This document shows, in pieces, positions 1 to 64,000 of a stretch of 64,000 nucleotides of DNA. Below the pieces are notes generated by a model that had not been told where the DNA came from, did not search any database, and was given only the letters and a program-made list of their open reading frames with translations. The position numbers and the translations under genes are program-made. The DNA comes from Sideroxydans sp. (GTDB lineage Bacteria > Pseudomonadota > Gammaproteobacteria > Burkholderiales > Gallionellaceae): positions 1-64,000 of the forward strand of contig JARCRQ010000093.1 in assembly GCA_029850585.1 (NCBI GenBank), read 5' to 3'. Position 1 is the first letter of the stretch. Every line of letters begins with the position of its first letter.

Positions 1-1385
1 GTGTTGAGTTGCATCGCGGTAAACAACATTTGCCGCGTTTCATTTTCGTCGGCGGGCGTCATCACCGTCATATTCGGCACGCAACGCAAAAAACTTAAAT
101 CGAAACTACCCGCGTGTGTCGCGCCATCCGCGCCCACCAGTCCGCCGCGATCTATCGCCAAAATCACGGGCAAATTTTGAATCGCGATGTCGTGTATCAG
201 CTGGTCGTAAGCGCGTTGCAAAAACGTCGAATAAATCGCCACCACGGGTTTGTAGCCGTCGCACGCCAAGCCCGCCGCAAAAGTTAGCGCATGTTGTTCG
301 GCAATGCCGACATCAAAATAACGTGTGGGAAATTTTCCCTCAAAGGCTTGCATCCCAGAGCCCTCGCACATCGCGGGGGTGATGCCGATAACGCGCGCAT
401 CCGCCTCCGCCATGTCGCACAACCATTGTCCGAACACTTGCGTGTAGGTTGGCAACAGCGCGGCTTTCGGCATGATGCCGCTGCTGCGGTCGAATTTGCT
501 CACACCGTGATAGAGCAAACAATCTGCTTCCGCCTTGTCGTAGCCACGACCTTTTTGCGTGACCACATGCAAAAATTGCGGGCCTGTGAGCTTCTTGATA
601 TTGCTTAAAGTATCGAGCAACACATTGATGTCGTGCCCATCAATCGGACCGATGTAGTTAAAGCCAAACTGCTCAAACATGGTGCTAGGCGTAACCATCC
701 CTTTGACATGCTCTTCAGCGCGCTTGGCTAATTCGTGGATGGGCGGAATGCCGCGCAAGGCTTTTTCACCCGTGTTGCGCATCGCCGAATAAAAACGTCC
801 CGACATCAGCTTCGCCAAATAATTATTCAACGCGCCGACGGGTTTAGAAATCGACATATCGTTGTCGTTCAAAATCACCAGCAAATTCGCGTCCATCGCC
901 CCCGCGTTATTCATCGCTTCAAATGCCATGCCGCCCGTCATCGCACCATCGCCAATAATCGCCACCGCGCGCCGTTCCGAACCATTCAGCTTTGCTGCGA
1001 TTGCCATACCCAGTGCCGCCGAAATCGAGGTGCTGGAATGTCCCGTACCAAAGGTATCAAACGAACTTTCTTCGCGTTTTGGAAAGCCCGCGATGCCGCC
1101 CGTCATGCGCAAGGTGCTCATCGCAGCGCGCCGACCCGTCAAAATTTTATGTACATAGGTTTGATGACCGACATCCCACACCAGCTTATCGTCAGGCGTG
1201 TTGAACACGGTGTGCAGCGCGAGGGTGAGCTCTACCGTGCCTAAATTGGACGACAAATGTCCGCCCGTTTTGCTTACTGATTCGACTAAAAATTCGCGCA
1301 GCTCCATCGCCAACTGCGGCAACTGCGCACGCTCTAAACCGCGCAGTGCTGCAACGCTCGTGACGGTGTCCAATAATTTATACAT
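1..1385 (-). CDS. dxs: 1-deoxy-D-xylulose-5-phosphate synthase, 3' end cut by window
   Basis: Makes 1-deoxyxylulose 5-phosphate from pyruvate and glyceraldehyde 3-phosphate, the first step of the MEP isoprenoid pathway; thiamine-diphosphate enzyme of the cytosol. I translated the minus strand from the ATG at 1385: about 461 residues stay open to the window edge (family length about 620). Visible are the ThDP/Mg motif GDGAMTGG near residue 145 with the following NN, and [10 protein letters not shown] with the catalytic Glu near residue 370. The ATG overlaps the ispA stop by one base (TGATG), so the two are translationally coupled. Identity is secure; only the C-terminal part is missing. Confidence 0.97.
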
Positions 1386-2290
1386 CAGAATTTTCTCAAC
1401 ACAATAAAGTCGGCAAGTTCGCGCAAGCGTTGCGCAGCCGCACCAAATTCGTCCAAACTTTTTAACGCGTCTTGATGCAACTGCTGCGCCATTTCACGCG
1501 CTGCTTTCACACCCAATAAGCTCACATAAGTGGGCTTGTCGTGATCGGCATCTTTGCCTGCGGTTTTGCCCAAGGTCGCGGTGTCGGCTTCGGTGTCCAA
1601 CACGTCATCCACCACTTGAAACGCCAGCCCGACGCATTTACCAAAATGATCTAACTGCGCCAGTTGCGCGGGTGTGGCATTGCCGCATTGCGCGCCCAAC
1701 ACAATCGCTGCGCGTATCAGCGCGCCGGTTTTGTGGATGTGCATCAACTCCAATTCGGGCAAGCTCAACGCCACGCCGACACTCGCCAAATCTATCGCCT
1801 GCCCGCCCGCCATACCGCGCGAACCGCTGGCTTGTGCCAACAATTTGAGCATGTCTAATTGCCGCGCTGCGTCATCATTTAGGCGATGTTCTGCCAATAA
1901 TTGAAACGCTAAAGTTTGCAAACTATCACCCACCAGCAACGCAGTCGCCTCGTCATATTGCACATGACAAGTCGGCTTACCGCGCCGCAACACATCGTCG
2001 TCCATGCACGGCATATCGTCATGCACCAGCGAATACGCGTGGATAAGCTCAACCGAAGCCGCAGCAATGTCGGCGCGCGCCATGTCCGCGCCGAACAACT
2101 CGGCAGCGGCAAACGCCAACAGCGGACGCACCCGCTTACCGCCATCCAACACCGCGTAACGCATCGCCGCGTGTAAGCGTTGTGGGGCAATACTGGCGGC
2201 GGGCAACAGCTCGCCCAACACCGTTTCAAAGCGGCTTAAATGCGCCGCTGTCCAGTGCTGAAAATCCAAGGGTTGCTTAGCTAAGCTCAT
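1385..2290 (-). CDS. ispA: farnesyl diphosphate synthase (polyprenyl synthetase)
   Basis: Condenses isopentenyl diphosphate with dimethylallyl/geranyl diphosphate to give farnesyl diphosphate. The 301-residue protein has the first Asp-rich motif DDMPCMDDD at residues 91-99 with RRGKPT after it, and the second, DDVLD, near residue 230. GGKRVRP near residue 50 binds diphosphate. Length is normal for bacterial IspA. It sits between xseB (ATGA overlap at its start) and dxs (TGATG overlap at its end), the standard proteobacterial operon. A longer-chain product cannot be excluded from sequence, but the residues before the first Asp motif and the context favour C15. Confidence 0.95.
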
Positions 2291-2532
2291 AGGTTTTGTC
2301 CCGTCTCATTCTGCACCGCGAACTCTTTCAACATACCGTCTTCCAACACGCGCACTTGCTGCTGCGCATCGTCCAAACGGCTGCGGCAAAACGCCAACAA
2401 CTCCGCGCCGCGCTTATAAGCCGTCAGCGCATCTTCCAGCGACAATTTGCCGCCTTCCATCTCTGCGACCAGCGCGTCCAACTCCGTCATCGCCGCCTCA
2501 AAACCCTGTGCCTTCTGTGCTTTCGCCACCAT
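2287..2532 (-). CDS. xseB: exodeoxyribonuclease VII small subunit
   Basis: Small subunit of exonuclease VII, which degrades single-stranded DNA with the XseA large subunit. The 81-residue form starting MVAKAQKAQGFEAAM matches the family (about 80 residues): FEAAMTELDALVAEMEGGKLSLEDALTAYKRG region followed by a basic helical end. An upstream in-frame ATG at 2577 would add 15 residues but has no ribosome site, whereas GGGA precedes the ATG at 2532, so I use 2532. Its stop overlaps the ispA start (ATGA). First gene of xseB-ispA-dxs. Confidence 0.9.
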   Translation of the reverse strand: MVAKAQKAQGFEAAMTELDALVAEMEGGKLSLEDALTAYKRGAELLAFCRSRLDDAQQQVRVLEDGMLKEFAVQNETGQNL

Positions 2533-2939
2533 GCTGATTCCCGCGCCAAACAAAGCTGGGCATTCTACCGAAGGCATGAAAGTAGGGCTAATTTTTCTCG
2601 GCGCAACAATCGCCCGATAAAATCGCCCGATAAATCGACTGCCTACGCAAACCCTTGCCCTCCTGCAAAAAAAGCCGCCGCACTATTCAGCGCGGCGGCT
2701 TTAATTTTTACGACGATTACTTATTGCAGTCTAAAGTTTGCACCTGCACCAGCGCTGTCGTTCACCGCGCCAAGCATCGCCATCGTTGCCGCGCAACTTT
2801 CTAAATAGCCTAGCGAAATTCAATTTTGAGCCGCCAACCCTGCGCTTAAAAATCGGTATGATGCGCACGGCTCAATGCAAGTTGGGCCATTTTTTTGTGA
2901 GCTGGCTTTTTGAATTTCAATATCGACAGGAGAACTAAC
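2533..2939. other. intergenic region between divergent xseB and yidB-like gene
   Basis: About 400 bases with no convincing intact gene. It should hold the divergent promoters of xseB and the YidB-like gene. It also holds a strong hairpin terminator (2666-2710) and, upstream of it on the minus strand, a short reading frame that ends with TAA at about 2723 and whose last 20 codons read MAMLGAVNDSAGAGANFRLQ. An in-frame stop lies only 14 codons before that Met, so this looks like the tail of a lost gene rather than a gene. Confidence 0.5.
2666..2710 (-). terminator. rho-independent terminator, probably bidirectional
   Basis: AAAGCCGCCGC and GCGGCGGCTTT form an 11-bp stem around a short loop. 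On the minus strand the stem is followed by seven T; on the plus strand by TTTAATTTTT, so it can work both ways. No intact gene ends into it from the right, which is odd (see findings); it does insulate xseB from upstream reading. Confidence 0.75.
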
Positions 2940-3362
2940 ATGGGCTTATTTGACAGTATTTTGGGTGCGGTACAGGGCAAGGTGGCGAGTGGCGCGCAGG
3001 GCAATGTGATGGAGTCGGTGATGGGGATGCTCAACGATCCACAAGTGGGCGGTTTGCAAGGTTTGGTAGAAAAATTTTCCAAGGGTGGCTTGGGTGAGCA
3101 AGTGGCTTCATGGGTGAGTACGGGTAAAAATTTGCCTGTGTCCGCCGAGCAATTGCAAAGCGCGATGAGTTCATCTGGCTTGCAAGACATCGCCGCAAAA
3201 TTTGGTTTGCATACGGCGGACATGGGTAGCCAGTTGTCGAGTTTGTTGCCGCAACTGATTGACCACTTAACCCCAAATGGTCAAGTGCCAGAAGGCGGTG
3301 CGGACATGTCGAAACTGGCGATGAGCGCGTTGTCAGGGTTGTTCGCTAACAAGCCAGCGTAA
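2940..3362 (+). CDS. YidB-like (DUF937) family protein
   Basis: 140-residue protein starting MGLFDSILGAVQGKV, with the glycine-rich, low-complexity helix pattern of the YidB/DUF937 family (GGLGEQVASWVSTGKNLPVSAEQL near the middle, then a helical tail). The function of the family is not known; most members are soluble and about 130-150 residues. The start at 2940 is chosen because AGGAGA lies 6 bases upstream. A clear terminator follows, so it is probably transcribed alone. Confidence 0.85.
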   Translation: MGLFDSILGAVQGKVASGAQGNVMESVMGMLNDPQVGGLQGLVEKFSKGGLGEQVASWVSTGKNLPVSAEQLQSAMSSSGLQDIAAKFGLHTADMGSQLSSLLPQLIDHLTPNGQVPEGGADMSKLAMSALSGLFANKPA

Positions 3363-3373
3363 CCTTTAGGCAC

Positions 3374-3410
3374 GCTAAAAAGGCTGACAGCGATGTCAGC
3401 CTTTTTTGTT
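3374..3410 (+). terminator. rho-independent terminator of the YidB-like gene
   Basis: AAAAAGGCTGACA and TGTCAGCCTTTTT form a 13-bp stem with a four-base loop, followed by a T run. It lies about 12 bases after the stop codon at 3362. Confidence 0.9.
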
Positions 3411-3463
3411 TGCGCAGGCATTTTTTCCGCACGCCAGCGGCGCGAGTGATGCAATAATGCGCC

Positions 3464-5416
3464 ATGGTTTCAAGTCAACAGACACACGCAATTAAGCCCC
3501 TCGACACCGCCGCTTTGCTCACGCAATTCGGCGGTGTTTTTACGTCTAGCGAAACAGCGGCGATGGCGCGTGCAATCGCATTTGCCGAGCCGCTGTATGC
3601 CAAGCAAATTGAGCTGACGGGCGAAAAAGTGCTGCATCACGCGCTGGGTGCGGCGACAATTTTGCAGGGCTTAAACATGGATGCGGACACGCTCATCGCG
3701 GCGATTTTGCATCGCGTGCCGAGCTGTTTAGCCGACTGGCGCGAGCGCGTCGAAGCGCAGTTTGGTAGCCATGTCTGTTTGCTGCTGCAAGGCTTGGCGC
3801 GTATGGAACAGCTTGCCGCATTTAACGCAACAGGCACGCCGATGGCGGATGCGGCGCAGCTAGAAAATCTGCGCAAGATGGTGTTGGCGATGGTCGAGGA
3901 CATTCGCGTAGTGCTGATTAAATTGGCGTTGCGCACCGACACCTTGCGGCATTTATCGGGGGCGGCGGCGGTGCAGCAACAACGCATCGCGCACGAGACG
4001 CACAGCATTTTTGCGCCGCTGGCAAATCGGCTCGGTGTGTGGCAAATCAAGTGGGAGTTAGAAGATTTAGCAGTGCGTTATTTGCAACCTGAGGCGTACC
4101 AAAAAGTGGCGCGCTTGTTGGCAGAAAAGCGTGGCGAGCGCGAGCAATACATCGCTGATTTTATCGCCACCTTGCAAAGAAAATTGCACGAGGCACATAT
4201 CGTCGCAGCCGTGACGGGGCGACCCAAACACATCTATAGCATCCTCAACAAAATGCAGCGCAAAGGCTTGGCTTTTGAGCAGCTGTTTGATGTGCGCGCG
4301 GTGCGCATTTTGGTTGAGAGCGTGTCCGATTGTTATGCCGCGCTCGGTGCGGTGCAGGCGTTGTGGACTCCCATCGCGGGCGAATTCGACGATTATATTG
4401 CGCGCCCTAAAAGTAATAACTATCGCTCGATACACACCGCTGTGCTGGGCGCACGCGGTTTGCCCATCGAGGTGCAAATTCGCACCCATGAGATGCACCA
4501 AACTTCCGAGCTGGGCGTGGCGGCGCATTGGCGTTACAAAGAAGGCAAGCAAGCGGACAGTCAGTTTGATGAGCAAATTGTCTGGTTGCGGCAGATTTTG
4601 GAATGGAAATCAGAGCTGGTCACGCAGCCCGACAGTCAGTTCAAAAATGCCAGTTTTGGCGAGCAAATTTATGTGTTCACGCCACAAGGCAAAGTGATTG
4701 ATTTACCCGCCAACGCAACGCCTGTGGACTTTGCTTATCGCTTGCATACTGATTTAGGACACCGCACGCGTGGCGCGAAAATCAACGGCAATATCGCACC
4801 GCTCAATACTAAATTGCACAACGGTCAACGCGTCGAAATTCTCACCATTAAACACGGCGCACCGAGTCGCGACTGGCTCAATCCGCAGCTAGGATTTTTG
4901 CAAAGCACGGGCGCGCGCGCCAAAGTACGCGCTTGGTTTAACGCGCAAACCATTAGCGACAGCATCGCGCAAGGGCGCGCGCTATTGGATAAAGAGTTGC
5001 AACACTGGGGCGTAACCGAGCTCAATCAAGACAAGCTGGCGCAGCAATTAGGCTACAACAAACTAGAGGATTTACTCGCCGCGTTAGGACGCAGCACGCT
5101 GAGTACACGGGCGGTGGCGCGTGCCTTGCAAAGCGTATTCCCACACAAAATTATCATCGCCGCACCCCTAGCAAAAGTGAGCCGCCCGCGTGAGAAAAGT
5201 GCGCACATCAGCGTCGGCGGCGTGAATAATTTACTCACCAAAAACGCCTTGTGCTGCAAGCCCACAACGCATGACCCAATCGCGGCATACATCACGGGCA
5301 ATCACGGCATCACCATCCACAAAGCCAGCTGCGCTTACTTAGTCAGGCTTGCTGCAACGCGCCCTGAGCGGGTGTTAACGGCGCAATGGGCGGCGAGCAC
5401 TCAGGCGAAAAAATGA
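3464..5416 (+). CDS. relA: RelA-type (p)ppGpp synthetase lacking the C-terminal ACT domain
   Basis: Makes the stringent alarmone (p)ppGpp from GTP/GDP and ATP on stalled ribosomes. Order: degenerate HD hydrolase region (residues about 50-190; LHRVPSC stands where LHD should be, so no hydrolysis is expected), synthetase domain from GRPKHIYSI near 251, with the RelA-type acidic motif EFDDY near 306 (SpoT enzymes have a basic RxKD there), TGS domain from YVFTPQG near 402, and a CC/zinc-finger-like region (CC near 596). The protein stops at residue 650, whereas RelA usually has about 740 with a final ACT/RRM domain, which is missing. The start ATG at 3464 has no clear ribosome site. Its stop overlaps the next gene. 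Confidence 0.93.
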   Translation: MVSSQQTHAIKPLDTAALLTQFGGVFTSSETAAMARAIAFAEPLYAKQIELTGEKVLHHALGAATILQGLNMDADTLIAAILHRVPSCLADWRERVEAQFGSHVCLLLQGLARMEQLAAFNATGTPMADAAQLENLRKMVLAMVEDIRVVLIKLALRTDTLRHLSGAAAVQQQRIAHETHSIFAPLANRLGVWQIKWELEDLAVRYLQPEAYQKVARLLAEKRGEREQYIADFIATLQRKLHEAHIVAAVTGRPKHIYSILNKMQRKGLAFEQLFDVRAVRILVESVSDCYAALGAVQALWTPIAGEFDDYIARPKSNNYRSIHTAVLGARGLPIEVQIRTHEMHQTSELGVAAHWRYKEGKQADSQFDEQIVWLRQILEWKSELVTQPDSQFKNASFGEQIYVFTPQGKVIDLPANATPVDFAYRLHTDLGHRTRGAKINGNIAPLNTKLHNGQRVEILTIKHGAPSRDWLNPQLGFLQSTGARAKVRAWFNAQTISDSIAQGRALLDKELQHWGVTELNQDKLAQQLGYNKLEDLLAALGRSTLSTRAVARALQSVFPHKIIIAAPLAKVSRPREKSAHISVGGVNNLLTKNALCCKPTTHDPIAAYITGNHGITIHKASCAYLVRLAATRPERVLTAQWAASTQAKK

Positions 5417-5625
5417 ACAGCGCGCACTTAGAAAAACTCGTCACCACCACCATGCCGTTCGGTAAATATCAGGGGCATTTAATCGCCGATTTACCCGGGC
5501 GATATTTGAATTGGTTCGCCAACAAAGGCTTTCCCAAAGGCGAAATCGGGCAACTGCTCGCCCTAATGCAAGAGCTGGATCACAACGGTCTGGCGGAGCT
5601 GCTCACGCCGTTGCGCAAAAAATAA
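5413..5625 (+). CDS. DUF3820 family protein
   Basis: 70-residue protein MNSAHLEKLVTTTMPFGKYQGHLIADLPGRYLNWFANKGFPKGEIGQLL-like in overall pattern, matching DUF3820 (sometimes named putative quorum-sensing-regulated virulence factor). The core MPFGKYQG, LPxxYLNWF and FPxGxIG is typical. I start at 5413, where ATGA overlaps the relA stop, rather than at the in-frame ATG at 5386 inside relA. Biochemical function is not established. Confidence 0.85.
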   Translation: MNSAHLEKLVTTTMPFGKYQGHLIADLPGRYLNWFANKGFPKGEIGQLLALMQELDHNGLAELLTPLRKK

Positions 5626-5630
5626 TCCAG

Positions 5631-6866
5631 TTACTTTAACGCCACATCGACGACGGGCGGACGCGCTTGGTGCATCACGATGCGTGCCACAAACCAAATC
5701 GCTACAGCGTTTGCCGCCAGTGCGACATAGCCGACAATTTCGTAATGAATAATTTCGCCCGTAGCACTTTGCGTGATGATGAAGCCTGCCAAACTGCTGG
5801 CGAGTGCCATGGCTAACGATTGCACGGTGGCGTTGAGCGACATAAATGTGCCGCGCAATTTTGGTTCGGCGGCGGAGGTAATAATCGCCATAGCGGGAAT
5901 CATGCGCCCCGATACCAGCACGAAAAATACCGTGGTGTAAATCATCCATAACCACAGCGGCGCGGCACTGATTTGCGTGACGATAAGCAGCGGCACGGAG
6001 GCTGCGATTGCCACCAGTCGATACACTTTTACCTTGCCGTGGCTATCCGCGTATCGCCCAATCAGCCTTGCCGTTATCAGCGTTGCAGCCCCACCCGCCA
6101 AATAAATCAACGGGATTTGCAGTTGGCTAATCGCCAGATTGTGTACCGCGAATAAGGTGATATACGGAATCACGGTAAAGCCCGAAAAAATAATCAACGC
6201 GGAAAACAGCAAGGCGCGGCGGTGATTGGCTTCGCGCAAAACGGCAAACATCGGCACAAACGGATGGGCGCGTTTTTCCGCGCTGATGTGATGACGCAAG
6301 GTGGGCAATACCTGCCGCCCGACCAGCACGAATATCACCGTGAGCAGCGCGACCAACACGAATGGTGCGCGCCAATTTAGCCAGTTCGCCAACCATAAAG
6401 AAATCGGCACGCCCGCGATGGTCGAAATCGAGAACGCCGACATCACCACGCCATTGGCGGCGGCGCGGCGTTCAAACGGAATCACGTCGCCGATGATGGT
6501 TTGCACCATCGCACCCATCACGCCGCCGAACGCACCCGCCAAAGCGCGCGCAATCAGCAAGGTGATAAAACTCGGCGCCAAGGCGCACGCCAACGTCGCC
6601 ACGCCAAACAAGCCAAACATCCACAGCAGCAAACTTTTACGCTCGAAGCGATCAACAAAAGTCGCGCCCAACAAACCCGAAAACGCCGCGCTAAAACTAT
6701 ATGACGCGACCAACAAACCGAACTGGTGGGTGCTAATACCTAAGCTGGAAATTAAAATCGGCCCCAGCGGCATCATGATCATAAAGTCGAGAATGTGACT
6801 GAACTGAATGCCCGCGAGAGTCAGCAACAAGCGGCGTTCATGTGGCGGGGTGAGGGTGGCGGACAT
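5631..6866 (-). CDS. MFS transporter, probable exporter
   Basis: 411-residue inner-membrane protein with about 12 hydrophobic segments and the DHA1-like layout (LLVASYSFSAAFSGLLGATFVDRFERKSLL includes the loop 2-3 motif with DRFERK; SGRMIPAMAIITSAAEP in the second half). Family members export drugs, sugars or arabinose-like compounds by proton exchange; substrate cannot be told. It converges on the DUF3820 gene with only five bases between, and no regulator gene is adjacent. Start at 6866 follows the first conserved helix closely and gives normal length. Confidence 0.88.
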   Translation of the reverse strand: MSATLTPPHERRLLLTLAGIQFSHILDFMIMMPLGPILISSLGISTHQFGLLVASYSFSAAFSGLLGATFVDRFERKSLLLWMFGLFGVATLACALAPSFITLLIARALAGAFGGVMGAMVQTIIGDVIPFERRAAANGVVMSAFSISTIAGVPISLWLANWLNWRAPFVLVALLTVIFVLVGRQVLPTLRHHISAEKRAHPFVPMFAVLREANHRRALLFSALIIFSGFTVIPYITLFAVHNLAISQLQIPLIYLAGGAATLITARLIGRYADSHGKVKVYRLVAIAASVPLLIVTQISAAPLWLWMIYTTVFFVLVSGRMIPAMAIITSAAEPKLRGTFMSLNATVQSLAMALASSLAGFIITQSATGEIIHYEIVGYVALAANAVAIWFVARIVMHQARPPVVDVALK

Positions 6867-6989
6867 GGCAAAAGTGAAAAGTGGCGGGCGCGCATTCTAG
6901 CAGCGGTGTGGAATGTGCTAAGGATTTAGAGCGTAAACCTTTACACTGCCGCCCTCGCGCGCGAAGCGCACTATTTTTTGAAGGTTTTT

Positions 6990-7487
6990 ATGTACCCCGT
7001 TCACGATGCTGATGCTATTTTGTTGCTGTCTTTATCTCTCGCCGCCAAGCGTCGTCCTGCCGATTTAGTTGAAATCTGCGCGGCGGCCGATTTGTTGCAA
7101 GGCGTGATTCCTAATCCCGCCAAAGTCTCCGATTCGTTCGCGCGCTTGTCCGCGTATGGCTTGATACAAGAAGTGAACGGCGGCTATACGCTCAATGCCG
7201 ACGCGCAACAAATGATGGAAGGAATGCGCAAGCGCGACACTATCGAGCAGCGCATCCATATGCTCAAAGAATTGCTGGCGGAATATCATTTGCAAGGCGA
7301 ACACGTCACGCTACAAGTCAGCGACGAGGCTCTTTCCGCCGCCACTTTGGCGCATCGCGCCGCGAAAAACAGCATCGCGAAAAACATGCTGGTGCCGAAA
7401 CCGAAACCTGTCGAAGACCCGCGCAAACGCCCCGCCAAATACCAATCCTTTTCTGCCAAACGTGCCGCTGCGCGCCGCAAGGATTAA
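6990..7487 (+). CDS. unknown protein, winged-helix-like, upstream of dbpA
   Basis: 165 residues, not recognised as a named family. The first 75 residues (ILLLSLSLAAKRRPADLVEICAAADL...FARLSAYGLIQEVNGGYTL) have the helix-helix-strand pattern of a winged-helix module; the middle is a charged helix; the last 30 residues are basic (RKRP, KRAAARRKD) and could bind nucleic acid. ATG at 6990 is chosen over the TTG at 6978 because GAAGG lies five bases upstream. Three bases separate it from dbpA, so the two are co-transcribed and a role with RNA is a reasonable guess only. Confidence 0.8.
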   Translation: MYPVHDADAILLLSLSLAAKRRPADLVEICAAADLLQGVIPNPAKVSDSFARLSAYGLIQEVNGGYTLNADAQQMMEGMRKRDTIEQRIHMLKELLAEYHLQGEHVTLQVSDEALSAATLAHRAAKNSIAKNMLVPKPKPVEDPRKRPAKYQSFSAKRAAARRKD

Positions 7488-7490
7488 GCC

Positions 7491-8876
7491 ATGAGCAACG
7501 AAAATAATTCTTTTGCGCAACTGCCTTTATCGCCTGCGATGTTGGCGAATTTGCAGCAGCTCGGCTATTTGACGATGACCCCGATACAGGCGGCGAGCCT
7601 GCCGATTACTTTGGCGGGCAACGATTTATTGGCGCAAGCCAAAACGGGTAGCGGCAAAACCGCCGCGTTCGCCTTGTCGTTGTTGACGCGCTTGAATCCC
7701 AAACATTTTGGCGTGCAAGCGATGGTGTTATGCCCCACCCGCGAACTTGCCGACCAAGTCACGCAAGAGCTGCGCCGTCTGGCACGCGCGGCGGACAATA
7801 TCAAAATTTTAACCTTGTGCGGCGGCTCGGTGATGCGCGCACAAATCGCCAGTTTGGAACACGGTGCGCACATCGTGGTGGGTACGCCGGGGCGTTTGAT
7901 GGATCACATCGAGCGCGGCACACTGAATTTAAGCGCGCTCAATACGCTGGTATTGGACGAGGCGGATCGTATGTTGGACATGGGTTTTTATGACGACATC
8001 GCCTACGTTGCCAAGCGTTGTCCTGCGGCACGTCAGACCTTGATGTTTTCCGCAACCTATCCCGACGGCATCGCGCGTTTGGCACGTCAATTTATGCACA
8101 ATCCGCAAGAAGTAAAATTGCTGGAGCAGCATGAGACAAGCAAAATCCGCCAACGCTTTTACAAGATAGACAACGAGCAACGCTTAGAAGCGGTTGCCAT
8201 TTTGCTCAAGCACTATCATCCCGTGAGTACGCTGGCGTTTTGCAACACCAAACAACAATGTCGTTCGCTGCTTGAAGCCCTCCATGCACAAGGCATCAAA
8301 GCCCTGACGCTGAATGGTGACTTGGAACAACGTGAACGCGACCAAGTGCTGATTCAATTTGCCAATCGCAGTTGCTCGGTGCTGGTGGCAACCGATGTCG
8401 CTGCGCGCGGGCTGGACATCACCCAACTCGAAGCCGTCATCAACGTCGATGTCACGCCCGACCCCGAAGTTCACATCCATCGCATTGGTCGTACCGGACG
8501 CGCCGATCAAGACGGTTGGGCATTGAGTTTATGCGGACCGACTGACCGCCATCGCATCATCACCATCGCGCAAATGATGCACATCGAACCCGCATGGCAT
8601 GAGCTGAACGAACTCGAAAGTAGCGACGACACCCCGCTCATCGCGCCTATGGTGACGCTGCAAATTTTGGGCGGACGCAAAGAAAAAATCCGCGCAGGGG
8701 ATGTATTAGGCGCACTCACTGGCGATGCGGGTTACACGCGCGAACAAATCGGCAAAATCAACGTCACCGAGTTTTCCACTTACGTTGCCGTGGCGAGAAA
8801 TATCGCCTTGGAAGCGGTGCGCAAACTCAATGCAGGGAAGGTGAAAGGCAAAACCGTTAAAGTGCGCGCGCTGTAA
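7491..8876 (+). CDS. dbpA: DEAD-box ATP-dependent RNA helicase DbpA
   Basis: RNA helicase that acts on 23S rRNA during 50S assembly. 461 residues. Helicase core: Q motif (residues about 10-35), AQAKTGSGKT near 47-56, PTRELADQ, GTPGRLMDH, LVLDEADRMLD near 150, SATYP, VATDVAARGLD and HRIGRTGRA. The last about 75 residues (TLQILGGRKEKIRAGDVLGALTGDAG onwards) are the DbpA RNA-binding domain that recognises hairpin 92. The last 324 bases (8553-8876) recur 1286 bp downstream at 95% identity. Probably translated with the small gene just upstream. Confidence 0.95.
   Translation: MSNENNSFAQLPLSPAMLANLQQLGYLTMTPIQAASLPITLAGNDLLAQAKTGSGKTAAFALSLLTRLNPKHFGVQAMVLCPTRELADQVTQELRRLARAADNIKILTLCGGSVMRAQIASLEHGAHIVVGTPGRLMDHIERGTLNLSALNTLVLDEADRMLDMGFYDDIAYVAKRCPAARQTLMFSATYPDGIARLARQFMHNPQEVKLLEQHETSKIRQRFYKIDNEQRLEAVAILLKHYHPVSTLAFCNTKQQCRSLLEALHAQGIKALTLNGDLEQRERDQVLIQFANRSCSVLVATDVAARGLDITQLEAVINVDVTPDPEVHIHRIGRTGRADQDGWALSLCGPTDRHRIITIAQMMHIEPAWHELNELESSDDTPLIAPMVTLQILGGRKEKIRAGDVLGALTGDAGYTREQIGKINVTEFSTYVAVARNIALEAVRKLNAGKVKGKTVKVRAL
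8553..8876 (+). repeat. direct repeat, copy 1: 3' end of dbpA
   Basis: 324 bases at the 3' end of dbpA match 9839-10162 without gaps. By eye I count 16 differences, 13 of them silent, two amino-acid changes in all. The repeat covers the whole C-terminal RNA-binding domain. Confidence 0.95.
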
Positions 8877-8940
8877 TGCTCGCTAATGCAGTATAAAAAG
8901 CTGCTTTTCGATTGAACTGTACGAGTGTGCCGCGTAAAAA

Positions 8941-9061
8941 TTTTGAGAGGCGGTTCATTCGGTTCTTCGACTGACTACGCATCTAACAAAATGTGGAAGT
9001 ACAACGAAAGTGTTGTGATTGCTTGCAAAAAATAATGCCTCTCGTAACACGCTGGATAAAA
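8941..9061 (+). pseudogene. fragment of lipoprotein gene 3' end plus start of DUF4105 gene
   Basis: 121 bases match 10698-10818 with about 7 differences (94%). It covers the last 31 codons of the lipoprotein (SFGSSTDYASDKMWKYNE region), its TAA stop, the overlapping ATG and the first nine codons of the DUF4105 gene (MPLVTRWIK). The 5' part of the lipoprotein gene is absent, so this is a remnant. The reading frame after the ATG runs only to a TAG at about 9119. Confidence 0.88.
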
Positions 9062-9151
9062 GAAGCGGGGCACGCAGTGGCGATGACTCTGGTATTGAAG
9101 ACCGCTTTTCATTTTCTATAGGCTTTAGATTATGGCGCATGGATTCGCTCC

Positions 9152-9181
9152 GGTTTTGGTTTTGGTTTTGGTTTTGGTTTG
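9152..9181 (+). repeat. GGTTTT hexamer tandem repeat
   Basis: Five consecutive units of GGTTTT, the last imperfect. It lies 107 bases upstream of the antitoxin start, close to where a promoter would be expected. Confidence 0.85.
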
Positions 9182-9288
9182 GCTTTAACATCGCCATTTA
9201 TCTACGCAATCCGCTGGTGCTAGCCGTAAATTTATTCGCCCTATTTAGTGTATCATCGCCCGCACATCACCGCCGTGGAGGGCTAACC

Positions 9289-9522
9289 ATGAACACCATC
9301 GCACTACCTAAAACACTCTTAAATCGCTTAGAACGATTTACAGCAAACACCAAAGCAACCCCCGCCGCTTTACTAAAACAAGCCCTGACCAACCAGCTAG
9401 ACCATGACGAATGGCTATTAGATCAAGTAGAAAAAGGACTAGACGACGTGACAGCGGGACGCGTACACAGTGCCGAATCCGTTAAAAAAATGCTAGGGCT
9501 AAAGAATGCAACGAAGCGTTAA
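9289..9522 (+). CDS. antitoxin of ParE/RelE-type module
   Basis: 77-residue protein beginning MNTIALPKTLLNRLERF, with a ribbon-helix-helix-like N-terminus and an acidic second half (DHDEWLLDQVEKGLDDVTAGRVHSAESV) that should wrap the toxin. The start is fixed by GGAGGG six bases upstream of the ATG; the longer open frame to 9019 is not supported. It overlaps the toxin gene by 17 bases. It probably represses its own promoter, as usual for such pairs. Confidence 0.85.
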   Translation: MNTIALPKTLLNRLERFTANTKATPAALLKQALTNQLDHDEWLLDQVEKGLDDVTAGRVHSAESVKKMLGLKNATKR

Positions 9523-9781
9523 GTATTCAAGCCACGCAAGGACGCAACTATTAGAAATTCACACGCGCATCACGCGCGACAATCCAGAGGCGGCGGTGCG
9601 GGTTGCCAAGCTAGTCACTGATTCTGTGGATGGCTTGCTAGATTTTCCAATGCTAGGCAAAGCATGGTTAAAAGTTGGCACGCGCAAGCTAGTTATCTCA
9701 AAATATCCGTACTCAATAATCTACAAACTCACACCCGAAGCCGTACTAGTTTTGGCGATTGACCATCACTCCCTGCGTTAA
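9506..9781 (+). CDS. RelE/ParE-family toxin
   Basis: 91 residues with the ParE/RelE fold pattern: VKYSSHARTQLLEIHTRITRDNPEAAVRV, then GLLDFPMLGK, and the C-terminal strand pair RKLVISKYPYSIIYKL...VLVLAIDHHSLR. ParE members poison gyrase, RelE members cut mRNA; sequence alone does not decide. It overlaps the antitoxin and lies inside the segment bounded by the dbpA repeats, so it probably came with that segment. Confidence 0.87.
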   Translation: MQRSVKYSSHARTQLLEIHTRITRDNPEAAVRVAKLVTDSVDGLLDFPMLGKAWLKVGTRKLVISKYPYSIIYKLTPEAVLVLAIDHHSLR

Positions 9782-9814
9782 AAAAATCGCCTTGCCATTG
9801 TCGCAGGGCGTTTT

Positions 9815-10162
9815 TTGCCTAGCTTGGTCTCCAAAAAACGCATTATCACCATCGCGCAAATGATGCACATCGAACCCGAATGGCATGAGCTAAGTGAACT
9901 CGAAAGTAGCGACGACACCCCGCTCATCGCGCCTATGGTGACGCTGCAAATTTTGGGCGGACGCAAAGAAAAAATCCGCGCCGGTGACGTGCTGGGCGCA
10001 CTCACGGGTGACGCGGGTTACACGCGCGAACAAATCGGCAAAATCAACGTCACCGAGTTTTCCACTTACGTTGCCGTGGCGAGAAATATCGCCTTGGAAG
10101 CGGTGCGCAAACTCAATGCAGGGAAGGTCAAAGGCAAAACAGTTAAAGTGCGCGCGCTGTAA
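9815..10162 (+). pseudogene. displaced dbpA 3' end (free-standing RNA-binding domain)
   Basis: From 9839 to the TAA at 10162 this repeats dbpA residues about 355-461. The frame is open from an ATG at 9815, giving a potential 115-residue protein that is nearly only the DbpA RNA-binding domain. No ribosome site is clear at 9815. Differences from dbpA are mostly silent. Best read as the old 3' end left behind when a segment was inserted; translation is possible but not shown. Confidence 0.8.
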
Positions 10163-10429
10163 TTTGGAGTGATAAATATCGCCACGCACTGTCCACAATT
10201 CCCGTGCATGACTATGTGGGAATACTGTGGATAAGACGATATTTTTATGCGGATACAACTGGCTATACCATTAGCGCAATAATTGTTCGAGAACGCAGTA
10301 GAAATACTGATTTTTGATTGAGGTCTATGGATGCACCGAGTATCATGCCGCCGCACTAAGTTTATGGTGTGCAGTACGATTTAGCGTAACAGCAAGTTCT
10401 ATTCAATCAATCTAAGCAAGGGATTAACA
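10163..10429 (+). promoter_or_regulatory. leader and promoter region of the lipoprotein gene
   Basis: 267 bases without a gene. AT-rich in its second half; it should carry the promoter for the lipoprotein-DUF4105 unit. I see no strong terminator for the displaced dbpA end. No exact promoter boxes are claimed. Confidence 0.35.
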
Positions 10430-10792
10430 ATGAAATTAGTTTATGTAAGTGCTATCGCTTTGACAGTTGCACTGTCAGGTTGCGCATCCATTTTGAACGA
10501 CAAAACGCAAGCAATTAACGTATCAAGCTCAACAGGCTCGGACATCCAAGGAACCGTTAACGGTATGCCCTTCAAAGCGCCTGGCGTCGTTTCAGTCATC
10601 CGTGAAAACAAGAACAAACTGTTCGTCACTGAAACCGAAGGCTGCACCAAAGAAACCATCGTTGAAAAATCCGTTGATCCAAAATTCTTCATCAACATTT
10701 TGAGCGGTGGTTCATTCGGTTCTTCGACCGACTACGCGTCTGACAAAATGTGGAAATACAACGAAAGCGTTGTGATTGCTTGCAAAAAATAA
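10430..10792 (+). CDS. small lipoprotein
   Basis: 120-residue envelope lipoprotein: signal peptide MKLVYVSAIALTVALSGC with lipobox LSGC (Cys18), followed by ASILNDKTQAINVSSSTG. It resembles a family of small lipoproteins with a conserved C-terminal DYxxDKMWKYNESVVIACK pattern, function unknown. AAGGGA precedes the ATG. Its TAA overlaps the next ATG (TAATG), so it is translationally coupled to the DUF4105 gene. Confidence 0.85.
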   Translation: MKLVYVSAIALTVALSGCASILNDKTQAINVSSSTGSDIQGTVNGMPFKAPGVVSVIRENKNKLFVTETEGCTKETIVEKSVDPKFFINILSGGSFGSSTDYASDKMWKYNESVVIACKK

Positions 10793-12642
10793 TGCCTCTC
10801 GTAACACGCTGGATAAAAAGCGGCTTCATTGCCGCTTTTTTATTGCTCTGTACTCACCCAGCTTTTGCCACACAAGCTGATGCCGACGCGCTTGTCGCGC
10901 AGCTCAATCTCAAGGCAACGCAACACCACCTTGCAAACTCATCGGTGTGGCAAGCCTTACTCCATGCCACGACCACACACAGCAACATTTCCGACCAAAA
11001 TTTCCTACTGAGCTTGCCCAGTTTTTCTTTAGCGGCGGAGCTGCAACACACTTTAGTTTTTCTATACTCAGGCGATACCAGCCATGTGTGCCGCTTTCCC
11101 GCGCGTTATGTGTGGCTACGTCAACAACTCGCTGCGCCTGAACTGCCACTAGATGATTGTCCTGATGTTATTGAGTTTCGTCGCAAAGCCCCGCTTGATG
11201 AAATAGCACTGGTATTTGCCAGCGAACGGATTGCTGAACCCGCCAGCATGTTGGGACATGCGTTTTTGAAATTGACAGGCAAGAATGCTGAAGGGTTATC
11301 TGTCAGCCATGCGATTACTTTTTACACAGATGCGAATACGTTGAATTTGCCTAAACTGCTGTTCGATAGCATGGTAATCGGCAAGCAAGGCTATTTCAGT
11401 CTCACGCCTTATGCCGAGCAACAGCAACGCTATGTAGATGAGGAACAACGCAATTTATGGGAATACACACTTGCGTTAAGTGGCGATCAAACCGAGCTGA
11501 TAGGTTTGCATTTATTGGAATTGAAGCAAACAAAGCTAACGTATTTTTTCCAAAAATATAATTGCGCGACGGTACTGAATTTCATCTTGGCGGTATCGGG
11601 TAAAAATATCGCGACACATGACTGGATATTAACGCCCAACGATTTAATTAAACACGCCCAGCACGCGGGGCTGATTAGCGAAACGCGCGTCATCACCCCG
11701 AGTCGCTGGTTGTTCTTAAACCTTTCCCAACAAGTTGGCGCGGCACAACGCGATGCTCTGATTAAGCAAGTCAAGCTAGGCACAGCAAGTGAATATATTG
11801 CGCAGCAAACAGGCGATTCCGCGTATCTCAATTTGGAATTGGCGCGCGCCTATAACCAATATGCTTACCTGACGCAACAGCTTGAGCAACAACGCTGGCA
11901 TGAAAATGAAGTCAGCCTAAGCAAGCTAAAACAGCAGCGGTTTGCAGCGTTGTCACTCAGCAACAATAACCGTTACGACCCCGTCAATACGCCCGCCGAT
12001 AGTCAGATAACGGTGAGTTCTCTGTACGACCATAATGGTGCGGCAATGAGCCTGACGCTTTTGCCTGTCTCGCATACTTTGCATGATGACAATCGCGCTT
12101 ATGCGAATGAATCCAGTCTGCAACTATTTGCGACCACGCTAAAGATTCCGACGCGTAGTCAGCAAATCGAGTTAGACCAACTTACTATTTTTGAGATGCA
12201 ATCTTTGCTGCCTTACGACGCAATCACAGGCGGCGCGGCGAGCCGTTTTCGACTGGCAATCGAGCCGCAAAAAGATCAGCAGTTGTTGCTACATCGCGTG
12301 TTTGCCATGAGCGGCGGCTACGGTCTGAGTCAAAGAGTGACGGACGATATAGATGCGTACGCATTGCTCGGTGGCGGCATTAGTTACACAAGTGCGCGGG
12401 GATTTTTTTATACGACGCTAGAGTCAGGCGCAATTATTCGTGAAGTGTGGGATATGAAAAGCGCGTTGCTGTTGACGCGTACCGACCGTCAATTTGCAGC
12501 CAACTCGCACTACTACACCGCCAATTTGAATCAAGCTAAGTTTCTAACGCCTGACACCAGCATCAGCTTTAGTTGGCAGCGCGACTTTAATCAAAGCCAA
12601 CAGCAACACCGTGTTGCGCTCTCGTTCAAGCAGCTGTTTTAA
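10792..12642 (+). CDS. DUF4105 domain protein, exported
   Basis: 616 residues from MPLVTRWIKSGF with a signal peptide ending near CTHPAFA. The central part (residues about 130-310) has the DUF4105 signature: ASMLGHAFLKL, NLWEYTL and the cysteine-containing YNCATVLNF that could act in a papain-like (Lnb N-terminal-type) hydrolase. The last third is predicted strand-rich, SxDIDAYALLGGG-like with a final LSFKQLF, resembling an outer-membrane barrel. The start at 10792 overlaps the lipoprotein stop; an ATG at 10750 inside that gene is not used. Enzymatic role is not established. Confidence 0.8.
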   Translation: MPLVTRWIKSGFIAAFLLLCTHPAFATQADADALVAQLNLKATQHHLANSSVWQALLHATTTHSNISDQNFLLSLPSFSLAAELQHTLVFLYSGDTSHVCRFPARYVWLRQQLAAPELPLDDCPDVIEFRRKAPLDEIALVFASERIAEPASMLGHAFLKLTGKNAEGLSVSHAITFYTDANTLNLPKLLFDSMVIGKQGYFSLTPYAEQQQRYVDEEQRNLWEYTLALSGDQTELIGLHLLELKQTKLTYFFQKYNCATVLNFILAVSGKNIATHDWILTPNDLIKHAQHAGLISETRVITPSRWLFLNLSQQVGAAQRDALIKQVKLGTASEYIAQQTGDSAYLNLELARAYNQYAYLTQQLEQQRWHENEVSLSKLKQQRFAALSLSNNNRYDPVNTPADSQITVSSLYDHNGAAMSLTLLPVSHTLHDDNRAYANESSLQLFATTLKIPTRSQQIELDQLTIFEMQSLLPYDAITGGAASRFRLAIEPQKDQQLLLHRVFAMSGGYGLSQRVTDDIDAYALLGGGISYTSARGFFYTTLESGAIIREVWDMKSALLLTRTDRQFAANSHYYTANLNQAKFLTPDTSISFSWQRDFNQSQQQHRVALSFKQLF

Positions 12643-12647
12643 GCCCA

Positions 12648-13079
12648 CTAGCTTCCGCCCAGCACCAGCAAATTTTTTGCTTTCGCACCTGCAATCGCAG
12701 CGAGTGGAATACCTCTATCTAGCGTGACAAATCGTCCGCCTTGTTGCGTAGCGAGGGCGAGCAGATAAACATCGGTCAGATGGCGTGAGCTGAGAATTTT
12801 TTGCCAGTCCACTTGGTCATTCAGCAAGCTAACTGAATCCGCCCAAAATTCATGCGCGTGATGCTGTGTTGCCGCCGTCAAGCGTTCGGCAATTTGTGCG
12901 GCAAGAACAGCATTCGGGTAGCTGGGTTGCGACAAAATATGCAAGCAGCCGTTTTGCGTAATCGGGCAAGAAGCCCAACCTGCCTTGAGATGCGCGCCTA
13001 ACCAGTCGCTCACCAAAGCATGATGACATGGTTGCTATCGAACAACGCAATCAGCACGTTGACATCCAGTAGCGCGCAT
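12648..13079 (-). pseudogene. VapC-like PIN-domain toxin, frameshifted
   Basis: Reading from the ATG at 13079 gives MR, then a one-base shift is needed to read LLDVNVLIALFDSNHV (the PIN start with its first Asp), then a second, opposite shift to read HHALVSDWLGAHL and the rest to 12648 (LTDVYLLALATQQGGRFVTLDRG carries the later acidic residues). The outer frames agree: one extra and one missing base about 50 bases apart. Without correction a stop falls inside. It may be a decayed gene or a sequence error; the ATG overlaps the antitoxin stop (TGATG). Confidence 0.85.
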
Positions 13080-13213
13080 CACACGCCTTCCGCATCACGC
13101 AAGCGATTGACCAGCTCATTGCTGATGACATTTTTACCTTTAGGTAAAGGCTGAAATCCAGCTACGCCCGATGCGCGCACTGTGCCGCTGTTTAATGCTG
13201 TTTTCCCGGTCAT
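13079..13213 (-). CDS. VapB-like antitoxin, 44 residues
   Basis: Short gene read directly from sequence: MTGKTALNSGTVRASGVAGF then QPLPKGKNVISNELVNRLRD and EGV. The GVAGFxPLP and VxxNELVNRLRxxEGV blocks are typical of small antitoxins paired with PIN toxins. Its TGA shares a base with the toxin ATG. No strong ribosome site is visible. The partner toxin is frameshifted, so the pair is probably not a working toxin module. Confidence 0.75.
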   Translation of the reverse strand: MTGKTALNSGTVRASGVAGFQPLPKGKNVISNELVNRLRDAEGV

Positions 13214-13245
13214 TGCTAGGCTTGATGCGGCTTGGCGCACCCGCA

Positions 13246-13280
13246 ATAAAAAAGGCTCACCAACTTGGTGAGCCTTTTTA
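13246..13280 (-). terminator. terminator of rnpB
   Basis: GGCTCACCAACTTGGTGAGCC (13254-13274) is a perfect 10-bp stem with a one-base centre; on the minus strand it is followed by a run of T. It begins a few bases after the 3' end of the RNase P RNA. It may also work rightward. Confidence 0.9.
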
Positions 13281-13283
13281 GGA

Positions 13284-13780
13284 TGAGGTGAAGTTAGCCG
13301 TTAAGCCGGGTTCTGTCGTGGACAGTCATTCCTCTAGGCGTTTCGTTACCTGACGCTCAAGCAATCTACCCGCTGACGACGCGAGCCACGCCAATGTCAG
13401 CCTATTTGATCTTGCTCCGAATGGGGTTTACCTTGCCACGCGTGTTACCACGCGCGCGGTGAGCTCTTACCTCGCCATTTCGCCCTTACCTGTTCCGAAT
13501 AAAAATTCTTGCGAAAATAAATCCAGTCATCGGCGGTATGTTTTCTGTGGCACTTTCCATCACCTCACGGTGTCCGGCCATTAACCGGCATTCTGCTCTG
13601 TGGAGCCCGGACTTTCCTCTCCGTTCGCAAGCTCACGAAGAGAAAAGTCCGAGTTTCCCCGAACTTTGGCTTCGGCTAACTTGCTTACGCAATTTACCCT
13701 ACACCGCAACCCACTCGCTTACGCGAGCCAGTTGTCCTCTCCGTATCACTTCATACGCAGCGACTGTCTAGCCAACTTCG
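13284..13780 (-). ncRNA. rnpB: RNase P RNA (A type) with an insertion near P3
   Basis: Catalytic RNA that cuts the 5' leader from tRNA precursors. On the minus strand I see the 5' GAAGTTGGCTAGACAGTCGC, the conserved GAGGAAAGTCCGGGCTCC, the AGGGTGAAAGGTGCGG-like central part, ACAGAA and the 3' GGCTAACTTC; the ends pair as P1. The gene is about 497 bases against about 350-400 usual. The extra length is in the P3 region, between two copies of ACGGAGAGGA (13735-13744 and 13615-13624). The rest looks intact. A terminator follows directly. Confidence 0.93.
13625..13744 (-). repeat. probable 120-bp insertion in rnpB with 10-bp direct repeat
   Basis: ACGGAGAGGA stands at both borders (minus-strand sense); removing one 120-bp unit restores a compact P3 stem CGTAT/ATACG joined directly to GAGGAAAGTCC. 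The inserted part is rich in small hairpins (CTCGCGTAAGCGAG, TTGCGTAAGCAA) and holds CTCGGACTTTTCTCTTCG, nearly the complement of the core element next to it. Confidence 0.7.
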
Positions 13781-13826
13781 GCGCGCAGTCTATCACAGCG
13801 AGCGTTTGGCTTAGTCGTGAAAATGG

Positions 13827-15305
13827 CTAGCTGGCGGGGCTGATTTGCAAGCTGATGCCTAGCGTTTTCCATTGCCGCGCTTCTTCTTGCAAGGCGGCTT
13901 CGGTGAGGGTGTTTTGCGCGAGCCAGTCGCTCGAGAGCGTCAGATGGAATTTTGCACCCGTGAATTGCGCACGGATGGCGGGCAACAAGGTGTCGCTGCG
14001 ATTGCGATAAAACAGGCTGGCTAAACGCAAGCTCATCAGCAGGATTAAATCGGCAGGTGTCGTAAGCGTGGCTTTACATTTCTCCAGCCCGCCACGATGG
14101 GCGAGTACTAACAAGCTCATCCGTGCTTGTTCTTTTTTCGAGAAACCTGGCATATCGGCATGCGCCAAAATATACGCACTGTGTTTGTGATAACCGTTGT
14201 GCGCGATGCGCGTGCCGATTTCATGCAGACGGGTAATCCAGCTTAGAAAATGTAACGCCGCTTCGGCTTCCTCATCGCCTAAAAATTGCTCAGCTAATAA
14301 TTGTCCCAGCTGCCCGACACGCTGCGCTTGTTTGCTATCGACTTGATAGCGACGCATAAAGTTTTGCGCGGTGATGTCGCGCATATCTGCGTTATGCGCG
14401 CGCCCCCACAAATCATGCAGCACGCCTTCACGCAATGCGCCAATCGCAGGCTGCATTTGGGTAATGTCTAACTCGCAAAATGCCGCGTACATAATAGCAA
14501 AGCCACCCGCAAAAGCAGCGATACGATCAGCCTTTAATCCATGCAGCTCAAGCTTTTGCACCTCACCAACTTTGAGAATATGGCTGCGTAATTTTTCTAA
14601 GCCCGCACGCGTAATGCCGCTGTCGCTGTAGCCATTTTGTTCCAACACTTCGCACAACATTTTTGCCGTGCCTGATGAACCCCACGCTTCTTGCCATTGC
14701 CCGCGATAAGCATTGCTGATGGTTTGCAGCTCGCTACGCGCGGCAAGCTCGGCTTCGTGCAGTGCAGCTTTGGTGATTTTTCCATGGGCAAAAAAGCGTG
14801 CGCTAAAACTGACGCAGCCCATGTACAGGCTCTCTAATTTAATCGGTGTCAGCCCGCTGCCAATAATAAATTCGGTCGAGCCGCCGCCGATGTCCATGAC
14901 TAAACGCGGCACACTGGAAGGCGGTAAGCCGTGCGCCACGCCTTGATAAATCAGCCGCGCTTCTTCGCGCCCCGCAATCACTTCGATGGGGAAACCTAAT
15001 GCTTTTTCCGCGAGAGGAATAAATTCGGCAGCGTTTTTAGCCACACGCAAAGAGTTGGTGCCGACCGCGCGCACCGCCTCAAGCGGCATACCACGCAAAC
15101 GTTCCGCGAAGCGTGCCAAGGCAGTCAGCGCACGGTGTTGCGCGGCGGCATCGAGATAATTATCAGCCGTGAGCCCCGCCGCCAAACGCACCGATTCGCG
15201 CATCCCATCTTGCATATAGAGCTGCTCGCCTTCGACGCGCGCGATTTGCAGCCGAAAACTATTCGAGCCTAAATCGACGGCGGCAAGCAGAGGATGGGAT
15301 TGCAC
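13827..15305 (-). CDS. ppx: exopolyphosphatase / guanosine pentaphosphatase family
   Basis: Releases phosphate from polyphosphate chains. 492 residues, normal for Ppx. N-terminal actin-like fold: LAAVDLGSNSFRLQIA at residues 7-22, and VMDIGGGSTEFIIG near 140. The C-terminal half has the HD-like helices (LHEIGTRIAHNGYHKHSAYIL). It lies directly after phoU (5 bases), a pairing that fits a role in phosphate balance. GppA activity on pppGpp is possible for the family; length and context favour Ppx. Confidence 0.93.
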   Translation of the reverse strand: MQSHPLLAAVDLGSNSFRLQIARVEGEQLYMQDGMRESVRLAAGLTADNYLDAAAQHRALTALARFAERLRGMPLEAVRAVGTNSLRVAKNAAEFIPLAEKALGFPIEVIAGREEARLIYQGVAHGLPPSSVPRLVMDIGGGSTEFIIGSGLTPIKLESLYMGCVSFSARFFAHGKITKAALHEAELAARSELQTISNAYRGQWQEAWGSSGTAKMLCEVLEQNGYSDSGITRAGLEKLRSHILKVGEVQKLELHGLKADRIAAFAGGFAIMYAAFCELDITQMQPAIGALREGVLHDLWGRAHNADMRDITAQNFMRRYQVDSKQAQRVGQLGQLLAEQFLGDEEAEAALHFLSWITRLHEIGTRIAHNGYHKHSAYILAHADMPGFSKKEQARMSLLVLAHRGGLEKCKATLTTPADLILLMSLRLASLFYRNRSDTLLPAIRAQFTGAKFHLTLSSDWLAQNTLTEAALQEEARQWKTLGISLQISPAS

Positions 15306-15310
15306 GGGAG

Positions 15311-16018
15311 TTATTGCTGAACTTCGCGTTCGATTTCGTCGGTGGTGACATGACGCACATCGCGCCCTTTGACCATGTAAATTACATATTCCGCCATGTT
15401 TTGCGCATGGTCGCCGATGCGTTCAATCGCTTTTGCGACGAATAAAATTTCCAGTGAAGTTGAAATGGTGCGCGGATCTTCCATCATAAAAGTGATGAGA
15501 TAACGCATGATGGAACGGAACTCTTCATCCACTTGATCGTCCTGACGCACCACTTGTGCTGCCATCATCACATCCAAGCGGGCAAAAGCATCCAAGGCTT
15601 TACGCAACATGTCCACGGCGATTTCAGAAGCGTTTTTAATTTCGTGATAACGCGGGAAAGCCAACACATTTTTTTGCGACAACATTTTCGCCATGCGTGC
15701 GATTTTTTCCGCTTCGTCACCGATGCGTTCCAAATCGGTGATGGTTTTCACCACGGTCATAATCAAACGTAAATCGCCCGCAGTCGGTTGGCGGCGCGCA
15801 ATCATCTGACTACATGCCTCATCAATTTTGACCTCCATCGCATTGACACGATGGTCTTCGGCAATCACACGATTCATCAACGACACATCGCCGCTAATCA
15901 GCGACTCAATGGCATTTTTAATTTGGCTTTCAACCAAGCCGCCCATGTGCAACACGCTGGCGCGAATAGATTCGAGTTCGGTGTCAAACTGCTTGGAAAT
16001 ATGATCGTGATTCGGCAT
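15311..16018 (-). CDS. phoU: phosphate signalling protein PhoU
   Basis: Helical protein that links the Pst transporter to PhoR and limits phosphate uptake. 235 residues with two PhoU repeats, each with the metal-binding acidic pattern (DLERIGDEAEKIARMA and AIERIGDHAQNMAEYVIYM). Start chosen at 16018 (MPNHDHISKQ): AAGGA is six bases upstream, while the ATG at 16024 would abut it. The pst and phoBR genes are not in the window. Operon with ppx. Confidence 0.95.
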   Translation of the reverse strand: MPNHDHISKQFDTELESIRASVLHMGGLVESQIKNAIESLISGDVSLMNRVIAEDHRVNAMEVKIDEACSQMIARRQPTAGDLRLIMTVVKTITDLERIGDEAEKIARMAKMLSQKNVLAFPRYHEIKNASEIAVDMLRKALDAFARLDVMMAAQVVRQDDQVDEEFRSIMRYLITFMMEDPRTISTSLEILFVAKAIERIGDHAQNMAEYVIYMVKGRDVRHVTTDEIEREVQQ

Positions 16019-16085
16019 GGACATTCCTTAAATTAAAACAATCGAACACTATGCAATAGCGACATTAAAGTTTAATGACAGCAAC

Positions 16086-16748
16086 TTAAACGGTGTAAGT
16101 TTTCACGCCTTCTGGTGTACCCAACAACAACACATCGGCAGCACGGCGCGCAAACAAACCGTTGGTCACTACCCCTGCGATATGGTCTAAGGCAGACTCT
16201 AATTCGACGGGATTCATAATTTGTAAACCGTGTACATCTAAAATGATATTACCATTATCGGTGGTGAAACCTTCACGCAATTTTGGCTGTCCGCCGAGCG
16301 CAATCAGTTGACGTGCTACACCGCTGCGCGCCATCGGAATGACCTCAATCGGTAACGGGAATTTACCTAGCACATCGACCAATTTAGACGCATCGCACAA
16401 GCAGATAAATTTCTGGCTGCATGAGGCAACAATTTTCTCGCGCGTCAACGCGCCGCCCCCGCCTTTAACCATATGCAAGTGACGCGTAATTTCATCCGCA
16501 CCGTCCACATACACAGGCATTTCACCCGCATCATTCAAGCTAAAAACCTCGATGCCGTGTGCTTGCAAGCGTTTCGCCGAAGCCTCCGAACTCGCCACTG
16601 CGCCACGAATTTTGTGTTTAATTTTCGCCAGCTCATCAATAAACATATTGGCGGTCGAGCCTGTGCCCACACCGACGATGCAGTCCGCTGGTACATACGC
16701 AATCGCAGCAGCCGCTACCGCGCGTTTCAAATCATCTTGACTTAACAT
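16086..16748 (-). CDS. rpiA: ribose-5-phosphate isomerase A
   Basis: Interconverts ribose 5-phosphate and ribulose 5-phosphate. 220 residues with GVGTGSTAN near residue 28, DGADEI near 82 (catalytic Asp) and [12 protein letters not shown] with the catalytic Glu and Lys nearby. ATG at 16748 is preferred over a GTG at 16763 because AAGAGA precedes it by six bases. 67 bases separate it from phoU downstream; probably its own unit. Confidence 0.96.
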
Positions 16749-16906
16749 TACATTCTCTTTCACAAAAAATTAGCGGCGGATTATTGCAGGAATTAGCGCG
16801 CTTAGGAAACTCATCGCAATTTTTTAATGCAGCAGGCGAGAGGACTTAACAAAAAGCCTTGCTGTGGTAAGCTGCGCGGCCTTTTTTAACGCCACTCATT
16901 TTGTTT

Positions 16907-17992
16907 ATGTCGTCGCTTCCTGCCTTAATCAATCAGCTTGTCCGTCCTGAAATTTTGGCGTTAAACGCTTATCACGTACCCGCCAGTGCGGGCATGGTCA
17001 AGCTCGACGCGATGGAAAATCCCTATCTTGTCCCCGCTGCCTTGCGTGCCGAAATTGCGGCGGCGGTCAGTGAGGCTGCCATCAATCGTTATCCCGATCC
17101 AAGTGCGCAAGGCTTGCGCCAAAAAATTCGCGACTTATTGCAATTAAGCGACGATATGGACGTGTTGCTAGGCAACGGCTCGGACGAGTTAATCCAATTG
17201 TTGGCAATGGCAGTGAATAAACCGAATGCCACTTTACTCAGCGTTGAGCCGTCGTTTGTGATGTACAAAATGATCGCCACGTTTTTGGGGATGCGCTATG
17301 TCGGCGTGCCGCTCGCGGCGGATTTTTCGCTCGATATGAGCGCGATGTTGGCGAGCATCGAACGCGAACAACCCGCGCTCATTTTCTTGGCATACCCCAA
17401 CAATCCGACTGGCAATGCCTTTTCTACCGCCGACATCCAGCAAATTTTGTGTGCCGCGCAGGGCTTAGTGGTCGTTGATGAAGCCTATTACGCATTTGCC
17501 GAAAACAGCTTTGTGGCGCATCTGACCGACTACCCCAATCTGCTAGTGATGCGCACCTTTTCTAAGCTCGGTATGGCGGGTTTGCGCTTAGGCTTTTTGG
17601 TTGGCGATAAGCGTTGGTTGGCGCAGCTCGATAAGCTGCGCTTACCGTATAATGTCGGCGTTTTGCCGCAGCTGGTTGCGAGCAAACTGTTGCAACATCA
17701 CGACGTGTTGCTCACTCAAGCGGCACAAATCAAACAAGATAGAAGCAAGCTGGCGCAGCAACTAAGTGCCATCACGGGCGTACAAGTGTTTGCCAGCTCG
17801 GCAAATTTTTTATTGCTGCGCGTGGCGCATGCCCAAGAAATTTTTGCAGGCTTAAAACAGCGCGGCGTGTTGATTAAAAACCTGCACGGCGGACATGCAA
17901 TGTTAGAAAATTGTCTGCGCGTAACCGTGGGTACGCCAGCAGAAAACGAGCGGTTTATAGTGGCTTTCAAAGAAAGTATTCAGCAAGGCTAG
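16907..17992 (+). CDS. hisC: histidinol-phosphate aminotransferase
   Basis: PLP enzyme converting imidazole-acetol phosphate to histidinol phosphate. 361 residues, fold-type I aminotransferase: [10 protein letters not shown] and [12 protein letters not shown] near the start, [19 protein letters not shown] near 160, VVDEAYYAF, and the PLP lysine in [15 protein letters not shown] near 225. ATG at 16907 rather than TTG at 16901. First gene of the his cluster; no hisG/hisD in the window, so those are elsewhere. Confidence 0.95.
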
Positions 17993-18007
17993 GTTAGTCA
18001 TAATCTT

Positions 18008-18043
18008 GTGGGAGCTTGATTTATCAAGCTCCCACACACAGGA
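18008..18043. repeat. REP-like palindrome between hisC and hisB
   Basis: GTGGGAGCTTGAT and ATCAAGCTCCCAC form a 13-bp perfect stem with a tiny loop. It ends a few bases before the hisB ribosome site. Related halves with GATAAATCGAGCTCCCAC occur near 56817, so this is a dispersed repeat. Confidence 0.8.
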
Positions 18044-18050
18044 GAAAATT

Positions 18051-18638
18051 ATGCGTAGTGCAACCGTCACACGAAATACTTTAGAAACTCAAATCAGCGT
18101 CGCACTGAATTTGGATGGCACGGGCAAGGCTAAGTTTGATACGGGCTTGCCGTTTCTCGACCACATGCTCGACCAAATTGCGCGCCACGGTTTGCTCGAT
18201 TTTGACATCGTCGCAAAAGGCGATTTGCATATTGACGCGCATCACACCGTTGAAGACATCGGCATCACGCTAGGTCAGGCTTTTAATCAAGCGGTGGGCG
18301 ACAAAAGGGGCTTGCGTCGTTACGGTCACGCTTATGTGCCGCTCGATGAAGCCTTGTCGCGCGTGGTGTTGGATTTGTCGGGTCGTCCCGGTTTGGAATT
18401 TAATTGCGCGTTTGTGCGTGGCAGTATCGGCAATTTTGATGTGGATTTATTCCATGAATTTTTCCAAGGTTTCACCAATCACGCGCTGGTGACTTTGCAC
18501 ATCGACAATCTCGCAGGAAAAAATGCGCATCACCAAGCCGAAACTATCTTCAAAGCCTTCGGTCGCGCGCTGCGCATGGCGTTGGAACACGATCCGCGTA
18601 TGGCGGGCATGATGCCTTCAACTAAGGGTTCGTTATAA
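18051..18638 (+). CDS. hisB: imidazoleglycerol-phosphate dehydratase
   Basis: Dehydrates imidazole-glycerol phosphate in histidine synthesis. 195 residues, the single-function form (no phosphatase domain). [35 protein letters not shown] and the second half [16 protein letters not shown] carry the metal-binding His and Glu residues. AGGAG sits 8 bases before the ATG at 18051; the upstream in-frame ATG at 18006 lies before the palindrome and is not used. Two bases precede hisH. Confidence 0.96.
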
Positions 18639-18640
18639 AA

Positions 18641-19342
18641 ATGATTGCAGTGGTTGATTACGGCATGGGTAATTTGCGCTCGGTGGAACAAGCCTTGCGC
18701 CATGTTGCACCCGATGCCAGCATTGTTGTGACTGATGATGCCAAGGTGATTGCTAACGCTTCACGCGTGGTGTTTCCGGGGCAGGGTGCGATGCCCGATT
18801 GTATGCGCGAGCTGGATAGTCGCAATTTGCGCGAGGCGGTGTTGCAAGCCGCGCGCAGCAAGCCTTTTTTAGGGATTTGTATCGGCTTGCAAATGCTGTT
18901 TGAGCATAGCGAAGAAGGCGATGTGGCGGGCTTGGGACTGTTGGCAGGTCGTGTGTCACGGTTCGCACATGGCTTGCAAGACGCGCAAGGCAATCGCCTC
19001 AAGGTGCCGCATATGGGTTGGAATCAAGTCCATCAGAAAAATCATCGCCTAGGCGATGGCTCGTTTGCTCTTTCCCCCGCAAGCGGGGGAAAGTTGGATA
19101 GAGGGATGTCGAACAGCCACGCGCTGTGGAACGGCATTGCGCAAGACGCGCGCTTTTATTATGTACACAGTTATTTTGTGCAGCCTGATGATGCGAGCTT
19201 GATACAAGCGACCAGTGATTACCCGCAGCCGTTTGTGTGTGCGGTGGCGCAAGAAAACTTATTTGCGGTGCAGTTTCATCCAGAAAAGAGCCATGCCGCT
19301 GGCTTGCAGTTGTTACAAAACTTTACTCAGTGGAATCCTTAA
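18641..19342 (+). CDS. hisH: imidazole glycerol phosphate synthase glutaminase subunit, with internal insertion
   Basis: Type I glutamine amidotransferase that feeds ammonia to HisF. 233 residues against about 205-215 usual. VDYGMGNLRS at the start, GICIGLQMLF with the nucleophile Cys near residue 85, and VQFHPEKS with the catalytic His and Glu near 210. The surplus is at residues about 134-159, between MGWNQVH and HALWNGI, encoded by a palindromic repeat at 19070-19093. The active-site parts are intact, so function is likely kept. Confidence 0.93.
   Translation: MIAVVDYGMGNLRSVEQALRHVAPDASIVVTDDAKVIANASRVVFPGQGAMPDCMRELDSRNLREAVLQAARSKPFLGICIGLQMLFEHSEEGDVAGLGLLAGRVSRFAHGLQDAQGNRLKVPHMGWNQVHQKNHRLGDGSFALSPASGGKLDRGMSNSHALWNGIAQDARFYYVHSYFVQPDDASLIQATSDYPQPFVCAVAQENLFAVQFHPEKSHAAGLQLLQNFTQWNP
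19070..19093. repeat. palindromic repeat inside hisH
   Basis: CTTTCCCCC and GGGGGAAAG form a near-perfect stem around GCAAGC. It is read in frame as SPASGGKL within HisH. Same loop core (CCCGCAAGCGGG) as the repeat in the CapD-like gene at 59277. Confidence 0.8.
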
Positions 19343-19352
19343 GGCTTGCCAT

Positions 19353-19470
19353 AAAATCGGAATTTCGTCGCGATGCGGTGTTGCTCACAAAAAATTATTC
19401 CTTACATATTAAAATATGCCGCGTCACAATTTTTTGTTCGCGCCTTGCCTAGCTTAGAAATTCCGATTTT
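19353..19470. repeat. dispersed long palindrome, copy A
   Basis: Outer arms AAAATCGGAATTTC (19353-19366) and GAAATTCCGATTTT (19457-19470) are perfectly complementary. Inside, ACAAAAAATT pairs with AATTTTTTGT around TCCTTACATA...TATGCCGCGTC. Lies between hisH and hisA. The core is shared with copies at 39188 and 40895; the arms are not. Confidence 0.85.
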
Positions 19471-19503
19471 AAGAACTTTCTTTTAATTTTTAACTTTACG
19501 ACC

Positions 19504-20265
19504 ATGCTCATTATTCCTGCGATTGACTTAAAAGACGGTAACTGTGTGCGCCTCAAACAAGGCGAGATGGAAGGCGCGACAGTATTTTCAGACGACCCCG
19601 CCGCGATGGCGAAACATTGGTTGGCGCAAGGCGCGCGCCGTTTGCATCTGGTTGACTTAAACGGCGCGTTTGCGGGCAAACCCAAAAATGAAGCAGCGGT
19701 GCGCAGCATTGTCGCAGCCGTTGGACAAGATGTACCGGTACAACTCGGTGGCGGCATCCGCGATTTGGCGACCATCGAGCGTTATCTCGATTTGGGTATT
19801 ACTTACATTATTGTCGGCACGGCTGCGGTCAAAGTGCCAGGCTTTTTGCACGAAGCGTGCGATGCATTTCCGGGTCACATCATGGTCGGATTGGATGCCA
19901 AAGACGGCAAAGTCGCGGTGGATGGTTGGTCAAAACTGACTGGGCATGACGTGGGAGATTTGGCGAAACGCTTTGAAGACTACGGTGTGGAAGCGATTAT
20001 TTATACTGACATTGGCCGCGACGGCATGATGGGCGGCGTAAACATTCCGGCTACGGTTGAGTTGGCGCGCCCACTGCGCGTGCCAGTGATTGCCAGCGGC
20101 GGCGTGACTAATTTGGATGACGTGCGCGCCCTCGCAGCGGTCTATCAAGAAGGTATCACGGGTGTGATTACGGGTCGCGCGATTTACGAAGGCACGCTGG
20201 ATTTACGCGCCGCGCAAGCCTTGGCGGACGAACTTACGCCGATCAAACTTTCTACGCTGCGTTAA
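19504..20265 (+). CDS. hisA: ProFAR isomerase
   Basis: Isomerises N'-(5'-phosphoribosyl)formimino-AICAR ribonucleotide to the ribulosyl form. 253 residues, TIM barrel: [19 protein letters not shown] with the catalytic Asp8, [19 protein letters not shown] (phosphate loop), [12 protein letters not shown] with the second Asp near 175, and [11 protein letters not shown] near 200. Follows a palindrome, three bases before hisF. Confidence 0.97.
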
Positions 20266-20267
20266 TC

Positions 20268-21026
20268 ATGCTGGCTAAACGTATCATTCCCTGTTTGGAC
20301 GTGACCGCTGGACGCGTGGTGAAAGGCGTGAGTTTTGTTTCGCTGCGCGACGCGGGTGACCCTGTCGAAATCGCCAAACGCTATGATGCGCAAGGCGCGG
20401 ACGAGCTGACTTTTTTGGACATCACCGCCAGCTCGGATGACCGAGGCATTATTTTTCGCATCATCGAGCAAGTCGCCTCGCAAGTGTTTATTCCGCTGAC
20501 GGTCGGCGGTGGCGTGCGCGAAGTGAATGACGTGCGCAATCTGCTCAACGCGGGTGCGGATAAAGTCAGCATGAACACGCAGGCGGTGGTCAATCCGCAA
20601 CTGGTTGCCGATGCCGCAGCGCGCTATGGTTCGCAATGTATTGTGGTGGCGATTGACGCAAAACAAGTCGCACCAAATCGTTGGGAAGTTTTTACCCACG
20701 GTGGTCGCAAGGCGACAGGTTTGGACGTAGTGGCATGGGCAAAAAATATGCAGGGCTTAGGCGCGGGCGAAATTTTGCTGACCAGCATGGACTGCGATGG
20801 ACAGAAAAAAGGCTTTGATTTAGCACTCACGCGCGCTGTCACCGACGCGTTAGAAATCCCCGTTATCGCCAGCGGTGGCGTAGGCAATTTGCAGCATTTA
20901 GCCGACGGCGTAAAACTGGGCGGCGCGGATGCGGTGTTGGCGGCGAGCATTTTTCACTTTGGTGAATACACCGTGCCACAAGCTAAGCGTTTCATGGCAG
21001 AACAAGGGATTGAGGTGCGGCTGTGA
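20268..21026 (+). CDS. hisF: imidazole glycerol phosphate synthase cyclase subunit
   Basis: Cyclase partner of HisH; makes IGP and AICAR. 252 residues. [19 protein letters not shown] with Asp11, [16 protein letters not shown], and the second half [15 protein letters not shown] with Asp130-equivalent and [13 protein letters not shown]. The TGA overlaps the hisI GTG start (GTGA). Confidence 0.97.
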
Positions 21027-21412
21027 GCGACGTTTGGCTAAATAAAATTAACTGGTCGGATGACGGGCTCGTGCCTGCGATTGCGCAAGATGCAGCGACA
21101 GGGCGGGTGTTGATGGTGGCGTGGATGAACCGCGATGCCTTGCGTTTAACCTATGAAAAAAACCAAGCTGTGTATTGGTCACGCTCGCGTAAAAAACTGT
21201 GGCACAAAGGCGAAGAGTCGGGACACTTTCAAGTTGTGCAAGAAATCCGTATGGACTGCGATGCCGATGTGATTTTGTTGCAAATCGAACAGCAGGGCGG
21301 CATTGCTTGCCATACGGGACGCGAAAGTTGTTTCTTTAGTAAATTGACAAATGGCGTGTGGACTGAGGTCGATGCGGTGTTGAAAAACCCAGACGAGATT
21401 TATAAAAAATGA
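21023..21412 (+). CDS. hisI: phosphoribosyl-AMP cyclohydrolase
   Basis: Opens the adenine ring of phosphoribosyl-AMP. 129 residues, single-domain form. [35 protein letters not shown] and the zinc site [27 protein letters not shown] are all present. Starts with GTG in a GTGA overlap with hisF and ends in an ATGA overlap with hisE. Confidence 0.97.
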
Positions 21413-21729
21413 ATGACACTTTGCAACGCTTAACCAAGACGCTCGCTGCACGCAAAACGGCCGCGCCTGACAGCTCGTATGTGGCGAAATTATTCAGCAA
21501 AGGCGAAGACGCAATCCTGAAAAAAGTCATCGAAGAAGCGGGCGAAGTATTGCTGGCAAGCAAAGAGGGCGATGCGCAACATTTAGTTTATGAAGTCGCC
21601 GATTTATGGTTTCACAGCATGGTGTTATTGGCGCACCACGGCTTGAGCGCGCAAGATGTGTTGAACGAATTAGCGCGCCGCGAAGGCTTGTCGGGCATCG
21701 TCGAAAAAGCCAGCCGAGCCAAAGAGTAA
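21409..21729 (+). CDS. hisE: phosphoribosyl-ATP pyrophosphatase
   Basis: Hydrolyses phosphoribosyl-ATP to phosphoribosyl-AMP. 106 residues, all-helical MazG-like fold: [28 protein letters not shown] with the Glu residues that bind Mg, then [18 protein letters not shown]. Start overlaps hisI (ATGA). Last his gene of the run. Confidence 0.96.
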
Positions 21730-21742
21730 AAAAGGAGTAAAG

Positions 21743-22090
21743 ATGAGCGACTGCCTGTTTTGCAAAATTATTCGCGGCGACATTCCGAGCCGTAAAGTTT
21801 ACGAAGACGAGGACGTTTACGCGTTTCACGACATCCATCCTGCCGCCCCCGTGCATTTTATGTTGATACCAAAATTACATTTGGATTCACTGGCGCAAGC
21901 GGAACAAAAACACGCGGCGTTGCTGGGTAAGATGTTGCTGTTAGCACCCAAGTTGGCATTGGCGCAAGGCTTGGAGAATGGCTTTCGCACCGTAATAAAC
22001 ACGGGCAAAGGCGGCGGTCAGGAAGTGTTTCATTTGCATATACACGTCATAGGCGGCGGGAATCTCCCGCCTATGGTAAAGCGCAGTTAA
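21743..22090 (+). CDS. hinT: HIT family nucleotide hydrolase (HinT-like)
   Basis: 115-residue histidine-triad protein; HinT relatives hydrolyse adenosine phosphoramidates. [13 protein letters not shown] with a Cys pair, and the triad [10 protein letters not shown] near residue 97-106. AGGAG is close before the ATG. It regularly lies between hisE and tatA in betaproteobacteria; the link to histidine synthesis is positional only. Confidence 0.93.
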
Positions 22091-22110
22091 TTATTTTTAA
22101 GGAGAGCGTC

Positions 22111-22332
22111 ATGGGTTCATTCAGCATTTGGCATTGGTTGATTGTGTTGTTGGTGATTGTGCTGATTTTTGGTACGAAAAAACTGCGCAACATTGGTAGT
22201 GATTTGGGTGGTGCGGTAAAGGGCTTTAAGGAAGGGATGAAGTCTGAAACAGATGCGCCTAAGCAAGTTGACAATCAACACGCTTCGACCATCGAAGGCG
22301 AAGTCAAAGACAAAAATTCTACACACGGTTAA
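22111..22332 (+). CDS. tatA: Sec-independent translocase protein TatA
   Basis: Forms the pore of the twin-arginine translocase. 73 residues: one N-terminal membrane helix ([18 protein letters not shown]), the hinge [23 protein letters not shown] and a charged tail. AAGGAGAG precedes the ATG. Twenty-five bases before tatB. Confidence 0.96.
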
Positions 22333-22357
22333 GTCACGATTTAGTTCGTGTTAGAAC

Positions 22358-22693
22358 ATGTTTGAATTTAGCTTTTCAGAGTTGATGGTGGTGATGGTCG
22401 TCGCATTAGTCGTCATCGGGCCCGAGCGTCTGCCTAAAGTGGCGCGCACGCTAGGGCTGCTGTGGGGACGCGCGCAACGCTATGTACATGGCGTGCGCGC
22501 CGACATCGAGCGCGATTTAGCGGTTGCCGAGTTTCAACAGCTCAAAGCCAAAGTGCAGGCAGAAGCAGATGCAGCGCAACAGGCAGTACAGTCGCTAGAC
22601 CACACTCTCTCCTCGCAAGCGCAGCAACTCAAGCAAGACATCGCCGCCTTAGAGCAGCCCGCCCCACCTTCACCTAAGTCACCCCCCGCATGA
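22358..22693 (+). CDS. tatB: Sec-independent translocase protein TatB
   Basis: Receives Tat substrates with TatC. 111 residues: FEFSFSELMVVMVVALVVIGPERLPKVARTLG is the membrane helix and Glu/Pro hinge, followed by a long amphipathic and charged helix (VRADIERDLAVAEFQQLKAKV) and a Pro-rich tail. Overlaps tatC by ATGA. Confidence 0.95.
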   Translation: MFEFSFSELMVVMVVALVVIGPERLPKVARTLGLLWGRAQRYVHGVRADIERDLAVAEFQQLKAKVQAEADAAQQAVQSLDHTLSSQAQQLKQDIAALEQPAPPSPKSPPA

Positions 22694-23409
22694 CCACCAC
22701 GGAAAGTTTCATCGCACATTTGTTGGAGTTGCGCACCCGCTTGCTGCACTCGGTGGTGGCGTTGCTGTTGGTGTTTATCGGCTTAATGCCGTGGGCGGCA
22801 AATCTGTACACTTGGTTGGCGCATCCGCTGTTAGCCAAGCTACCCAAAGGTGCGCAGATGATTGCCACCGATGTCACCACGCCGTTTTTCGTGCCGCTCA
22901 AAGTGGCAATGATGGCGGCATTTTTAATCGCGCTGCCCTACATCCTCTATCAAATCTGGCGATTCGTCGCACCCGGTTTATACGCACACGAAAAGCGGTT
23001 GGTGTGGCCGTTGATTTTTGCCAGCACGCTATTATTTTTTTGCGGCATGGCGTTCGCCTACTTTGCGGTTTTTCCTATCGTGTTCGGCTTCATCACTGCC
23101 AGCGCCCCCGAAGGCGTAGCGGTGATGACTGACATCGACAAGTATTTGAGCTTCGTGATGGGTATGTTTATGGCGTTTGGGGTGACCTTCCAAGTGCCCG
23201 TTGCGGTGGTAATTTTGGTGCGCATGGGCTGGGTGACGGTCGAAAAGCTGCGCGACATTCGCCGCTACGTTATCGTCGGCGCGTTCATCGTGGGCGCAAT
23301 TTTCACCCCGCCCGACGTGGTCTCGCAGTTCATGTTAGCGATGCCGCTGTGGTTGCTATATGAAGCGGGCATCATGGTGGCAAGCTGGACACGCCCTAAA
23401 GTCGTCTAA
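22690..23409 (+). CDS. tatC: Sec-independent translocase protein TatC
   Basis: Multi-spanning receptor for twin-arginine signal peptides. 239 residues with six hydrophobic segments; HLLELRTRLLHS near the start, PFFVPLKVAMMAAF, and FAYFAVFPIVFGF are family landmarks. Last gene of the his-tat run; no obvious terminator follows at once. Confidence 0.97.
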   Translation: MTTTESFIAHLLELRTRLLHSVVALLLVFIGLMPWAANLYTWLAHPLLAKLPKGAQMIATDVTTPFFVPLKVAMMAAFLIALPYILYQIWRFVAPGLYAHEKRLVWPLIFASTLLFFCGMAFAYFAVFPIVFGFITASAPEGVAVMTDIDKYLSFVMGMFMAFGVTFQVPVAVVILVRMGWVTVEKLRDIRRYVIVGAFIVGAIFTPPDVVSQFMLAMPLWLLYEAGIMVASWTRPKVV

Positions 23410-23507
23410 GCAGAACGCGTTAGCGGCTTAATTGCCGTGCCAAAACAGCGAAGGTGTTGCGCCACAAATCCCCTATACTTCGCGCGCTTAAAAATAAAGG
23501 AACGATG

Positions 23508-23987
23508 ATGAAAACCCAATACTTACTTGCTTTACTGTGTGTTGTGCCACTGTTGGCACATGCCGAGTTGTATAAACAAGTGGATGCCGATGGGCACGTG
23601 ACTTACTCCAGCGCACCAATAAAGGGCGGTAAAAAAATTTATTTAGAACCGCTGCCCACCATGCAGCCCTTAGCCAAAACGCGTAGCAACAGTCCGAGCA
23701 GCTTCCCCAAAGTAGATGACAATGTGCAAAAAGGTCGCGACGACACGCGCCGTAAAATTTTGCAAGATGAGTTAGCTACCGAGCAAAAACTCCTCGCAGA
23801 AGCCCGCCAAAATCAGGCAAAAGCCGAAGATCAACCACAAGGTAATTTTGTGGCAAATGGTAAATCTAGACACAACGAAGCAGTCGCACAAGAGTATGCA
23901 GACAACCTCGCCAAGCAAAACGAGCAAGTTTCGTTGCATCAAAAAAATATCGACGCGTTAAATGCTGAATTGGCGAAATTAAAGTAA
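23508..23987 (+). CDS. DUF4124 domain protein, periplasmic
   Basis: 159 residues. Signal peptide MKTQYLLALLCVVPLLAHA, then AELYKQVDADGHVTYSSAPIKGGKKI, the DUF4124 core, and a long charged helical region (residues about 70-155) of coiled-coil type with many Lys, Glu and Gln. AAAGGA is six bases before the ATG at 23508. It precedes ntrB by 39 bases; DUF4124 genes are often next to glnL/ntrB in betaproteobacteria. Function unknown. Confidence 0.85.
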   Translation: MKTQYLLALLCVVPLLAHAELYKQVDADGHVTYSSAPIKGGKKIYLEPLPTMQPLAKTRSNSPSSFPKVDDNVQKGRDDTRRKILQDELATEQKLLAEARQNQAKAEDQPQGNFVANGKSRHNEAVAQEYADNLAKQNEQVSLHQKNIDALNAELAKLK

Positions 23988-24026
23988 TACTATTCATGGC
24001 ATGGAACGTGCTTTCTAATTAGCATC

Positions 24027-25061
24027 ATGCCTAATACCCTCCCCCTCACCTTTGAAAGCCTGTCCACCGCGATTGTTCTGGTGGACAACCAGGCGCGCAT
24101 CGCCTACCTCAACCCTGCTGCCGAAAATTTATTCGAGCTGAGTCGCACCCAGCTACTCGGTCACGCCGTGTTACAGGTGTTCACTCATACCGAGCAACTC
24201 GCCAGTGCCATGCAGCAAGCCTTGCACGCTCGCGCCAGTTTTATCGAGCACGACATGCTGCTAGGCACACCCGCGCAGACCAAACTGCATCTGCGTTGCG
24301 CGGCGACCCCACTCGATACACAAGGCTTGTTGCTGGAGTTTCATTTGATGGATCGCACCCTCAAACTGGCGCGCGAAGAGCAGATGTTGGATCAGACTCA
24401 AGCGAATCGTTTGTTGCTGCGCAACCTCGCGCACGAGATTAAAAATCCACTCGGCGGGATACGCGGCGCGGCGCAATTATTGGAACAAGAATTCGACAAA
24501 CCCGCCTTGCGTGAATACACCCAAGTCATCATTCAAGAGGCGGATCGCTTGCGCGGCTTGATGGAAAAATTGCTCACGCCGCAAACCCGTGTGCAACACA
24601 GTGCAGTGAATATCCACGAAGTATTAGAGCGCGTGCGCAGCGTGGTACTGGCGGAATTGCCCGATGGTTTAAGCATTCAACGCGATTACGACATCAGCTT
24701 GCCGCCGCTGATAGGCGACAAAGAACAGCTTATCCAAGTGATGCTCAACATTGTGCGCAACGCCGCGCAAGCCATGGGTGGCTGCGGCAGCATCATTTTG
24801 CGCACCCGTATCGCGCGACAAATTACGCTGATACGCCGTCGTCATCGCCTAGCGATTTTGGTTGAAATTATCGACAACGGTCCTGGCATCGCCGCCGAAT
24901 TACGCGACACCATTTTTTATCCGCTGGTATCTGGACGCGCCGATGGACATGGCTTAGGTCTGACGCTGGCGCAAGATTTTGTCAGCCAACATCAGGGCAC
25001 GATTGCTTTTGAAAGCGAAGTCGGACGGACCTGTTTTAGCGTCATGCTGCCCTTGCCTTAA
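24027..25061 (+). CDS. glnL: nitrogen regulation sensor kinase NtrB
   Basis: Cytosolic histidine kinase/phosphatase that controls NtrC under PII. 344 residues: PAS domain (residues 8-110; VLVDNQARIAYLNPAAENLF), HisKA with LLRNLAHEIKNPLGGIRGAAQLLE (His near 138), then HATPase: N box MLNIVRNAAQAM, G1 EIIDNGPGIAAELRDTIFYPLVSGRADGHGLGLTLAQ. No membrane helices, as expected. 34 bases before ntrC. Confidence 0.95.
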   Translation: MPNTLPLTFESLSTAIVLVDNQARIAYLNPAAENLFELSRTQLLGHAVLQVFTHTEQLASAMQQALHARASFIEHDMLLGTPAQTKLHLRCAATPLDTQGLLLEFHLMDRTLKLAREEQMLDQTQANRLLLRNLAHEIKNPLGGIRGAAQLLEQEFDKPALREYTQVIIQEADRLRGLMEKLLTPQTRVQHSAVNIHEVLERVRSVVLAELPDGLSIQRDYDISLPPLIGDKEQLIQVMLNIVRNAAQAMGGCGSIILRTRIARQITLIRRRHRLAILVEIIDNGPGIAAELRDTIFYPLVSGRADGHGLGLTLAQDFVSQHQGTIAFESEVGRTCFSVMLPLP

Positions 25062-25095
25062 CCGCAAAGTTTTTGAATTTACCTAAGGATTTTTA

Positions 25096-26490
25096 ATGAA
25101 TTCAGTTTGGATTATTGACGACGATCGTTCGATACGTTGGGTGCTGGAAAAATCTTTGACGCGTGCGGAAATCGACTTCAAAAGTTTTCCGAGCGCGGAT
25201 GATGCGCTGCTCGAACTAAAACGCGGCGTGCCGCAAGTGGTGGTGAGCGACATCAAAATGCCAGGCAGTTCGGGCTTGGATTTTTTGCAGATATTGCATG
25301 AAAAATATCCGCTGATTCCCGTAATTATTATGACTGCGTATTCTGATCTAGACAGCGCGGTGTCAGCCTTTCAGGGCGGCGCGTTCGAGTATTTGCCTAA
25401 GCCTTTTGACATCAATCACGCGGTCGAACTCATCGTGCGCGCTTTGGCGCAAAGTCAGCGCAAAGCCAGTGAAGCTGAGGCGGCGGTGGTGTCTAAGGAT
25501 ATTTTGGGACAAGCCCCCGCCATGCAGGAAGTGTTTCGCGCCATTGGTCGCTTGGCGCAGTCGAATGCCACGGTGCTGATTAACGGCGAATCTGGCACGG
25601 GTAAAGAGCTAGTGGCGCAAGCCTTGCACCGCCATAGTGCGCGCGCCGCCCAGCCGTTTATCGCCATCAATACCGCCGCGATTCCTAAAGATTTATTGGA
25701 GTCCGAACTGTTTGGACATGAGCGCGGCGCGTTCACGGGTGCGGCCGCCACACGGCAAGGACGCTTTCAACAAGCCGAAGGCGGCACGTTATTTTTAGAT
25801 GAAATTGGCGACATGCCCGCCGAATTGCAAACGCGTTTATTGCGCGTGTTATCGGACGGCAGCTATTACCGCGTCGGCGGCCAACAACCCATCAAAGCCA
25901 ACGTGCGCATCATCACCGCGACCCACCAAGATTTAGAAGAACGCGTCAAACAAGGCTTGTTCCGCGAGGATTTATTCCACCGCTTAAACGTTATTCGCTT
26001 GCGCTTGCCGCCGCTACGCGAACGTCGCGAAGATATTCCCTTGTTAGCGAGTTTTTTCTTACAAAAAAGCGCGCGCGAATTGGCGGTGGCAGCGAAACAA
26101 TTTAGCGCGGCAACCTTGCAGCATCTGAGTCAGCAAGACTTCCCTGGCAACGTGCGCCAGCTAGAAAATTTATGTCATTGGTTGACCGTGATGACGCCGT
26201 CGCAAAGTATCGAAATATCAGATTTGCCGAATGAATGGCGCAGCGAAAGTGTCATCGTGGCGAGCGGCGATTGGAGCGAGCAGTTGGCACAACACGCCAC
26301 CAGCGCGTTGCAACGTGGCGACGAAGGCATCATGGACCACCTCACCCAGCAGTTTGAGCGCACCCTGATTTTGCAAGCCTTGCAACACACCCACGGCAGA
26401 CGCATCGAAGCCGCGACGCTGTTAGGCATAGGGCGCAATACCTTGACCAGAAAGATTCAGGAATTGGGGCTGGATAGCAAAGACGAATAA
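25096..26490 (+). CDS. glnG: nitrogen regulation response regulator NtrC
   Basis: Sigma-54 activator for nitrogen genes. 464 residues: receiver domain (SVWIIDDDRSIRWVLEKSL, phospho-Asp in VVSDIKMPGSSGLDFL near residue 54), AAA+ domain with GESGTGKELVAQALH, GAFTGA and GGTLFLDEIGDM, and a Fis-type C-terminal HTH (ALQHTHGRRIEAATLLGIGRNTLTRKIQEL). The porin-glnK-amtB promoter in this window (37.8-38.0 kb) carries a fitting site. Confidence 0.97.
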   Translation: MNSVWIIDDDRSIRWVLEKSLTRAEIDFKSFPSADDALLELKRGVPQVVVSDIKMPGSSGLDFLQILHEKYPLIPVIIMTAYSDLDSAVSAFQGGAFEYLPKPFDINHAVELIVRALAQSQRKASEAEAAVVSKDILGQAPAMQEVFRAIGRLAQSNATVLINGESGTGKELVAQALHRHSARAAQPFIAINTAAIPKDLLESELFGHERGAFTGAAATRQGRFQQAEGGTLFLDEIGDMPAELQTRLLRVLSDGSYYRVGGQQPIKANVRIITATHQDLEERVKQGLFREDLFHRLNVIRLRLPPLRERREDIPLLASFFLQKSARELAVAAKQFSAATLQHLSQQDFPGNVRQLENLCHWLTVMTPSQSIEISDLPNEWRSESVIVASGDWSEQLAQHATSALQRGDEGIMDHLTQQFERTLILQALQHTHGRRIEAATLLGIGRNTLTRKIQELGLDSKDE

Positions 26491-27867
26491 TTAGCTTTGC
26501 AGTTTTTTCAGCAGCTTGTCGTGTATCCCGCCAAACCCGCCGTTGCTCATCACCAAAATTTGATCGCCTGATTGCGCCACTGCGGCGATGGCGTTAATCA
26601 GTTCGTTTAAATCATCTTTGACCACGGCTTTTTCACCTAATGGCGCAAGTGCTTCGCGCGCATCCCAGCCTAGGTTTCCTGCGTAGCAAAACACCCAATC
26701 GGCATCCTTCAAGCTGGCGGGTAACGCAGCTTTCATCACGCCTAATTTCATCGTATTCGAGCGCGGTTCTAGCACCGCCAAAATGCGCGCCGCACCGACT
26801 TTTTTGCGCAGCCCCGCCACGGTGGTGTCAATTGCCGTGGGGTGATGGGCGAAGTCGTCATAAACGGTAATACCGTTCACCGTGCCTTTGATTTCCATGC
26901 GCCGTTTGACGTTTTTGAATTCGGCAAGCGCGGCGAGACCTTGCGCGACGGGTACGCCGACATGGCGCGCTGCGGATAAGGCGGCGAGGGCGTTCATGCG
27001 ATTGTGTTCGCCCATTAAGTCCCAGTGCAACGTGCCTTGCGCGATACCGTTTAAGCTGACTAAGTTTTCGTCGTTGATATTCCAGCCTGCGTTGCTAACT
27101 CCCTCGCCCTTTGGGAGAGGGTTGGGGTGAGGGTTGCCGAACAATTCCACAGGAGTCCAGTAACCGCGTTTTAATACGCGTTGCAACGAATCTTCGCGAC
27201 CGTTGCAAACCACTAAACCGTGATTTGGCACGGTGCGTACCAGATGATGAAACTGCGTTTCAATCGCATTCAAATCAGCAAAAATATCGGCGTGATCGAA
27301 TTCGAGATTATTCAAAATCGCCGTGCGCGGATGGTAGTGAACGAACTTGGAACGCTTGTCGAAAAATGCGGTGTCGTATTCGTCGGCTTCAATCACGAAA
27401 AACGGCGACTCGGTAATGCGTGCCGAGATACCAAAATTTTCTGGCACGCCGCCGATGAGAAAACCGGGCGTTAAGCCTGCGTATTCCAATATCCATGCCA
27501 GCATCGAAGTCGTGGTGGTTTTGCCGTGCGTCCCCGCCACGCCCAGCACCCATTTATCGCGCAGCAAATTGTCCGACAACCATTGCGGCCCAGACGCGTA
27601 AGGCAGATTGCGATTGAGAATTTCTTCCATCAGCGGATTGCCGCGCGTCACCACATTGCCGATGACATACACGTCCGCATTCAGCGCAAGTTGCTCCACA
27701 CCAAAGCCTTCGATGAGTTCGATTCCTTGCGCTTCAAGCTGCGTACTCATAGGCGGATAAACGTTGGCATCGCAGCCCGTCACGCGATAACCCGCTTGCT
27801 TGGCAATCGCCGCGATACCGCCCATAAACGTGCCGCAAATGCCGAGGATGTGGATGTGTTTGCTCAT
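26491..27867 (-). CDS. mpl: UDP-MurNAc:L-Ala-D-Glu-meso-DAP ligase, with internal insertion
   Basis: Recycles murein tripeptide onto UDP-MurNAc. 458 residues, Mur ligase family: HILGICGTFMGGIAAIAKQAG at the start (Mpl rather than MurC), ATP loop GVAGTHGKTTTTSML near 110, EADEYDTAFFDKRSKF, GEHNRMNALAA and YDDFAHHPTAI. Between ELFG and WNINDEN, residues about 243-260, lies NPHPNPLPKGEGVSNAG, encoded by a dispersed repeat (27096-27143) that has entered the gene in frame. ATG at 27867 is used, not TTG at 27870. Confidence 0.94.
   Translation of the reverse strand: MSKHIHILGICGTFMGGIAAIAKQAGYRVTGCDANVYPPMSTQLEAQGIELIEGFGVEQLALNADVYVIGNVVTRGNPLMEEILNRNLPYASGPQWLSDNLLRDKWVLGVAGTHGKTTTTSMLAWILEYAGLTPGFLIGGVPENFGISARITESPFFVIEADEYDTAFFDKRSKFVHYHPRTAILNNLEFDHADIFADLNAIETQFHHLVRTVPNHGLVVCNGREDSLQRVLKRGYWTPVELFGNPHPNPLPKGEGVSNAGWNINDENLVSLNGIAQGTLHWDLMGEHNRMNALAALSAARHVGVPVAQGLAALAEFKNVKRRMEIKGTVNGITVYDDFAHHPTAIDTTVAGLRKKVGAARILAVLEPRSNTMKLGVMKAALPASLKDADWVFCYAGNLGWDAREALAPLGEKAVVKDDLNELINAIAAVAQSGDQILVMSNGGFGGIHDKLLKKLQS
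27096..27143. repeat. dispersed repeat inserted in mpl
   Basis: CCCTCGCCCTTTGGGAGAGG followed by GTTGGGGTGAGGG. On the coding strand it reads NPHPNPLPKGEG. The CapD-like gene at about 59255 carries NPHLNPLPQAGE from a related copy. Confidence 0.85.
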
Positions 27868-27906
27868 CAAAAATGTACCGCGAAAATTTATGTTTTAAGG
27901 GGGGAG

Positions 27907-28260
27907 CTAGGCTCGAAAAATAAAATATACCGCGCCCATCATGCACAGCGCGGCATACAGATAATCCCATTTCAGCGGCTGGTGCATATACAACACCGCG
28001 AACGGCACGAACACCAGCAGCGTGATGACTTCTTGCATGATTTTCAACTGTCCCAAGTCCATCACGCTATAGCCGATGCGATTCGCGGGCACTTGCAATA
28101 AATACTCGAACAGCGCGATGCCCCAACTCACCAACGCCGCCACATACCAAGGCGAGGTCGCGAAGTTTTTTAGATGCCCGTACCAAGCGAACGTCATAAA
28201 TAAATTGCTCACGGCAAGCATCAACGCCGTGAGCAATAAGGGGTGGGAGATTAGATTCAT
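27907..28260 (-). CDS. DUF486 (DMT family) small membrane protein
   Basis: 117 residues with four hydrophobic segments; FMTFAWYGHLKNF, SWGIALFEYLLQVPANRIGY and LGQLKIMQEVITL are typical of DUF486. These are half-size relatives of drug/metabolite transporters that may act as dimers; substrate unknown. Ends 39 bases before the mpl start, same direction. Confidence 0.87.
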   Translation of the reverse strand: MNLISHPLLLTALMLAVSNLFMTFAWYGHLKNFATSPWYVAALVSWGIALFEYLLQVPANRIGYSVMDLGQLKIMQEVITLLVFVPFAVLYMHQPLKWDYLYAALCMMGAVYFIFRA

Positions 28261-28278
28261 TTCCGACTGGCAAGCCGT

Positions 28279-28309
28279 AGGTGCAGATTAGCCGCAGAGC
28301 TTAATCTGC
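28279..28309. repeat. small palindrome
   Basis: GCAGATTA and TAATCTGC are 11 bases apart between the FKBP and DUF486 genes. No T run follows, so it is more likely a REP-type repeat than a terminator. Confidence 0.5.
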
Positions 28310-28318
28310 GCATACGTT

Positions 28319-28783
28319 TTAGCGTACGCCCAACAATTCCACATCAAACACCAGCGTCGCATTAGGAGGAATCACCCCGCCCGCGCCGCGTGCGCCGTAG
28401 CCCATGTTGGCTGGAATAATCAGCGTGCGCTGACCGCCCACTTTCATGCCCGCGAAACCTTGATCCCAACCCTTAATCACATGACCCGCCCCCAATGGAA
28501 AATCGAACGGCTGACCGCGATCACGCGAACTGTCGAATTTTTTGCCTTTGTGTTCAAGCGCGGTTTCGTCGTACAACCAGCCCGTGTAATGCACCGAGAC
28601 ATCGTGTCCCGCAATCGCTTCCGCGCCCGTGCCTAATTTTGTGTCGTTCTTAATCAATTCGCTCATGCTGCCTTGCTCCATCGTAGGTTGAGAAATTGCG
28701 GCAGGTTTAGTGCACGCAGTAGTGAAAAAAACACTGGCGGATAACAAAATTGCCAGCGGTAAAAAAATGTTGCGGTGGTTCAT
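28319..28783 (-). CDS. FKBP-type peptidyl-prolyl isomerase, probable lipoprotein
   Basis: Catalyses proline isomerisation, probably in the periplasm. 154 residues from [20 protein letters not shown], with a possible lipobox TTAC (Cys at about 24). One FKBP domain: [49 protein letters not shown] and [30 protein letters not shown] lies nine bases before the ATG at 28783; the longer form from 28834 is not used. Confidence 0.92.
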
Positions 28784-28862
28784 AAATAAGACTCCTTTAA
28801 TTACTTTCTGCGATTTTCGATTTCGGGACACCATTCGTCAGCGGGTGTTTGCATTTTAGATT

Positions 28863-29243
28863 TCATAGCATTTCCCTGAATGATGCTGAGATTTTCGCCA
28901 ATCGCTCATCCAGCGTTAGCAGTTTGAGTTGATGCATTTGCGCGGTCGCGGCGATGATGGCATCGGGTAATTTGCATAGACCTGCACGGCGTAAACGAAT
29001 CGCAGCACCCTCTACCGCTTCGTCAATCAACAGCACTTGGCAGCTTTGCAAGAATTCCAGAATCGCACGTTCCTCTTCATCCACCAAACCGGGGAATCCT
29101 AACAATTCCATGCGGGTGATTTGACTGACTGCCGATTGGCTTAATTCGAGTTTCTGCGACTCTGCTAGTGCGATTGCTGCGGGTTGTTGCTTGAGCAAAC
29201 CGATGACGACATTAGTGTCTAGCAGCCAGCTAATTCCACTCAT
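28863..29243 (-). CDS. PIN-domain toxin (VapC-like)
   Basis: 126 residues from MSGISWLLDTNVVIG. PIN nuclease residues: Asp in LLDTN, Glu in TRMELLGF, Asp in LPDAIIAATA and a late Asp in TLDERL. Such proteins cut tRNA or rRNA. Start at 29243 overlaps the antitoxin end by 14 bases; the ATG at 29279 lies deeper in the antitoxin gene. Intact, unlike the copy at 12.6 kb. Confidence 0.87.
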   Translation of the reverse strand: MSGISWLLDTNVVIGLLKQQPAAIALAESQKLELSQSAVSQITRMELLGFPGLVDEEERAILEFLQSCQVLLIDEAVEGAAIRLRRAGLCKLPDAIIAATAQMHQLKLLTLDERLAKISASFREML

Positions 29244-29454
29244 CGCGCATCTTTCGTTGAATGACAACGGGGTCTTCATTGAAACAAGGCGAGCTTTTTA
29301 ATATACCCACAAAGCTGCGCCAATCGGATTGAACTACTGTTTTTTCGGGTATCACCAAGGTCAATAACGCGCGTCGCTCTGCCATGGCAGGCATGGCTTG
29401 CAGCGGATGTATGCCGCCTTGCGCATCAATTTCAACCTCTATGGTTTGCAACAT
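29230..29454 (-). CDS. antitoxin partner of the PIN toxin
   Basis: 74 residues: MLQTIEVEIDAQGGIHPL then ERRALLTLVIPE and an acidic/aromatic tail (SDWRSFVGILKSSPCFNEDP...). The IDAQGxIHPL start resembles small antitoxins paired with PIN toxins. GGAGT lies close before the ATG. Overlap with the toxin gene supports pairing. Confidence 0.8.
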   Translation of the reverse strand: MLQTIEVEIDAQGGIHPLQAMPAMAERRALLTLVIPEKTVVQSDWRSFVGILKSSPCFNEDPVVIQRKMRDEWN

Positions 29455-29494
29455 GATGACTCCTTAAATTTTGGTCGCGGGTGATTCTACTACG

Positions 29495-32400
29495 TTAGTA
29501 ACTCAACACCGGAGCCAACCAACGCTCGGCGGTTTCCATATCCCAGCCCTTGCGTTTTGCGTAGCTGGCGACTTGTTCTTTGTCGATTTTGCCACTCGCG
29601 AAATACTGCGCTTGGGGGTGCGAGAAATAGAAGCCAGAAACGGCTGCGGTGGGCAGCATGGCAAAGCTGTCGGTGATGGTGATGCCGGCATTTTTGGGGG
29701 CTTGCAGCAACTCGAACAGCGGGCCTTTTTCGCTGTGTTCCGGGCAGGCGGGATAGCCAGGCGCGGGACGGATGCCGCGATAGCTTTCGTTGATAAGCGC
29801 GTCATTTTCTAACGACTCATCCGGCGCGTAGCCCCAGAATTCTTTACGCACACGCAGGTGCAAATGCTCCGCGAACGCTTCGGCTAAACGGTCAGCCAAT
29901 GCCTTCAAAAGTATCGCGTTGTAGTCGTCGTTATCTTGTTCAAAACGCGCGACGTGTTCATCAATACCGATGCCTGCCGTGACCGCAAAACCGCCGATGT
30001 AATCCACCACTCCACTAGTTTTGGGGGCGATGTAATCGGCTAAACAATAGTTAGGAATGTCGGCGGGTTTCTTGGTTTGCTGACGCAGATTGTGCCAAGT
30101 CATCGCCACTTTTTTGCGCGTTTCGTCGGTGTAGATTTCGATGTCGTCGCTGTTCACCGAGTTCGCGGGGAACAAGCCGAATACGGCATTCGCAGTGAGC
30201 CATTTTTCCTTAACGATTTTTTTCAACATGGCTTGCGCATCAACAAACAGCTTGGTCGCTTCCACGCCGACCACTTCGTCTTGCAAAATTTTCGGGTAAC
30301 GTCCCGCCAGTTCCCAGGCTTGGAAAAACGGTGTCCAGTCGATAAATTCCACCAGATTTCCCAGCGGATAATTTTCCAGTTTTTGCACGCCGAGCAGCGC
30401 GGGTTTGGGCGGTGTGTATTGTGTCCAATCGGTCTGCACGCCATGCGCGCGCGCCACGTCCAAACTGACATAAACCGCTTTACTTTTTTTGGCTTCGTGT
30501 TGCTCGCGCGCCGCCGCATATTCGGTCTTGATGCCCGCGACATAATCATCGCGCAGCGTGTCGGAAAGCAGGTTGCTACACACCCCCACGGCGCGCGAGG
30601 CATCGGTGACATACACCACTTGCCCGCTCGGATAATTCGGTTCGATTTTTACCGCCGTGTGGACGCGTGAAGTGGTTGCGCCGCCAATCAGCAAAGGGAT
30701 TTTGAAGCCCTGACGTTCCATTTCTTTCGCGACGTGCGCCATTTCTTCCAGCGATGGCGTAATCAATCCTGACAAGCCGATGATGTCGGCATTGTGCTCG
30801 CGCGCAGTGTCCAAAATCTGTTGGCACGGCACCATCACGCCCATGTTGACCACTTCAAAATTGTTGCACTGCAACACCACGGTGACGATATTTTTGCCGA
30901 TGTCATGCACGTCGCCTTTGACGGTCGCCATAACGATTTTGCCCTTGGTGCTGGTGTCGCCGGAACGCAATTTTTCTGCTTCGATGTAGGGAATTAAATG
31001 CGCCACGGCTTGCTTCATTACGCGTGCGGATTTCACCACTTGCGGCAGAAACATTTTGCCCGCGCCGAACAAATCGCCGACCACATTCATGCCGTTCATC
31101 AACGGACCTTCGATGACTTCGACGGGGAACTTCGCTTCGAGTCGCGCAGCTTCGGTGTCCTCGACAATAAAGGTGGTGATGCCGCGCACCAGCGCGTGGG
31201 TGAGGCGCTCTTGCACCGTGCCTTTGCGCCATTCCAAATCTTCAACTTGCTCGCGTCCACCGCCTTTGATGTTCTCGGCGATTTTTACTAGTTTTTCGCC
31301 CGCGTCAGGATGACGATTTAACACCACGTCTTCCACTGCATCGCGCAATTCGCGCGGAATTTCTTCGTAAACGCCGAGCTGCCCCGCGTTCACAATACCC
31401 ATATTCATGCCCGCTTTAATGGCGTGATAGAGGAACACCGTGTGTATCGCTTCGCGCACCGGTTCGTTGCCACGGAAGCTAAACGAGACGTTGGAAACGC
31501 CACCCGAAATTTTCGCGTAAGGCAGATTTTTTCGTATCCAGGCGCAGGCTTCGATAAAGTCCACTGCGTAGTTGTTATGCTCTTCGATACCCGTCGCGAT
31601 GGCGAAAATGTTGGGATCGAAAATAATATCTTCGGGCGGGAAACCAACTTGGTTGACGAGGATGTCGTAGCTGCGTTTACAGATTTCGGTCTTGCGTTTG
31701 AAGGTGTCGGCTTGACCTGTTTCGTCGAACGCCATCACCACCGCCGCCGCGCCGTAGCTGCGCACTAGACGCGCTTGTTGCAAGAATTTTTCTTCGCCTT
31801 CTTTAAGCGAAATCGAGTTGACGATGGACTTGCCTTGCACGCACTTCAAACCCGCTTCGATGATGTCCCATTTGGACGAATCTATCATCAGCGGCACGCG
31901 GCAAATGTCAGGTTCGGAGGCGATGAGATTCAAAAATTTCACCATCGCCGCTTCGCCGTCCAACATGGCTTCGTCCATGTTCACGTCGATGACTTGCGCG
32001 CCCGTTTCCACTTGTTGCTTAGCGACTTCTAGAGCTTCGTCATATAGCCCTTCCAAAACTAAGCGTTTGAATTTTGCCGAGCCAGTGACGTTGGCGCGTT
32101 CGCCGACGTTGACAAATAACGAGGTGTCGCTAATGTTGAAAGGCTCTAAGCCCGATAAACGACATTGATGTTCGAGCTCGGGCAACTGGCGCGGCGGCAC
32201 GTCTTTTAAGGCTTCGGCAATGGCTTGGATATGCGCGGGCGAGGTGCCGCAGCAACCGCCCGCGATATTCAAAAAGCCACTGGTGGCGAATTCTTTAACG
32301 ACCTTGGCGGTGTATTCAGGCGTTTCGTCGTAGCCTGTTTCCGAGAGCGGATTAGGCAAGCCCGCGTTCGGATGTGCGCTGACATAACAGCTCGCCACGC

Positions 32401-33220
32401 GCGATAATTCTTCGACATAAGGGCGCATCAAATCGCCGCCCAGTGCGCAGTTAAGCCCGATAGAGAGCGGGCGCGCGTGGCTCAAAGAATTCCAAAATGA
32501 TTCAGTGGTTTGACCCGACAGCGTGCGTCCCGACGCGTCGGTAATCGTGCCAGAAATCATCACGGGGACGCGCATCTGGTGTTGTTCAAAATGCTTTTCG
32601 ATGGCGAACAACGCGGCTTTGGCATTGAGCGTATCGAAGATGGTTTCCACCATCAGAATATCCGCACCGCCGTCGAGCAAACCGCAAATCGCCACGCCAT
32701 AACCTTCGACCAGCGCGTCGAAACTGATGTTGCGGAAACCCGGATCATTCACGTCGGGTGAAATCGACGCGGTCTTCGTGGTCGGACCTAATACGCCCGC
32801 GACGAAGCGCGGTTTGTTGGCGATTTTCGCCTCAAATTCGTCGCATACATCACGCGCCAAACGCGCACCCGCGAAGTTCAATTCATACGCCAGCTCGACC
32901 ATGTCGTAATCGTCCAACGACGCTGCGGTGGAATTGAAAGTACAGGTCTCCAAAATGTCCGCACCCGCCGCCAAATACTGCGCATGAATCTCGCGAATGA
33001 TGTGCGGCTGGGTCAGCACCAACAAGTCGTTGTTGCCCTTCACGTCCACTGGATGATCGGCGAAAGTCTTGCGTGCACCTGCGTATTCGCCATGCAAAAG
33101 CGTACCGCGATAATGTTCCTCGGTGAGTTTGTAGCGTTGAATCATGGTACCCATCGCGCCATCCAAAATTAGGATGCGCTGCTGGATAAGTTGTTCTATC
33201 AGGTGGGGCTGTTTGTTCAT
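29495..33220 (-). CDS. metH: cobalamin-dependent methionine synthase
   Basis: Transfers methyl from methyltetrahydrofolate to homocysteine through B12. 1241 residues, full four-module form: homocysteine domain ([11 protein letters not shown]; zinc Cys in GLNCALGG and [10 protein letters not shown]), pterin domain ([13 protein letters not shown]...), B12 domain with the cobalt-ligand motif DVHDIGKN near 770, and the AdoMet activation domain with [12 protein letters not shown] near 1180. ATG at 33220 is chosen by homology; the longer frame from 33295 is not needed. No B12 riboswitch fits in the 28 bases to ccdB. Confidence 0.97.
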
Positions 33221-33248
33221 GGTGTGATATTTGTTTGTGATTCGGGTC

Positions 33249-33569
33249 TTAATAACCCTGAAAAAGAAAATCGAGTGCCGCCATGATGTCAGCATGATGG
33301 TCAGCCAAAGTCGCGACGGGTGTGTGCAATATCTTGGCGGGCACAGCCGCTAATTTCGCTGTTTCCATAAAGCAGCTCAAGCCATCAATCTCAAATACGG
33401 GCGCGAGATTCTTCGGCAGTATCACTTTGTCAAAACGATCCACACGGCGCATCGGCACAACCACGCGACTATCCAACGCGCTCAGTAAATCACTTTGAAC
33501 TGCCAGCAAATAAGGAACGTCGGATTTCTTGGTGTGCCCTGGATTGGGGTAAATGTCGAAACGCGCCAT
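33249..33569 (-). CDS. ccdB: CcdB-like toxin
   Basis: 106 residues, [11 protein letters not shown]...[23 protein letters not shown] at the start and [14 protein letters not shown] at the end. CcdB poisons DNA gyrase through its C-terminal residues; here the final residues are FLFQGY, whereas the F-plasmid type ends in WGI, so target strength is uncertain. Two bases after the ccdA stop. Confidence 0.9.
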
Positions 33570-33571
33570 GG

Positions 33572-33820
33572 TCAGAAGGTTCGATATTGTTCAAGCGGAA
33601 GCCCGTCTTGTTCGATACGTTTGTTATACGCCGCAATAAAGTCGGCATTTTCTGCCAGCCACTGTTGTTGCTGCGCCTCGCGCACCACGTTCACCAAATG
33701 CTCTTCCACCGCCTGCGATAGATTGATATGCAGCTCTTTGGCTTGGCGCAACAGGTCAGAGTTGATGCTTAGGTTGGTGGCTTTTTTAGGTGCAGAGGGG
33801 TCGAAGTGGATGCTTGACAT
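33572..33820 (-). CDS. ccdA: CcdA-like antitoxin
   Basis: 82 residues: KKATNLSINSDLLRQAKELHINLSQAVEEHL is the ribbon-helix-helix DNA-binding part, and QQQWLAENADFIAAYNKRIEQDGLPL the toxin-binding tail ending LEQYRTF. It should repress its own promoter at the repeated TGCGCA sites just upstream (33838-33869). Confidence 0.93.
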   Translation of the reverse strand: MSSIHFDPSAPKKATNLSINSDLLRQAKELHINLSQAVEEHLVNVVREAQQQQWLAENADFIAAYNKRIEQDGLPLEQYRTF

Positions 33821-33837
33821 AGTGCCCCCATAAATGA

Positions 33838-33873
33838 TGCGCAGATTATATGCGCATTGTTTATGCGCATCAA
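33838..33873 (-). promoter_or_regulatory. ccdAB promoter with three-fold operator
   Basis: On the minus strand TTGATG (33873-33868) and TATAAT (33850-33845) are separated by exactly 17 bases. Three TGCGCA boxes start at 33838, 33851 and 33864, an even 13-bp spacing, and lie over the promoter, as expected for CcdA autoregulation. The -35 box abuts the stop codon of the displaced comM end. Confidence 0.85.
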
Positions 33874-34021
33874 TTAGCTGATTTTATCCATGCGCCGATA
33901 CTGCACAGCTTCGGCGATATGGCTGGTTTGCAGCTGTTCGCTGCCCGCCAAATCAGCGATGGTGCGGGCGACTTTGAGGATGCGGTGGTAGGCGCGAGCA
34001 GAAAGGTTGAGGCAGGCAATC
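33874..34021 (-). pseudogene. displaced comM 3' end
   Basis: 148 bases match the 3' end of comM at 36022-36169 with 13 differences by eye (about 91%). It encodes [40 protein letters not shown] and MDKIS stop. The match ends abruptly at about 34021. The RloB/ATPase cassette lies between the two copies. Confidence 0.93.
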
Positions 34022-34076
34022 TGGGTTGGTACTGAATGTCAGCTTTTTGCGGAGCGTATGCGGCTCATGAAGGACG
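34022..34076. other. junction between comM remnant and RloB gene
   Basis: Short sequence of no clear origin, GGTTGGTACTGAATGTCAGC at its start, where the cassette joins the displaced comM end. No inverted terminal repeat or integrase gene is seen here. Confidence 0.4.
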
Positions 34077-34691
34077 CTAATTATGGGCGGGCTGGGGCTG
34101 TGAAAGCTCCTCCAAGCGGTCTATAAGCAGGTGCAGCTCGGTGCTTGGATTGAATTCTTGTTCGCTGTTGGCTTGAGCAAGTACCTGTGGAGATATTATT
34201 CGCGCGTTATTAAATTGCTCGCCGAGCAATCTAGCAAACGTACTTGTTGCGCTACCCTTATTATAGTTTTCCATACCTGCCTTGCTGCACAAATCCCGAT
34301 TAAGCAAGTCGCCTGCCGTATAGGGCTTACGTGTATGTCCAAAATGCAGCAGCAACCAAAATTCAAAGCAGGGATAAGACTTGATGATAGTTACTTTCAG
34401 ATGTGAGCTTGCCAATTGAATTGCTTCGTTAAAACTGGGATGGGTGTCGCGGTCGATAACACAGAATACTTGGTCAAATTTAGCTTGCCGTTTAATTGCC
34501 TCGTTGATAATTCCCTTGGGATCAGTCTTTCCACAATGCGCGATTTCCACTTTAGTATGAGCGCGAAAATGCTTGCTTGCATCTTCCAAATAAGTTTTTC
34601 CAGACTTGCTATCTTCGCAAAGTATCAACACCGTAGGCTGCGGCTTGAACTGTGAATTCGCTCGATTAAAAGATGCTGTATTACGTCCCAT
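34077..34691 (-). CDS. RloB-like protein (AbiLii type)
   Basis: 204 residues. VLILCEDSKSGKTYLEDA at the start, VFCVIDRDTHPSFNEAI in the middle and IKSYPCFEFWLLLHFGHTRKPY later are RloB hallmarks; the Glu and the Asp-x-Asp pattern suggest a TOPRIM-like nuclease fold. RloB genes lie beside AAA ATPases in restriction loci and in AbiL-type phage-resistance pairs, where AbiLii has this domain. Nine bases after the ATPase gene. Function is by family; the target is unknown. Confidence 0.85.
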   Translation of the reverse strand: MGRNTASFNRANSQFKPQPTVLILCEDSKSGKTYLEDASKHFRAHTKVEIAHCGKTDPKGIINEAIKRQAKFDQVFCVIDRDTHPSFNEAIQLASSHLKVTIIKSYPCFEFWLLLHFGHTRKPYTAGDLLNRDLCSKAGMENYNKGSATSTFARLLGEQFNNARIISPQVLAQANSEQEFNPSTELHLLIDRLEELSQPQPAHN

Positions 34692-34700
34692 GTTGGAGTC

Positions 34701-35927
34701 CTAACGCACAAACGGAAGTGCGCGATAACGCCCTTCGTAATACCGTTTTTCCAAATCTTCACTTTCGCGCCCTTCAAACTGATGAATGGAGCGTAATTGC
34801 GTCGCGCCATTCATGTCGCGTTCGGTGAGCCAAAATTGGTCGCGACGCATCAGCTTGGTGTCCATCAAATGCGTATCGTGAGTAGTAAAAATAAGCTGTG
34901 AGGGCTGCTCGGCTTCAATATGTTTTTTAATTAGAGCCGCCACGATATTAGGGTGCAAGCTGCTATCTAATTCATCAGCAACCAAAATTCGTGAATGCTT
35001 CATCATCCAAGGCAACCAAAAACCAGCCAAATTCTGCGTGCCTTTCGACTCTTCTTTGAAGTCAAATTCCGCTTCGCCTAACGCAGTTGCATGAGTCAGC
35101 ATGGTGCGTTTTGACGGCTTCTCAGTTGTCTTATTAGGATTTACGGATGCGAGTCCAATGGGTTCATTTGCTAAGGGCGAGTCAAAGCGAATGCTGCTAA
35201 TTGGAACATCAATTTCTTGTAGAAAGGCTGATAATTTTTTAGCAAGCTCTGGAATATCTGCAGCTATCATCTGCGCAATTTTTGCCCAGCGCCCCATATC
35301 GTCCTCAACAATAGAAAGTCCTCCTTTTAGCCATTCAAATGGCTCTCTTAATTGCTTCATTTCTTCACTGCTGTTAGCGACAGCTTGGGCAATGAACAGC
35401 ATCTTGGGGCTGGTTAAATTTTTCCAAACGGTATGTAGCGTGTCGTCACCTTCAAGTTTTTCCCCAAAATTGTATTGCTCGCCCTGTTCAGTGTGCTCCC
35501 TGCTATACAGCAGCATCTCTTTACCTTTTGGATAGGCTGTAAGTTTTTCACCCGTAACGCGCTCAGTTGTGGCGGCCAAATTGAATTCGTATCGAACTTT
35601 CTTGGCTACGAAATGCAAGGTTATACAGCTAGGTTGATTGGCGAGCGCGGCATCAAATCGAAAGGGGGCAACAGGCAATGGTTCGGTCTCGGTTGGTAGG
35701 CGGGCGGCAAATTTCCCAACCAATTCAAGCGCTTTAATTAAATTGCTTTTGCCCGATGCGTTGGGACCATAAATAGCCGCCACCTTAAGCAGTTTAGGTA
35801 ATTTCTCTTTTTCAACTTCAGGCGTAAAAGTGTTCTCTTTCTTTTGCAGTTTAGTGGAAGCGACCATAGAGAAGGTTTGAGCTTCGCGAAACGAGAAAAA
35901 ATTAGCGATGGAGAGTTCGATTAACAT
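34701..35927 (-). CDS. AAA15-family ATPase (RloA/AbiLi type)
   Basis: 408 residues. Begins MLIELSIANFFSFREAQTFS, typical for AAA15/RecF-like ATPases; Walker A AIYGPNASGKSNLIKAL near residue 52, signature-like region GTQNLAGFWLPWMM near 290, Walker B RILVADELDSSLHPN and the His-switch LIFTTHDTHLMD near 360. First gene of a two-gene unit with RloB. Base composition is more AT-rich than the neighbours, which supports transfer. Likely phage defence, by analogy with AbiL; no direct proof. Confidence 0.87.
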   Translation of the reverse strand: MLIELSIANFFSFREAQTFSMVASTKLQKKENTFTPEVEKEKLPKLLKVAAIYGPNASGKSNLIKALELVGKFAARLPTETEPLPVAPFRFDAALANQPSCITLHFVAKKVRYEFNLAATTERVTGEKLTAYPKGKEMLLYSREHTEQGEQYNFGEKLEGDDTLHTVWKNLTSPKMLFIAQAVANSSEEMKQLREPFEWLKGGLSIVEDDMGRWAKIAQMIAADIPELAKKLSAFLQEIDVPISSIRFDSPLANEPIGLASVNPNKTTEKPSKRTMLTHATALGEAEFDFKEESKGTQNLAGFWLPWMMKHSRILVADELDSSLHPNIVAALIKKHIEAEQPSQLIFTTHDTHLMDTKLMRRDQFWLTERDMNGATQLRSIHQFEGRESEDLEKRYYEGRYRALPFVR

Positions 35928-36021
35928 GCAGAAATTCCGCCAAATAGTGTGGTTTTGTGTGGCTTATTATGGCTTAAATTTAATCGAAGTGCATTTTTAT
36001 TGCAGAAGATAGTGTATTCCA

Positions 36022-36169
36022 TTAGCCGCTTTTATCCATGCGCCGATACTGCACAGCTTCGGCGATATGGCTAATTTTCAGCTGTTCGCTGCCCGCCAAA
36101 TCAGCGATGCTGCGGGCGACTTTGAGGATGCGATGGTAGGCGCGCGCGGACAGGTTAAGGCGGGTAATC
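36022..36169 (-). repeat. direct repeat, comM 3' end in place
   Basis: Partner of 33874-34021; same orientation, offset 2148 bases. The segment between holds the ATPase and RloB genes. Confidence 0.92.
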
Positions 36170-37518
36170 GCCTGCCGCAGCAAAGCCTCACCCGCCGCAT
36201 CAGGTGCGCAGTAGCGGTCGATCTCGGTGACGGAGAGCAGCGCGTTAGGTTTGTTTTGCCGCGCTAATTGGCGTTGTCGCGCGGCTTCGACACGCGCTTG
36301 TATGACCGCGCTGGTTTCGCCATCCGCCACCTTGAGCAAGTCGTCATGTGCTACGGCTGGCACTTCGATTTGAATGTCGATGCGATCTAGCAGCGGACCA
36401 GAAATTTTGCCGCGATAGCGCGATACCTGGTCGGGGGTGCAGCGGCACTTGCCGTTGTAGTGACCGAGATAGCCGCACGGGCAAGGGTTCATCGCGGCAA
36501 CGAGTTGAAACTGCGCTTTGAAATCGGCACGCCGTGCGGCGCGCGAAATGGTGATGCGCCCACTTTCCAAAGGCTCACGCAACACCTCCAACACATGCCT
36601 ATCGAATTCGGGCAGCTCGTCTAAAAATAACACACCGTTCATCGCGATTGAAATCTCGCCGGGACGCGGGTTGCTGCCGCCGCCCACCAGTGCTACGGCG
36701 GAGGCAGTGTGGTGCGGCGCACGGTAGGGGCGACGTTTCCAATTTGCAATGTTAAACATCCCGCCTAATGACTGCATCGCCGCACTTTCCAACGCTTCGG
36801 CTTGCGTCATCTGCGGCAAGATGCTGGGGAAGCGCGCCGCCAACATGGATTTTCCCGTACCAGGCGGCCCGCTCATCAACACCGAATGTCCGCCCGCCGC
36901 TGCGATTTCCAGCGCGCGTTTGGATTGCGTCTGCCCTTTTACTTCACGCATATCGGGGTAGTTCGGTGTAACGATTTGTGGTCTAGGAATATAGCGTTGC
37001 AGCAATTCGCGCCCCGCCAAATGTGCGGCGACTTGCAGCAAAGATTGCGCGGCATACACCACGGCATCCTCAACTAGTGCGGCTTCTGGTGCGTTCACAG
37101 CGGGTAACACAAAAGCGCGACCCGAATTGGCGGCGCAGTAAGTCATTGCCAGCGCGCCACGTATCGCGCGCAGTTCGCCAGTCAGGGCTAGCTCGCCCGC
37201 GTACTCATATTCGCCCAATTTGTCGCGGGGGATTTGCCCCGTTGCCGCCAAAATTCCCAGTGCAATGGGCAAATCAAAACGCCCACTTTCTTTGGGCAAA
37301 TCAGCGGGCGCGAGATTGACGGTGATGTGTCGCGCGGGGAATTCAAAGTTGCAATTTTGCAAGGCAGCGCGAACCCTGTCCTTGCTTTCTTTGACCTCGG
37401 TTTCGGGCAAGCCCACGATGGTGAAACTAGGCAGCCCATTGGCAAGATGCACCTCGACGGTGACCAGCTCCGCCTCCATGCCAGACAGTGCGCGGCTATA
37501 GAGGACGGCGAGGCTCAT
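36022..37518 (-). CDS. comM: YifB/ComM family AAA+ ATPase
   Basis: Hexameric helicase that extends heteroduplex during natural transformation. 498 residues: Lon-like N-terminal part (LYSRALSGMEAELVTVEVHLANGLPSFTIVGL), Walker A MSGPPGTGKSMLAARFPSILP near 210, NGVLFLDELPEF, the CPCGYLGH...CRCTPDQVSRYRGKISGPLLDRID zinc-like region, and a C-terminal helical domain. The 3' 148 bases are repeated at 33874. comM is a known integration site for islands in other proteobacteria. Confidence 0.95.
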   Translation of the reverse strand: MSLAVLYSRALSGMEAELVTVEVHLANGLPSFTIVGLPETEVKESKDRVRAALQNCNFEFPARHITVNLAPADLPKESGRFDLPIALGILAATGQIPRDKLGEYEYAGELALTGELRAIRGALAMTYCAANSGRAFVLPAVNAPEAALVEDAVVYAAQSLLQVAAHLAGRELLQRYIPRPQIVTPNYPDMREVKGQTQSKRALEIAAAGGHSVLMSGPPGTGKSMLAARFPSILPQMTQAEALESAAMQSLGGMFNIANWKRRPYRAPHHTASAVALVGGGSNPRPGEISIAMNGVLFLDELPEFDRHVLEVLREPLESGRITISRAARRADFKAQFQLVAAMNPCPCGYLGHYNGKCRCTPDQVSRYRGKISGPLLDRIDIQIEVPAVAHDDLLKVADGETSAVIQARVEAARQRQLARQNKPNALLSVTEIDRYCAPDAAGEALLRQAITRLNLSARAYHRILKVARSIADLAGSEQLKISHIAEAVQYRRMDKSG

Positions 37519-37519
37519 G

Positions 37520-37756
37520 TTATTTGCTCTGCGCTTCCAGCTCGGCGATACGCGCTTCCAGTGCGGTCAGTTGCTCACGCGCTTTCGCCAATACTTGGGT
37601 TTGCACATCGAACTCTTCGCGCGTCACTAAATCGAGTTTAGCAAAGCCTTGCGCCAGCAAGGCACGCACGTTTTTTTCAGCATCTTTGACTGGGCTACTG
37701 TTTACCGCGTCGTGCAGTTTTTCGGATAAATCATTAAAAATTTTAGCGTTCAACAT
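37520..37756 (-). CDS. ubiK: ubiquinone biosynthesis accessory factor UbiK
   Basis: 78 residues starting MLNAKIFNDLSEKLHDAV, with VKDAEKNVRALLAQGFAKLDLVTREEF and a C-terminal coiled coil ending LEARIAELEAQ. UbiK (BMFP/YqiC) supports UbiJ in coenzyme Q synthesis. ATG at 37756 has AAGGA upstream; the longer frame to 37849 is not used. One base before comM, a common neighbour pair. Confidence 0.9.
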   Translation of the reverse strand: MLNAKIFNDLSEKLHDAVNSSPVKDAEKNVRALLAQGFAKLDLVTREEFDVQTQVLAKAREQLTALEARIAELEAQSK

Positions 37757-37827
37757 GATGGAATTCCTTAGGATTGAGGATTGGGAAACAGGAGAGTGAC
37801 GCGAGTGTAGCAAAACCTCGCAAGGCT

Positions 37828-37844
37828 GGCACAGCCTTAGTGCA
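37828..37844 (+). promoter_or_regulatory. candidate NtrC-binding site
   Basis: GGCACAGCCTTAGTGCA keeps GCAC-N7-GTGC, the NtrC palindrome. It lies about 95 bases upstream of the -24 box, a normal enhancer distance. A second imperfect palindrome, GGTGCATAGCACC, follows at about 37869. Confidence 0.7.
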
Positions 37845-37937
37845 AACACCGCTGAAGCCGCTTGTTAATGGTGCATAGCACCCGAATCTTAACTAATTAA
37901 ATTAGCTATCATATTGTTTTTATAAGAACTAAAAAAA

Positions 37938-37955
37938 TTGGCACGCTTGCTGCTT
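37938..37955 (+). promoter_or_regulatory. sigma-54 promoter of porin-glnK-amtB
   Basis: TTGGCACGCTTGCTGCTT has GG at 37940-37941 and GC at 37952-37953, the exact -24/-12 spacing. It stands 58 bases before the porin ATG. With ntrBC in the same window and glnK-amtB downstream, nitrogen control is the natural reading. Confidence 0.82.
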
Positions 37956-38012
37956 ATACAACTGCGCGGAAGATTCATCCCGTATTTCTCATTACTTTAT
38001 AAAGGACACAAC

Positions 38013-39187
<1,175 letters not shown>

Positions 39188-39354
39188 GGGCATCTCGCAA
39201 AACCCAAATTTCTTCGCGATGCGTTGTTGCTCACAAAAAATTACTCCTTACATAGCCATCTATCCCCAGCCAAAGCACCTGAGGACAAGTGCGTCGTCGT
39301 AATTTTTTGTTCGCGCCTAGCCTCACTTCGATATTTGAATTTTTCGAGACACCC
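39188..39354. repeat. dispersed long palindrome, copy B
   Basis: Outer arms GGGCATCTCGCAAAA and TTTTTCGAGACACCC pair imperfectly; inside, TCACAAAAAATTACTCCTTACATAG and AATTTTTTGTTCGCGCC match copies A and C. The loop is longer than in the others (CCCCAGCCAAAGCACCTGAG insertion). Lies between glnK and amtB. Confidence 0.83.
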
Positions 39355-39391
39355 TAGAAAATTTTTTATTTAAGTAATTGGAGAGAAAAAC

Positions 39392-40897
39392 ATGTCAAAA
39401 CTCATTGCTTCAATGCTGTTACTGGCTGCTTTGTGCGGCTTGTCAGCGCCCGCTTTAGCGGAAGATGCCGCAGCGGCTAGTGCTACTGCAAGTGTGGCGG
39501 CGGTCGCTGATGCAGCTCCCGCTGTTGCAGCACCTGTTGCTGCCGACCCTGCTGCCGCAGCCGTTGTTGCCCCCGTGCCGAACAAAGGCGATACCACTTG
39601 GATGCTGGTCGCCACTTTGCTGATGATTATGATGTCAATTCCAGGCTTGGCGTTGTTCTACGGCGGCTTGGTGCGCAGCAAAAATATGCTGTCTATCCTC
39701 ATGCAAGTATTCAGCATCTTCGCGCTGATTATGGTGTTGTGGGCGATTTACGGTTACTCGCTGGCATTCACTACAGGCAACGCATTTATCGGCGGCTTTG
39801 ATAGATTGTTCCTGAAAGGCATTTTTGACCCCGTCACTGGCTCGGTTACCAATGCGGCAACCTTCAGCAAAGGCGTCGTGATTCCTGAGTTTGTGTTCGT
39901 AGCATTCCAAGCGACGTTCGCGGCGATTACCGTGGCGTTAACAGTCGGTGCTTTTGCCGAGCGTATGAAGTTTGGCGCGGTGTTGTTGTTCTCAGCGTTG
40001 TGGTTCACTTTCGCTTACTTGCCTATCGCGCACATGGTTTGGTTCTGGCAAGGTCCAGATGCTTACACCACTCAAGCGGCGGCTGACATTGCCAATTCGA
40101 CGGCAGGTTGGTTGTTCCAAAAAGGCGCGTTGGATTTTGCGGGCGGCACAGTGGTACACATCAATGCAGCGATTGCAGGTTTAGTCGGTGCATTCTTAAT
40201 CGGCAAACGCGTTGGCTTAGGCAAAGAAGCAATGGCTCCGCACAACCTCGTTATGACCATGATTGGTGCGTCATTGCTGTGGGTGGGCTGGTTCGGTTTC
40301 AACGCAGGTTCAGCATTAGAGGCAGGTGGCACAGCAACGTTGGCTTTCGCTAACACTTTGATTGCCACAGCCGCAGCGGTATTGACTTGGATGGCAGCGG
40401 AATGGCTGTTGAAAGGCAAGCCTAGCTTGTTGGGCGCAGCATCAGGTGCGGTAGCAGGCTTGGTCGCGATTACGCCTGCTTGCGGTTGGGTTGGTATCGG
40501 TGGCGGCTTAGTCATCGGCGCGCTGTCTGGTGTGGTGTGTTTCTGGGGCGTAACAGGCTTGAAGAAATTGCTCGGCGCAGATGATGCACTCGATGTATTC
40601 GGCATCCACGGCATCGGCGGTATCTTGGGCGCGTTGCTGACTGGCGTGTTCAACACTTGGAGTATGGGCGGCACCGGCATCGTTGATTATGTAAACAACA
40701 AAATCATCGACACCGAAATCGGCGCGCAAGTTTGGATACAAGCACAAGCGGTATTGACCACCCTAATTTGGTCAGGCGTGGTGGCATTTATCTGCTACAA
40801 ACTGGTGGATTGGACGATCGGTCTGCGCGTTACAGTTGAAGAAGAACGTGAAGGGCTGGACACTGCATCACACGGTGAACGTGCTTACAACCTCTAA
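39392..40897 (+). CDS. amtB: ammonium transporter
   Basis: 501 residues. Signal peptide MSKLIASMLLLAALCGLSAPALA, then an Ala-rich linker of about 50 residues, longer than usual, before the 11-helix core. Landmarks: GLALFYGGLVRSKN, AHMVWFW, DFAGGTVVHINAAIAGLVGA with the first pore His, and DALDVFGIHGIGGILGALLTG with the second. Paired with glnK, which can plug it when nitrogen is plentiful. Confidence 0.96.
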   Translation: MSKLIASMLLLAALCGLSAPALAEDAAAASATASVAAVADAAPAVAAPVAADPAAAAVVAPVPNKGDTTWMLVATLLMIMMSIPGLALFYGGLVRSKNMLSILMQVFSIFALIMVLWAIYGYSLAFTTGNAFIGGFDRLFLKGIFDPVTGSVTNAATFSKGVVIPEFVFVAFQATFAAITVALTVGAFAERMKFGAVLLFSALWFTFAYLPIAHMVWFWQGPDAYTTQAAADIANSTAGWLFQKGALDFAGGTVVHINAAIAGLVGAFLIGKRVGLGKEAMAPHNLVMTMIGASLLWVGWFGFNAGSALEAGGTATLAFANTLIATAAAVLTWMAAEWLLKGKPSLLGAASGAVAGLVAITPACGWVGIGGGLVIGALSGVVCFWGVTGLKKLLGADDALDVFGIHGIGGILGALLTGVFNTWSMGGTGIVDYVNNKIIDTEIGAQVWIQAQAVLTTLIWSGVVAFICYKLVDWTIGLRVTVEEEREGLDTASHGERAYNL

Positions 40898-41021
40898 AAT
40901 TAAAATCTCATCGTGATGCGGCGTTGCTTACAAAAAATTACTCCTTACATAGTTTATCTATGCCGCGTCGCAATTTTTTGTTCGCGCCTAGCCTCACTTC
41001 GATATTTGAATTTTAATTTAA
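40895..41021. repeat. dispersed long palindrome, copy C
   Basis: Outer arms TAAAATTAAAAT and ATTTTAATTT; core GATGCGGCGTTGCTTACAAA, TACTCCTTACATAG, CTATGCCGCGTCGCAATTTT and TTGTTCGCGCCTAGCC as in A and B. Begins in the amtB stop codon, so it may serve as its mRNA end. Confidence 0.85.
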
Positions 41022-41073
41022 CTTAAAAGAACTCTCCCCCAAGAGCAATCGAGTCAATCTAACGGCTCACTTC

Positions 41074-41102
41074 AAAGAGCATCGCAAGGTGCTCTTTTTT
41101 TA
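41074..41102 (+). terminator. rho-independent terminator after amtB
   Basis: AAAGAGCA and TGCTCTTT pair around TCGCAAGG and are followed by a T run. Lies 25 bases before the next start codon. Confidence 0.85.
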
Positions 41103-41128
41103 CCCCAAAATTTCTTAGGAGACACAAA

Positions 41129-41410
41129 ATGCATGTCAACAATGATCAGTTATTTGCCGTACTTGGACGCGTGTATGTGTTGTTGCGCCGCGAAACGCAT
41201 CGCATGATTGATGTGGAATGGGCGGTCGTGAACACCGACTACGCACTCGAAGTCATACACCTGGCACGCAACACCAAAAATTCTGATTTATTGGCGTTAG
41301 CTAATCAAATTCAACTACTGCACCCGCAAATTAAACGTGACCCAAGCGCAGCCGATAGCGTCAACGAAGCAAGCCCCGCACCCGACAAGTATTTCCAAAC
41401 CCTGCGTTAA
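41129..41410 (+). CDS. small protein of unknown function
   Basis: 93 residues, MHVNNDQLFAVLGRVYVLLR and a mainly helical, soluble sequence with a charged tail (KRDPSAADSVNEASPAPDKY). Not recognised. AGGAG lies eight bases before the ATG, so translation is likely. It stands alone after a terminator, 111 bases before the solute-binding gene. Confidence 0.7.
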   Translation: MHVNNDQLFAVLGRVYVLLRRETHRMIDVEWAVVNTDYALEVIHLARNTKNSDLLALANQIQLLHPQIKRDPSAADSVNEASPAPDKYFQTLR

Positions 41411-41521
41411 GCACTCGGCACGGCGCGCGCGACACACAAGGCGGCGCAAGGTGAGGCGGCTGTGGTATCTTGCGCGCCTTGCCCGCACACAACGCACGCC
41501 ACACACAGCAAGCCTTCAACC

Positions 41522-42796
41522 ATGTTGAACCTCGTCAGAATTTTTGTGTTATTCATCAGTTGCTGCGGCGTGGCGGCGAATGCGCGCGCCATCGACCTTG
41601 AGTTGTATTTTCCAGTCGCGGTGCAGGGTTCGATTGCGACAACCCTGCAAACACTCATTGACCAGTTTGAACACGACTATCCCGACATTCACGTCACGCC
41701 GGTGTACGCGGGAACCTATCAAGATGCCTTAGCCAAAACTTTATTGGCACAGAAAAATGGCAAGCCACCTGCCTTGGCGGTGCTGTTCGCCGCTGATGTT
41801 TACACGCTGATAGATGCACACGCCATCGTGCCGTTTGAAGAAGTGATGACCGCTAACCATGCGTCTTTGCCCGCCTTCTTCCCTGCCCTGATGAGCAATA
41901 GCCGCGTGGCGGGCAAGACTTGGGGCATCCCATTTCAACGTTCCACCATTTTGTTGTATTGGAATAAAGCCATGTTCCGCGAGGCGGGCTTAGACCCCGA
42001 CCATGCGCCGCAAAATTGGCAGGAAATGACGCGCATCGCGCAGCAGCTCACGCGCAAAAATAATAAACAACAGCTCATCCGCCACGGCATCGAAATCCCT
42101 GCCACGGGCTTTGCCTATTGGCTGCTGCAAGGCATGGTGACGGGGCGCGGGGCGCGCTTGATGAACGATACGGGCACGCAAACTTATTTCGATGACCCGC
42201 AAGTGATTGCCGCCTTAAACGATTGGGTTGCGCTGTGGCAAAACGGCAATGCGCAGCCCGAAAAATTGACCGAATGGGGCGACGTCAGCGAAGATTTTCT
42301 GCGCCATAAAACTGCCATGATGTGGACGACTAGCGGCAATTTAACGCGCTTGCAACGTCGCGCTAAATTTGATTTTGGCGTGGCGATGTTGCCTGGCACA
42401 GGCTGGCACGGTTCGCCCACGGGCGGCGGCAATTTGTATTTACTGGAAGGCACAAGTCCTGAGCAACAACGTGCTGCGCTGACCTTGGTGCAGTGGCTGG
42501 TATCGCCGCAACACACAGCGCAATGGAGCATCGCGTCGGGCTATATCGCGGTGAATCCTGCGGCGTATCAGACCGAATTGATGCGCGCGCACCTAGCAAA
42601 ATACCCCGCCGCCGAGCTGGCAAAAAATCAGCTCGAATTCGCCGTACCCGAACTCTCTACTCACTTTAATCAGCGCGTCACGCGCGCCCTCAACGACGCG
42701 ATTGTCTCCGCCTTAACGGGCGAACAATCCGCGCAAAGCGCATTGCAACAAGCGCAATCCCGCGCAGTGAAAATTTTGCTACCTTACCAACGATGA
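41522..42796 (+). CDS. periplasmic solute-binding protein (UgpB-like)
   Basis: 424 residues. Signal peptide MLNLVRIFVLFISCCGVAAN-ARA, then family 1 extracellular solute-binding features: IDLELYFPVAVQGSIATTLQ, FEHDYPDIHVTPVYAGTYQD, GIPFQRSTILLYWNKAMFRE, NWQEMTRIAQQL and GGGNLYLL. UgpB relatives bind glycerol-3-phosphate. No permease or ATPase genes are adjacent; instead its stop overlaps a histidine kinase (ATGA), which suggests a sensing rather than transport role. Confidence 0.87.
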   Translation: MLNLVRIFVLFISCCGVAANARAIDLELYFPVAVQGSIATTLQTLIDQFEHDYPDIHVTPVYAGTYQDALAKTLLAQKNGKPPALAVLFAADVYTLIDAHAIVPFEEVMTANHASLPAFFPALMSNSRVAGKTWGIPFQRSTILLYWNKAMFREAGLDPDHAPQNWQEMTRIAQQLTRKNNKQQLIRHGIEIPATGFAYWLLQGMVTGRGARLMNDTGTQTYFDDPQVIAALNDWVALWQNGNAQPEKLTEWGDVSEDFLRHKTAMMWTTSGNLTRLQRRAKFDFGVAMLPGTGWHGSPTGGGNLYLLEGTSPEQQRAALTLVQWLVSPQHTAQWSIASGYIAVNPAAYQTELMRAHLAKYPAAELAKNQLEFAVPELSTHFNQRVTRALNDAIVSALTGEQSAQSALQQAQSRAVKILLPYQR

Positions 42797-44502
42797 AAAC
42801 TGCCCCGCACCAATTACGCCGCGCATGGGCAAAACTAGCCAGCCCTTTTTGGCATGGGCGCGAATGGCAAGTATTAAGTTGGCTGGTGCCTATCGTGGTG
42901 CTGCTAATAAGCCTGATGGTGGCGCAGCGCATCAACCAACAACAGGCGCAAGACGTAGCACGCGATAGCGCGGCAGATTTTGCCGTGCGGGTGCGCGAAA
43001 CGGTGGGCATTTTTCAAGAGCGCATGGCGAATTACCAGCAAGTGTTGCGCGCCACGCAAAGCCTATTTTCCGCCTCGGACTCGGTCGATGCGGCTGAATT
43101 TAGCCGTTTTATCGAACGCAGCGAACTGTATAAGCTACGCGGCTTGCAAGGCATCGGCTATGCACAACTCAAGGCTGACCAAAGCAGCGAAGTGCGTTAT
43201 GACGTATCGTTTAATCGCCCCGCCGAGCCGTTTGTCGGCATGGATTTTTTTGCTCAACCGTCGCGTCGTCCTGCTTGGCAATATGCCCGCGATACTGGGC
43301 TGTTGGCGATTAGCAACAAGCTGCCCTTGCCCGACGAAAATCCCCGCAAAATTGCGGGAGGCTATCAAATGGTATTACCGATTTATCGCAATGCCACTGA
43401 GCAAAACAGCCTAGACGAGCGCGCCAAAAATTTGCAGGGCTGGGTGTATGCGCGCTTTAGCATGGACGGTTTAATCGAAGGCATTTTGGGTGAGCGTCCC
43501 AACATTGCCATCAGCATTCTCGACGGCTCTGAGCCGCAAACTTTATCCAGCGAACAAGAGCGCGTCGGCGGGGAGTCGGACTTGGCGTTATTGATAGCCA
43601 ACAAGCCCGTCGAAATCGGCGCGTACCAATGGACCATTGTGGCGCAATCGTTGCCCAATCTCGCCCCCACCACCGCCATGCAAGAGCTGCAAGAACATCG
43701 CCACACGGGCTGGCTGCTCAGCGTGATTCTCGCGTTATTGAGCTGGTTGTTTGTGCGTTGGCGGATGCGCGTGTTGCGCCACGAAAGCCTGTTGCAAGCG
43801 GCTAAAGCCGATGCCGAACACGCCAACCTTGCCAAGTCCAAATTCCTCGCTGCCGCCAGCCACGACTTGCGTCAACCGATACACGCGCTGTGTTTATTTT
43901 TAGACGTATTGGGCGGCACGACACTGAACACACAACAGCAAAAATTACTCGCGCAAATTCGCCTCGCATCGGATGCCACCAACAACATGCTCAACACTTT
44001 GTTGGACTTTTCGCGCATCGAAGCGGGCGCGGTCGAAGCCCGTCCGCACGACTTTGCTTTGCAAAAATTATTTGTCGCAGTCAGCAATGATTTTCAATCG
44101 CAAGCCGCCAGCAAAGGCTTGCGCTATCGGATGCGCAACACCCGCGTCAACGTGTATTCCGATCCGATGTTGTTAGAAATGATGCTGCGCAATTTGGTCT
44201 CCAACGCGCTGCGTTATACCCCACGCGGCGGCATTTTGTTGGCATGTCGGCAGCGCGGCAACGAGGTGATTATTGAAGTGTGGGACAGCGGTATCGGCAT
44301 TGCGCCTGAGCATCAAGAAACGATTTTTCACGAGTTTCAACAACTCAATAATCCCGAACGCAATCGCGATAAAGGGATGGGCTTAGGCTTGGCGATTGTG
44401 CAAGGACTGGCGCGCACCTTAGACCATCCGCTCACCCTGCGCTCGCGGCTGGCACAGGGCAGCGTGTTTCGTATTACCGTGCCGTTGGCGCGCCAACCTT
44501 AG
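42793..44502 (+). CDS. CHASE-domain sensor histidine kinase
   Basis: 569 residues. TM1 at about 29-49 (VLSWLVPIVVLLISLMVAQR), periplasmic CHASE domain (about 80-280; SRFIERSELYKLRGLQGIGY, FNRPAEPFVGMDFFAQPSRR), TM2 at about 312-330, HisKA with KFLAAASHDLRQPIHALCLF (His near 358), and HATPase: NLVSNALRYTPRGG, WDSGIGIAPEHQETIFHEFQ, KGMGLGLAIVQGL. No receiver domain and no response regulator nearby. It is coupled to the solute-binding protein, which may deliver its signal. Confidence 0.92.
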   Translation: MKTAPHQLRRAWAKLASPFWHGREWQVLSWLVPIVVLLISLMVAQRINQQQAQDVARDSAADFAVRVRETVGIFQERMANYQQVLRATQSLFSASDSVDAAEFSRFIERSELYKLRGLQGIGYAQLKADQSSEVRYDVSFNRPAEPFVGMDFFAQPSRRPAWQYARDTGLLAISNKLPLPDENPRKIAGGYQMVLPIYRNATEQNSLDERAKNLQGWVYARFSMDGLIEGILGERPNIAISILDGSEPQTLSSEQERVGGESDLALLIANKPVEIGAYQWTIVAQSLPNLAPTTAMQELQEHRHTGWLLSVILALLSWLFVRWRMRVLRHESLLQAAKADAEHANLAKSKFLAAASHDLRQPIHALCLFLDVLGGTTLNTQQQKLLAQIRLASDATNNMLNTLLDFSRIEAGAVEARPHDFALQKLFVAVSNDFQSQAASKGLRYRMRNTRVNVYSDPMLLEMMLRNLVSNALRYTPRGGILLACRQRGNEVIIEVWDSGIGIAPEHQETIFHEFQQLNNPERNRDKGMGLGLAIVQGLARTLDHPLTLRSRLAQGSVFRITVPLARQP

Positions 44503-45073
44503 CCCGCCGACGCGCATCTTGCAGCAGCGCAAGCAGCGCATAGCCAGCTAACAGCGGGTCAATTAAATAATCCCACGCATTGCTTGATTCATACGCGCCC
44601 AAGCACCACGCCAGCGTCGCGAGTGCGATGCTCAAAACGATTAAATTGGACTGCCGCCACCATGTCAATAATGCAACCAGCAACACCACGCTGAAAAATC
44701 CTGCATCGCCATAACCCAAGCGGTACGGGTCATACAGGGTGACACCTAAGGTCATGGGATAAAAAATCAACGCCACCAGCGCGATAAGTCGCAACAGGTG
44801 CAGCCGCGATTTTTCACTGACCAAGATGCCGTAAGGTCGCAGTATCGCGAGCCCAATTAACAGCACACTGCTGATGCTGAAATCGCCCACCATGCCGCGC
44901 GTGTAGCCCGCTAAGGGCAAGCCGTTTAAAGGCACTAAGGCGAATATAAAAATCGCTGCGAGCAGCAGACTGATACGCGGCAAACTCAAGCGACGCACAG
45001 CGGGGACGAGTAAGGCGCAGGCGGCAAGCGCGCTGGCGTGTCCGCATAATCCAGTGACATCGGTGAGCATCAT
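44474..45073 (-). CDS. membrane protein of unknown function
   Basis: 199 residues with about six hydrophobic segments (ASALAACALLVPAV, ISLLLAAIFIFALVP, ISSVLLIGLAIL, LLRLIALVALIFYPM, SVVLLVALLTWW, LIVLSIALATLAWCL). Not recognised. Starts in an ATGA overlap with the sialidase-like gene, so it belongs to that operon; its end overlaps the kinase gene tail by 29 bases, convergently. Confidence 0.75.
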   Translation of the reverse strand: MMLTDVTGLCGHASALAACALLVPAVRRLSLPRISLLLAAIFIFALVPLNGLPLAGYTRGMVGDFSISSVLLIGLAILRPYGILVSEKSRLHLLRLIALVALIFYPMTLGVTLYDPYRLGYGDAGFFSVVLLVALLTWWRQSNLIVLSIALATLAWCLGAYESSNAWDYLIDPLLAGYALLALLQDARRRAKVGAPTAR

Positions 45074-46344
45074 GGCGTGTCCTTGATGTGCTTTTCTTGC
45101 AACTGATTTTCCAGCCAAGCGTGATTGAATTGGACGTGCTTAATCAAGCCGCGATTCCAGGTATAGACCAGCTGAAAATCGCCGCGCTGAGTCTGGATTA
45201 AATACGGATAAGAAAACTCAAAGTCGCATAAGGCGGGACATTTATTGCGCTGCGCGGTCGCCGCAAAAGCCGCGCCATCCGTGACGTTCGCGTCGCTTGC
45301 CACTGCCAGCTGCGCAGTGCGTTGCGCAAATTGTTCGACACTCACCACCACATCGCTCTCATGCTCAAATTCATAAACGCTGCGCCAGTTCATGCCGCTG
45401 TCGCTAGACAGCATTAACGACAAGGCATGGCGACCGACTTCGAGATTATTCAGCACCGCCAGCATCCGCCCATCCGCCAAGCTCACCGCCGTCAACGCCG
45501 CATCAGGATTGGCGATGGTGAGCTTAGTCGGCACGCTCCAAGTCTGTCCGCCGTCCTGTGTGCGCGTGGCAATCACACGCTTAGGCGGCGCGTTGGTGTG
45601 GCGCATTAACACCGTGGCGTGCTCGCTATCGGTGATGAGCAGCACGGGTTGGATGCCCAGTTTGCCGTTGCTCAAGCGTTGTTTATCCAACACCGTGCCA
45701 TCCGCCGAGAGCCGCAACAGCTCGCCAAATTTGCCTAAAAATTCGTGATACACAGGCAAGCCCAAGCTGCCATCCGCATAGCTAAACGGCGTGCCTTTAA
45801 TCAGCGTGCTGATGTTGAAAAACGGTGAGGTAATTAGGCGGCGCGGCGTGTCCCAACTCGCCCCTTCGTCGTGTGAAGTGATAAAAGAAATTGAGCTGCC
45901 CGCCCAGCCGCCTAGCGACACCGTCACAAAATATAAAACCAACGTCCCGTCGGCGCGCCTTGCCGCAACAGGGTTGCCGAGCTTCTTCACATAACGCCAC
46001 ACGCCTTGCTGGGTTTGCTCGCGATTGATAACCGTCTGCTCTGCGCCCCAGTTTTTGCCGTCAAACACCGCGCTGCGTAACGTCACATCTTGTGCACCTT
46101 CGCGACTGCCTGCGAACCAAAATGCGCGCAATTTTCCATCGTTTAACTCAATCAGCGAGGCGGCGTGCGTGGCGATATTTAATTGGTGCGAGACAAACGC
46201 GCTGTGCAAAAAAGCGGGCGTTACGTCGGGCGTAATCGCAGCGATTTGAAAGCCGTTCGGCACACTGCGCTGAGTAATTTTTTGCGCAGCAAGCACGCTC
46301 GCTAACACCAGCAAAGCTAATAAAAATAAGCGTACGCGCATCAT
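45070..46344 (-). CDS. sialidase-like (BNR repeat) exported protein
   Basis: 424 residues with an N-terminal membrane or signal segment (LFLLALLVLASVLAAQ). Six-blade propeller features: LRAFWFAGSREGAQDV, and Asp-boxes SHDEGASWDTP, TQDGGQTWSVP, SSDSGMNWRSV. FADGSLGLPVYHEF and FSYPYLI are further conserved parts. The family cleaves or binds glycans; whether sialic acid is the substrate is unknown. It is coupled to a GT39 gene upstream (TAATG), which hints at work on a surface or lipid-linked glycan. Confidence 0.82.
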   Translation of the reverse strand: MMRVRLFLLALLVLASVLAAQKITQRSVPNGFQIAAITPDVTPAFLHSAFVSHQLNIATHAASLIELNDGKLRAFWFAGSREGAQDVTLRSAVFDGKNWGAEQTVINREQTQQGVWRYVKKLGNPVAARRADGTLVLYFVTVSLGGWAGSSISFITSHDEGASWDTPRRLITSPFFNISTLIKGTPFSYADGSLGLPVYHEFLGKFGELLRLSADGTVLDKQRLSNGKLGIQPVLLITDSEHATVLMRHTNAPPKRVIATRTQDGGQTWSVPTKLTIANPDAALTAVSLADGRMLAVLNNLEVGRHALSLMLSSDSGMNWRSVYEFEHESDVVVSVEQFAQRTAQLAVASDANVTDGAAFAATAQRNKCPALCDFEFSYPYLIQTQRGDFQLVYTWNRGLIKHVQFNHAWLENQLQEKHIKDTP

Positions 46345-48074
46345 TAGCGACATTGCTCCGCAAGCGTTAAGGCGGGCAGATTCGCCAGCGTGGCGGTGGA
46401 TTGCAACAGCACTTCGCGCACGAATAAATACTCAAAAAATTTGCCGTGCAGCAACATTTCCTTGAGCTCCGCCGAGCTTTGTCGACCGCGTATATCCAAG
46501 CGTTGTCCGATGATTTTGCAGTCCGCGCATAAGCTCGTTTGCACGTCTTGCTGGAGCGGAATTTGCACGGCAAACCACGCATAACGCTGGGCTAATTGCG
46601 CGGCATCGAAATGCAGATTTTCGTGATAAGCAGTGAGCTGGGTGTGCGGTAAGAGGAATTGATAACGCTCGTCTGACGCACGAAAGTCGCACGGCACCGC
46701 CACAGTTTTGCCTTGCAGCGCAGCTTGCGTGGCGGCGTTATAAATCGCCAACTGCGTATCAAAGGGACGCAACAAAGCAGCAAAACTAAGCAGCACTAAC
46801 AAGCCCGCAATCGGTGTGGCATCGCGTGTGAGACGTGGCACAAACAGCGCGACCAGCACCCAGATAAAACTGCTACACAACAGCATCCAGAAACCCGCCG
46901 CGTATAAATGAGCGTCGCCGATTGCGCTTTGCAAGCGCGCTGCCAGCATGGCTAAAGCCAATAAAAATAAGCCCGCCAAGCACAAGGTCGCGACGAAAAA
47001 TTTGCGACTAATCGCTTGCCAATTCAGTGCTGCAAGCAATGCGAGGGCGGGCATCGCAGCTAATAAGTAACGTCCTGAGCGTTGGCTAGGTAAGGCGAAG
47101 CTGATAAAAAATGCGGCTATCCACAACCACAATAATTGCTCGTCACGCGTGAGGCTGTGACGTTTTTGCCAAGCCGTCACGCACACGCCGATGACGACAA
47201 AAGTGAGCAGCCCCGCGTTGCTTAAAAACGCCGCACTGTAGCTCCAGATACTCGAACCACCCCACCACAGTTTCGCCACATAGCTGCCGCCATGCGGGTC
47301 GAATTTGCCTGCGTTTTCGCCGATGACAAACTCCTGCCAGACCGCGCGGGGGTTGGGGTCTAGCGCGAACCACAAAGCAAAAATTGCCACCGCCATGCTG
47401 ATGCTAATGACAATTTTTAAGGCATCGCGACGCACAAAAACGGCTAAATAAAAATCGCGTTCGCGCCAATACCAAGCCGCTAAAAGCAACGTCATCGGTA
47501 AACCTAGCGCGAAGGATTTATACAAAAACGCCATGCCTATGCTGAGACCAAAAAATAGCGGCAACAGGTAGCGCGATTGGAAACTGGTGCGCCAATTAAG
47601 TAGCGCGAATACAGGCAAGCTCAGCCAAAAAACTTCCGCTGCGTTGGTGAGAAAAGGTCGTCCGAAACGATAAGTGCTGAAGAATGCGAGGAAGGTCAAC
47701 GCGGCGATAAACCCTGTTGAGACTTGCCTAGTGAGCCGCCATGCCGTGAGCAACAGCAAGGCAGCGGTGAGCAAAGTGTAGAACACCGACGGCAAACGCA
47801 GCGCAGTTAAATCCCAGTTTTTGCCGCCGTTGGAGCTTGCGATACCTTGCCAAAACAACAGCGGCGGTTTGGTGTTACGCATGTTGTCGAGCTGCGATTG
47901 CAGCGGCAAATAATCGCCGCTGGCAGCGGTTAGACGGGTGATATGCAGATAGACGTTTTCGTCGCCATTTTTCGGAATGTACTGGCTATCCAGCGCGTAA
48001 AAATAAGTCGTTATCGCCAGCAACAGCGCGGCAATCAGCCCTGCCAGCCGAACCTTATTTTGCCGCGTCGTCAT
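46344..48074 (-). CDS. GT39-family (ArnT/PMT-like) glycosyltransferase
   Basis: 576 residues, many membrane helices. ALDSQYIPKNGDENVYLHIT has the acidic loop residues near the first helix; NTKPPLLFWQGIASSNGGKN, LRLPSVFYTLLTAALLL, GRPFLTNAAEVFW, FLYKSFALGLPMT and PSQRSGRYLLAAMPALALL fit the ArnT-like group. Such enzymes move a sugar from a polyprenyl phosphate donor to lipid A or another envelope target. Overlaps gtrA by 20 bases. Confidence 0.88.
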   Translation of the reverse strand: MTTRQNKVRLAGLIAALLLAITTYFYALDSQYIPKNGDENVYLHITRLTAASGDYLPLQSQLDNMRNTKPPLLFWQGIASSNGGKNWDLTALRLPSVFYTLLTAALLLLTAWRLTRQVSTGFIAALTFLAFFSTYRFGRPFLTNAAEVFWLSLPVFALLNWRTSFQSRYLLPLFFGLSIGMAFLYKSFALGLPMTLLLAAWYWRERDFYLAVFVRRDALKIVISISMAVAIFALWFALDPNPRAVWQEFVIGENAGKFDPHGGSYVAKLWWGGSSIWSYSAAFLSNAGLLTFVVIGVCVTAWQKRHSLTRDEQLLWLWIAAFFISFALPSQRSGRYLLAAMPALALLAALNWQAISRKFFVATLCLAGLFLLALAMLAARLQSAIGDAHLYAAGFWMLLCSSFIWVLVALFVPRLTRDATPIAGLLVLLSFAALLRPFDTQLAIYNAATQAALQGKTVAVPCDFRASDERYQFLLPHTQLTAYHENLHFDAAQLAQRYAWFAVQIPLQQDVQTSLCADCKIIGQRLDIRGRQSSAELKEMLLHGKFFEYLFVREVLLQSTATLANLPALTLAEQCR

Positions 48075-48561
48075 CTAATTCGGGAATGTTGGGCAACGCC
48101 ATTTCGGTGTCGGCTTTATGGTGACGGAACGTCCAAAAATTATTCACCAAAAAGTTAAACACACTCGCCAACACAATCGCGCTGGTGTTCGCCACGAGGT
48201 AATGCAAATGGCTTACCAGCAATTTGGTCAACACAAATTGCAGCACGATGCCTATCCACACCGCGAGTGCGTATTGACCAAAATGCAGCAGCAAATGTTT
48301 GTCGGGATGATGCTGACGGTCACGCCAAGTCCAGGCGCGATTCCACAAAAAATTATTCACCGTGGCGCAAAAAATTGCCGTTGCCAGCGACACATTCAGG
48401 CGCATGTCGGCAGAGTGTATGGTGCGGAATAAAAATTCTTGGCTGACAAATAACACCGCTAAATTGACCAACACACCCGACGCGCCGACCGCGCCGAATT
48501 TCATAAAACGGCGTTTGAATAACCACACAAAACCACGGTGTTCAGTAAGCCGCTTAATCAT
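48055..48561 (-). CDS. GtrA-family membrane protein
   Basis: 168 residues: KFGAVGASGVLVNLAVLFVS, four hydrophobic segments, NNFLWNRAWTWRDR and FNFLVNNFWTFRH, the two GtrA landmarks. GtrA proteins are thought to flip polyprenyl-linked sugars used by GT39- or Gtr-type transferases, which fits the gene downstream. The start at 48561 overlaps the GT9 stop (ATGA); the longer frame to 48645 lies inside GT9. Confidence 0.88.
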   Translation of the reverse strand: MIKRLTEHRGFVWLFKRRFMKFGAVGASGVLVNLAVLFVSQEFLFRTIHSADMRLNVSLATAIFCATVNNFLWNRAWTWRDRQHHPDKHLLLHFGQYALAVWIGIVLQFVLTKLLVSHLHYLVANTSAIVLASVFNFLVNNFWTFRHHKADTEMALPNIPELDDDAAK

Positions 48562-49784
48562 GTTGCCGCACTCGCTGCACCTTGCGCAGCAAGCATTTCG
48601 TGCGCTTTTTGCAACACTTGTTGCGGCGCAATTTGCTTCAAACATTGATTGTCACCATCACACGCCGAGGCTCTATGGTTGTACGCGGTGAGGCACGGTG
48701 AACACGGCAAGTTGCGATAAAAACAATAGGAATTTGTGCCCAACGATTTATACAAAGTGGGCGTTTCTGGACCGAAGAAAATAATGGTCGGCAGCTGAGG
48801 GGTGAGCGCGGCAAATTGTCCGGGGCCGCCGTCATTGGTGATGAGCAAGCAGGCGCGATGAAACACCGCCAACAAATGTCGCACCGATTTGGTATAGCCC
48901 GCCAAATTCACACACGCAGGGTCTTTACAAAAGTTAACCACCTGCTGCGAAATCTCGCGGTCGCCTTTCATACCGATGACCCCAACCGCGTAACCCTCAG
49001 CCAGCAAGGCTTTGGCGACTTGGCAATAATGCTGTATCGGCCAAGCGCGAATCGGCAAAATGCCGCCGCTGGGATAAATCAGCACCAGTTTTTTGTCTTT
49101 AATAGGCGGATAAAAGTTGTGCAATTCTTTAGTGACTTGCAGCAATTCCTCATCGGGGAATACCAGCACGGGCGTTTTGCCGAGATACGGTTCAGGGAAT
49201 AATTTATTGGCAGGGGTGCTGTCTGATTCGAGTGCTGCCGCCAAACTCAAAAACTGCTGAGTCAAATGGCGATAGGTGTTGTACGCCACGCGGCGGTTGA
49301 TGAATGTACCGCGATACAAGCCTTCTTGAGTGTGGCGATAAAAACCAACGCGATACGCCGCGCCCGACAAATACGAAAAAATACTGCTGACGCGGGAAAA
49401 TAATTCGCAATCAATCACCGCATCAATTTTCAAATCGCGCATTTTGATAATTGCATCCACGCTGTCTTTGAGTAGCGTTTTGAACGAGCTGTCATTCAGG
49501 GTGATGACATTTTCTGGTGGTATCAGCTCCATCAAATCCAGCACTTCGCGATTTTTACCAAACATCAAGACGTGGATAGCGGCTTCGGGGTATTGCTGTT
49601 TAAGGCGCATAAACATCGGCTGCGCCAACACCAAGCTACCCATTTCGGACAACAAAATCACCAAGATACTTTTGGGCGGAATGCCATCGGGCTCGCGCTT
49701 AAACACGCGGTTAAGTCCCGACAACAGCCAACAAATTGGCACACCAATATATCGGTCAACGGCACGCTGATGGTTTATGTCCAT
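48558..49784 (-). CDS. GT9 (heptosyltransferase-like) glycosyltransferase
   Basis: 408 residues from MDINHQRAVDRYIG. GT-B fold: SILVILLSEMGSLVLAQPMF for the acceptor side, LVLIYPSGGILPIRAWP, and the donor motif LLITNDGGPGQFAALTPQLP with FGPETPTLYKSLG. Cys-rich tail (PCSPCLTAYNHRASACDGDN). Acceptor unknown. First gene of the GT9-gtrA-GT39-sialidase operon. Confidence 0.87.
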   Translation of the reverse strand: MDINHQRAVDRYIGVPICWLLSGLNRVFKREPDGIPPKSILVILLSEMGSLVLAQPMFMRLKQQYPEAAIHVLMFGKNREVLDLMELIPPENVITLNDSSFKTLLKDSVDAIIKMRDLKIDAVIDCELFSRVSSIFSYLSGAAYRVGFYRHTQEGLYRGTFINRRVAYNTYRHLTQQFLSLAAALESDSTPANKLFPEPYLGKTPVLVFPDEELLQVTKELHNFYPPIKDKKLVLIYPSGGILPIRAWPIQHYCQVAKALLAEGYAVGVIGMKGDREISQQVVNFCKDPACVNLAGYTKSVRHLLAVFHRACLLITNDGGPGQFAALTPQLPTIIFFGPETPTLYKSLGTNSYCFYRNLPCSPCLTAYNHRASACDGDNQCLKQIAPQQVLQKAHEMLAAQGAASAAT

Positions 49785-49889
49785 AGGATTTTTAAGCTGG
49801 CAAGGAAGAGGGGGATAAAACAGGGCGCGGATTATCGAAGATTTCAATAAAGCTCGCAACCGCCAGCAGGACGCTGGCGTGACACGATA

Positions 49890-50231
49890 TTACTTAGGTG
49901 CGACGGCTGAGGCAGCTTTTACCTCGGCTTTAACTGCTGCTACCGCAGAGGCTGGGGCAGCTTTTACTTCGGCGTTCATTTCCGCCTTAGCGGGAGCTGC
50001 GCTGCCACCCCGTTTGTAGCTCAGATGCTTGGTGCCGCCATCGCAAGTACCGATGGTTTTGCCCGTATCTTCCGCGCCGTTAGTGACGATGTCCAAAGTG
50101 TAGTTTTGCACGCCCTTGGTTTTGAAGGTCGCTTCAATTTCTGACTTCAGTTCTTCGCAAGGTTTAGCCGCAAACGCACTGTGTGTTAAACCCAACAAAC
50201 CGACAACAACTAATAAACGTATGGCTTTCAT
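49890..50231 (-). CDS. DUF1161 family periplasmic protein
   Basis: 113 residues. Signal peptide MKAIRLLVVVGLLGLTHSAFA; then KPCEELKSEIEATFKTKGV, VGTCDGGTKHLSYKRG with two conserved Cys, the DUF1161 pattern; the last 40 residues are Ala/Lys-rich and unstructured. Function unknown. GGAGT precedes the ATG. Confidence 0.85.
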   Translation of the reverse strand: MKAIRLLVVVGLLGLTHSAFAAKPCEELKSEIEATFKTKGVQNYTLDIVTNGAEDTGKTIGTCDGGTKHLSYKRGGSAAPAKAEMNAEVKAAPASAVAAVKAEVKAASAVAPK

Positions 50232-50362
50232 ATGAACTCCTTAAAGTTAAGTCGCAACCAGAGAGGTAGCGATTCGGCAATTTTGCAAGCATCCATCATT
50301 ACTTAGCCACCCGCAAAATCGCCGCGAAGTGTCTGCGCTCACAGCGACCTTGTCAATATGCT

Positions 50363-52087
50363 TTAAGCATTCAACTTATCCAGCAACTCACGAATTTTTA
50401 GCGGGTCATCGGCGCGCAGAATTTTTTGCGTGAGCAGCCCTAAATCCCCCAAGCTACTGGTTAATACGCGTTGCTTAATGGCGGGGACTTGCGCGGGACT
50501 CATGGAAAATTGGCGCAAGCCTAAGCCTAAAAATAAACGCGTATAAGCCAGCTCGCCCGCCATCTCACCGCACACCGAAATCGGCACGCCAAATTTATTC
50601 GCAGTGGAAATCACATGCGCTAACAAGTGCAGCACAGCGGGATGCAGCGGGTCGTATAAGTGCGCAACTTCCTCATCGGTACGGTCAATCGCCAGCGTGT
50701 ATTGAATTAAATCGTTGGTGCCGATAGATAGAAAATCGAGCTTTTTAGCAAACACGGTGAGGGCTAAAGCGGCGGCAGGAATTTCTATCATGCCGCCGAT
50801 TTTCACATCCTTATCGTAGGGAATGTTTTCGGCATCCAAGGCTTGTTTGGTCGCCTCGATAAACTGCAAAGTCTGATTGATTTCTGCCGCGCCCGACAAC
50901 ATCGGCACGAGAATTTTGACGTTGCCGTAATGCGTAGCGCGCAGCAGGGCGCGTAATTGCGTGCGGAATAATTGCGGTTCGGCGAGGCATAAACGAATCG
51001 CGCGCAAACCCAGTGCGGGGTTGTTTGCCACGCGCTCCGCGCCCTTGATTTGTTTGTCCGCGCCTAAGTCAAAAGTGCGAATGGTGACAGGCTGTCCATC
51101 CATGCCTTCAGCCACCGCTTTGTAAGCTAAAAACTGCTCTTCTTCATCGGGCAACACGTCGCGATTCAGGAATAAAAATTCGCTGCGAAATAAGCCGATG
51201 CCCGTTGCGCCATGCTCTTTTACTTCGGATAAATCATCGGGTTTTTCGATGTTGGCGTGCAGCTCGATGACGCTGCCATCCAAGGTGTTAGCGCGCGCGC
51301 CGCGCAAGCGTTTAAGCTTTTTGCGGTCCAGTTCCCACGCGCTTTGGCGCAGTTTGTATTCCGCCAAAATCGCCTTGTCGGGATTGACGATTAACACACC
51401 CTGCTCGCCATCCAAAATCAGCAAATCGTCTTCGCGGATTAGCTCACGGGCATGATGTAAACCGACTACACACGGCGTATTAAGACTACGCGCGACAATC
51501 GCGGTGTGCGAAGTCGCACCCCCTAAATCAGTAATGAAAGCGGCATATTGCTGCGGCTTGAATTGAATTAAATCGGCGGGACTTAAATCGTGCGCGACCA
51601 AAATCATTTCTACATCGTGACGCGCAGGCGCGGGCTGATGCCCCGGTTGCCCCAATAATTGCTTGAGCAAACGCACCGCGACTTGCTTCACATCAAGCTG
51701 GCGTTCACGCAAATACGCATCTTCAAACTCATCGAATTGCGCCACCAAAATTTCGGTCTGCGTCTTCAATGCCCACTCCGCATTGCACCGCTCGCGCGTG
51801 ATCATTTCGCGCGGTGCGACGCTCAACAAGGGGTCTTCCAAAATCATCAAATGCAATTCGAGAAAGGCATCAAATTCAACAGCGGCATGTTGCGGGCGAT
51901 TGGCGCGCAAGCTAATAAATTCTTGACGTGTCGCCTGTAACGCCACATCAAAACGCGCCACTTCTTCGTGTATGAGTTGCGGCGGCAAGTTGTAGTGCAA
52001 CACCTCTAAGGAGGTGTGCGACAACAAATGCGCATGTCCAATCGCGATGCCGCTGGAGACGGCGATACCATGTAGGGCAAAAGTCAT
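50363..52087 (-). CDS. ptsI: PTS enzyme I
   Basis: Phosphotransferase that moves phosphate from phosphoenolpyruvate to HPr. 574 residues, normal length. GGATSHTAIVARSLNTPCVVG near 190 holds the active His; GIGLFRSEFLFLNRDVLPDEEEQ, LDLGADKQIKGAERVANNPALGLR and the Cys motif CGEMAGEL near 500 complete the PEP site. A long palindrome separates it from ptsH. With only EIIA-Man as partner, regulation rather than sugar uptake is likely. Confidence 0.97.
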   Translation of the reverse strand: MTFALHGIAVSSGIAIGHAHLLSHTSLEVLHYNLPPQLIHEEVARFDVALQATRQEFISLRANRPQHAAVEFDAFLELHLMILEDPLLSVAPREMITRERCNAEWALKTQTEILVAQFDEFEDAYLRERQLDVKQVAVRLLKQLLGQPGHQPAPARHDVEMILVAHDLSPADLIQFKPQQYAAFITDLGGATSHTAIVARSLNTPCVVGLHHARELIREDDLLILDGEQGVLIVNPDKAILAEYKLRQSAWELDRKKLKRLRGARANTLDGSVIELHANIEKPDDLSEVKEHGATGIGLFRSEFLFLNRDVLPDEEEQFLAYKAVAEGMDGQPVTIRTFDLGADKQIKGAERVANNPALGLRAIRLCLAEPQLFRTQLRALLRATHYGNVKILVPMLSGAAEINQTLQFIEATKQALDAENIPYDKDVKIGGMIEIPAAALALTVFAKKLDFLSIGTNDLIQYTLAIDRTDEEVAHLYDPLHPAVLHLLAHVISTANKFGVPISVCGEMAGELAYTRLFLGLGLRQFSMSPAQVPAIKQRVLTSSLGDLGLLTQKILRADDPLKIRELLDKLNA

Positions 52088-52236
52088 AAATACTTCGAAA
52101 AAACTACTGCGCCGCTTAATTGCTGCGTCGCGCGGTGCTCGCTTCCTCGCCTACCTGTACGGTATGTCTCGTCACTCCGCTCCGTGCTTCTTGCACTTAA
52201 GCGGCTCGCTACGTTTTTTCGAGGTATTTTCATGGC
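52083..52236. repeat. dispersed long palindrome, copy D
   Basis: Outer arms ATAAATACTTCGAAAAAAC and GTTTTTTCGAGGTATTTTCAT pair nearly fully; the inner part GCTGCGTCGCG, TGCTCGCTTCCT, ACGGTATG, CGTCACTCCGCTC and GCTTCTTGC follows the same plan as copy E. Spans the ptsH-ptsI gap; the ptsI start codon lies within one arm. Confidence 0.83.
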
Positions 52237-52506
52237 TTACTCGCCTTCTCCAAAATAATCATTGATGAGATTCACCAACGCTTGCATCGCCGCTTCTTCA
52301 TTTTCGCCATTGGTTTCGATGCCTAGGGTCACACCCTTGGCCGCCGCCAACATCATTACGCCCATGATGCTTTTGGCGTTTACGCGGCGCGTGTTGCGCG
52401 TCAACATCACTTCGCATTTGAAGCTCGATGCGAGCTGCGTGAGCTTGGCCGAAGCGCGTGCGTGCAGCCCTAGTTTGTTAATAATCAATACGTCTTGTTG
52501 TTGCAT
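52237..52506 (-). CDS. ptsH: HPr phosphocarrier protein
   Basis: 89 residues. INKLGLHARASAKLTQLAS holds the phospho-His near residue 16; RRVNAKSIMGVMMLAAAKG holds the regulatory Ser near 47; GENEEAAMQALVNLI is the final helix. Nine bases after the EIIA gene. Confidence 0.97.
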   Translation of the reverse strand: MQQQDVLIINKLGLHARASAKLTQLASSFKCEVMLTRNTRRVNAKSIMGVMMLAAAKGVTLGIETNGENEEAAMQALVNLINDYFGEGE

Positions 52507-52515
52507 GGTTGACCT

Positions 52516-52908
52516 TTATAAATCCGAATTCATATAAACGATGCACTCGCGTCCACCTTCAATGGCAAGCTGGGCAAGGGCTGGCATGGTGGTGGTGGGA
52601 TGGCACACCACGCGCAACAGCATGGGTAAATTCACCCCCGCTACCCCAATCACGCGCTCGGCATGACACAGTTGGCGACCGATATTAGACGGCGTGGCAC
52701 CAAACACATCCGCCAAAATTAGCACGCCACTGCCGTTGTCGAGCTGCTTTATTAAACTCTCACCTTGGGCTAATTTGTGCTGCGGATTGTCGTCCGCCAA
52801 CACCGACAACACCTTGAGATGACTGGGCACCGCCCCCAGCACATGCTTGACGCAATCAACCAAACTGTCGCCGAGTCCATTGTGTGTAACCAACAAAATT
52901 CCAACCAT
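52516..52908 (-). CDS. PTS EIIA component, mannose family
   Basis: 130 residues with VGILLVTHNGLGDSLVDCVK (phospho-His9), ADDNPQHKL, VLILADVFGATPSNIG and GVNLPMLLRV, the EIIA-Man fold. No EIIB/C/D genes are present, the usual betaproteobacterial set EIIA-HPr-EI. It probably signals carbon or energy state; target unknown. Confidence 0.92.
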   Translation of the reverse strand: MVGILLVTHNGLGDSLVDCVKHVLGAVPSHLKVLSVLADDNPQHKLAQGESLIKQLDNGSGVLILADVFGATPSNIGRQLCHAERVIGVAGVNLPMLLRVVCHPTTTMPALAQLAIEGGRECIVYMNSDL

Positions 52909-52911
52909 TGC

Positions 52912-53055
52912 GCAGACCTCTATAAATTCATTTTTTGGGCGAATCGCTGCGTCGCGTGCTCGCTCATTCCTTGTCTATCCATCTGATATGCCTGCGTCAT
53001 TCGCTGCGCGGCTCCTTGCGCTCCATCCCAAAAAATCGAATTTCTAGAGGTCTGC
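52912..53055. repeat. dispersed long palindrome, copy E
   Basis: Arms of about 28 bases at 52912-52939 and 53027-53055: GCAGACCTCTA at one end, TAGAGGTCTGC at the other, and ATTTTTTGGG against CCCAAAAAAT. Core GCTGCGTCGCGTGCTCGCT, CCTTGTCTATC, TGATATGCC and GCGGCTCCTTGC as in copy D. Lies just after (upstream of) the EIIA start codon. Confidence 0.86.
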
Positions 53056-53065
53056 TACTGCTTCC

Positions 53066-53254
53066 TTAAATCAGCCAAATGGCGAGTGCAGCAAGCAAAA
53101 CCACCAGTGCGTAACGTAAAAATTTTCTTACGTAGCGCGTTTTGTTTGCTTCAGTTTGTTCGTCATTACGCACGATGACGGCGATTTTTCGTAAGGCATT
53201 TTGTGCCGTCGCGCGGCGCGTTTTATAAGCAACGATGTCTTGTTCATCAGACAT
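53066..53254 (-). CDS. small membrane protein of unknown function
   Basis: 62 residues: a charged, helical N-terminus (DEQDIVAYKTRRATAQNALR) and one C-terminal membrane helix (YALVVLLAALAIWLI). Tail-anchored layout. Not recognised. Four bases after apbE, so probably co-transcribed with gshA-apbE. Confidence 0.68.
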   Translation of the reverse strand: MSDEQDIVAYKTRRATAQNALRKIAVIVRNDEQTEANKTRYVRKFLRYALVVLLAALAIWLI

Positions 53255-53258
53255 TTCA

Positions 53259-54281
53259 CTACTCCGCTAAAACGGTATTATTTTTATCCAAAAACTCTAA
53301 GCGGGCGGCTAATTCGTCGGTGATATGCACGCGTCCTTGCTCGTCTATCAACATCGCCGATTCTAAATTCATCAGCTTGGCGGCGTTGCGCCAACCCTTT
53401 ACACCCGACATAAAAACAGGCTTAGAAGCCGCATCAGATAAAGTGCCCGCATTTTTACCAGTGGTCAAAATCGTCACGGCTTGCACCGCTTGCATGGGAT
53501 AGCCCGTGCGCGGATTGATGAGGTGGCAATAGCGTATCGCGCCCAACATAAAGTAGCGTTGATAGTCGCCCGACGTGCCAATAGCCTCACCGTCGTGCAG
53601 CTCCAAACTCGCCAGCGCGCCCGCTTTGCGCGGATGTTGGATGCCCACGCGCCAGTTGCGTTTGCCGTTATAACCCAACGCCATGATGTTGCCGCCGATG
53701 TTAATCAGCGCGTTTTTGATGCCGCGTTCGCGCAAAATTTTTGCCGCCCGATCCAGCGCGTAGCCTTTGGCGTAGCCGCCTAAATCTAATTGCACAGCAG
53801 GATTTTTACTCTCGATGCGACCGTGGTCGATAGTCAAGTCGCTCATCTGCGGATTCGCCGCGACTAATTTTGCCAGCTCATTTTGGTCGGGTTGCACAGG
53901 CTTAAAGTCATCGGCATGAAAGCCCCACAACCCAATCAATCCGCCGATGGCAGGGTTGAACATACCGTGTGATTGTTTAGAGAATTGCGCCGCGTCTTGC
54001 ACGATGTTCACCAACTCATTCGACACCGCTGCCGATTCGCCGCGCGCTAACGCGGCGTTGAGCTCGCTTAATTCCGACGGCTGCCAAGCGTGCAACATAG
54101 TGTGTAAACGTTGGAATTCTTGCAGCACCGCAGCGACGGCTAATTTGGCATCCGCATCCGCCGCGCCCGCGATGCTGATTTCCACCAGCGTGCCGAACAC
54201 ATAGCCTTGCTCTTGATAGACAGGTGCGGCTTTTTCAGCGCAGGCGGTGAGCGACAGAGCCAGCAAAACGATGCGCCACAT
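53259..54281 (-). CDS. apbE: FAD:protein FMN transferase, lipoprotein
   Basis: Attaches FMN to Thr residues of flavoproteins such as Rnf/Nqr subunits. 340 residues from MWRIVLLALSLTACAE with lipobox LTAC. FGTLVEISIAG, FNPAIGGLIGLWGFHADD, VQLDLGGYAKGYALDRAAKI, NIGGNIMALG and the Asp-rich HLINPRTGYP, DAASKPVFMSG metal-binding part are present. ATG at 54281 overlaps the gshA stop (TGATG). No target flavoprotein gene is in view. Confidence 0.93.
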   Translation of the reverse strand: MWRIVLLALSLTACAEKAAPVYQEQGYVFGTLVEISIAGAADADAKLAVAAVLQEFQRLHTMLHAWQPSELSELNAALARGESAAVSNELVNIVQDAAQFSKQSHGMFNPAIGGLIGLWGFHADDFKPVQPDQNELAKLVAANPQMSDLTIDHGRIESKNPAVQLDLGGYAKGYALDRAAKILRERGIKNALINIGGNIMALGYNGKRNWRVGIQHPRKAGALASLELHDGEAIGTSGDYQRYFMLGAIRYCHLINPRTGYPMQAVQAVTILTTGKNAGTLSDAASKPVFMSGVKGWRNAAKLMNLESAMLIDEQGRVHITDELAARLEFLDKNNTVLAE

Positions 54282-55555
54282 CAGGAATTTTCCGCCGCTT
54301 CGATTTCTAATGCCGCTGCCAACAACGCCAAACGTGCCACTACGCCGTAGGCGTAAAAGCGATTTGGCGTGTCGTCGGGGGCGCAATCGGGATTGGGTAG
54401 GGAGCAGCACGATTCAAATGCCAGTGGCACAAATTGCATTCCCGGCGCGTTGAGGTTTTCGTCGATGCCGCGCCCCGTGTGGACGCGATAAAAGCCGCCG
54501 ACGACGTAGTGATCGACCATATAAATCACGGGTTCGGCGACCGCTTCGTTGATATTTTCAAAGGTGTAAACGCCTTCTTGTATCAACACATCGCTGACTT
54601 CCTGGCCTTCTTTAATCACCGCCATTTTGTTGCGTTGTTTGCGATTTAGCGCGGTAATTTCGCTGGCATTTTTCACCGTCATAATGCCCATGCCATAGGT
54701 TCCCGCGTCGGCTTTGACGATAACAAACGGCTCGGATTTCAGACCGTATTCGGCGTACTTGATGCGGATTTTGGCGAGCATCAGTTCGACTTTTTCCGCC
54801 AAACAATCCAAGCCAATTTGCTCCTGAAAATTGATGTCAGTACAGGTGTCAAAATAGGGATTGATCAGCCAAGGGTCGATGTGTATCAGCTCGGCAAACT
54901 CCGTGGCAACTTTGTTGTACATAGCGAAATGTTGCGACTTGCGGCGCGTATACCAGCCCACCGACAGCGGCGGATAAATCTCTTGTTCGAGATTTTTAAG
55001 GATGTCAGGCACGCCGCCCGATAAGTCGTTATTGAGCAGCACCACACACGGATCGTAGTCTGTCAAACCTAAGCGATTGCCCCGTCGCACCAAGGGTTCT
55101 AGGGTGAGCGCGCCGCCATTCGGCAAGCTAATCGTGGTCGGCTCAGTGATGTCTGGCAGCAGCGAACCAACGCGCACGCGCATCCCCGCTTGCTTGATGA
55201 TGGTGACCAATTGCGCGACGTTTTGCAGGTAGAACAAATTGCGCGTGTGGTTTTCGGGTATCAGCAATACGCCGCGCGCTTCTGGGCAAATTTTTTGCAC
55301 CGCGCTCTGCATGGCTTGCACGCACAGCGGCAAAAAATCAGGATTGAGATTGTTGAAGCCGCCAGGAAATAAATTGGTATCGACGGGCGCAAGTTTGAAG
55401 CCGCTATTGCGCAAATCTACCGAGGCATAAAACGGCACGGGATGCTCCAACCATTGCGTGCGAAACCAATGCTCGGTAGTCGGCATAGACGACAACAAAC
55501 GCCGCTCCAAATCGAGCAGCGGACCAGTTAAAGCGGTAGTGAGATGAGGAACCAT
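54281..55555 (-). CDS. gshA: glutamate-cysteine ligase, betaproteobacterial/Acidithiobacillus type
   Basis: First step of glutathione synthesis. 424 residues starting MVPHLTTALTGPLLDLERRL, the usual start of this group (gshA_ferroox type), which is unrelated in sequence to the E. coli enzyme's length class. VDLRNSGFKLAPVDTNLFPGGFNNL and FVIVKADAGTYGMGIMTVK are diagnostic. The partner gshB is not in the window. Coupled to apbE. Confidence 0.93.
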   Translation of the reverse strand: MVPHLTTALTGPLLDLERRLLSSMPTTEHWFRTQWLEHPVPFYASVDLRNSGFKLAPVDTNLFPGGFNNLNPDFLPLCVQAMQSAVQKICPEARGVLLIPENHTRNLFYLQNVAQLVTIIKQAGMRVRVGSLLPDITEPTTISLPNGGALTLEPLVRRGNRLGLTDYDPCVVLLNNDLSGGVPDILKNLEQEIYPPLSVGWYTRRKSQHFAMYNKVATEFAELIHIDPWLINPYFDTCTDINFQEQIGLDCLAEKVELMLAKIRIKYAEYGLKSEPFVIVKADAGTYGMGIMTVKNASEITALNRKQRNKMAVIKEGQEVSDVLIQEGVYTFENINEAVAEPVIYMVDHYVVGGFYRVHTGRGIDENLNAPGMQFVPLAFESCCSLPNPDCAPDDTPNRFYAYGVVARLALLAAALEIEAAENS

Positions 55556-55620
55556 GATGTGCGCCAAATTCAAAGAGCGCGCATTCTAGCTGATGCGGCT
55601 TTAGCTCGCGTGGCTCTGAT

Positions 55621-56703
55621 TCAATCCAGCGTTCGCCCTGAGCTTGTCGAAGGGTTGCGCAGCGCAAGTACGCGCGCCAACTGCACCACCACCGCATCAA
55701 CAGTGATTAACGCCATCGCGTCACGATGATGCACGCGCGTATTCCAAGCCAATTGCGTGACCGATTTACCTAAGAATTTTTGTACCGCCTGCGGATAGGT
55801 ATTGACGCAAAAATCTAAGGCTTGATACGGACCCGTTAGCTGAGGGCTGGCAACCGCATACAAGCCAATCACAGGCGTGTTCATGCTGCGCGCGATATGC
55901 ACTGCCCCCGTGTCAGGCGCAATCAAAACATCGACAAAACTCAATAGCGCGGCGAGTTGTTGCGGCGTAGTTTTGCCGCACAGATTGAGAGTTGAGGCAG
56001 GCGCGCTGCTGGCAAGCTGTGCGCAAATCGCTTGCTCCGCAGCCGAATTTCCACCTGTTAAAACAATGCTGGCGTGATGTTGCGCAACAGCCTGTTCGAT
56101 GACGGCGCGATAGCGTTCGGGTAGCCAATTGCGTTCGACTTTGCTGGCGACAGGATGCACGGCAAGCCAAGGTCGCGGCAACGCACTGAGCTGTGCCCGC
56201 GCCCAAGCTAAATCTGCCTCGGTAACAGGCAAGCCATGCACCGCTTGCGCTGCGCGCCCTGTGAGTGTTTCAACAAAAGCTAAAAAACTATCTAGTAAAT
56301 GCGTGTCAGCAAAGGCGATGTGACGGTTGCAAAACAGCCACTGCCCTTCGCGCGCGCGGGTTTTATCGAAACCAATTTTGAGCGGCGCGCGCAGCGCGGG
56401 ATAAAGTAAATTGATGCGTAAATTGGCTTGCATCGCCAGCACCACATCAAATTTTTGCCGACGGAATTCACGATAAAAACTGAGGTAATCCTTTAGGCTG
56501 CGCGGTTTGTCGCGCACCACAAACGTCACGCCGCTCATGCCTTGCAACAAGCTATACGCCAGCGGGCTGGTCAGCCAAGTGATGTCCGCGTTAGGTAATT
56601 GCGCCTGCAAAGCGCGCACCGCCGCCGCGACTAACACGAGGTCGCCTAGGGCAGAAAAGCGCACCACAGCGATGCGAAAATGGGGGGTATCAGCAGATTG
56701 CAC
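55621..56703 (-). CDS. GT9 (heptosyltransferase-like) glycosyltransferase with repeat-derived tail
   Basis: 360 residues from the GTG at 56703. RIAVVRFSALGDLVLVAAAV, the Rossmann start near residue 10; WLAVHPVASKVERNWLPERY; IVLTGGNSAAEQ; and LIAPDTGAVHIARSMNTPVIGLY for the donor site. The start is not certain: no ribosome site is seen, and the frame is open upstream to 56838. The last residues RNPSTSSGRTLD come from the common CCTTCGACAAGCTCAGGG-type repeat (55632-55660), an odd tail on an otherwise normal enzyme. Confidence 0.85.
   Translation of the reverse strand: MQSADTPHFRIAVVRFSALGDLVLVAAAVRALQAQLPNADITWLTSPLAYSLLQGMSGVTFVVRDKPRSLKDYLSFYREFRRQKFDVVLAMQANLRINLLYPALRAPLKIGFDKTRAREGQWLFCNRHIAFADTHLLDSFLAFVETLTGRAAQAVHGLPVTEADLAWARAQLSALPRPWLAVHPVASKVERNWLPERYRAVIEQAVAQHHASIVLTGGNSAAEQAICAQLASSAPASTLNLCGKTTPQQLAALLSFVDVLIAPDTGAVHIARSMNTPVIGLYAVASPQLTGPYQALDFCVNTYPQAVQKFLGKSVTQLAWNTRVHHRDAMALITVDAVVVQLARVLALRNPSTSSGRTLD
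55632..55660. repeat. dispersed repeat at the end of the GT9 gene
   Basis: CGCCCTGAGCTTGTCGAAGG, the well-known small palindromic repeat of many proteobacterial genomes. It supplies the stop-proximal codons of the gene. Confidence 0.85.
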
Positions 56704-56968
56704 GGGAGGGATTGAGGGTGAAAAACGGCGCGATTGTAGCGTAAGCGAGTAACTAAAAATTAAGTCTCCATGCGGGGCTTTGCGTTTTTCGGGTGATAAC
56801 TGTACGAAAAAACATCGCTCGATAAATCGAGCTCCCACAGGCTCGGTGTCTCCTCAAAATTTTGCGGATGAAATGCTGTTGTAGGAGACCGATTTATCGC
56901 GCGATAGCCGCATCAATAATCATTTCCACCCACGCTATAATGCGCGACTTTATTTTTTGCCTGCCCTT
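56704..56968. other. divergent promoter region with REP-like palindrome
   Basis: 265 bases between divergent GT9 and WecA-like genes. CGATAAATCGAGCTCCCACA at about 56820 and GGAGACCGATTTATCG at about 56886 face each other, a broken version of the palindrome near hisB. Promoters for both sides should be here; I name none. Confidence 0.5.
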
Positions 56969-57949
56969 ATGTCCCATTACCCACCGATTGTCGCTGCTCT
57001 CGTCACGCTGCTTGCGACCTTGTTACTCACCTTAAATAAAGACGGCACGATTAAAGATATTCCCAATGAACGTTCGCTGCACAGCACGCCAATTCCGCGC
57101 GTGGGCGGCATCGGCATCATGTTGGGCATCTTGGCGGGCTGGGCATTTTTGCTGGCTGATTTACGCGTGTGGTTGGTGTTGCCGATGTTGGGTTTGTTCG
57201 CTTTATCCATCGTCGATGACAAGCAGGGGCTGTCGGCAAAATCGCGTTTTATTGCGCATGTTATCGCGGCGATTGTGGTGCTGTTTGGACTAGGACTGGC
57301 GTGGTATTGGTGGCTGCCCGTGCTGCTCTACATGGTGTGGATGACCAATCTGTATAACTTTATGGACGGCTCGGACGGTTTGGCGGGCGGCATGGCGATG
57401 TTCGGTTTTACTGTGTACGGCTTTGCCGCGCTGCAACATGGCGGCGCGGATGCCGAAGTGTTTGCCATGCTGTGTTTCGCCATTGGCGCGGCGGCTTTGG
57501 GATTTTTGTATCACAACTTTTATCCCGCCACGGTATTTATGGGCGATGCGGGTTCGATACCGCTAGGCTTTCTCGCCGCCAGTTTGGGCGTGTGGGGTTG
57601 GCAACAAAATTTCTGGTCGTTGTGGTTTCCGCTGCTGGTGTTTTCGCCGTTCGTGATGGATGCGACGGCGACTTTGTTGCTGCGTTTACGCCGTGGCGAA
57701 AAACTCACTCAAGCGCATCGCAGCCATTATTATCAACGCTTAATTTTGAGCGGCTTTGGGCATCAAGCCACGGCGATTTTGGAATATGTGTTGATGGCGT
57801 TGGTCGGCATTTCAGCCGTGTGGGGCATCACGCAACCACTCGCCGCGCAAGCTAATTTATTGGCTTTTTGGGCGGCAATTTATCTTGCCTTGTCGATGTG
57901 GATAGATAAACGCTGGCGCAATTTTTGTGCCGCACAGGAGCCAAAATAA
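56969..57949 (+). CDS. WecA/MraY-family undecaprenyl-phosphate sugar transferase
   Basis: 326 residues, about ten membrane helices. IPNERSLHSTPIPRVGGIGI at residues 31-50, IVDDKQGLS, NLYNFMDGSDGLAGG near 127 and VFMGDAGSIPLGFL near 192 are the catalytic Asp and Mg motifs; a late HxxHYYQRL-type loop (AHRSHYYQRLILSG) matches WecA relatives. Loads the first sugar phosphate on undecaprenyl phosphate. ATG at 56969 is used, not the TTG at 56957. TAATG overlap with the next gene. Confidence 0.92.
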   Translation: MSHYPPIVAALVTLLATLLLTLNKDGTIKDIPNERSLHSTPIPRVGGIGIMLGILAGWAFLLADLRVWLVLPMLGLFALSIVDDKQGLSAKSRFIAHVIAAIVVLFGLGLAWYWWLPVLLYMVWMTNLYNFMDGSDGLAGGMAMFGFTVYGFAALQHGGADAEVFAMLCFAIGAAALGFLYHNFYPATVFMGDAGSIPLGFLAASLGVWGWQQNFWSLWFPLLVFSPFVMDATATLLLRLRRGEKLTQAHRSHYYQRLILSGFGHQATAILEYVLMALVGISAVWGITQPLAAQANLLAFWAAIYLALSMWIDKRWRNFCAAQEPK

Positions 57950-59850
57950 TGTTACGCAAATCGAATACGCGCACCGTGCTTGCCATGTTGCACGACAGCA
58001 CCGCTGCCTTATTAGCTTGGAGTTTGGCTTACGCGCTGCGCTTTAATTTTGAACTCCCCGTCAATTTTTTAACTGAGTTCAAGCAAACCGTTTTGTGGGT
58101 GATGCTGTTACAGCTCGCTGTGTTTTGGCGCATGGGTTTGTATCGCGGCATTTGGCGCTACGCCAGCGTGCCCGACTTGAAGCGTATCGTCCTCGCAGTG
58201 CTGGTTGCCGCAGCACTCATTCCTGTTGCGTTATTGATGCTGCGCATCAATTTGGTCGTGCCGCGCTCGGTGCTGATTTTGAATCCCTTGCTGTTGATGT
58301 TGCTGATGGGCGGCAGCCGTCTGATGTATCGCTCTTGGAAAGAAACGCGCTTGCACGGCAAGCTCAAACTCGCCTCTGAACCTGTGCTAATACTCGGCGC
58401 GGGCGATGCCGCGATTCATTTGGCTAAAGACTTGGTGAAGAATCCCGCTTGGCAATTAGTCGGCTTTTTAGATGACGATGACAACAAACAAAATTGCGTG
58501 TTGCATGGCATTAAAGTGCTGGGCAAGTTGGATGATTTGGATAAATGGGCAACGCATTTCTCGGTGGACAAAGTCATTCTTGCCATGCCCTCTAGTTCAC
58601 ATCAACAACGCAAACGGGCGATTCAACTTTGCCAAGCGGCAGGCGTGGAAGCCTTATCGGTGCCGTCATTTGACGACTTGATGTCAGGCAAAGTCGGCGT
58701 GACGCAACTGCGCGCCATTGAGCTAGACGACTTATTAGGACGCGATCCAGTATGCCTAGACAAAGCGGGCTTGCAAAAATTATTGTCCGACAAAGTCGCC
58801 TTAGTCACTGGCGCGGGCGGCTCAATCGGCTCGGAGCTGTGCCGCCAAATCGCGCTGTACGCACCAAGCAAACTGGTGCTGTTTGAGCAAAATGAATTCG
58901 CGCTGTACAGCTTGGAGCAAGAGCTTAAACAAACTTTCCCGCAGCTTAATTTTTTGTGCATCGTCGGTGATGTACGCGATGCCGCACGCGTCAATGAAGT
59001 ATTTGCCGCGCAAGCTCCTGCTACGGTGTTTCATGCCGCCGCCTACAAACATGTGCCGATGATGGAGCAGCACAACGCTTGGCAAGCCATCCGCAACAAC
59101 GTGCTCGGCACTTACACCGTAGCGCGCGCCGCGCTTGATCATGGCGTCGCAAAATTTGTCTTGGTGTCCACCGACAAAGCCGTCAATCCAACCAATGTGA
59201 TGGGTGCGTCGAAACGCTTGGCAGAGCTGGTGTGTCAAGCGTTGCAACCTGCACCAAACCCTCATCTCAATCCTCTCCCGCAAGCGGGCGAGGAGGCAAA
59301 CGCAAACAGCCTTTCTAAACCCTTAACCCGCTTCGTGATGGTGCGCTTTGGTAATGTGCTAGGCAGCACGGGCAGCGTAATTCCTAAGTTCCGCGCACAG
59401 ATTGCAGCGGGCGGACCGATTACCGTGACGCATCCCGACATCACGCGCTTTTTCATGTCGATTCCTGAAGCCGCGCAACTGGTTTTGCAAGCGGGGCTAA
59501 TGGGACAAGGCGGCGAAATTTTTGTCTTGGACATGGGCGAGCCAGTCAAAATTGTGGATTTGGCAAAAGAGCTGATTCGACTTTCTGGCATGAATGAAGA
59601 CGACATCAAAATCGAATTCAGCGGCTTGCGTCCTGGCGAAAAACTCTTTGAGGAATTACTCGCCGATGATGAAAATACTCTGCCCACGCCGCATCCAAAA
59701 TTATTTATCGCGCAAGCGGTGCAATGTGATGCCGCATGGTTGGAACGCTTGTTGCTGTGGGCGGCGGCAACGACTAAGCCTGATGCCGAAGTGCGCCAAG
59801 ATTTAACCGGCTGGCTGCCTGAATACCAACCGTTCAAGGAAAATGTTTAG
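57949..59850 (+). CDS. CapD/WbpM-like nucleotide-sugar 4,6-dehydratase, with repeat insertion
   Basis: 633 residues. Four N-terminal membrane helices, a first Rossmann domain (VLILGAGDAAIHLAKDL near 150), then the SDR domain: LVTGAGGSIGSELCRQI near 284, GDVRDAARV, HAAAYKHVPMME and STDKAVNPTNVMGASKR. Such enzymes make UDP-4-keto-6-deoxy sugars for surface glycans. Between ELVCQAL and TRFVMVRFGNVLG (residues about 434-458) lies PAPNPHLNPLPQAGEEANAN, derived from a dispersed repeat (about 59255-59300). The fold core is intact. Confidence 0.92.
   Translation: MLRKSNTRTVLAMLHDSTAALLAWSLAYALRFNFELPVNFLTEFKQTVLWVMLLQLAVFWRMGLYRGIWRYASVPDLKRIVLAVLVAAALIPVALLMLRINLVVPRSVLILNPLLLMLLMGGSRLMYRSWKETRLHGKLKLASEPVLILGAGDAAIHLAKDLVKNPAWQLVGFLDDDDNKQNCVLHGIKVLGKLDDLDKWATHFSVDKVILAMPSSSHQQRKRAIQLCQAAGVEALSVPSFDDLMSGKVGVTQLRAIELDDLLGRDPVCLDKAGLQKLLSDKVALVTGAGGSIGSELCRQIALYAPSKLVLFEQNEFALYSLEQELKQTFPQLNFLCIVGDVRDAARVNEVFAAQAPATVFHAAAYKHVPMMEQHNAWQAIRNNVLGTYTVARAALDHGVAKFVLVSTDKAVNPTNVMGASKRLAELVCQALQPAPNPHLNPLPQAGEEANANSLSKPLTRFVMVRFGNVLGSTGSVIPKFRAQIAAGGPITVTHPDITRFFMSIPEAAQLVLQAGLMGQGGEIFVLDMGEPVKIVDLAKELIRLSGMNEDDIKIEFSGLRPGEKLFEELLADDENTLPTPHPKLFIAQAVQCDAAWLERLLLWAAATTKPDAEVRQDLTGWLPEYQPFKENV
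59255..59300. repeat. dispersed repeat inserted in the CapD-like gene
   Basis: CCTCATCTCAATCCTCTCCC, GCAAGCGGGCGAGGAGG: same family as the insertion in mpl; its loop core also resembles the one in hisH. Confidence 0.82.
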
Positions 59851-60613
59851 CGCGATGTCCAAACTCTCGGTCATCCTCATCACCAAAAACGAAGCCGCCA
59901 ACCTGCGCGATTGCTTGGCTTCGGTCGCGTTCGCCGATGAAATTGTGCTGGTCGATTCAGGCAGCACCGATGACACGGTTGCTATCGCGCGCGAGCTGGG
60001 CGTGCAGGTTTTTGAGTTCAAAGATTGGCCAGGTTTCGGCGCGCAAAAAAATCGCGCCTTGCATTTTGCCAGCCATGACTGGGTGTTTTCGATTGATGCT
60101 GATGAGCGCGTCACATCTGCGTTACAAGCCGAATTGTTGGCGGCGATGCAGGGCGAATTCGACGGCTATTTTGTGCCGCGTTTGTCGCAGTTTTGCGGAA
60201 AATTTATTCACCATTGCGGCTGGTATCCCGACTATGTGTTGCGTTTATTTAAGAAATCTTGCGCGCGATTTTCGGATGATGTGGTGCATGAACATGTCGA
60301 GCTAACCGGTCGTCACACCAAGCTGCGCAACGATTTACTGCACTACACCTATTTGAATATGAATGATGTGGCGCGCAAAACTTTGCAGTATGCAAAAGCG
60401 GGGGCGGAAAAAAGTTTTGCGCGCGGCAAACGTGCTTATATTTGGGATGCGCCCGTGCGCGGCGGCTGGGCTTTTATACGAACCTATGTATTGCGCGCTG
60501 GATTTTTAGACGGCACAGCGGGCTATCAAATCGCGCGCATGAATGCCCAAACAACGTTCTTGAAATATCAGCAACTGCATTACTTGAACTTAACAAAACG
60601 GCTGCCACTATGA
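59843..60613 (+). CDS. GT2 glycosyltransferase, WaaE/KdtX-like
   Basis: 256 residues. SVILITKNEAANLRDCLASV, VLVDSGSTDDTVAIAREL, FSIDADERVT (DxD) and a C-terminal part with HHCGWYPDYVLRLF and HLT-type helices. Relatives add sugars to the lipopolysaccharide core or an exopolysaccharide. Start is ambiguous: ATG 59843 is only two bases after AAGGA, ATG 59855 fourteen; both overlap or abut the CapD-like stop. Confidence 0.88.
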   Translation: MFSAMSKLSVILITKNEAANLRDCLASVAFADEIVLVDSGSTDDTVAIARELGVQVFEFKDWPGFGAQKNRALHFASHDWVFSIDADERVTSALQAELLAAMQGEFDGYFVPRLSQFCGKFIHHCGWYPDYVLRLFKKSCARFSDDVVHEHVELTGRHTKLRNDLLHYTYLNMNDVARKTLQYAKAGAEKSFARGKRAYIWDAPVRGGWAFIRTYVLRAGFLDGTAGYQIARMNAQTTFLKYQQLHYLNLTKRLPL

Positions 60614-60662
60614 GTGTTGGTGTTATTGACAACACTGCTACCTGTTGGTATTGTTTACAACA

Positions 60663-60944
60663 ATGAAGGCGCAGATATTATTGGATGAGCGGGTCAAGCA
60701 GAGCGAGTTTAGCTTTGCTGAATTGAGAGTACTAAGTGTCCCAACGGCAGTGCGAGGTAGTACGCATTTGCTCAAATACAGCTTGTCTTTGGTAGTCGAT
60801 GGTGTGTGCGTTTTACGCTTTGATAATGAGGCGGGTAAGGGCGACCACTATCATTTAGGCGAACAACAAATCGCGTATCGCTTTAAGAGTTTGCCTGCGC
60901 TGTTGGATGATTTTTGGAGGCTAGTCGAAACATGCAAAAAATAA
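60663..60944 (+). CDS. TumE-family toxin (DUF6516)
   Basis: 93 residues from MKAQILLDERVKQSEFSFAE. RGSTHLLKYSLSLVVDGVCV LRFDNEAGKGDHYHLG-type core and FKSLPALLDDFWRLVE end match DUF6516 proteins annotated as TumE toxins. The His-rich GDHYHLG suggests a catalytic or metal site. Overlaps the next gene by 13 bases. Confidence 0.8.
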   Translation: MKAQILLDERVKQSEFSFAELRVLSVPTAVRGSTHLLKYSLSLVVDGVCVLRFDNEAGKGDHYHLGEQQIAYRFKSLPALLDDFWRLVETCKK

Positions 60945-61288
60945 ATAATGTGGTGGTGGTCGGCGTGGCGACTCGCGCTGAAATCAATGCGCGTTTTTTA
61001 CGCGCACTAGAAACGGGTAAGTCACAAGGCGCGTATCGCAGCTTTGCTAGCAGCGACGAACTCTGGCAAACCTTATCACCTAAACGTTGGGCGATATTGC
61101 AAGCCATGACGGGAGCCGGCGCATTGGCTTTGCGTGAAGTGGCGCGGCGATTAGCACGCGATGTAAAAGGGGTGCATACGGATGTTCACACCTTGCTCAA
61201 CGCGGGGCTATTGGATAAGACCGCTGAAGGCAAGCTCATCTTTCCGTTCGACGCTATCCATGTTGACTTTATGCTGAAAGCTGCTTGA
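60932..61288 (+). CDS. TumA-family antitoxin, winged-helix
   Basis: 118 residues from MQKINNVVVVGVATRAEINA. The C-terminal half LREVARRLARDVKGVHTDVH and LLNAGLLDKTAEGKLIFPFD is a MarR-like winged helix, typical of the TumA partner. GGAGG lies 11 bases upstream. Coupled to the toxin gene and followed by a terminator. Confidence 0.82.
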   Translation: MQKINNVVVVGVATRAEINARFLRALETGKSQGAYRSFASSDELWQTLSPKRWAILQAMTGAGALALREVARRLARDVKGVHTDVHTLLNAGLLDKTAEGKLIFPFDAIHVDFMLKAA

Positions 61289-61290
61289 TA

Positions 61291-61322
61291 AAAAATAGCG
61301 CATTAGTCCGCGCTATTTATTG
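61291..61322 (+). terminator. terminator between TumA and GT2 genes
   Basis: AAATAGCGC and GCGCTATTT pair around eight bases; A-run before and T-rich after, so it serves both converging units. Confidence 0.75.
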
Positions 61323-61325
61323 TGC

Positions 61326-61352
61326 CTAGGGTGTCTCAAAACATTCAAATTC
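61326..61352. repeat. solo arm related to palindrome copy B
   Basis: AGGGTGTCTCAAAACATTCA matches the complement of the right outer arm of copy B (39331-39354) at about 24 of 27 bases. No core and no second arm here. Confidence 0.7.
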
Positions 61353-61354
61353 CG

Positions 61355-62194
61355 TTAGGAAAAACGCCGCTTTAACTCGCTGCGAAATTTTTGCCAGCGT
61401 AATTCGCGCGTGTCTTGGGGTTCAGCTAACACCATGCCTGTCGCCACTTTGCCGCGTCGCAAATAAAAACGATCGAACACCGATTGGCGCAGATTCCATT
61501 TGTGCAGAAACATTTTTCCGCCGTCGTTCTTCACGACTTTGCCCGTTGATTTACATTGGAAGTGATACACCATCGAGTCGCCTACGCCCATAAACACGCG
61601 GCATCCCGCCTGCCACAGCTTCATGGAAAAATCATTGTCGCTACTCATGCCGGGCGAAAACTCGCTGCTGTAGCCGCCCACTTTGTGCCACCAGCGACGA
61701 CTGACTAAAGTGGGAGGCCAAGTCGCACCGTCCCAATCCGCTTTGCGATGTTGTGGCAGCTCGGCGAGTAATTTTGCCTCATCAAATTGGTCTGCATCTG
61801 TGCCGTAATTTTTTACAATTACGCAAGGATTGCCTGTATCGCGCGGCTCTATCATCGTCCCAGACAACATAAATAAATCAGTGTCGAGCAAGCGGGCTTT
61901 ATTGAGCAGCGCGGTATCCCAACCGGGGCAGCAATACATATCGTCGTTCAAATACAAAATGTAATCCTGCGTCGCGTGCATCGCCGATTCATTGACCGCC
62001 AAACAGATGCCGATATTTTCTGGCGAGTGGCTGTAAGTCAGGCCTTGCTCTTTGACCCACGCTAGCGAGCCGTCGCTGCCGTCGTTAACGTGAATAATAA
62101 TCTGGTGCGGATAGGCGGAATTCTCGCGAATGCTGCGCACACATAATTTGAGCAAAGCGAGATTATTCCAAGTCGGAATGAGGATAGAAAACAT
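61355..62194 (-). CDS. GT2 glycosyltransferase
   Basis: 279 residues from MFSILIPTWNNLALLKLCVR. HVNDGSDGSLAWVKEQ, YILYLNDDMYCCPGWD (DD motif near residue 88) and a C-terminal WRWWHKVGGYSSEFSPG-type part with SDNDFSMKLWQAG. Transfers a sugar to an unknown acceptor. Start by homology; the frame to 62308 is not needed. Divergent from the GT4 gene. Confidence 0.87.
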   Translation of the reverse strand: MFSILIPTWNNLALLKLCVRSIRENSAYPHQIIIHVNDGSDGSLAWVKEQGLTYSHSPENIGICLAVNESAMHATQDYILYLNDDMYCCPGWDTALLNKARLLDTDLFMLSGTMIEPRDTGNPCVIVKNYGTDADQFDEAKLLAELPQHRKADWDGATWPPTLVSRRWWHKVGGYSSEFSPGMSSDNDFSMKLWQAGCRVFMGVGDSMVYHFQCKSTGKVVKNDGGKMFLHKWNLRQSVFDRFYLRRGKVATGMVLAEPQDTRELRWQKFRSELKRRFS

Positions 62195-62288
62195 AGTGTG
62201 AAGTCGAGTGAGTTGAGGAGGACAACAAATGCTGCATGGCAGAAAAAATTCGGGTATCGTGCCGCGCCGATTATAAATCAAGCTCGTA

Positions 62289-63356
62289 ATGAAATCTGTG
62301 CAACCCACCCCTCTCTTACATATTGTGCGTCGCTATGGCCCCGTCGGCGGCATGGAGCGTTACGTTTGGGAGCTAACTTTGCAGTTGCGCGACATGGGCT
62401 ATGCGGTGACGGTGGTGTGTCAGCGTTGCCATGTCGAGCTGCCCGTAGGCATTAAAGTTATTGAGTTAGGCGAAGTCGCGATACGTCCGCGCTGGATAGC
62501 CTCGCTGCGCTTTAGTTATCGGGTCTCACAATGGCTGAAAAATAATCCGCAGACAGATGCTTTGATACACAGCAACGAGCGCGTGAATGTTCAACATGTA
62601 AGCACTATTCACGGCCCGCCTTTTGCAACAGTACGCGATAAACCTTGGTGGAAACGCGCTTCGATACGCGTCGCGGCGCAATTGTTTTTGGAGCGACGCG
62701 AGCTGCGCAATGCGCGCGTTATCATTCCCAATTCAGAAATTATCAAGCAGCAAATCGCGCATTATTATCCAGAGTACGCACACAAATTAACCATGCCAAT
62801 ATTGCCCGGAGTGAATGCTGGCGGGGTGCGCGAGGCGAGGCTTGTGCCACTTGATGGAGGCGTGATTGGTTTTGTCGGGCAAGAGTGGAAGCGCAAAGGC
62901 TTGGCATTCGCGGTGAAAATCGTCGCTGAATTACGCCGCACCCGCCCTAACTTAAAGTTCATCGTGATTGGCCCACCGCGCCATGAAATTGAGCCGCTAT
63001 TTGCCGACTGGAAGAGTGGCTATGAATTGATGGGCTGGAGCAAACAAGCGCGGTACACCGAGTTTGATGTGTTGCTGCATCCCGCTAGTGCAGAGCCTTA
63101 CGGCATGGTTATCGCGGAGGCGATGGCGGCCCGTGTACCCGTTGTAATCTCGGATTTATGCGGCGCAAAAGCACAGGTGAGTACCGATGCAGGCGCGGTG
63201 TTATCGCTCGCCTCACCGCTCAGCGATTGGCTGGCAGCGGTTGAACAACAATTACAACGCAGCATGCCCGTCCCGCAATTCGTACACGGTTGGGACAAAG
63301 TGGCACAACAACATGATGCGATTTATCGCACTTTTTCAAAAGAAGGTTTGCTATGA
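62289..63356 (+). CDS. GT4 glycosyltransferase
   Basis: 355 residues, GT-B fold. LLHIVRRYGPVGGMERYVWE near the start (donor loop GGMER), HVSTIHGPPFATV, NSEIIKQQI, VGQEWKRKGLAFAVKIV, and the ExxxxxE-type end VLLHPASAEPYGMVIAEAMA near 260. Builds a surface glycan with the neighbours. Its TGA overlaps the next ATG. Confidence 0.9.
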   Translation: MKSVQPTPLLHIVRRYGPVGGMERYVWELTLQLRDMGYAVTVVCQRCHVELPVGIKVIELGEVAIRPRWIASLRFSYRVSQWLKNNPQTDALIHSNERVNVQHVSTIHGPPFATVRDKPWWKRASIRVAAQLFLERRELRNARVIIPNSEIIKQQIAHYYPEYAHKLTMPILPGVNAGGVREARLVPLDGGVIGFVGQEWKRKGLAFAVKIVAELRRTRPNLKFIVIGPPRHEIEPLFADWKSGYELMGWSKQARYTEFDVLLHPASAEPYGMVIAEAMAARVPVVISDLCGAKAQVSTDAGAVLSLASPLSDWLAAVEQQLQRSMPVPQFVHGWDKVAQQHDAIYRTFSKEGLL

Positions 63357-64000
63357 AATTATCTGCAATACGCTACGGCTCAAGCATAGATGCGGCTGTC
63401 ATGCTGTTGTTGTTCAGCTACCCCACTTTAATGTTGACGCTCAAAGGTGGCATGAACACCGCCTTTATTTTGCTGTTGTTAGTCACCTTGGTAGTTACTA
63501 TAAAACGCCCTAAAGAGTTACCAGCCGTAGTTTGGCGGCGTGATTGGACGCTGTATTTATTAGCGATGACGGGCATGTCTGTTGCTATTTTTTTAAGTCA
63601 ATTAGCTAATCATAAATTTGGTGGTCATGCGCACGATGCGGCGACGCGTTACTGGTTAGCCATCCCTATATTTTTGTTATTGCAGCGCATGCCTTTATCA
63701 ACTTTTAATGTCTTGCAACTCACCTTCCCCGTTGCGGCGATTGTGGGGTTTTTGCTGGCGAACAATATCATCGGCAATGTCTATCTTGACCTAGGTGGGC
63801 GAGTGGGGATCTCAAACATAGATTTGATACATTTTGGTGATTTTGAGTTGCTATTAGGGGTGACTTCTTTGTTGAGTATTGATTGGTTTGGGCACGATAA
63901 ACCGCCTGTGCGAGGTCTAAAAATGTTGGGATTTATCGCGGGATTATTAACCTCTATTGCCACTGGCTCACGCGGTGGCTGGATGGCGATTCCAATTTTT
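63353..64000 (+). CDS. O-antigen ligase / polymerase-like membrane protein, cut by window end
   Basis: 216 codons read to the window edge from the ATG at 63353. Several hydrophobic segments (MLLLFSYPTLMLTLKGG, TAFILLLLVTLVVTI) and the TGSRGGWMAIPIF motif typical of WaaL/Wzy_C proteins. Family joins O-antigen or another polymer to its carrier or polymerises repeat units. ATGA overlap with the GT4 gene. Confidence 0.8.
   Translation, partial: MKLSAIRYGSSIDAAVMLLLFSYPTLMLTLKGGMNTAFILLLLVTLVVTIKRPKELPAVVWRRDWTLYLLAMTGMSVAIFLSQLANHKFGGHAHDAATRYWLAIPIFLLLQRMPLSTFNVLQLTFPVAAIVGFLLANNIIGNVYLDLGGRVGISNIDLIHFGDFELLLGVTSLLSIDWFGHDKPPVRGLKMLGFIAGLLTSIATGSRGGWMAIPIF

Follow-up and report, generated by a model that had tools for sequence, protein, structure and literature searches.

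Gene organization of the locus

The analysed window, 64,000 nucleotides of contig JARCRQ010000093.1 of Sideroxydans sp. (GCA_029850585.1), contains two consecutive genes of the forward strand, identified by ORF and Pfam analysis: a gene for a UgpB-like solute-binding protein (SBP) of the SBP_bac_8 family and CUT1 type (positions 41522–42796, 424 amino acids), and a gene for a CHASE sensor histidine kinase without a receiver domain (positions 42793–44502, 569 amino acids). The stop codon of the first and the start codon of the second overlap in the sequence ATGA (42793–42796), which suggests translational coupling. A reading made previously from the sequence alone, hereafter the sequence-only reading, had described the pair as sharing ATGA and as fused by overlap; the overlap was found as described, but the two proteins are encoded by separate ORFs, and there is no fusion. 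The SBP ORF has an alternative in-frame start codon, GTG, 60 nt upstream of position 41522.

Neither a transporter gene nor a response regulator gene adjoins the pair, in agreement with the sequence-only reading, and the sole REC protein encoded on the contig is NtrC-like (25096–26490); an NtrB/NtrC-like pair is located at 24027–26490 (+). Upstream lie a PII-like gene and amtB (38822–40897, +), and for a 93-aa ORF between amtB and the SBP gene (41129–41410, +) no match was found in Pfam or NCBIfam. Genes of the opposite strand are located downstream, including those for a BNR-repeat protein (sialidase-like fold) and a PMT-type glycosyltransferase (44474–48074, −); they converge on the kinase gene, and the first ORF of this region overlaps its 3′ end by 29 nt. 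The SBP and kinase genes have a GC content of 0.55 and GC3 of 0.63–0.64, similar to several neighbours, so that the composition gives no sign of a recent import of the pair. The scan for promoters and terminators and the Rfam search gave nothing informative.

Distribution of the gene pair

From a genome-contig collection, the 80 top-ranking relatives of the SBP were taken, and their neighbours were checked by tblastn. A UgpC-like and/or UgpA-like gene is present beside the SBP gene in 79 of them; the exception is L107 (Betaproteobacteria RYN_558), where the SBP gene is immediately followed by a CHASE kinase gene and overlaps it by ATGA, as in the window. Within the order, the SBP subfamily (E ≤ 1e-80) was detected in 29 of 399 genomes, with UgpC- and/or UgpA-like neighbours in 26. 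In the remaining three, namely, the genome studied here, G044 of the same genus and G172, which represents the same locus as L107, the SBP gene is located directly upstream of a CHASE kinase gene, in G044 after a short gap. All three SBPs of the order that do not accompany a transporter thus precede a CHASE kinase, i.e., the pair is conserved as a unit, as the sequence-only reading had proposed to check. At E ≤ 1e-40, the SBP was found among 158 genomes of the family only in the genome studied here and in G044. No further pairs were detected among the best-scoring sensors fetched in the class and phylum draws, and the top matches of plasmid searches are annotated as transporter SBPs or GGDEF/CHASE proteins. 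The pair, represented by three loci in total in genome collections that were sampled and not exhausted, is rare and patchy in distribution, and within the collections searched the SBP is accompanied by importer genes in some genomes and by a CHASE kinase in the others. Found again in two further genomes, the adjacency of SBP and kinase is not attributable to chance.

Permeases of the BPD_transp_1 family in the genome are four in number and, judging by sequence and gene order, are represented by PstC and PstA, encoded beside PstS and PstB, and by a Dpp/Yej-type pair. Permeases of the UgpA/UgpE or MalF/MalG kind were not found in this genome (95.7% complete). A role of the SBP as a subunit of a UgpABCE importer was accordingly rejected, the cognate permease genes being neither adjacent nor found in the genome, and a cognate importer elsewhere in this 95.7% complete genome was considered and rejected, its only permeases being of the Pst and Dpp/Yej types. 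None of these transporters looks able to use the SBP, an outcome on which the sequence-only reading had made its proposal depend.

Solute-binding protein

The SBP matched SBP_bac_8 (PF13416) with an E-value of 1.3e-40, and a hydrophobic segment resembling a signal peptide was revealed at its N-terminus by hydropathy. The best fold matches of its AlphaFold model (pLDDT 88.5) are E. coli UgpB, a dinucleotide-binding protein and M. tuberculosis UgpB, which binds glycerophosphocholine. The earlier designation 'UgpB-like' is therefore correct at the level of fold, but does not extend to the UgpB equivalog NF008211, against which the protein scored 157 bits at a cut-off of 411. Assignment of the protein as UgpB itself was rejected on this score and on the changed glycerol contacts.

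Of the phosphate-contacting residues of UgpB listed in PMC12718374, Tyr64, Ser143 and Tyr342 have identical counterparts in the SBP (Y66, S141 and Y341), and Ser266 is replaced by Thr; of those that contact glycerol, Gly303 is conserved and Glu88, Arg393 and Trp191 are substituted. UgpB Trp188 is also changed, and at this position the SBP of the window has His188, whereas 90 of 106 relatives have Trp. Because the phosphate contacts are largely kept and the glycerol contacts mostly lost, the ligand of the SBP probably contains phosphate, judging by three to four residues. The transporter relatives depart from UgpB at Glu88, Arg393 and Trp191 too, and hence strict binding of glycerol-3-phosphate is improbable for the subfamily as a whole. 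The importer-linked SBPs of the subfamily (loci L038–L117 and L174–L199) lack Glu88 and Trp191 and mostly lack Arg393, which makes their usual annotation as glycerol-3-phosphate binders doubtful.

The paired SBPs share residues L144, S271 and I342, each located beside a pocket position, which occur rarely or not at all in 106 transporter SBPs. In the tree built with UgpB of E. coli and Phaeobacter as the outgroup, the long-branched paired SBPs were placed at the base, and the analysis was therefore rerun without the outgroup; in the resulting tree the three paired SBPs lie on one side of a branch with support of 57/84, favouring a single origin. Identity among the paired SBPs is 48–53%, compared with a median of 71% for transporter SBPs, and this higher divergence would fit a release from the permease.

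CHASE sensor

The kinase belongs to the CHASE family (PF03924; E-value 2.3e-23, 83.4 bits at a cut-off of 25). The first transmembrane segment comprises residues 26–44 (42868–42924, hydropathy of 2.37 over 19 residues), and the second, placed by eye, probably lies at approximately residues 303–321. The Pfam-matched part of the CHASE domain, residues 142–249 (43216–43539), corresponds to profile positions 75–183 of 189. PcrK and AHK4 are the best sequence matches of this domain and are among the best fold matches of its low-confidence model (pLDDT 55.7), calculated from an alignment of two sequences only.

The three sensors linked to an SBP form one clade with support of 100/98 among 43 sensors of the order and class, a set selected by a profile that was built from these three sensors. 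The interval Gly122–Gly149 (43156–43239), where loop lengths were compared, is the site of a deletion common to them: it has 27, 33 and 32 residues in the three sensors, 27 being the value for the window, 53–56 residues in the 40 sensors without an adjacent SBP, i.e., with none in the approximately 1.5 kb fetched beside each sensor, and 54 residues in nine more from the phylum draw. Accordingly, the three SBP-linked sensors lack approximately 21–27 distal CHASE residues that every one of the 49 sensors without an adjacent SBP retains, and the distal domain of the window sensor is incomplete. Residues A87, F106, N175 and Y278 are common to the three; at these positions, G (38), Y (40), G (36) and H/R/Q (38), respectively, are found in the other 40 sensors. 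In our alignment, residue 174 of the window corresponds to Thr278 of AHK4, located in the floor of the pocket (PMC3491891), and N175 adjoins it. The deletion site precedes the listed hydrogen-bonding residues of AHK4 in sequence, and for this reason the segment lost is likely to have lain above the pocket, with the hydrogen-bonding contacts of the AHK4 type spared.

Kinase core and putative output

The kinase core is represented by HisKA (residues 347–412, 43831–44028; Pfam E-value 1.9e-14), with the phosphoacceptor His357 in the motif SHDLRQP (codon 43861–43863), and HATPase_c (residues 457–566, 44161–44490; E-value 1.9e-22). No remnant of a receiver was seen in the three forward frames downstream. 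With the model of NahK/ErcS-family hybrid kinases, NF041832, the protein scored 266 bits, below the cut-off of 400, matching in the kinase part only and having no receiver. The core is 45% identical to that of L107 and 30% to that of G044, while its identity to a kinase of the same genus with another sensor is 62%; the kinase of L107 bears a receiver, and that of G044 bears PAS, receiver and Hpt domains. Since the sensors form one clade but the kinase cores are unlike, the SBP and the sensor appear to have remained associated through changes of the output part.

Lacking a receiver domain, the kinase of the window would need a response regulator from another locus to pass its signal on. The search for orphan regulators suggested in the sequence-only reading yielded candidates: among the REC proteins in whose fetched flanks a kinase was not detected are the NarL-type regulators C30:19812 and C12:61308. 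The NarL-type regulator C100:12152, which lies beside related kinases, is the best match in the genome (37%) to the regulator encoded beside the closest relative of the window kinase. These three regulators are considered candidates only. In the region G000:C100:11846-14630, two NahK-like kinase matches, one with an in-frame TAA, are located beside a NarL-type regulator.

Two HD-GYP proteins, one with a GAF domain and one with Tll0287-like and PAS domains, are encoded after the pair of G044 (L122:1071-5370), and an EAL-domain gene downstream of the pair of L107 (L107:9531-10062) is present in fragments only, possibly frameshifted. Because of these downstream genes, c-di-GMP is a possible output in G044 and L107; nothing comparable to HD-GYP or EAL genes was found beside the pair of the window.

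Proposed function of the pair

The SBP is very probably a ligand receptor dedicated to the CHASE sensor, the pair being the input half of a three-component system, and its ligand probably contains phosphate. The SBP, which is related to the SBPs of UgpABCE-like importers, would be exported to the periplasm, where it would bind a small and probably phosphate-containing ligand and, depending on this ligand, dock on the CHASE domain of the kinase encoded by the overlapping gene, the SBP thereby reporting its own state. Upon docking, autophosphorylation of the kinase would change, in whichever direction. The suggestion of the sequence-only reading, that the SBP serves the kinase as a ligand receptor in the manner of LuxP and LuxQ, is supported by the recurrence of the pair, the missing permease, the sensor clade and the common deletion, as a likeness of working and not as membership. 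A partnership of this kind also has a raised prior, since 10 of 11 characterised SBP–kinase couples are encoded adjacent to or near each other (PMC11113362).

The SBP could instead serve an importer that is lost, missing from the assembly or shared, or be its remnant, with an incidental place before the kinase gene. The SBP has its nearest relatives among importer subunits, and in an assembly that is 95.7% complete a permease could be missing. However, no permease of the UgpA/MalF type was found in the genome, the reading frame and most pocket residues of the SBP are intact, and the pair is also present in two further genomes, its sensors there belonging to the same clade and sharing the deletion, which makes this explanation very unlikely. 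Direct sensing is also unlikely: the CHASE domain would bind its own small ligand, as the domains of AHK4 and PcrK themselves bind cytokinins (PMC3491891, PMC7072313), and the SBP would only improve or add to the response or act on something else in the operon. It is consistent with the capacity of CuaSR to perceive its signal without CuaD, although less efficiently (PMC10384115). What argues against it is that the loss of approximately 21–27 distal CHASE residues is confined to the three SBP-linked sensors, and that residue 175, beside the position aligned with Thr278 of AHK4, is Asn in all three but Gly in 36 of the 40 others.

If the SBP is the receptor of the sensor, the shortened distal domain of the latter points to a transfer of ligand recognition to the SBP. 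The SBP and the CHASE sensor would then have been inherited together as one input module, with the kinase core behind them exchanged. The broader proposal, namely, that an SBP plus a shortened CHASE domain make up a portable module, moved as a unit between kinase cores, in which recognition was ceded to a captured SBP of the importer type for a phospho-compound, is one to which we give about even chances.

Some sensor kinases heed a binding protein rather than the molecule itself, which is one reason why most have no known signal; for the kinase of the window, the likely partner is indicated by gene order. The short CHASE deletion may mark SBP-using sensors and could help to find others among CHASE receptors of unknown ligand. 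In the literature searched, the coverage of which is incomplete and does not prove absence, no demonstration of a canonical CHASE receptor acting via an SBP was found.

Comparison with known systems

UgpB of the UgpABCE importers shares the superfamily and fold with the SBP of the window, in which its phosphate contacts are largely kept; the differences are the absence of a permease, a kinase as the partner and the changed glycerol contacts. In contrast to the sensor of the window, PcrK of Xanthomonas and AHK4 of Arabidopsis bind cytokinins directly, and the papers cited name no SBP partner, although an unidentified periplasmic molecule was suspected for PcrK (PMC7072313). At the deletion site, the PcrK CHASE domain, whose structure is solved, contains an additional segment of 27 residues, compared with 4 in the three SBP-linked sensors.

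In Pseudomonas aeruginosa, the SBP_bac_8 protein PA4985 is likewise encoded near a kinase, AruS, with a sensor annotated as CHASE5 (PMC11113362). CHASE5 is, however, another and smaller domain (110 aa), and the cluster includes a regulator gene; insolubility of the AruS sensor prevented the test of PA4985–AruS binding (PMC11113362).

LuxP/LuxQ and TorT/TorS resemble the pair in that a periplasmic binding protein is the ligand receptor for a sensor kinase (PMC8534201). Their sensor domains are of other types, LuxQ having a tandem PDC and TorS an all-alpha domain (PMC8534201), whereas that of the window kinase is CHASE. Against the LuxQ family model the kinase scored 133.6 bits at a cut-off of 1200, in the kinase part only. 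LuxP and TorT belong to an SBP fold family other than that of the SBP of the window.

In CuaD/CuaS/CuaR of Ruminiclostridium cellulolyticum, a second SBP gene, not involved in transport, adjoins a two-component system (PMC10384115). CuaD binds the sensor kinase CuaS and is a dedicated sensor SBP beside a separate transport SBP (PMC10384115). It differs in being a cellobiose SBP with a response regulator alongside and regulated transporter genes nearby, neither of which is adjacent to the pair of the window. On the best reading, the pair would work like LuxP/LuxQ, TorT/TorS or CuaD/CuaS while belonging to a system distinct from these.
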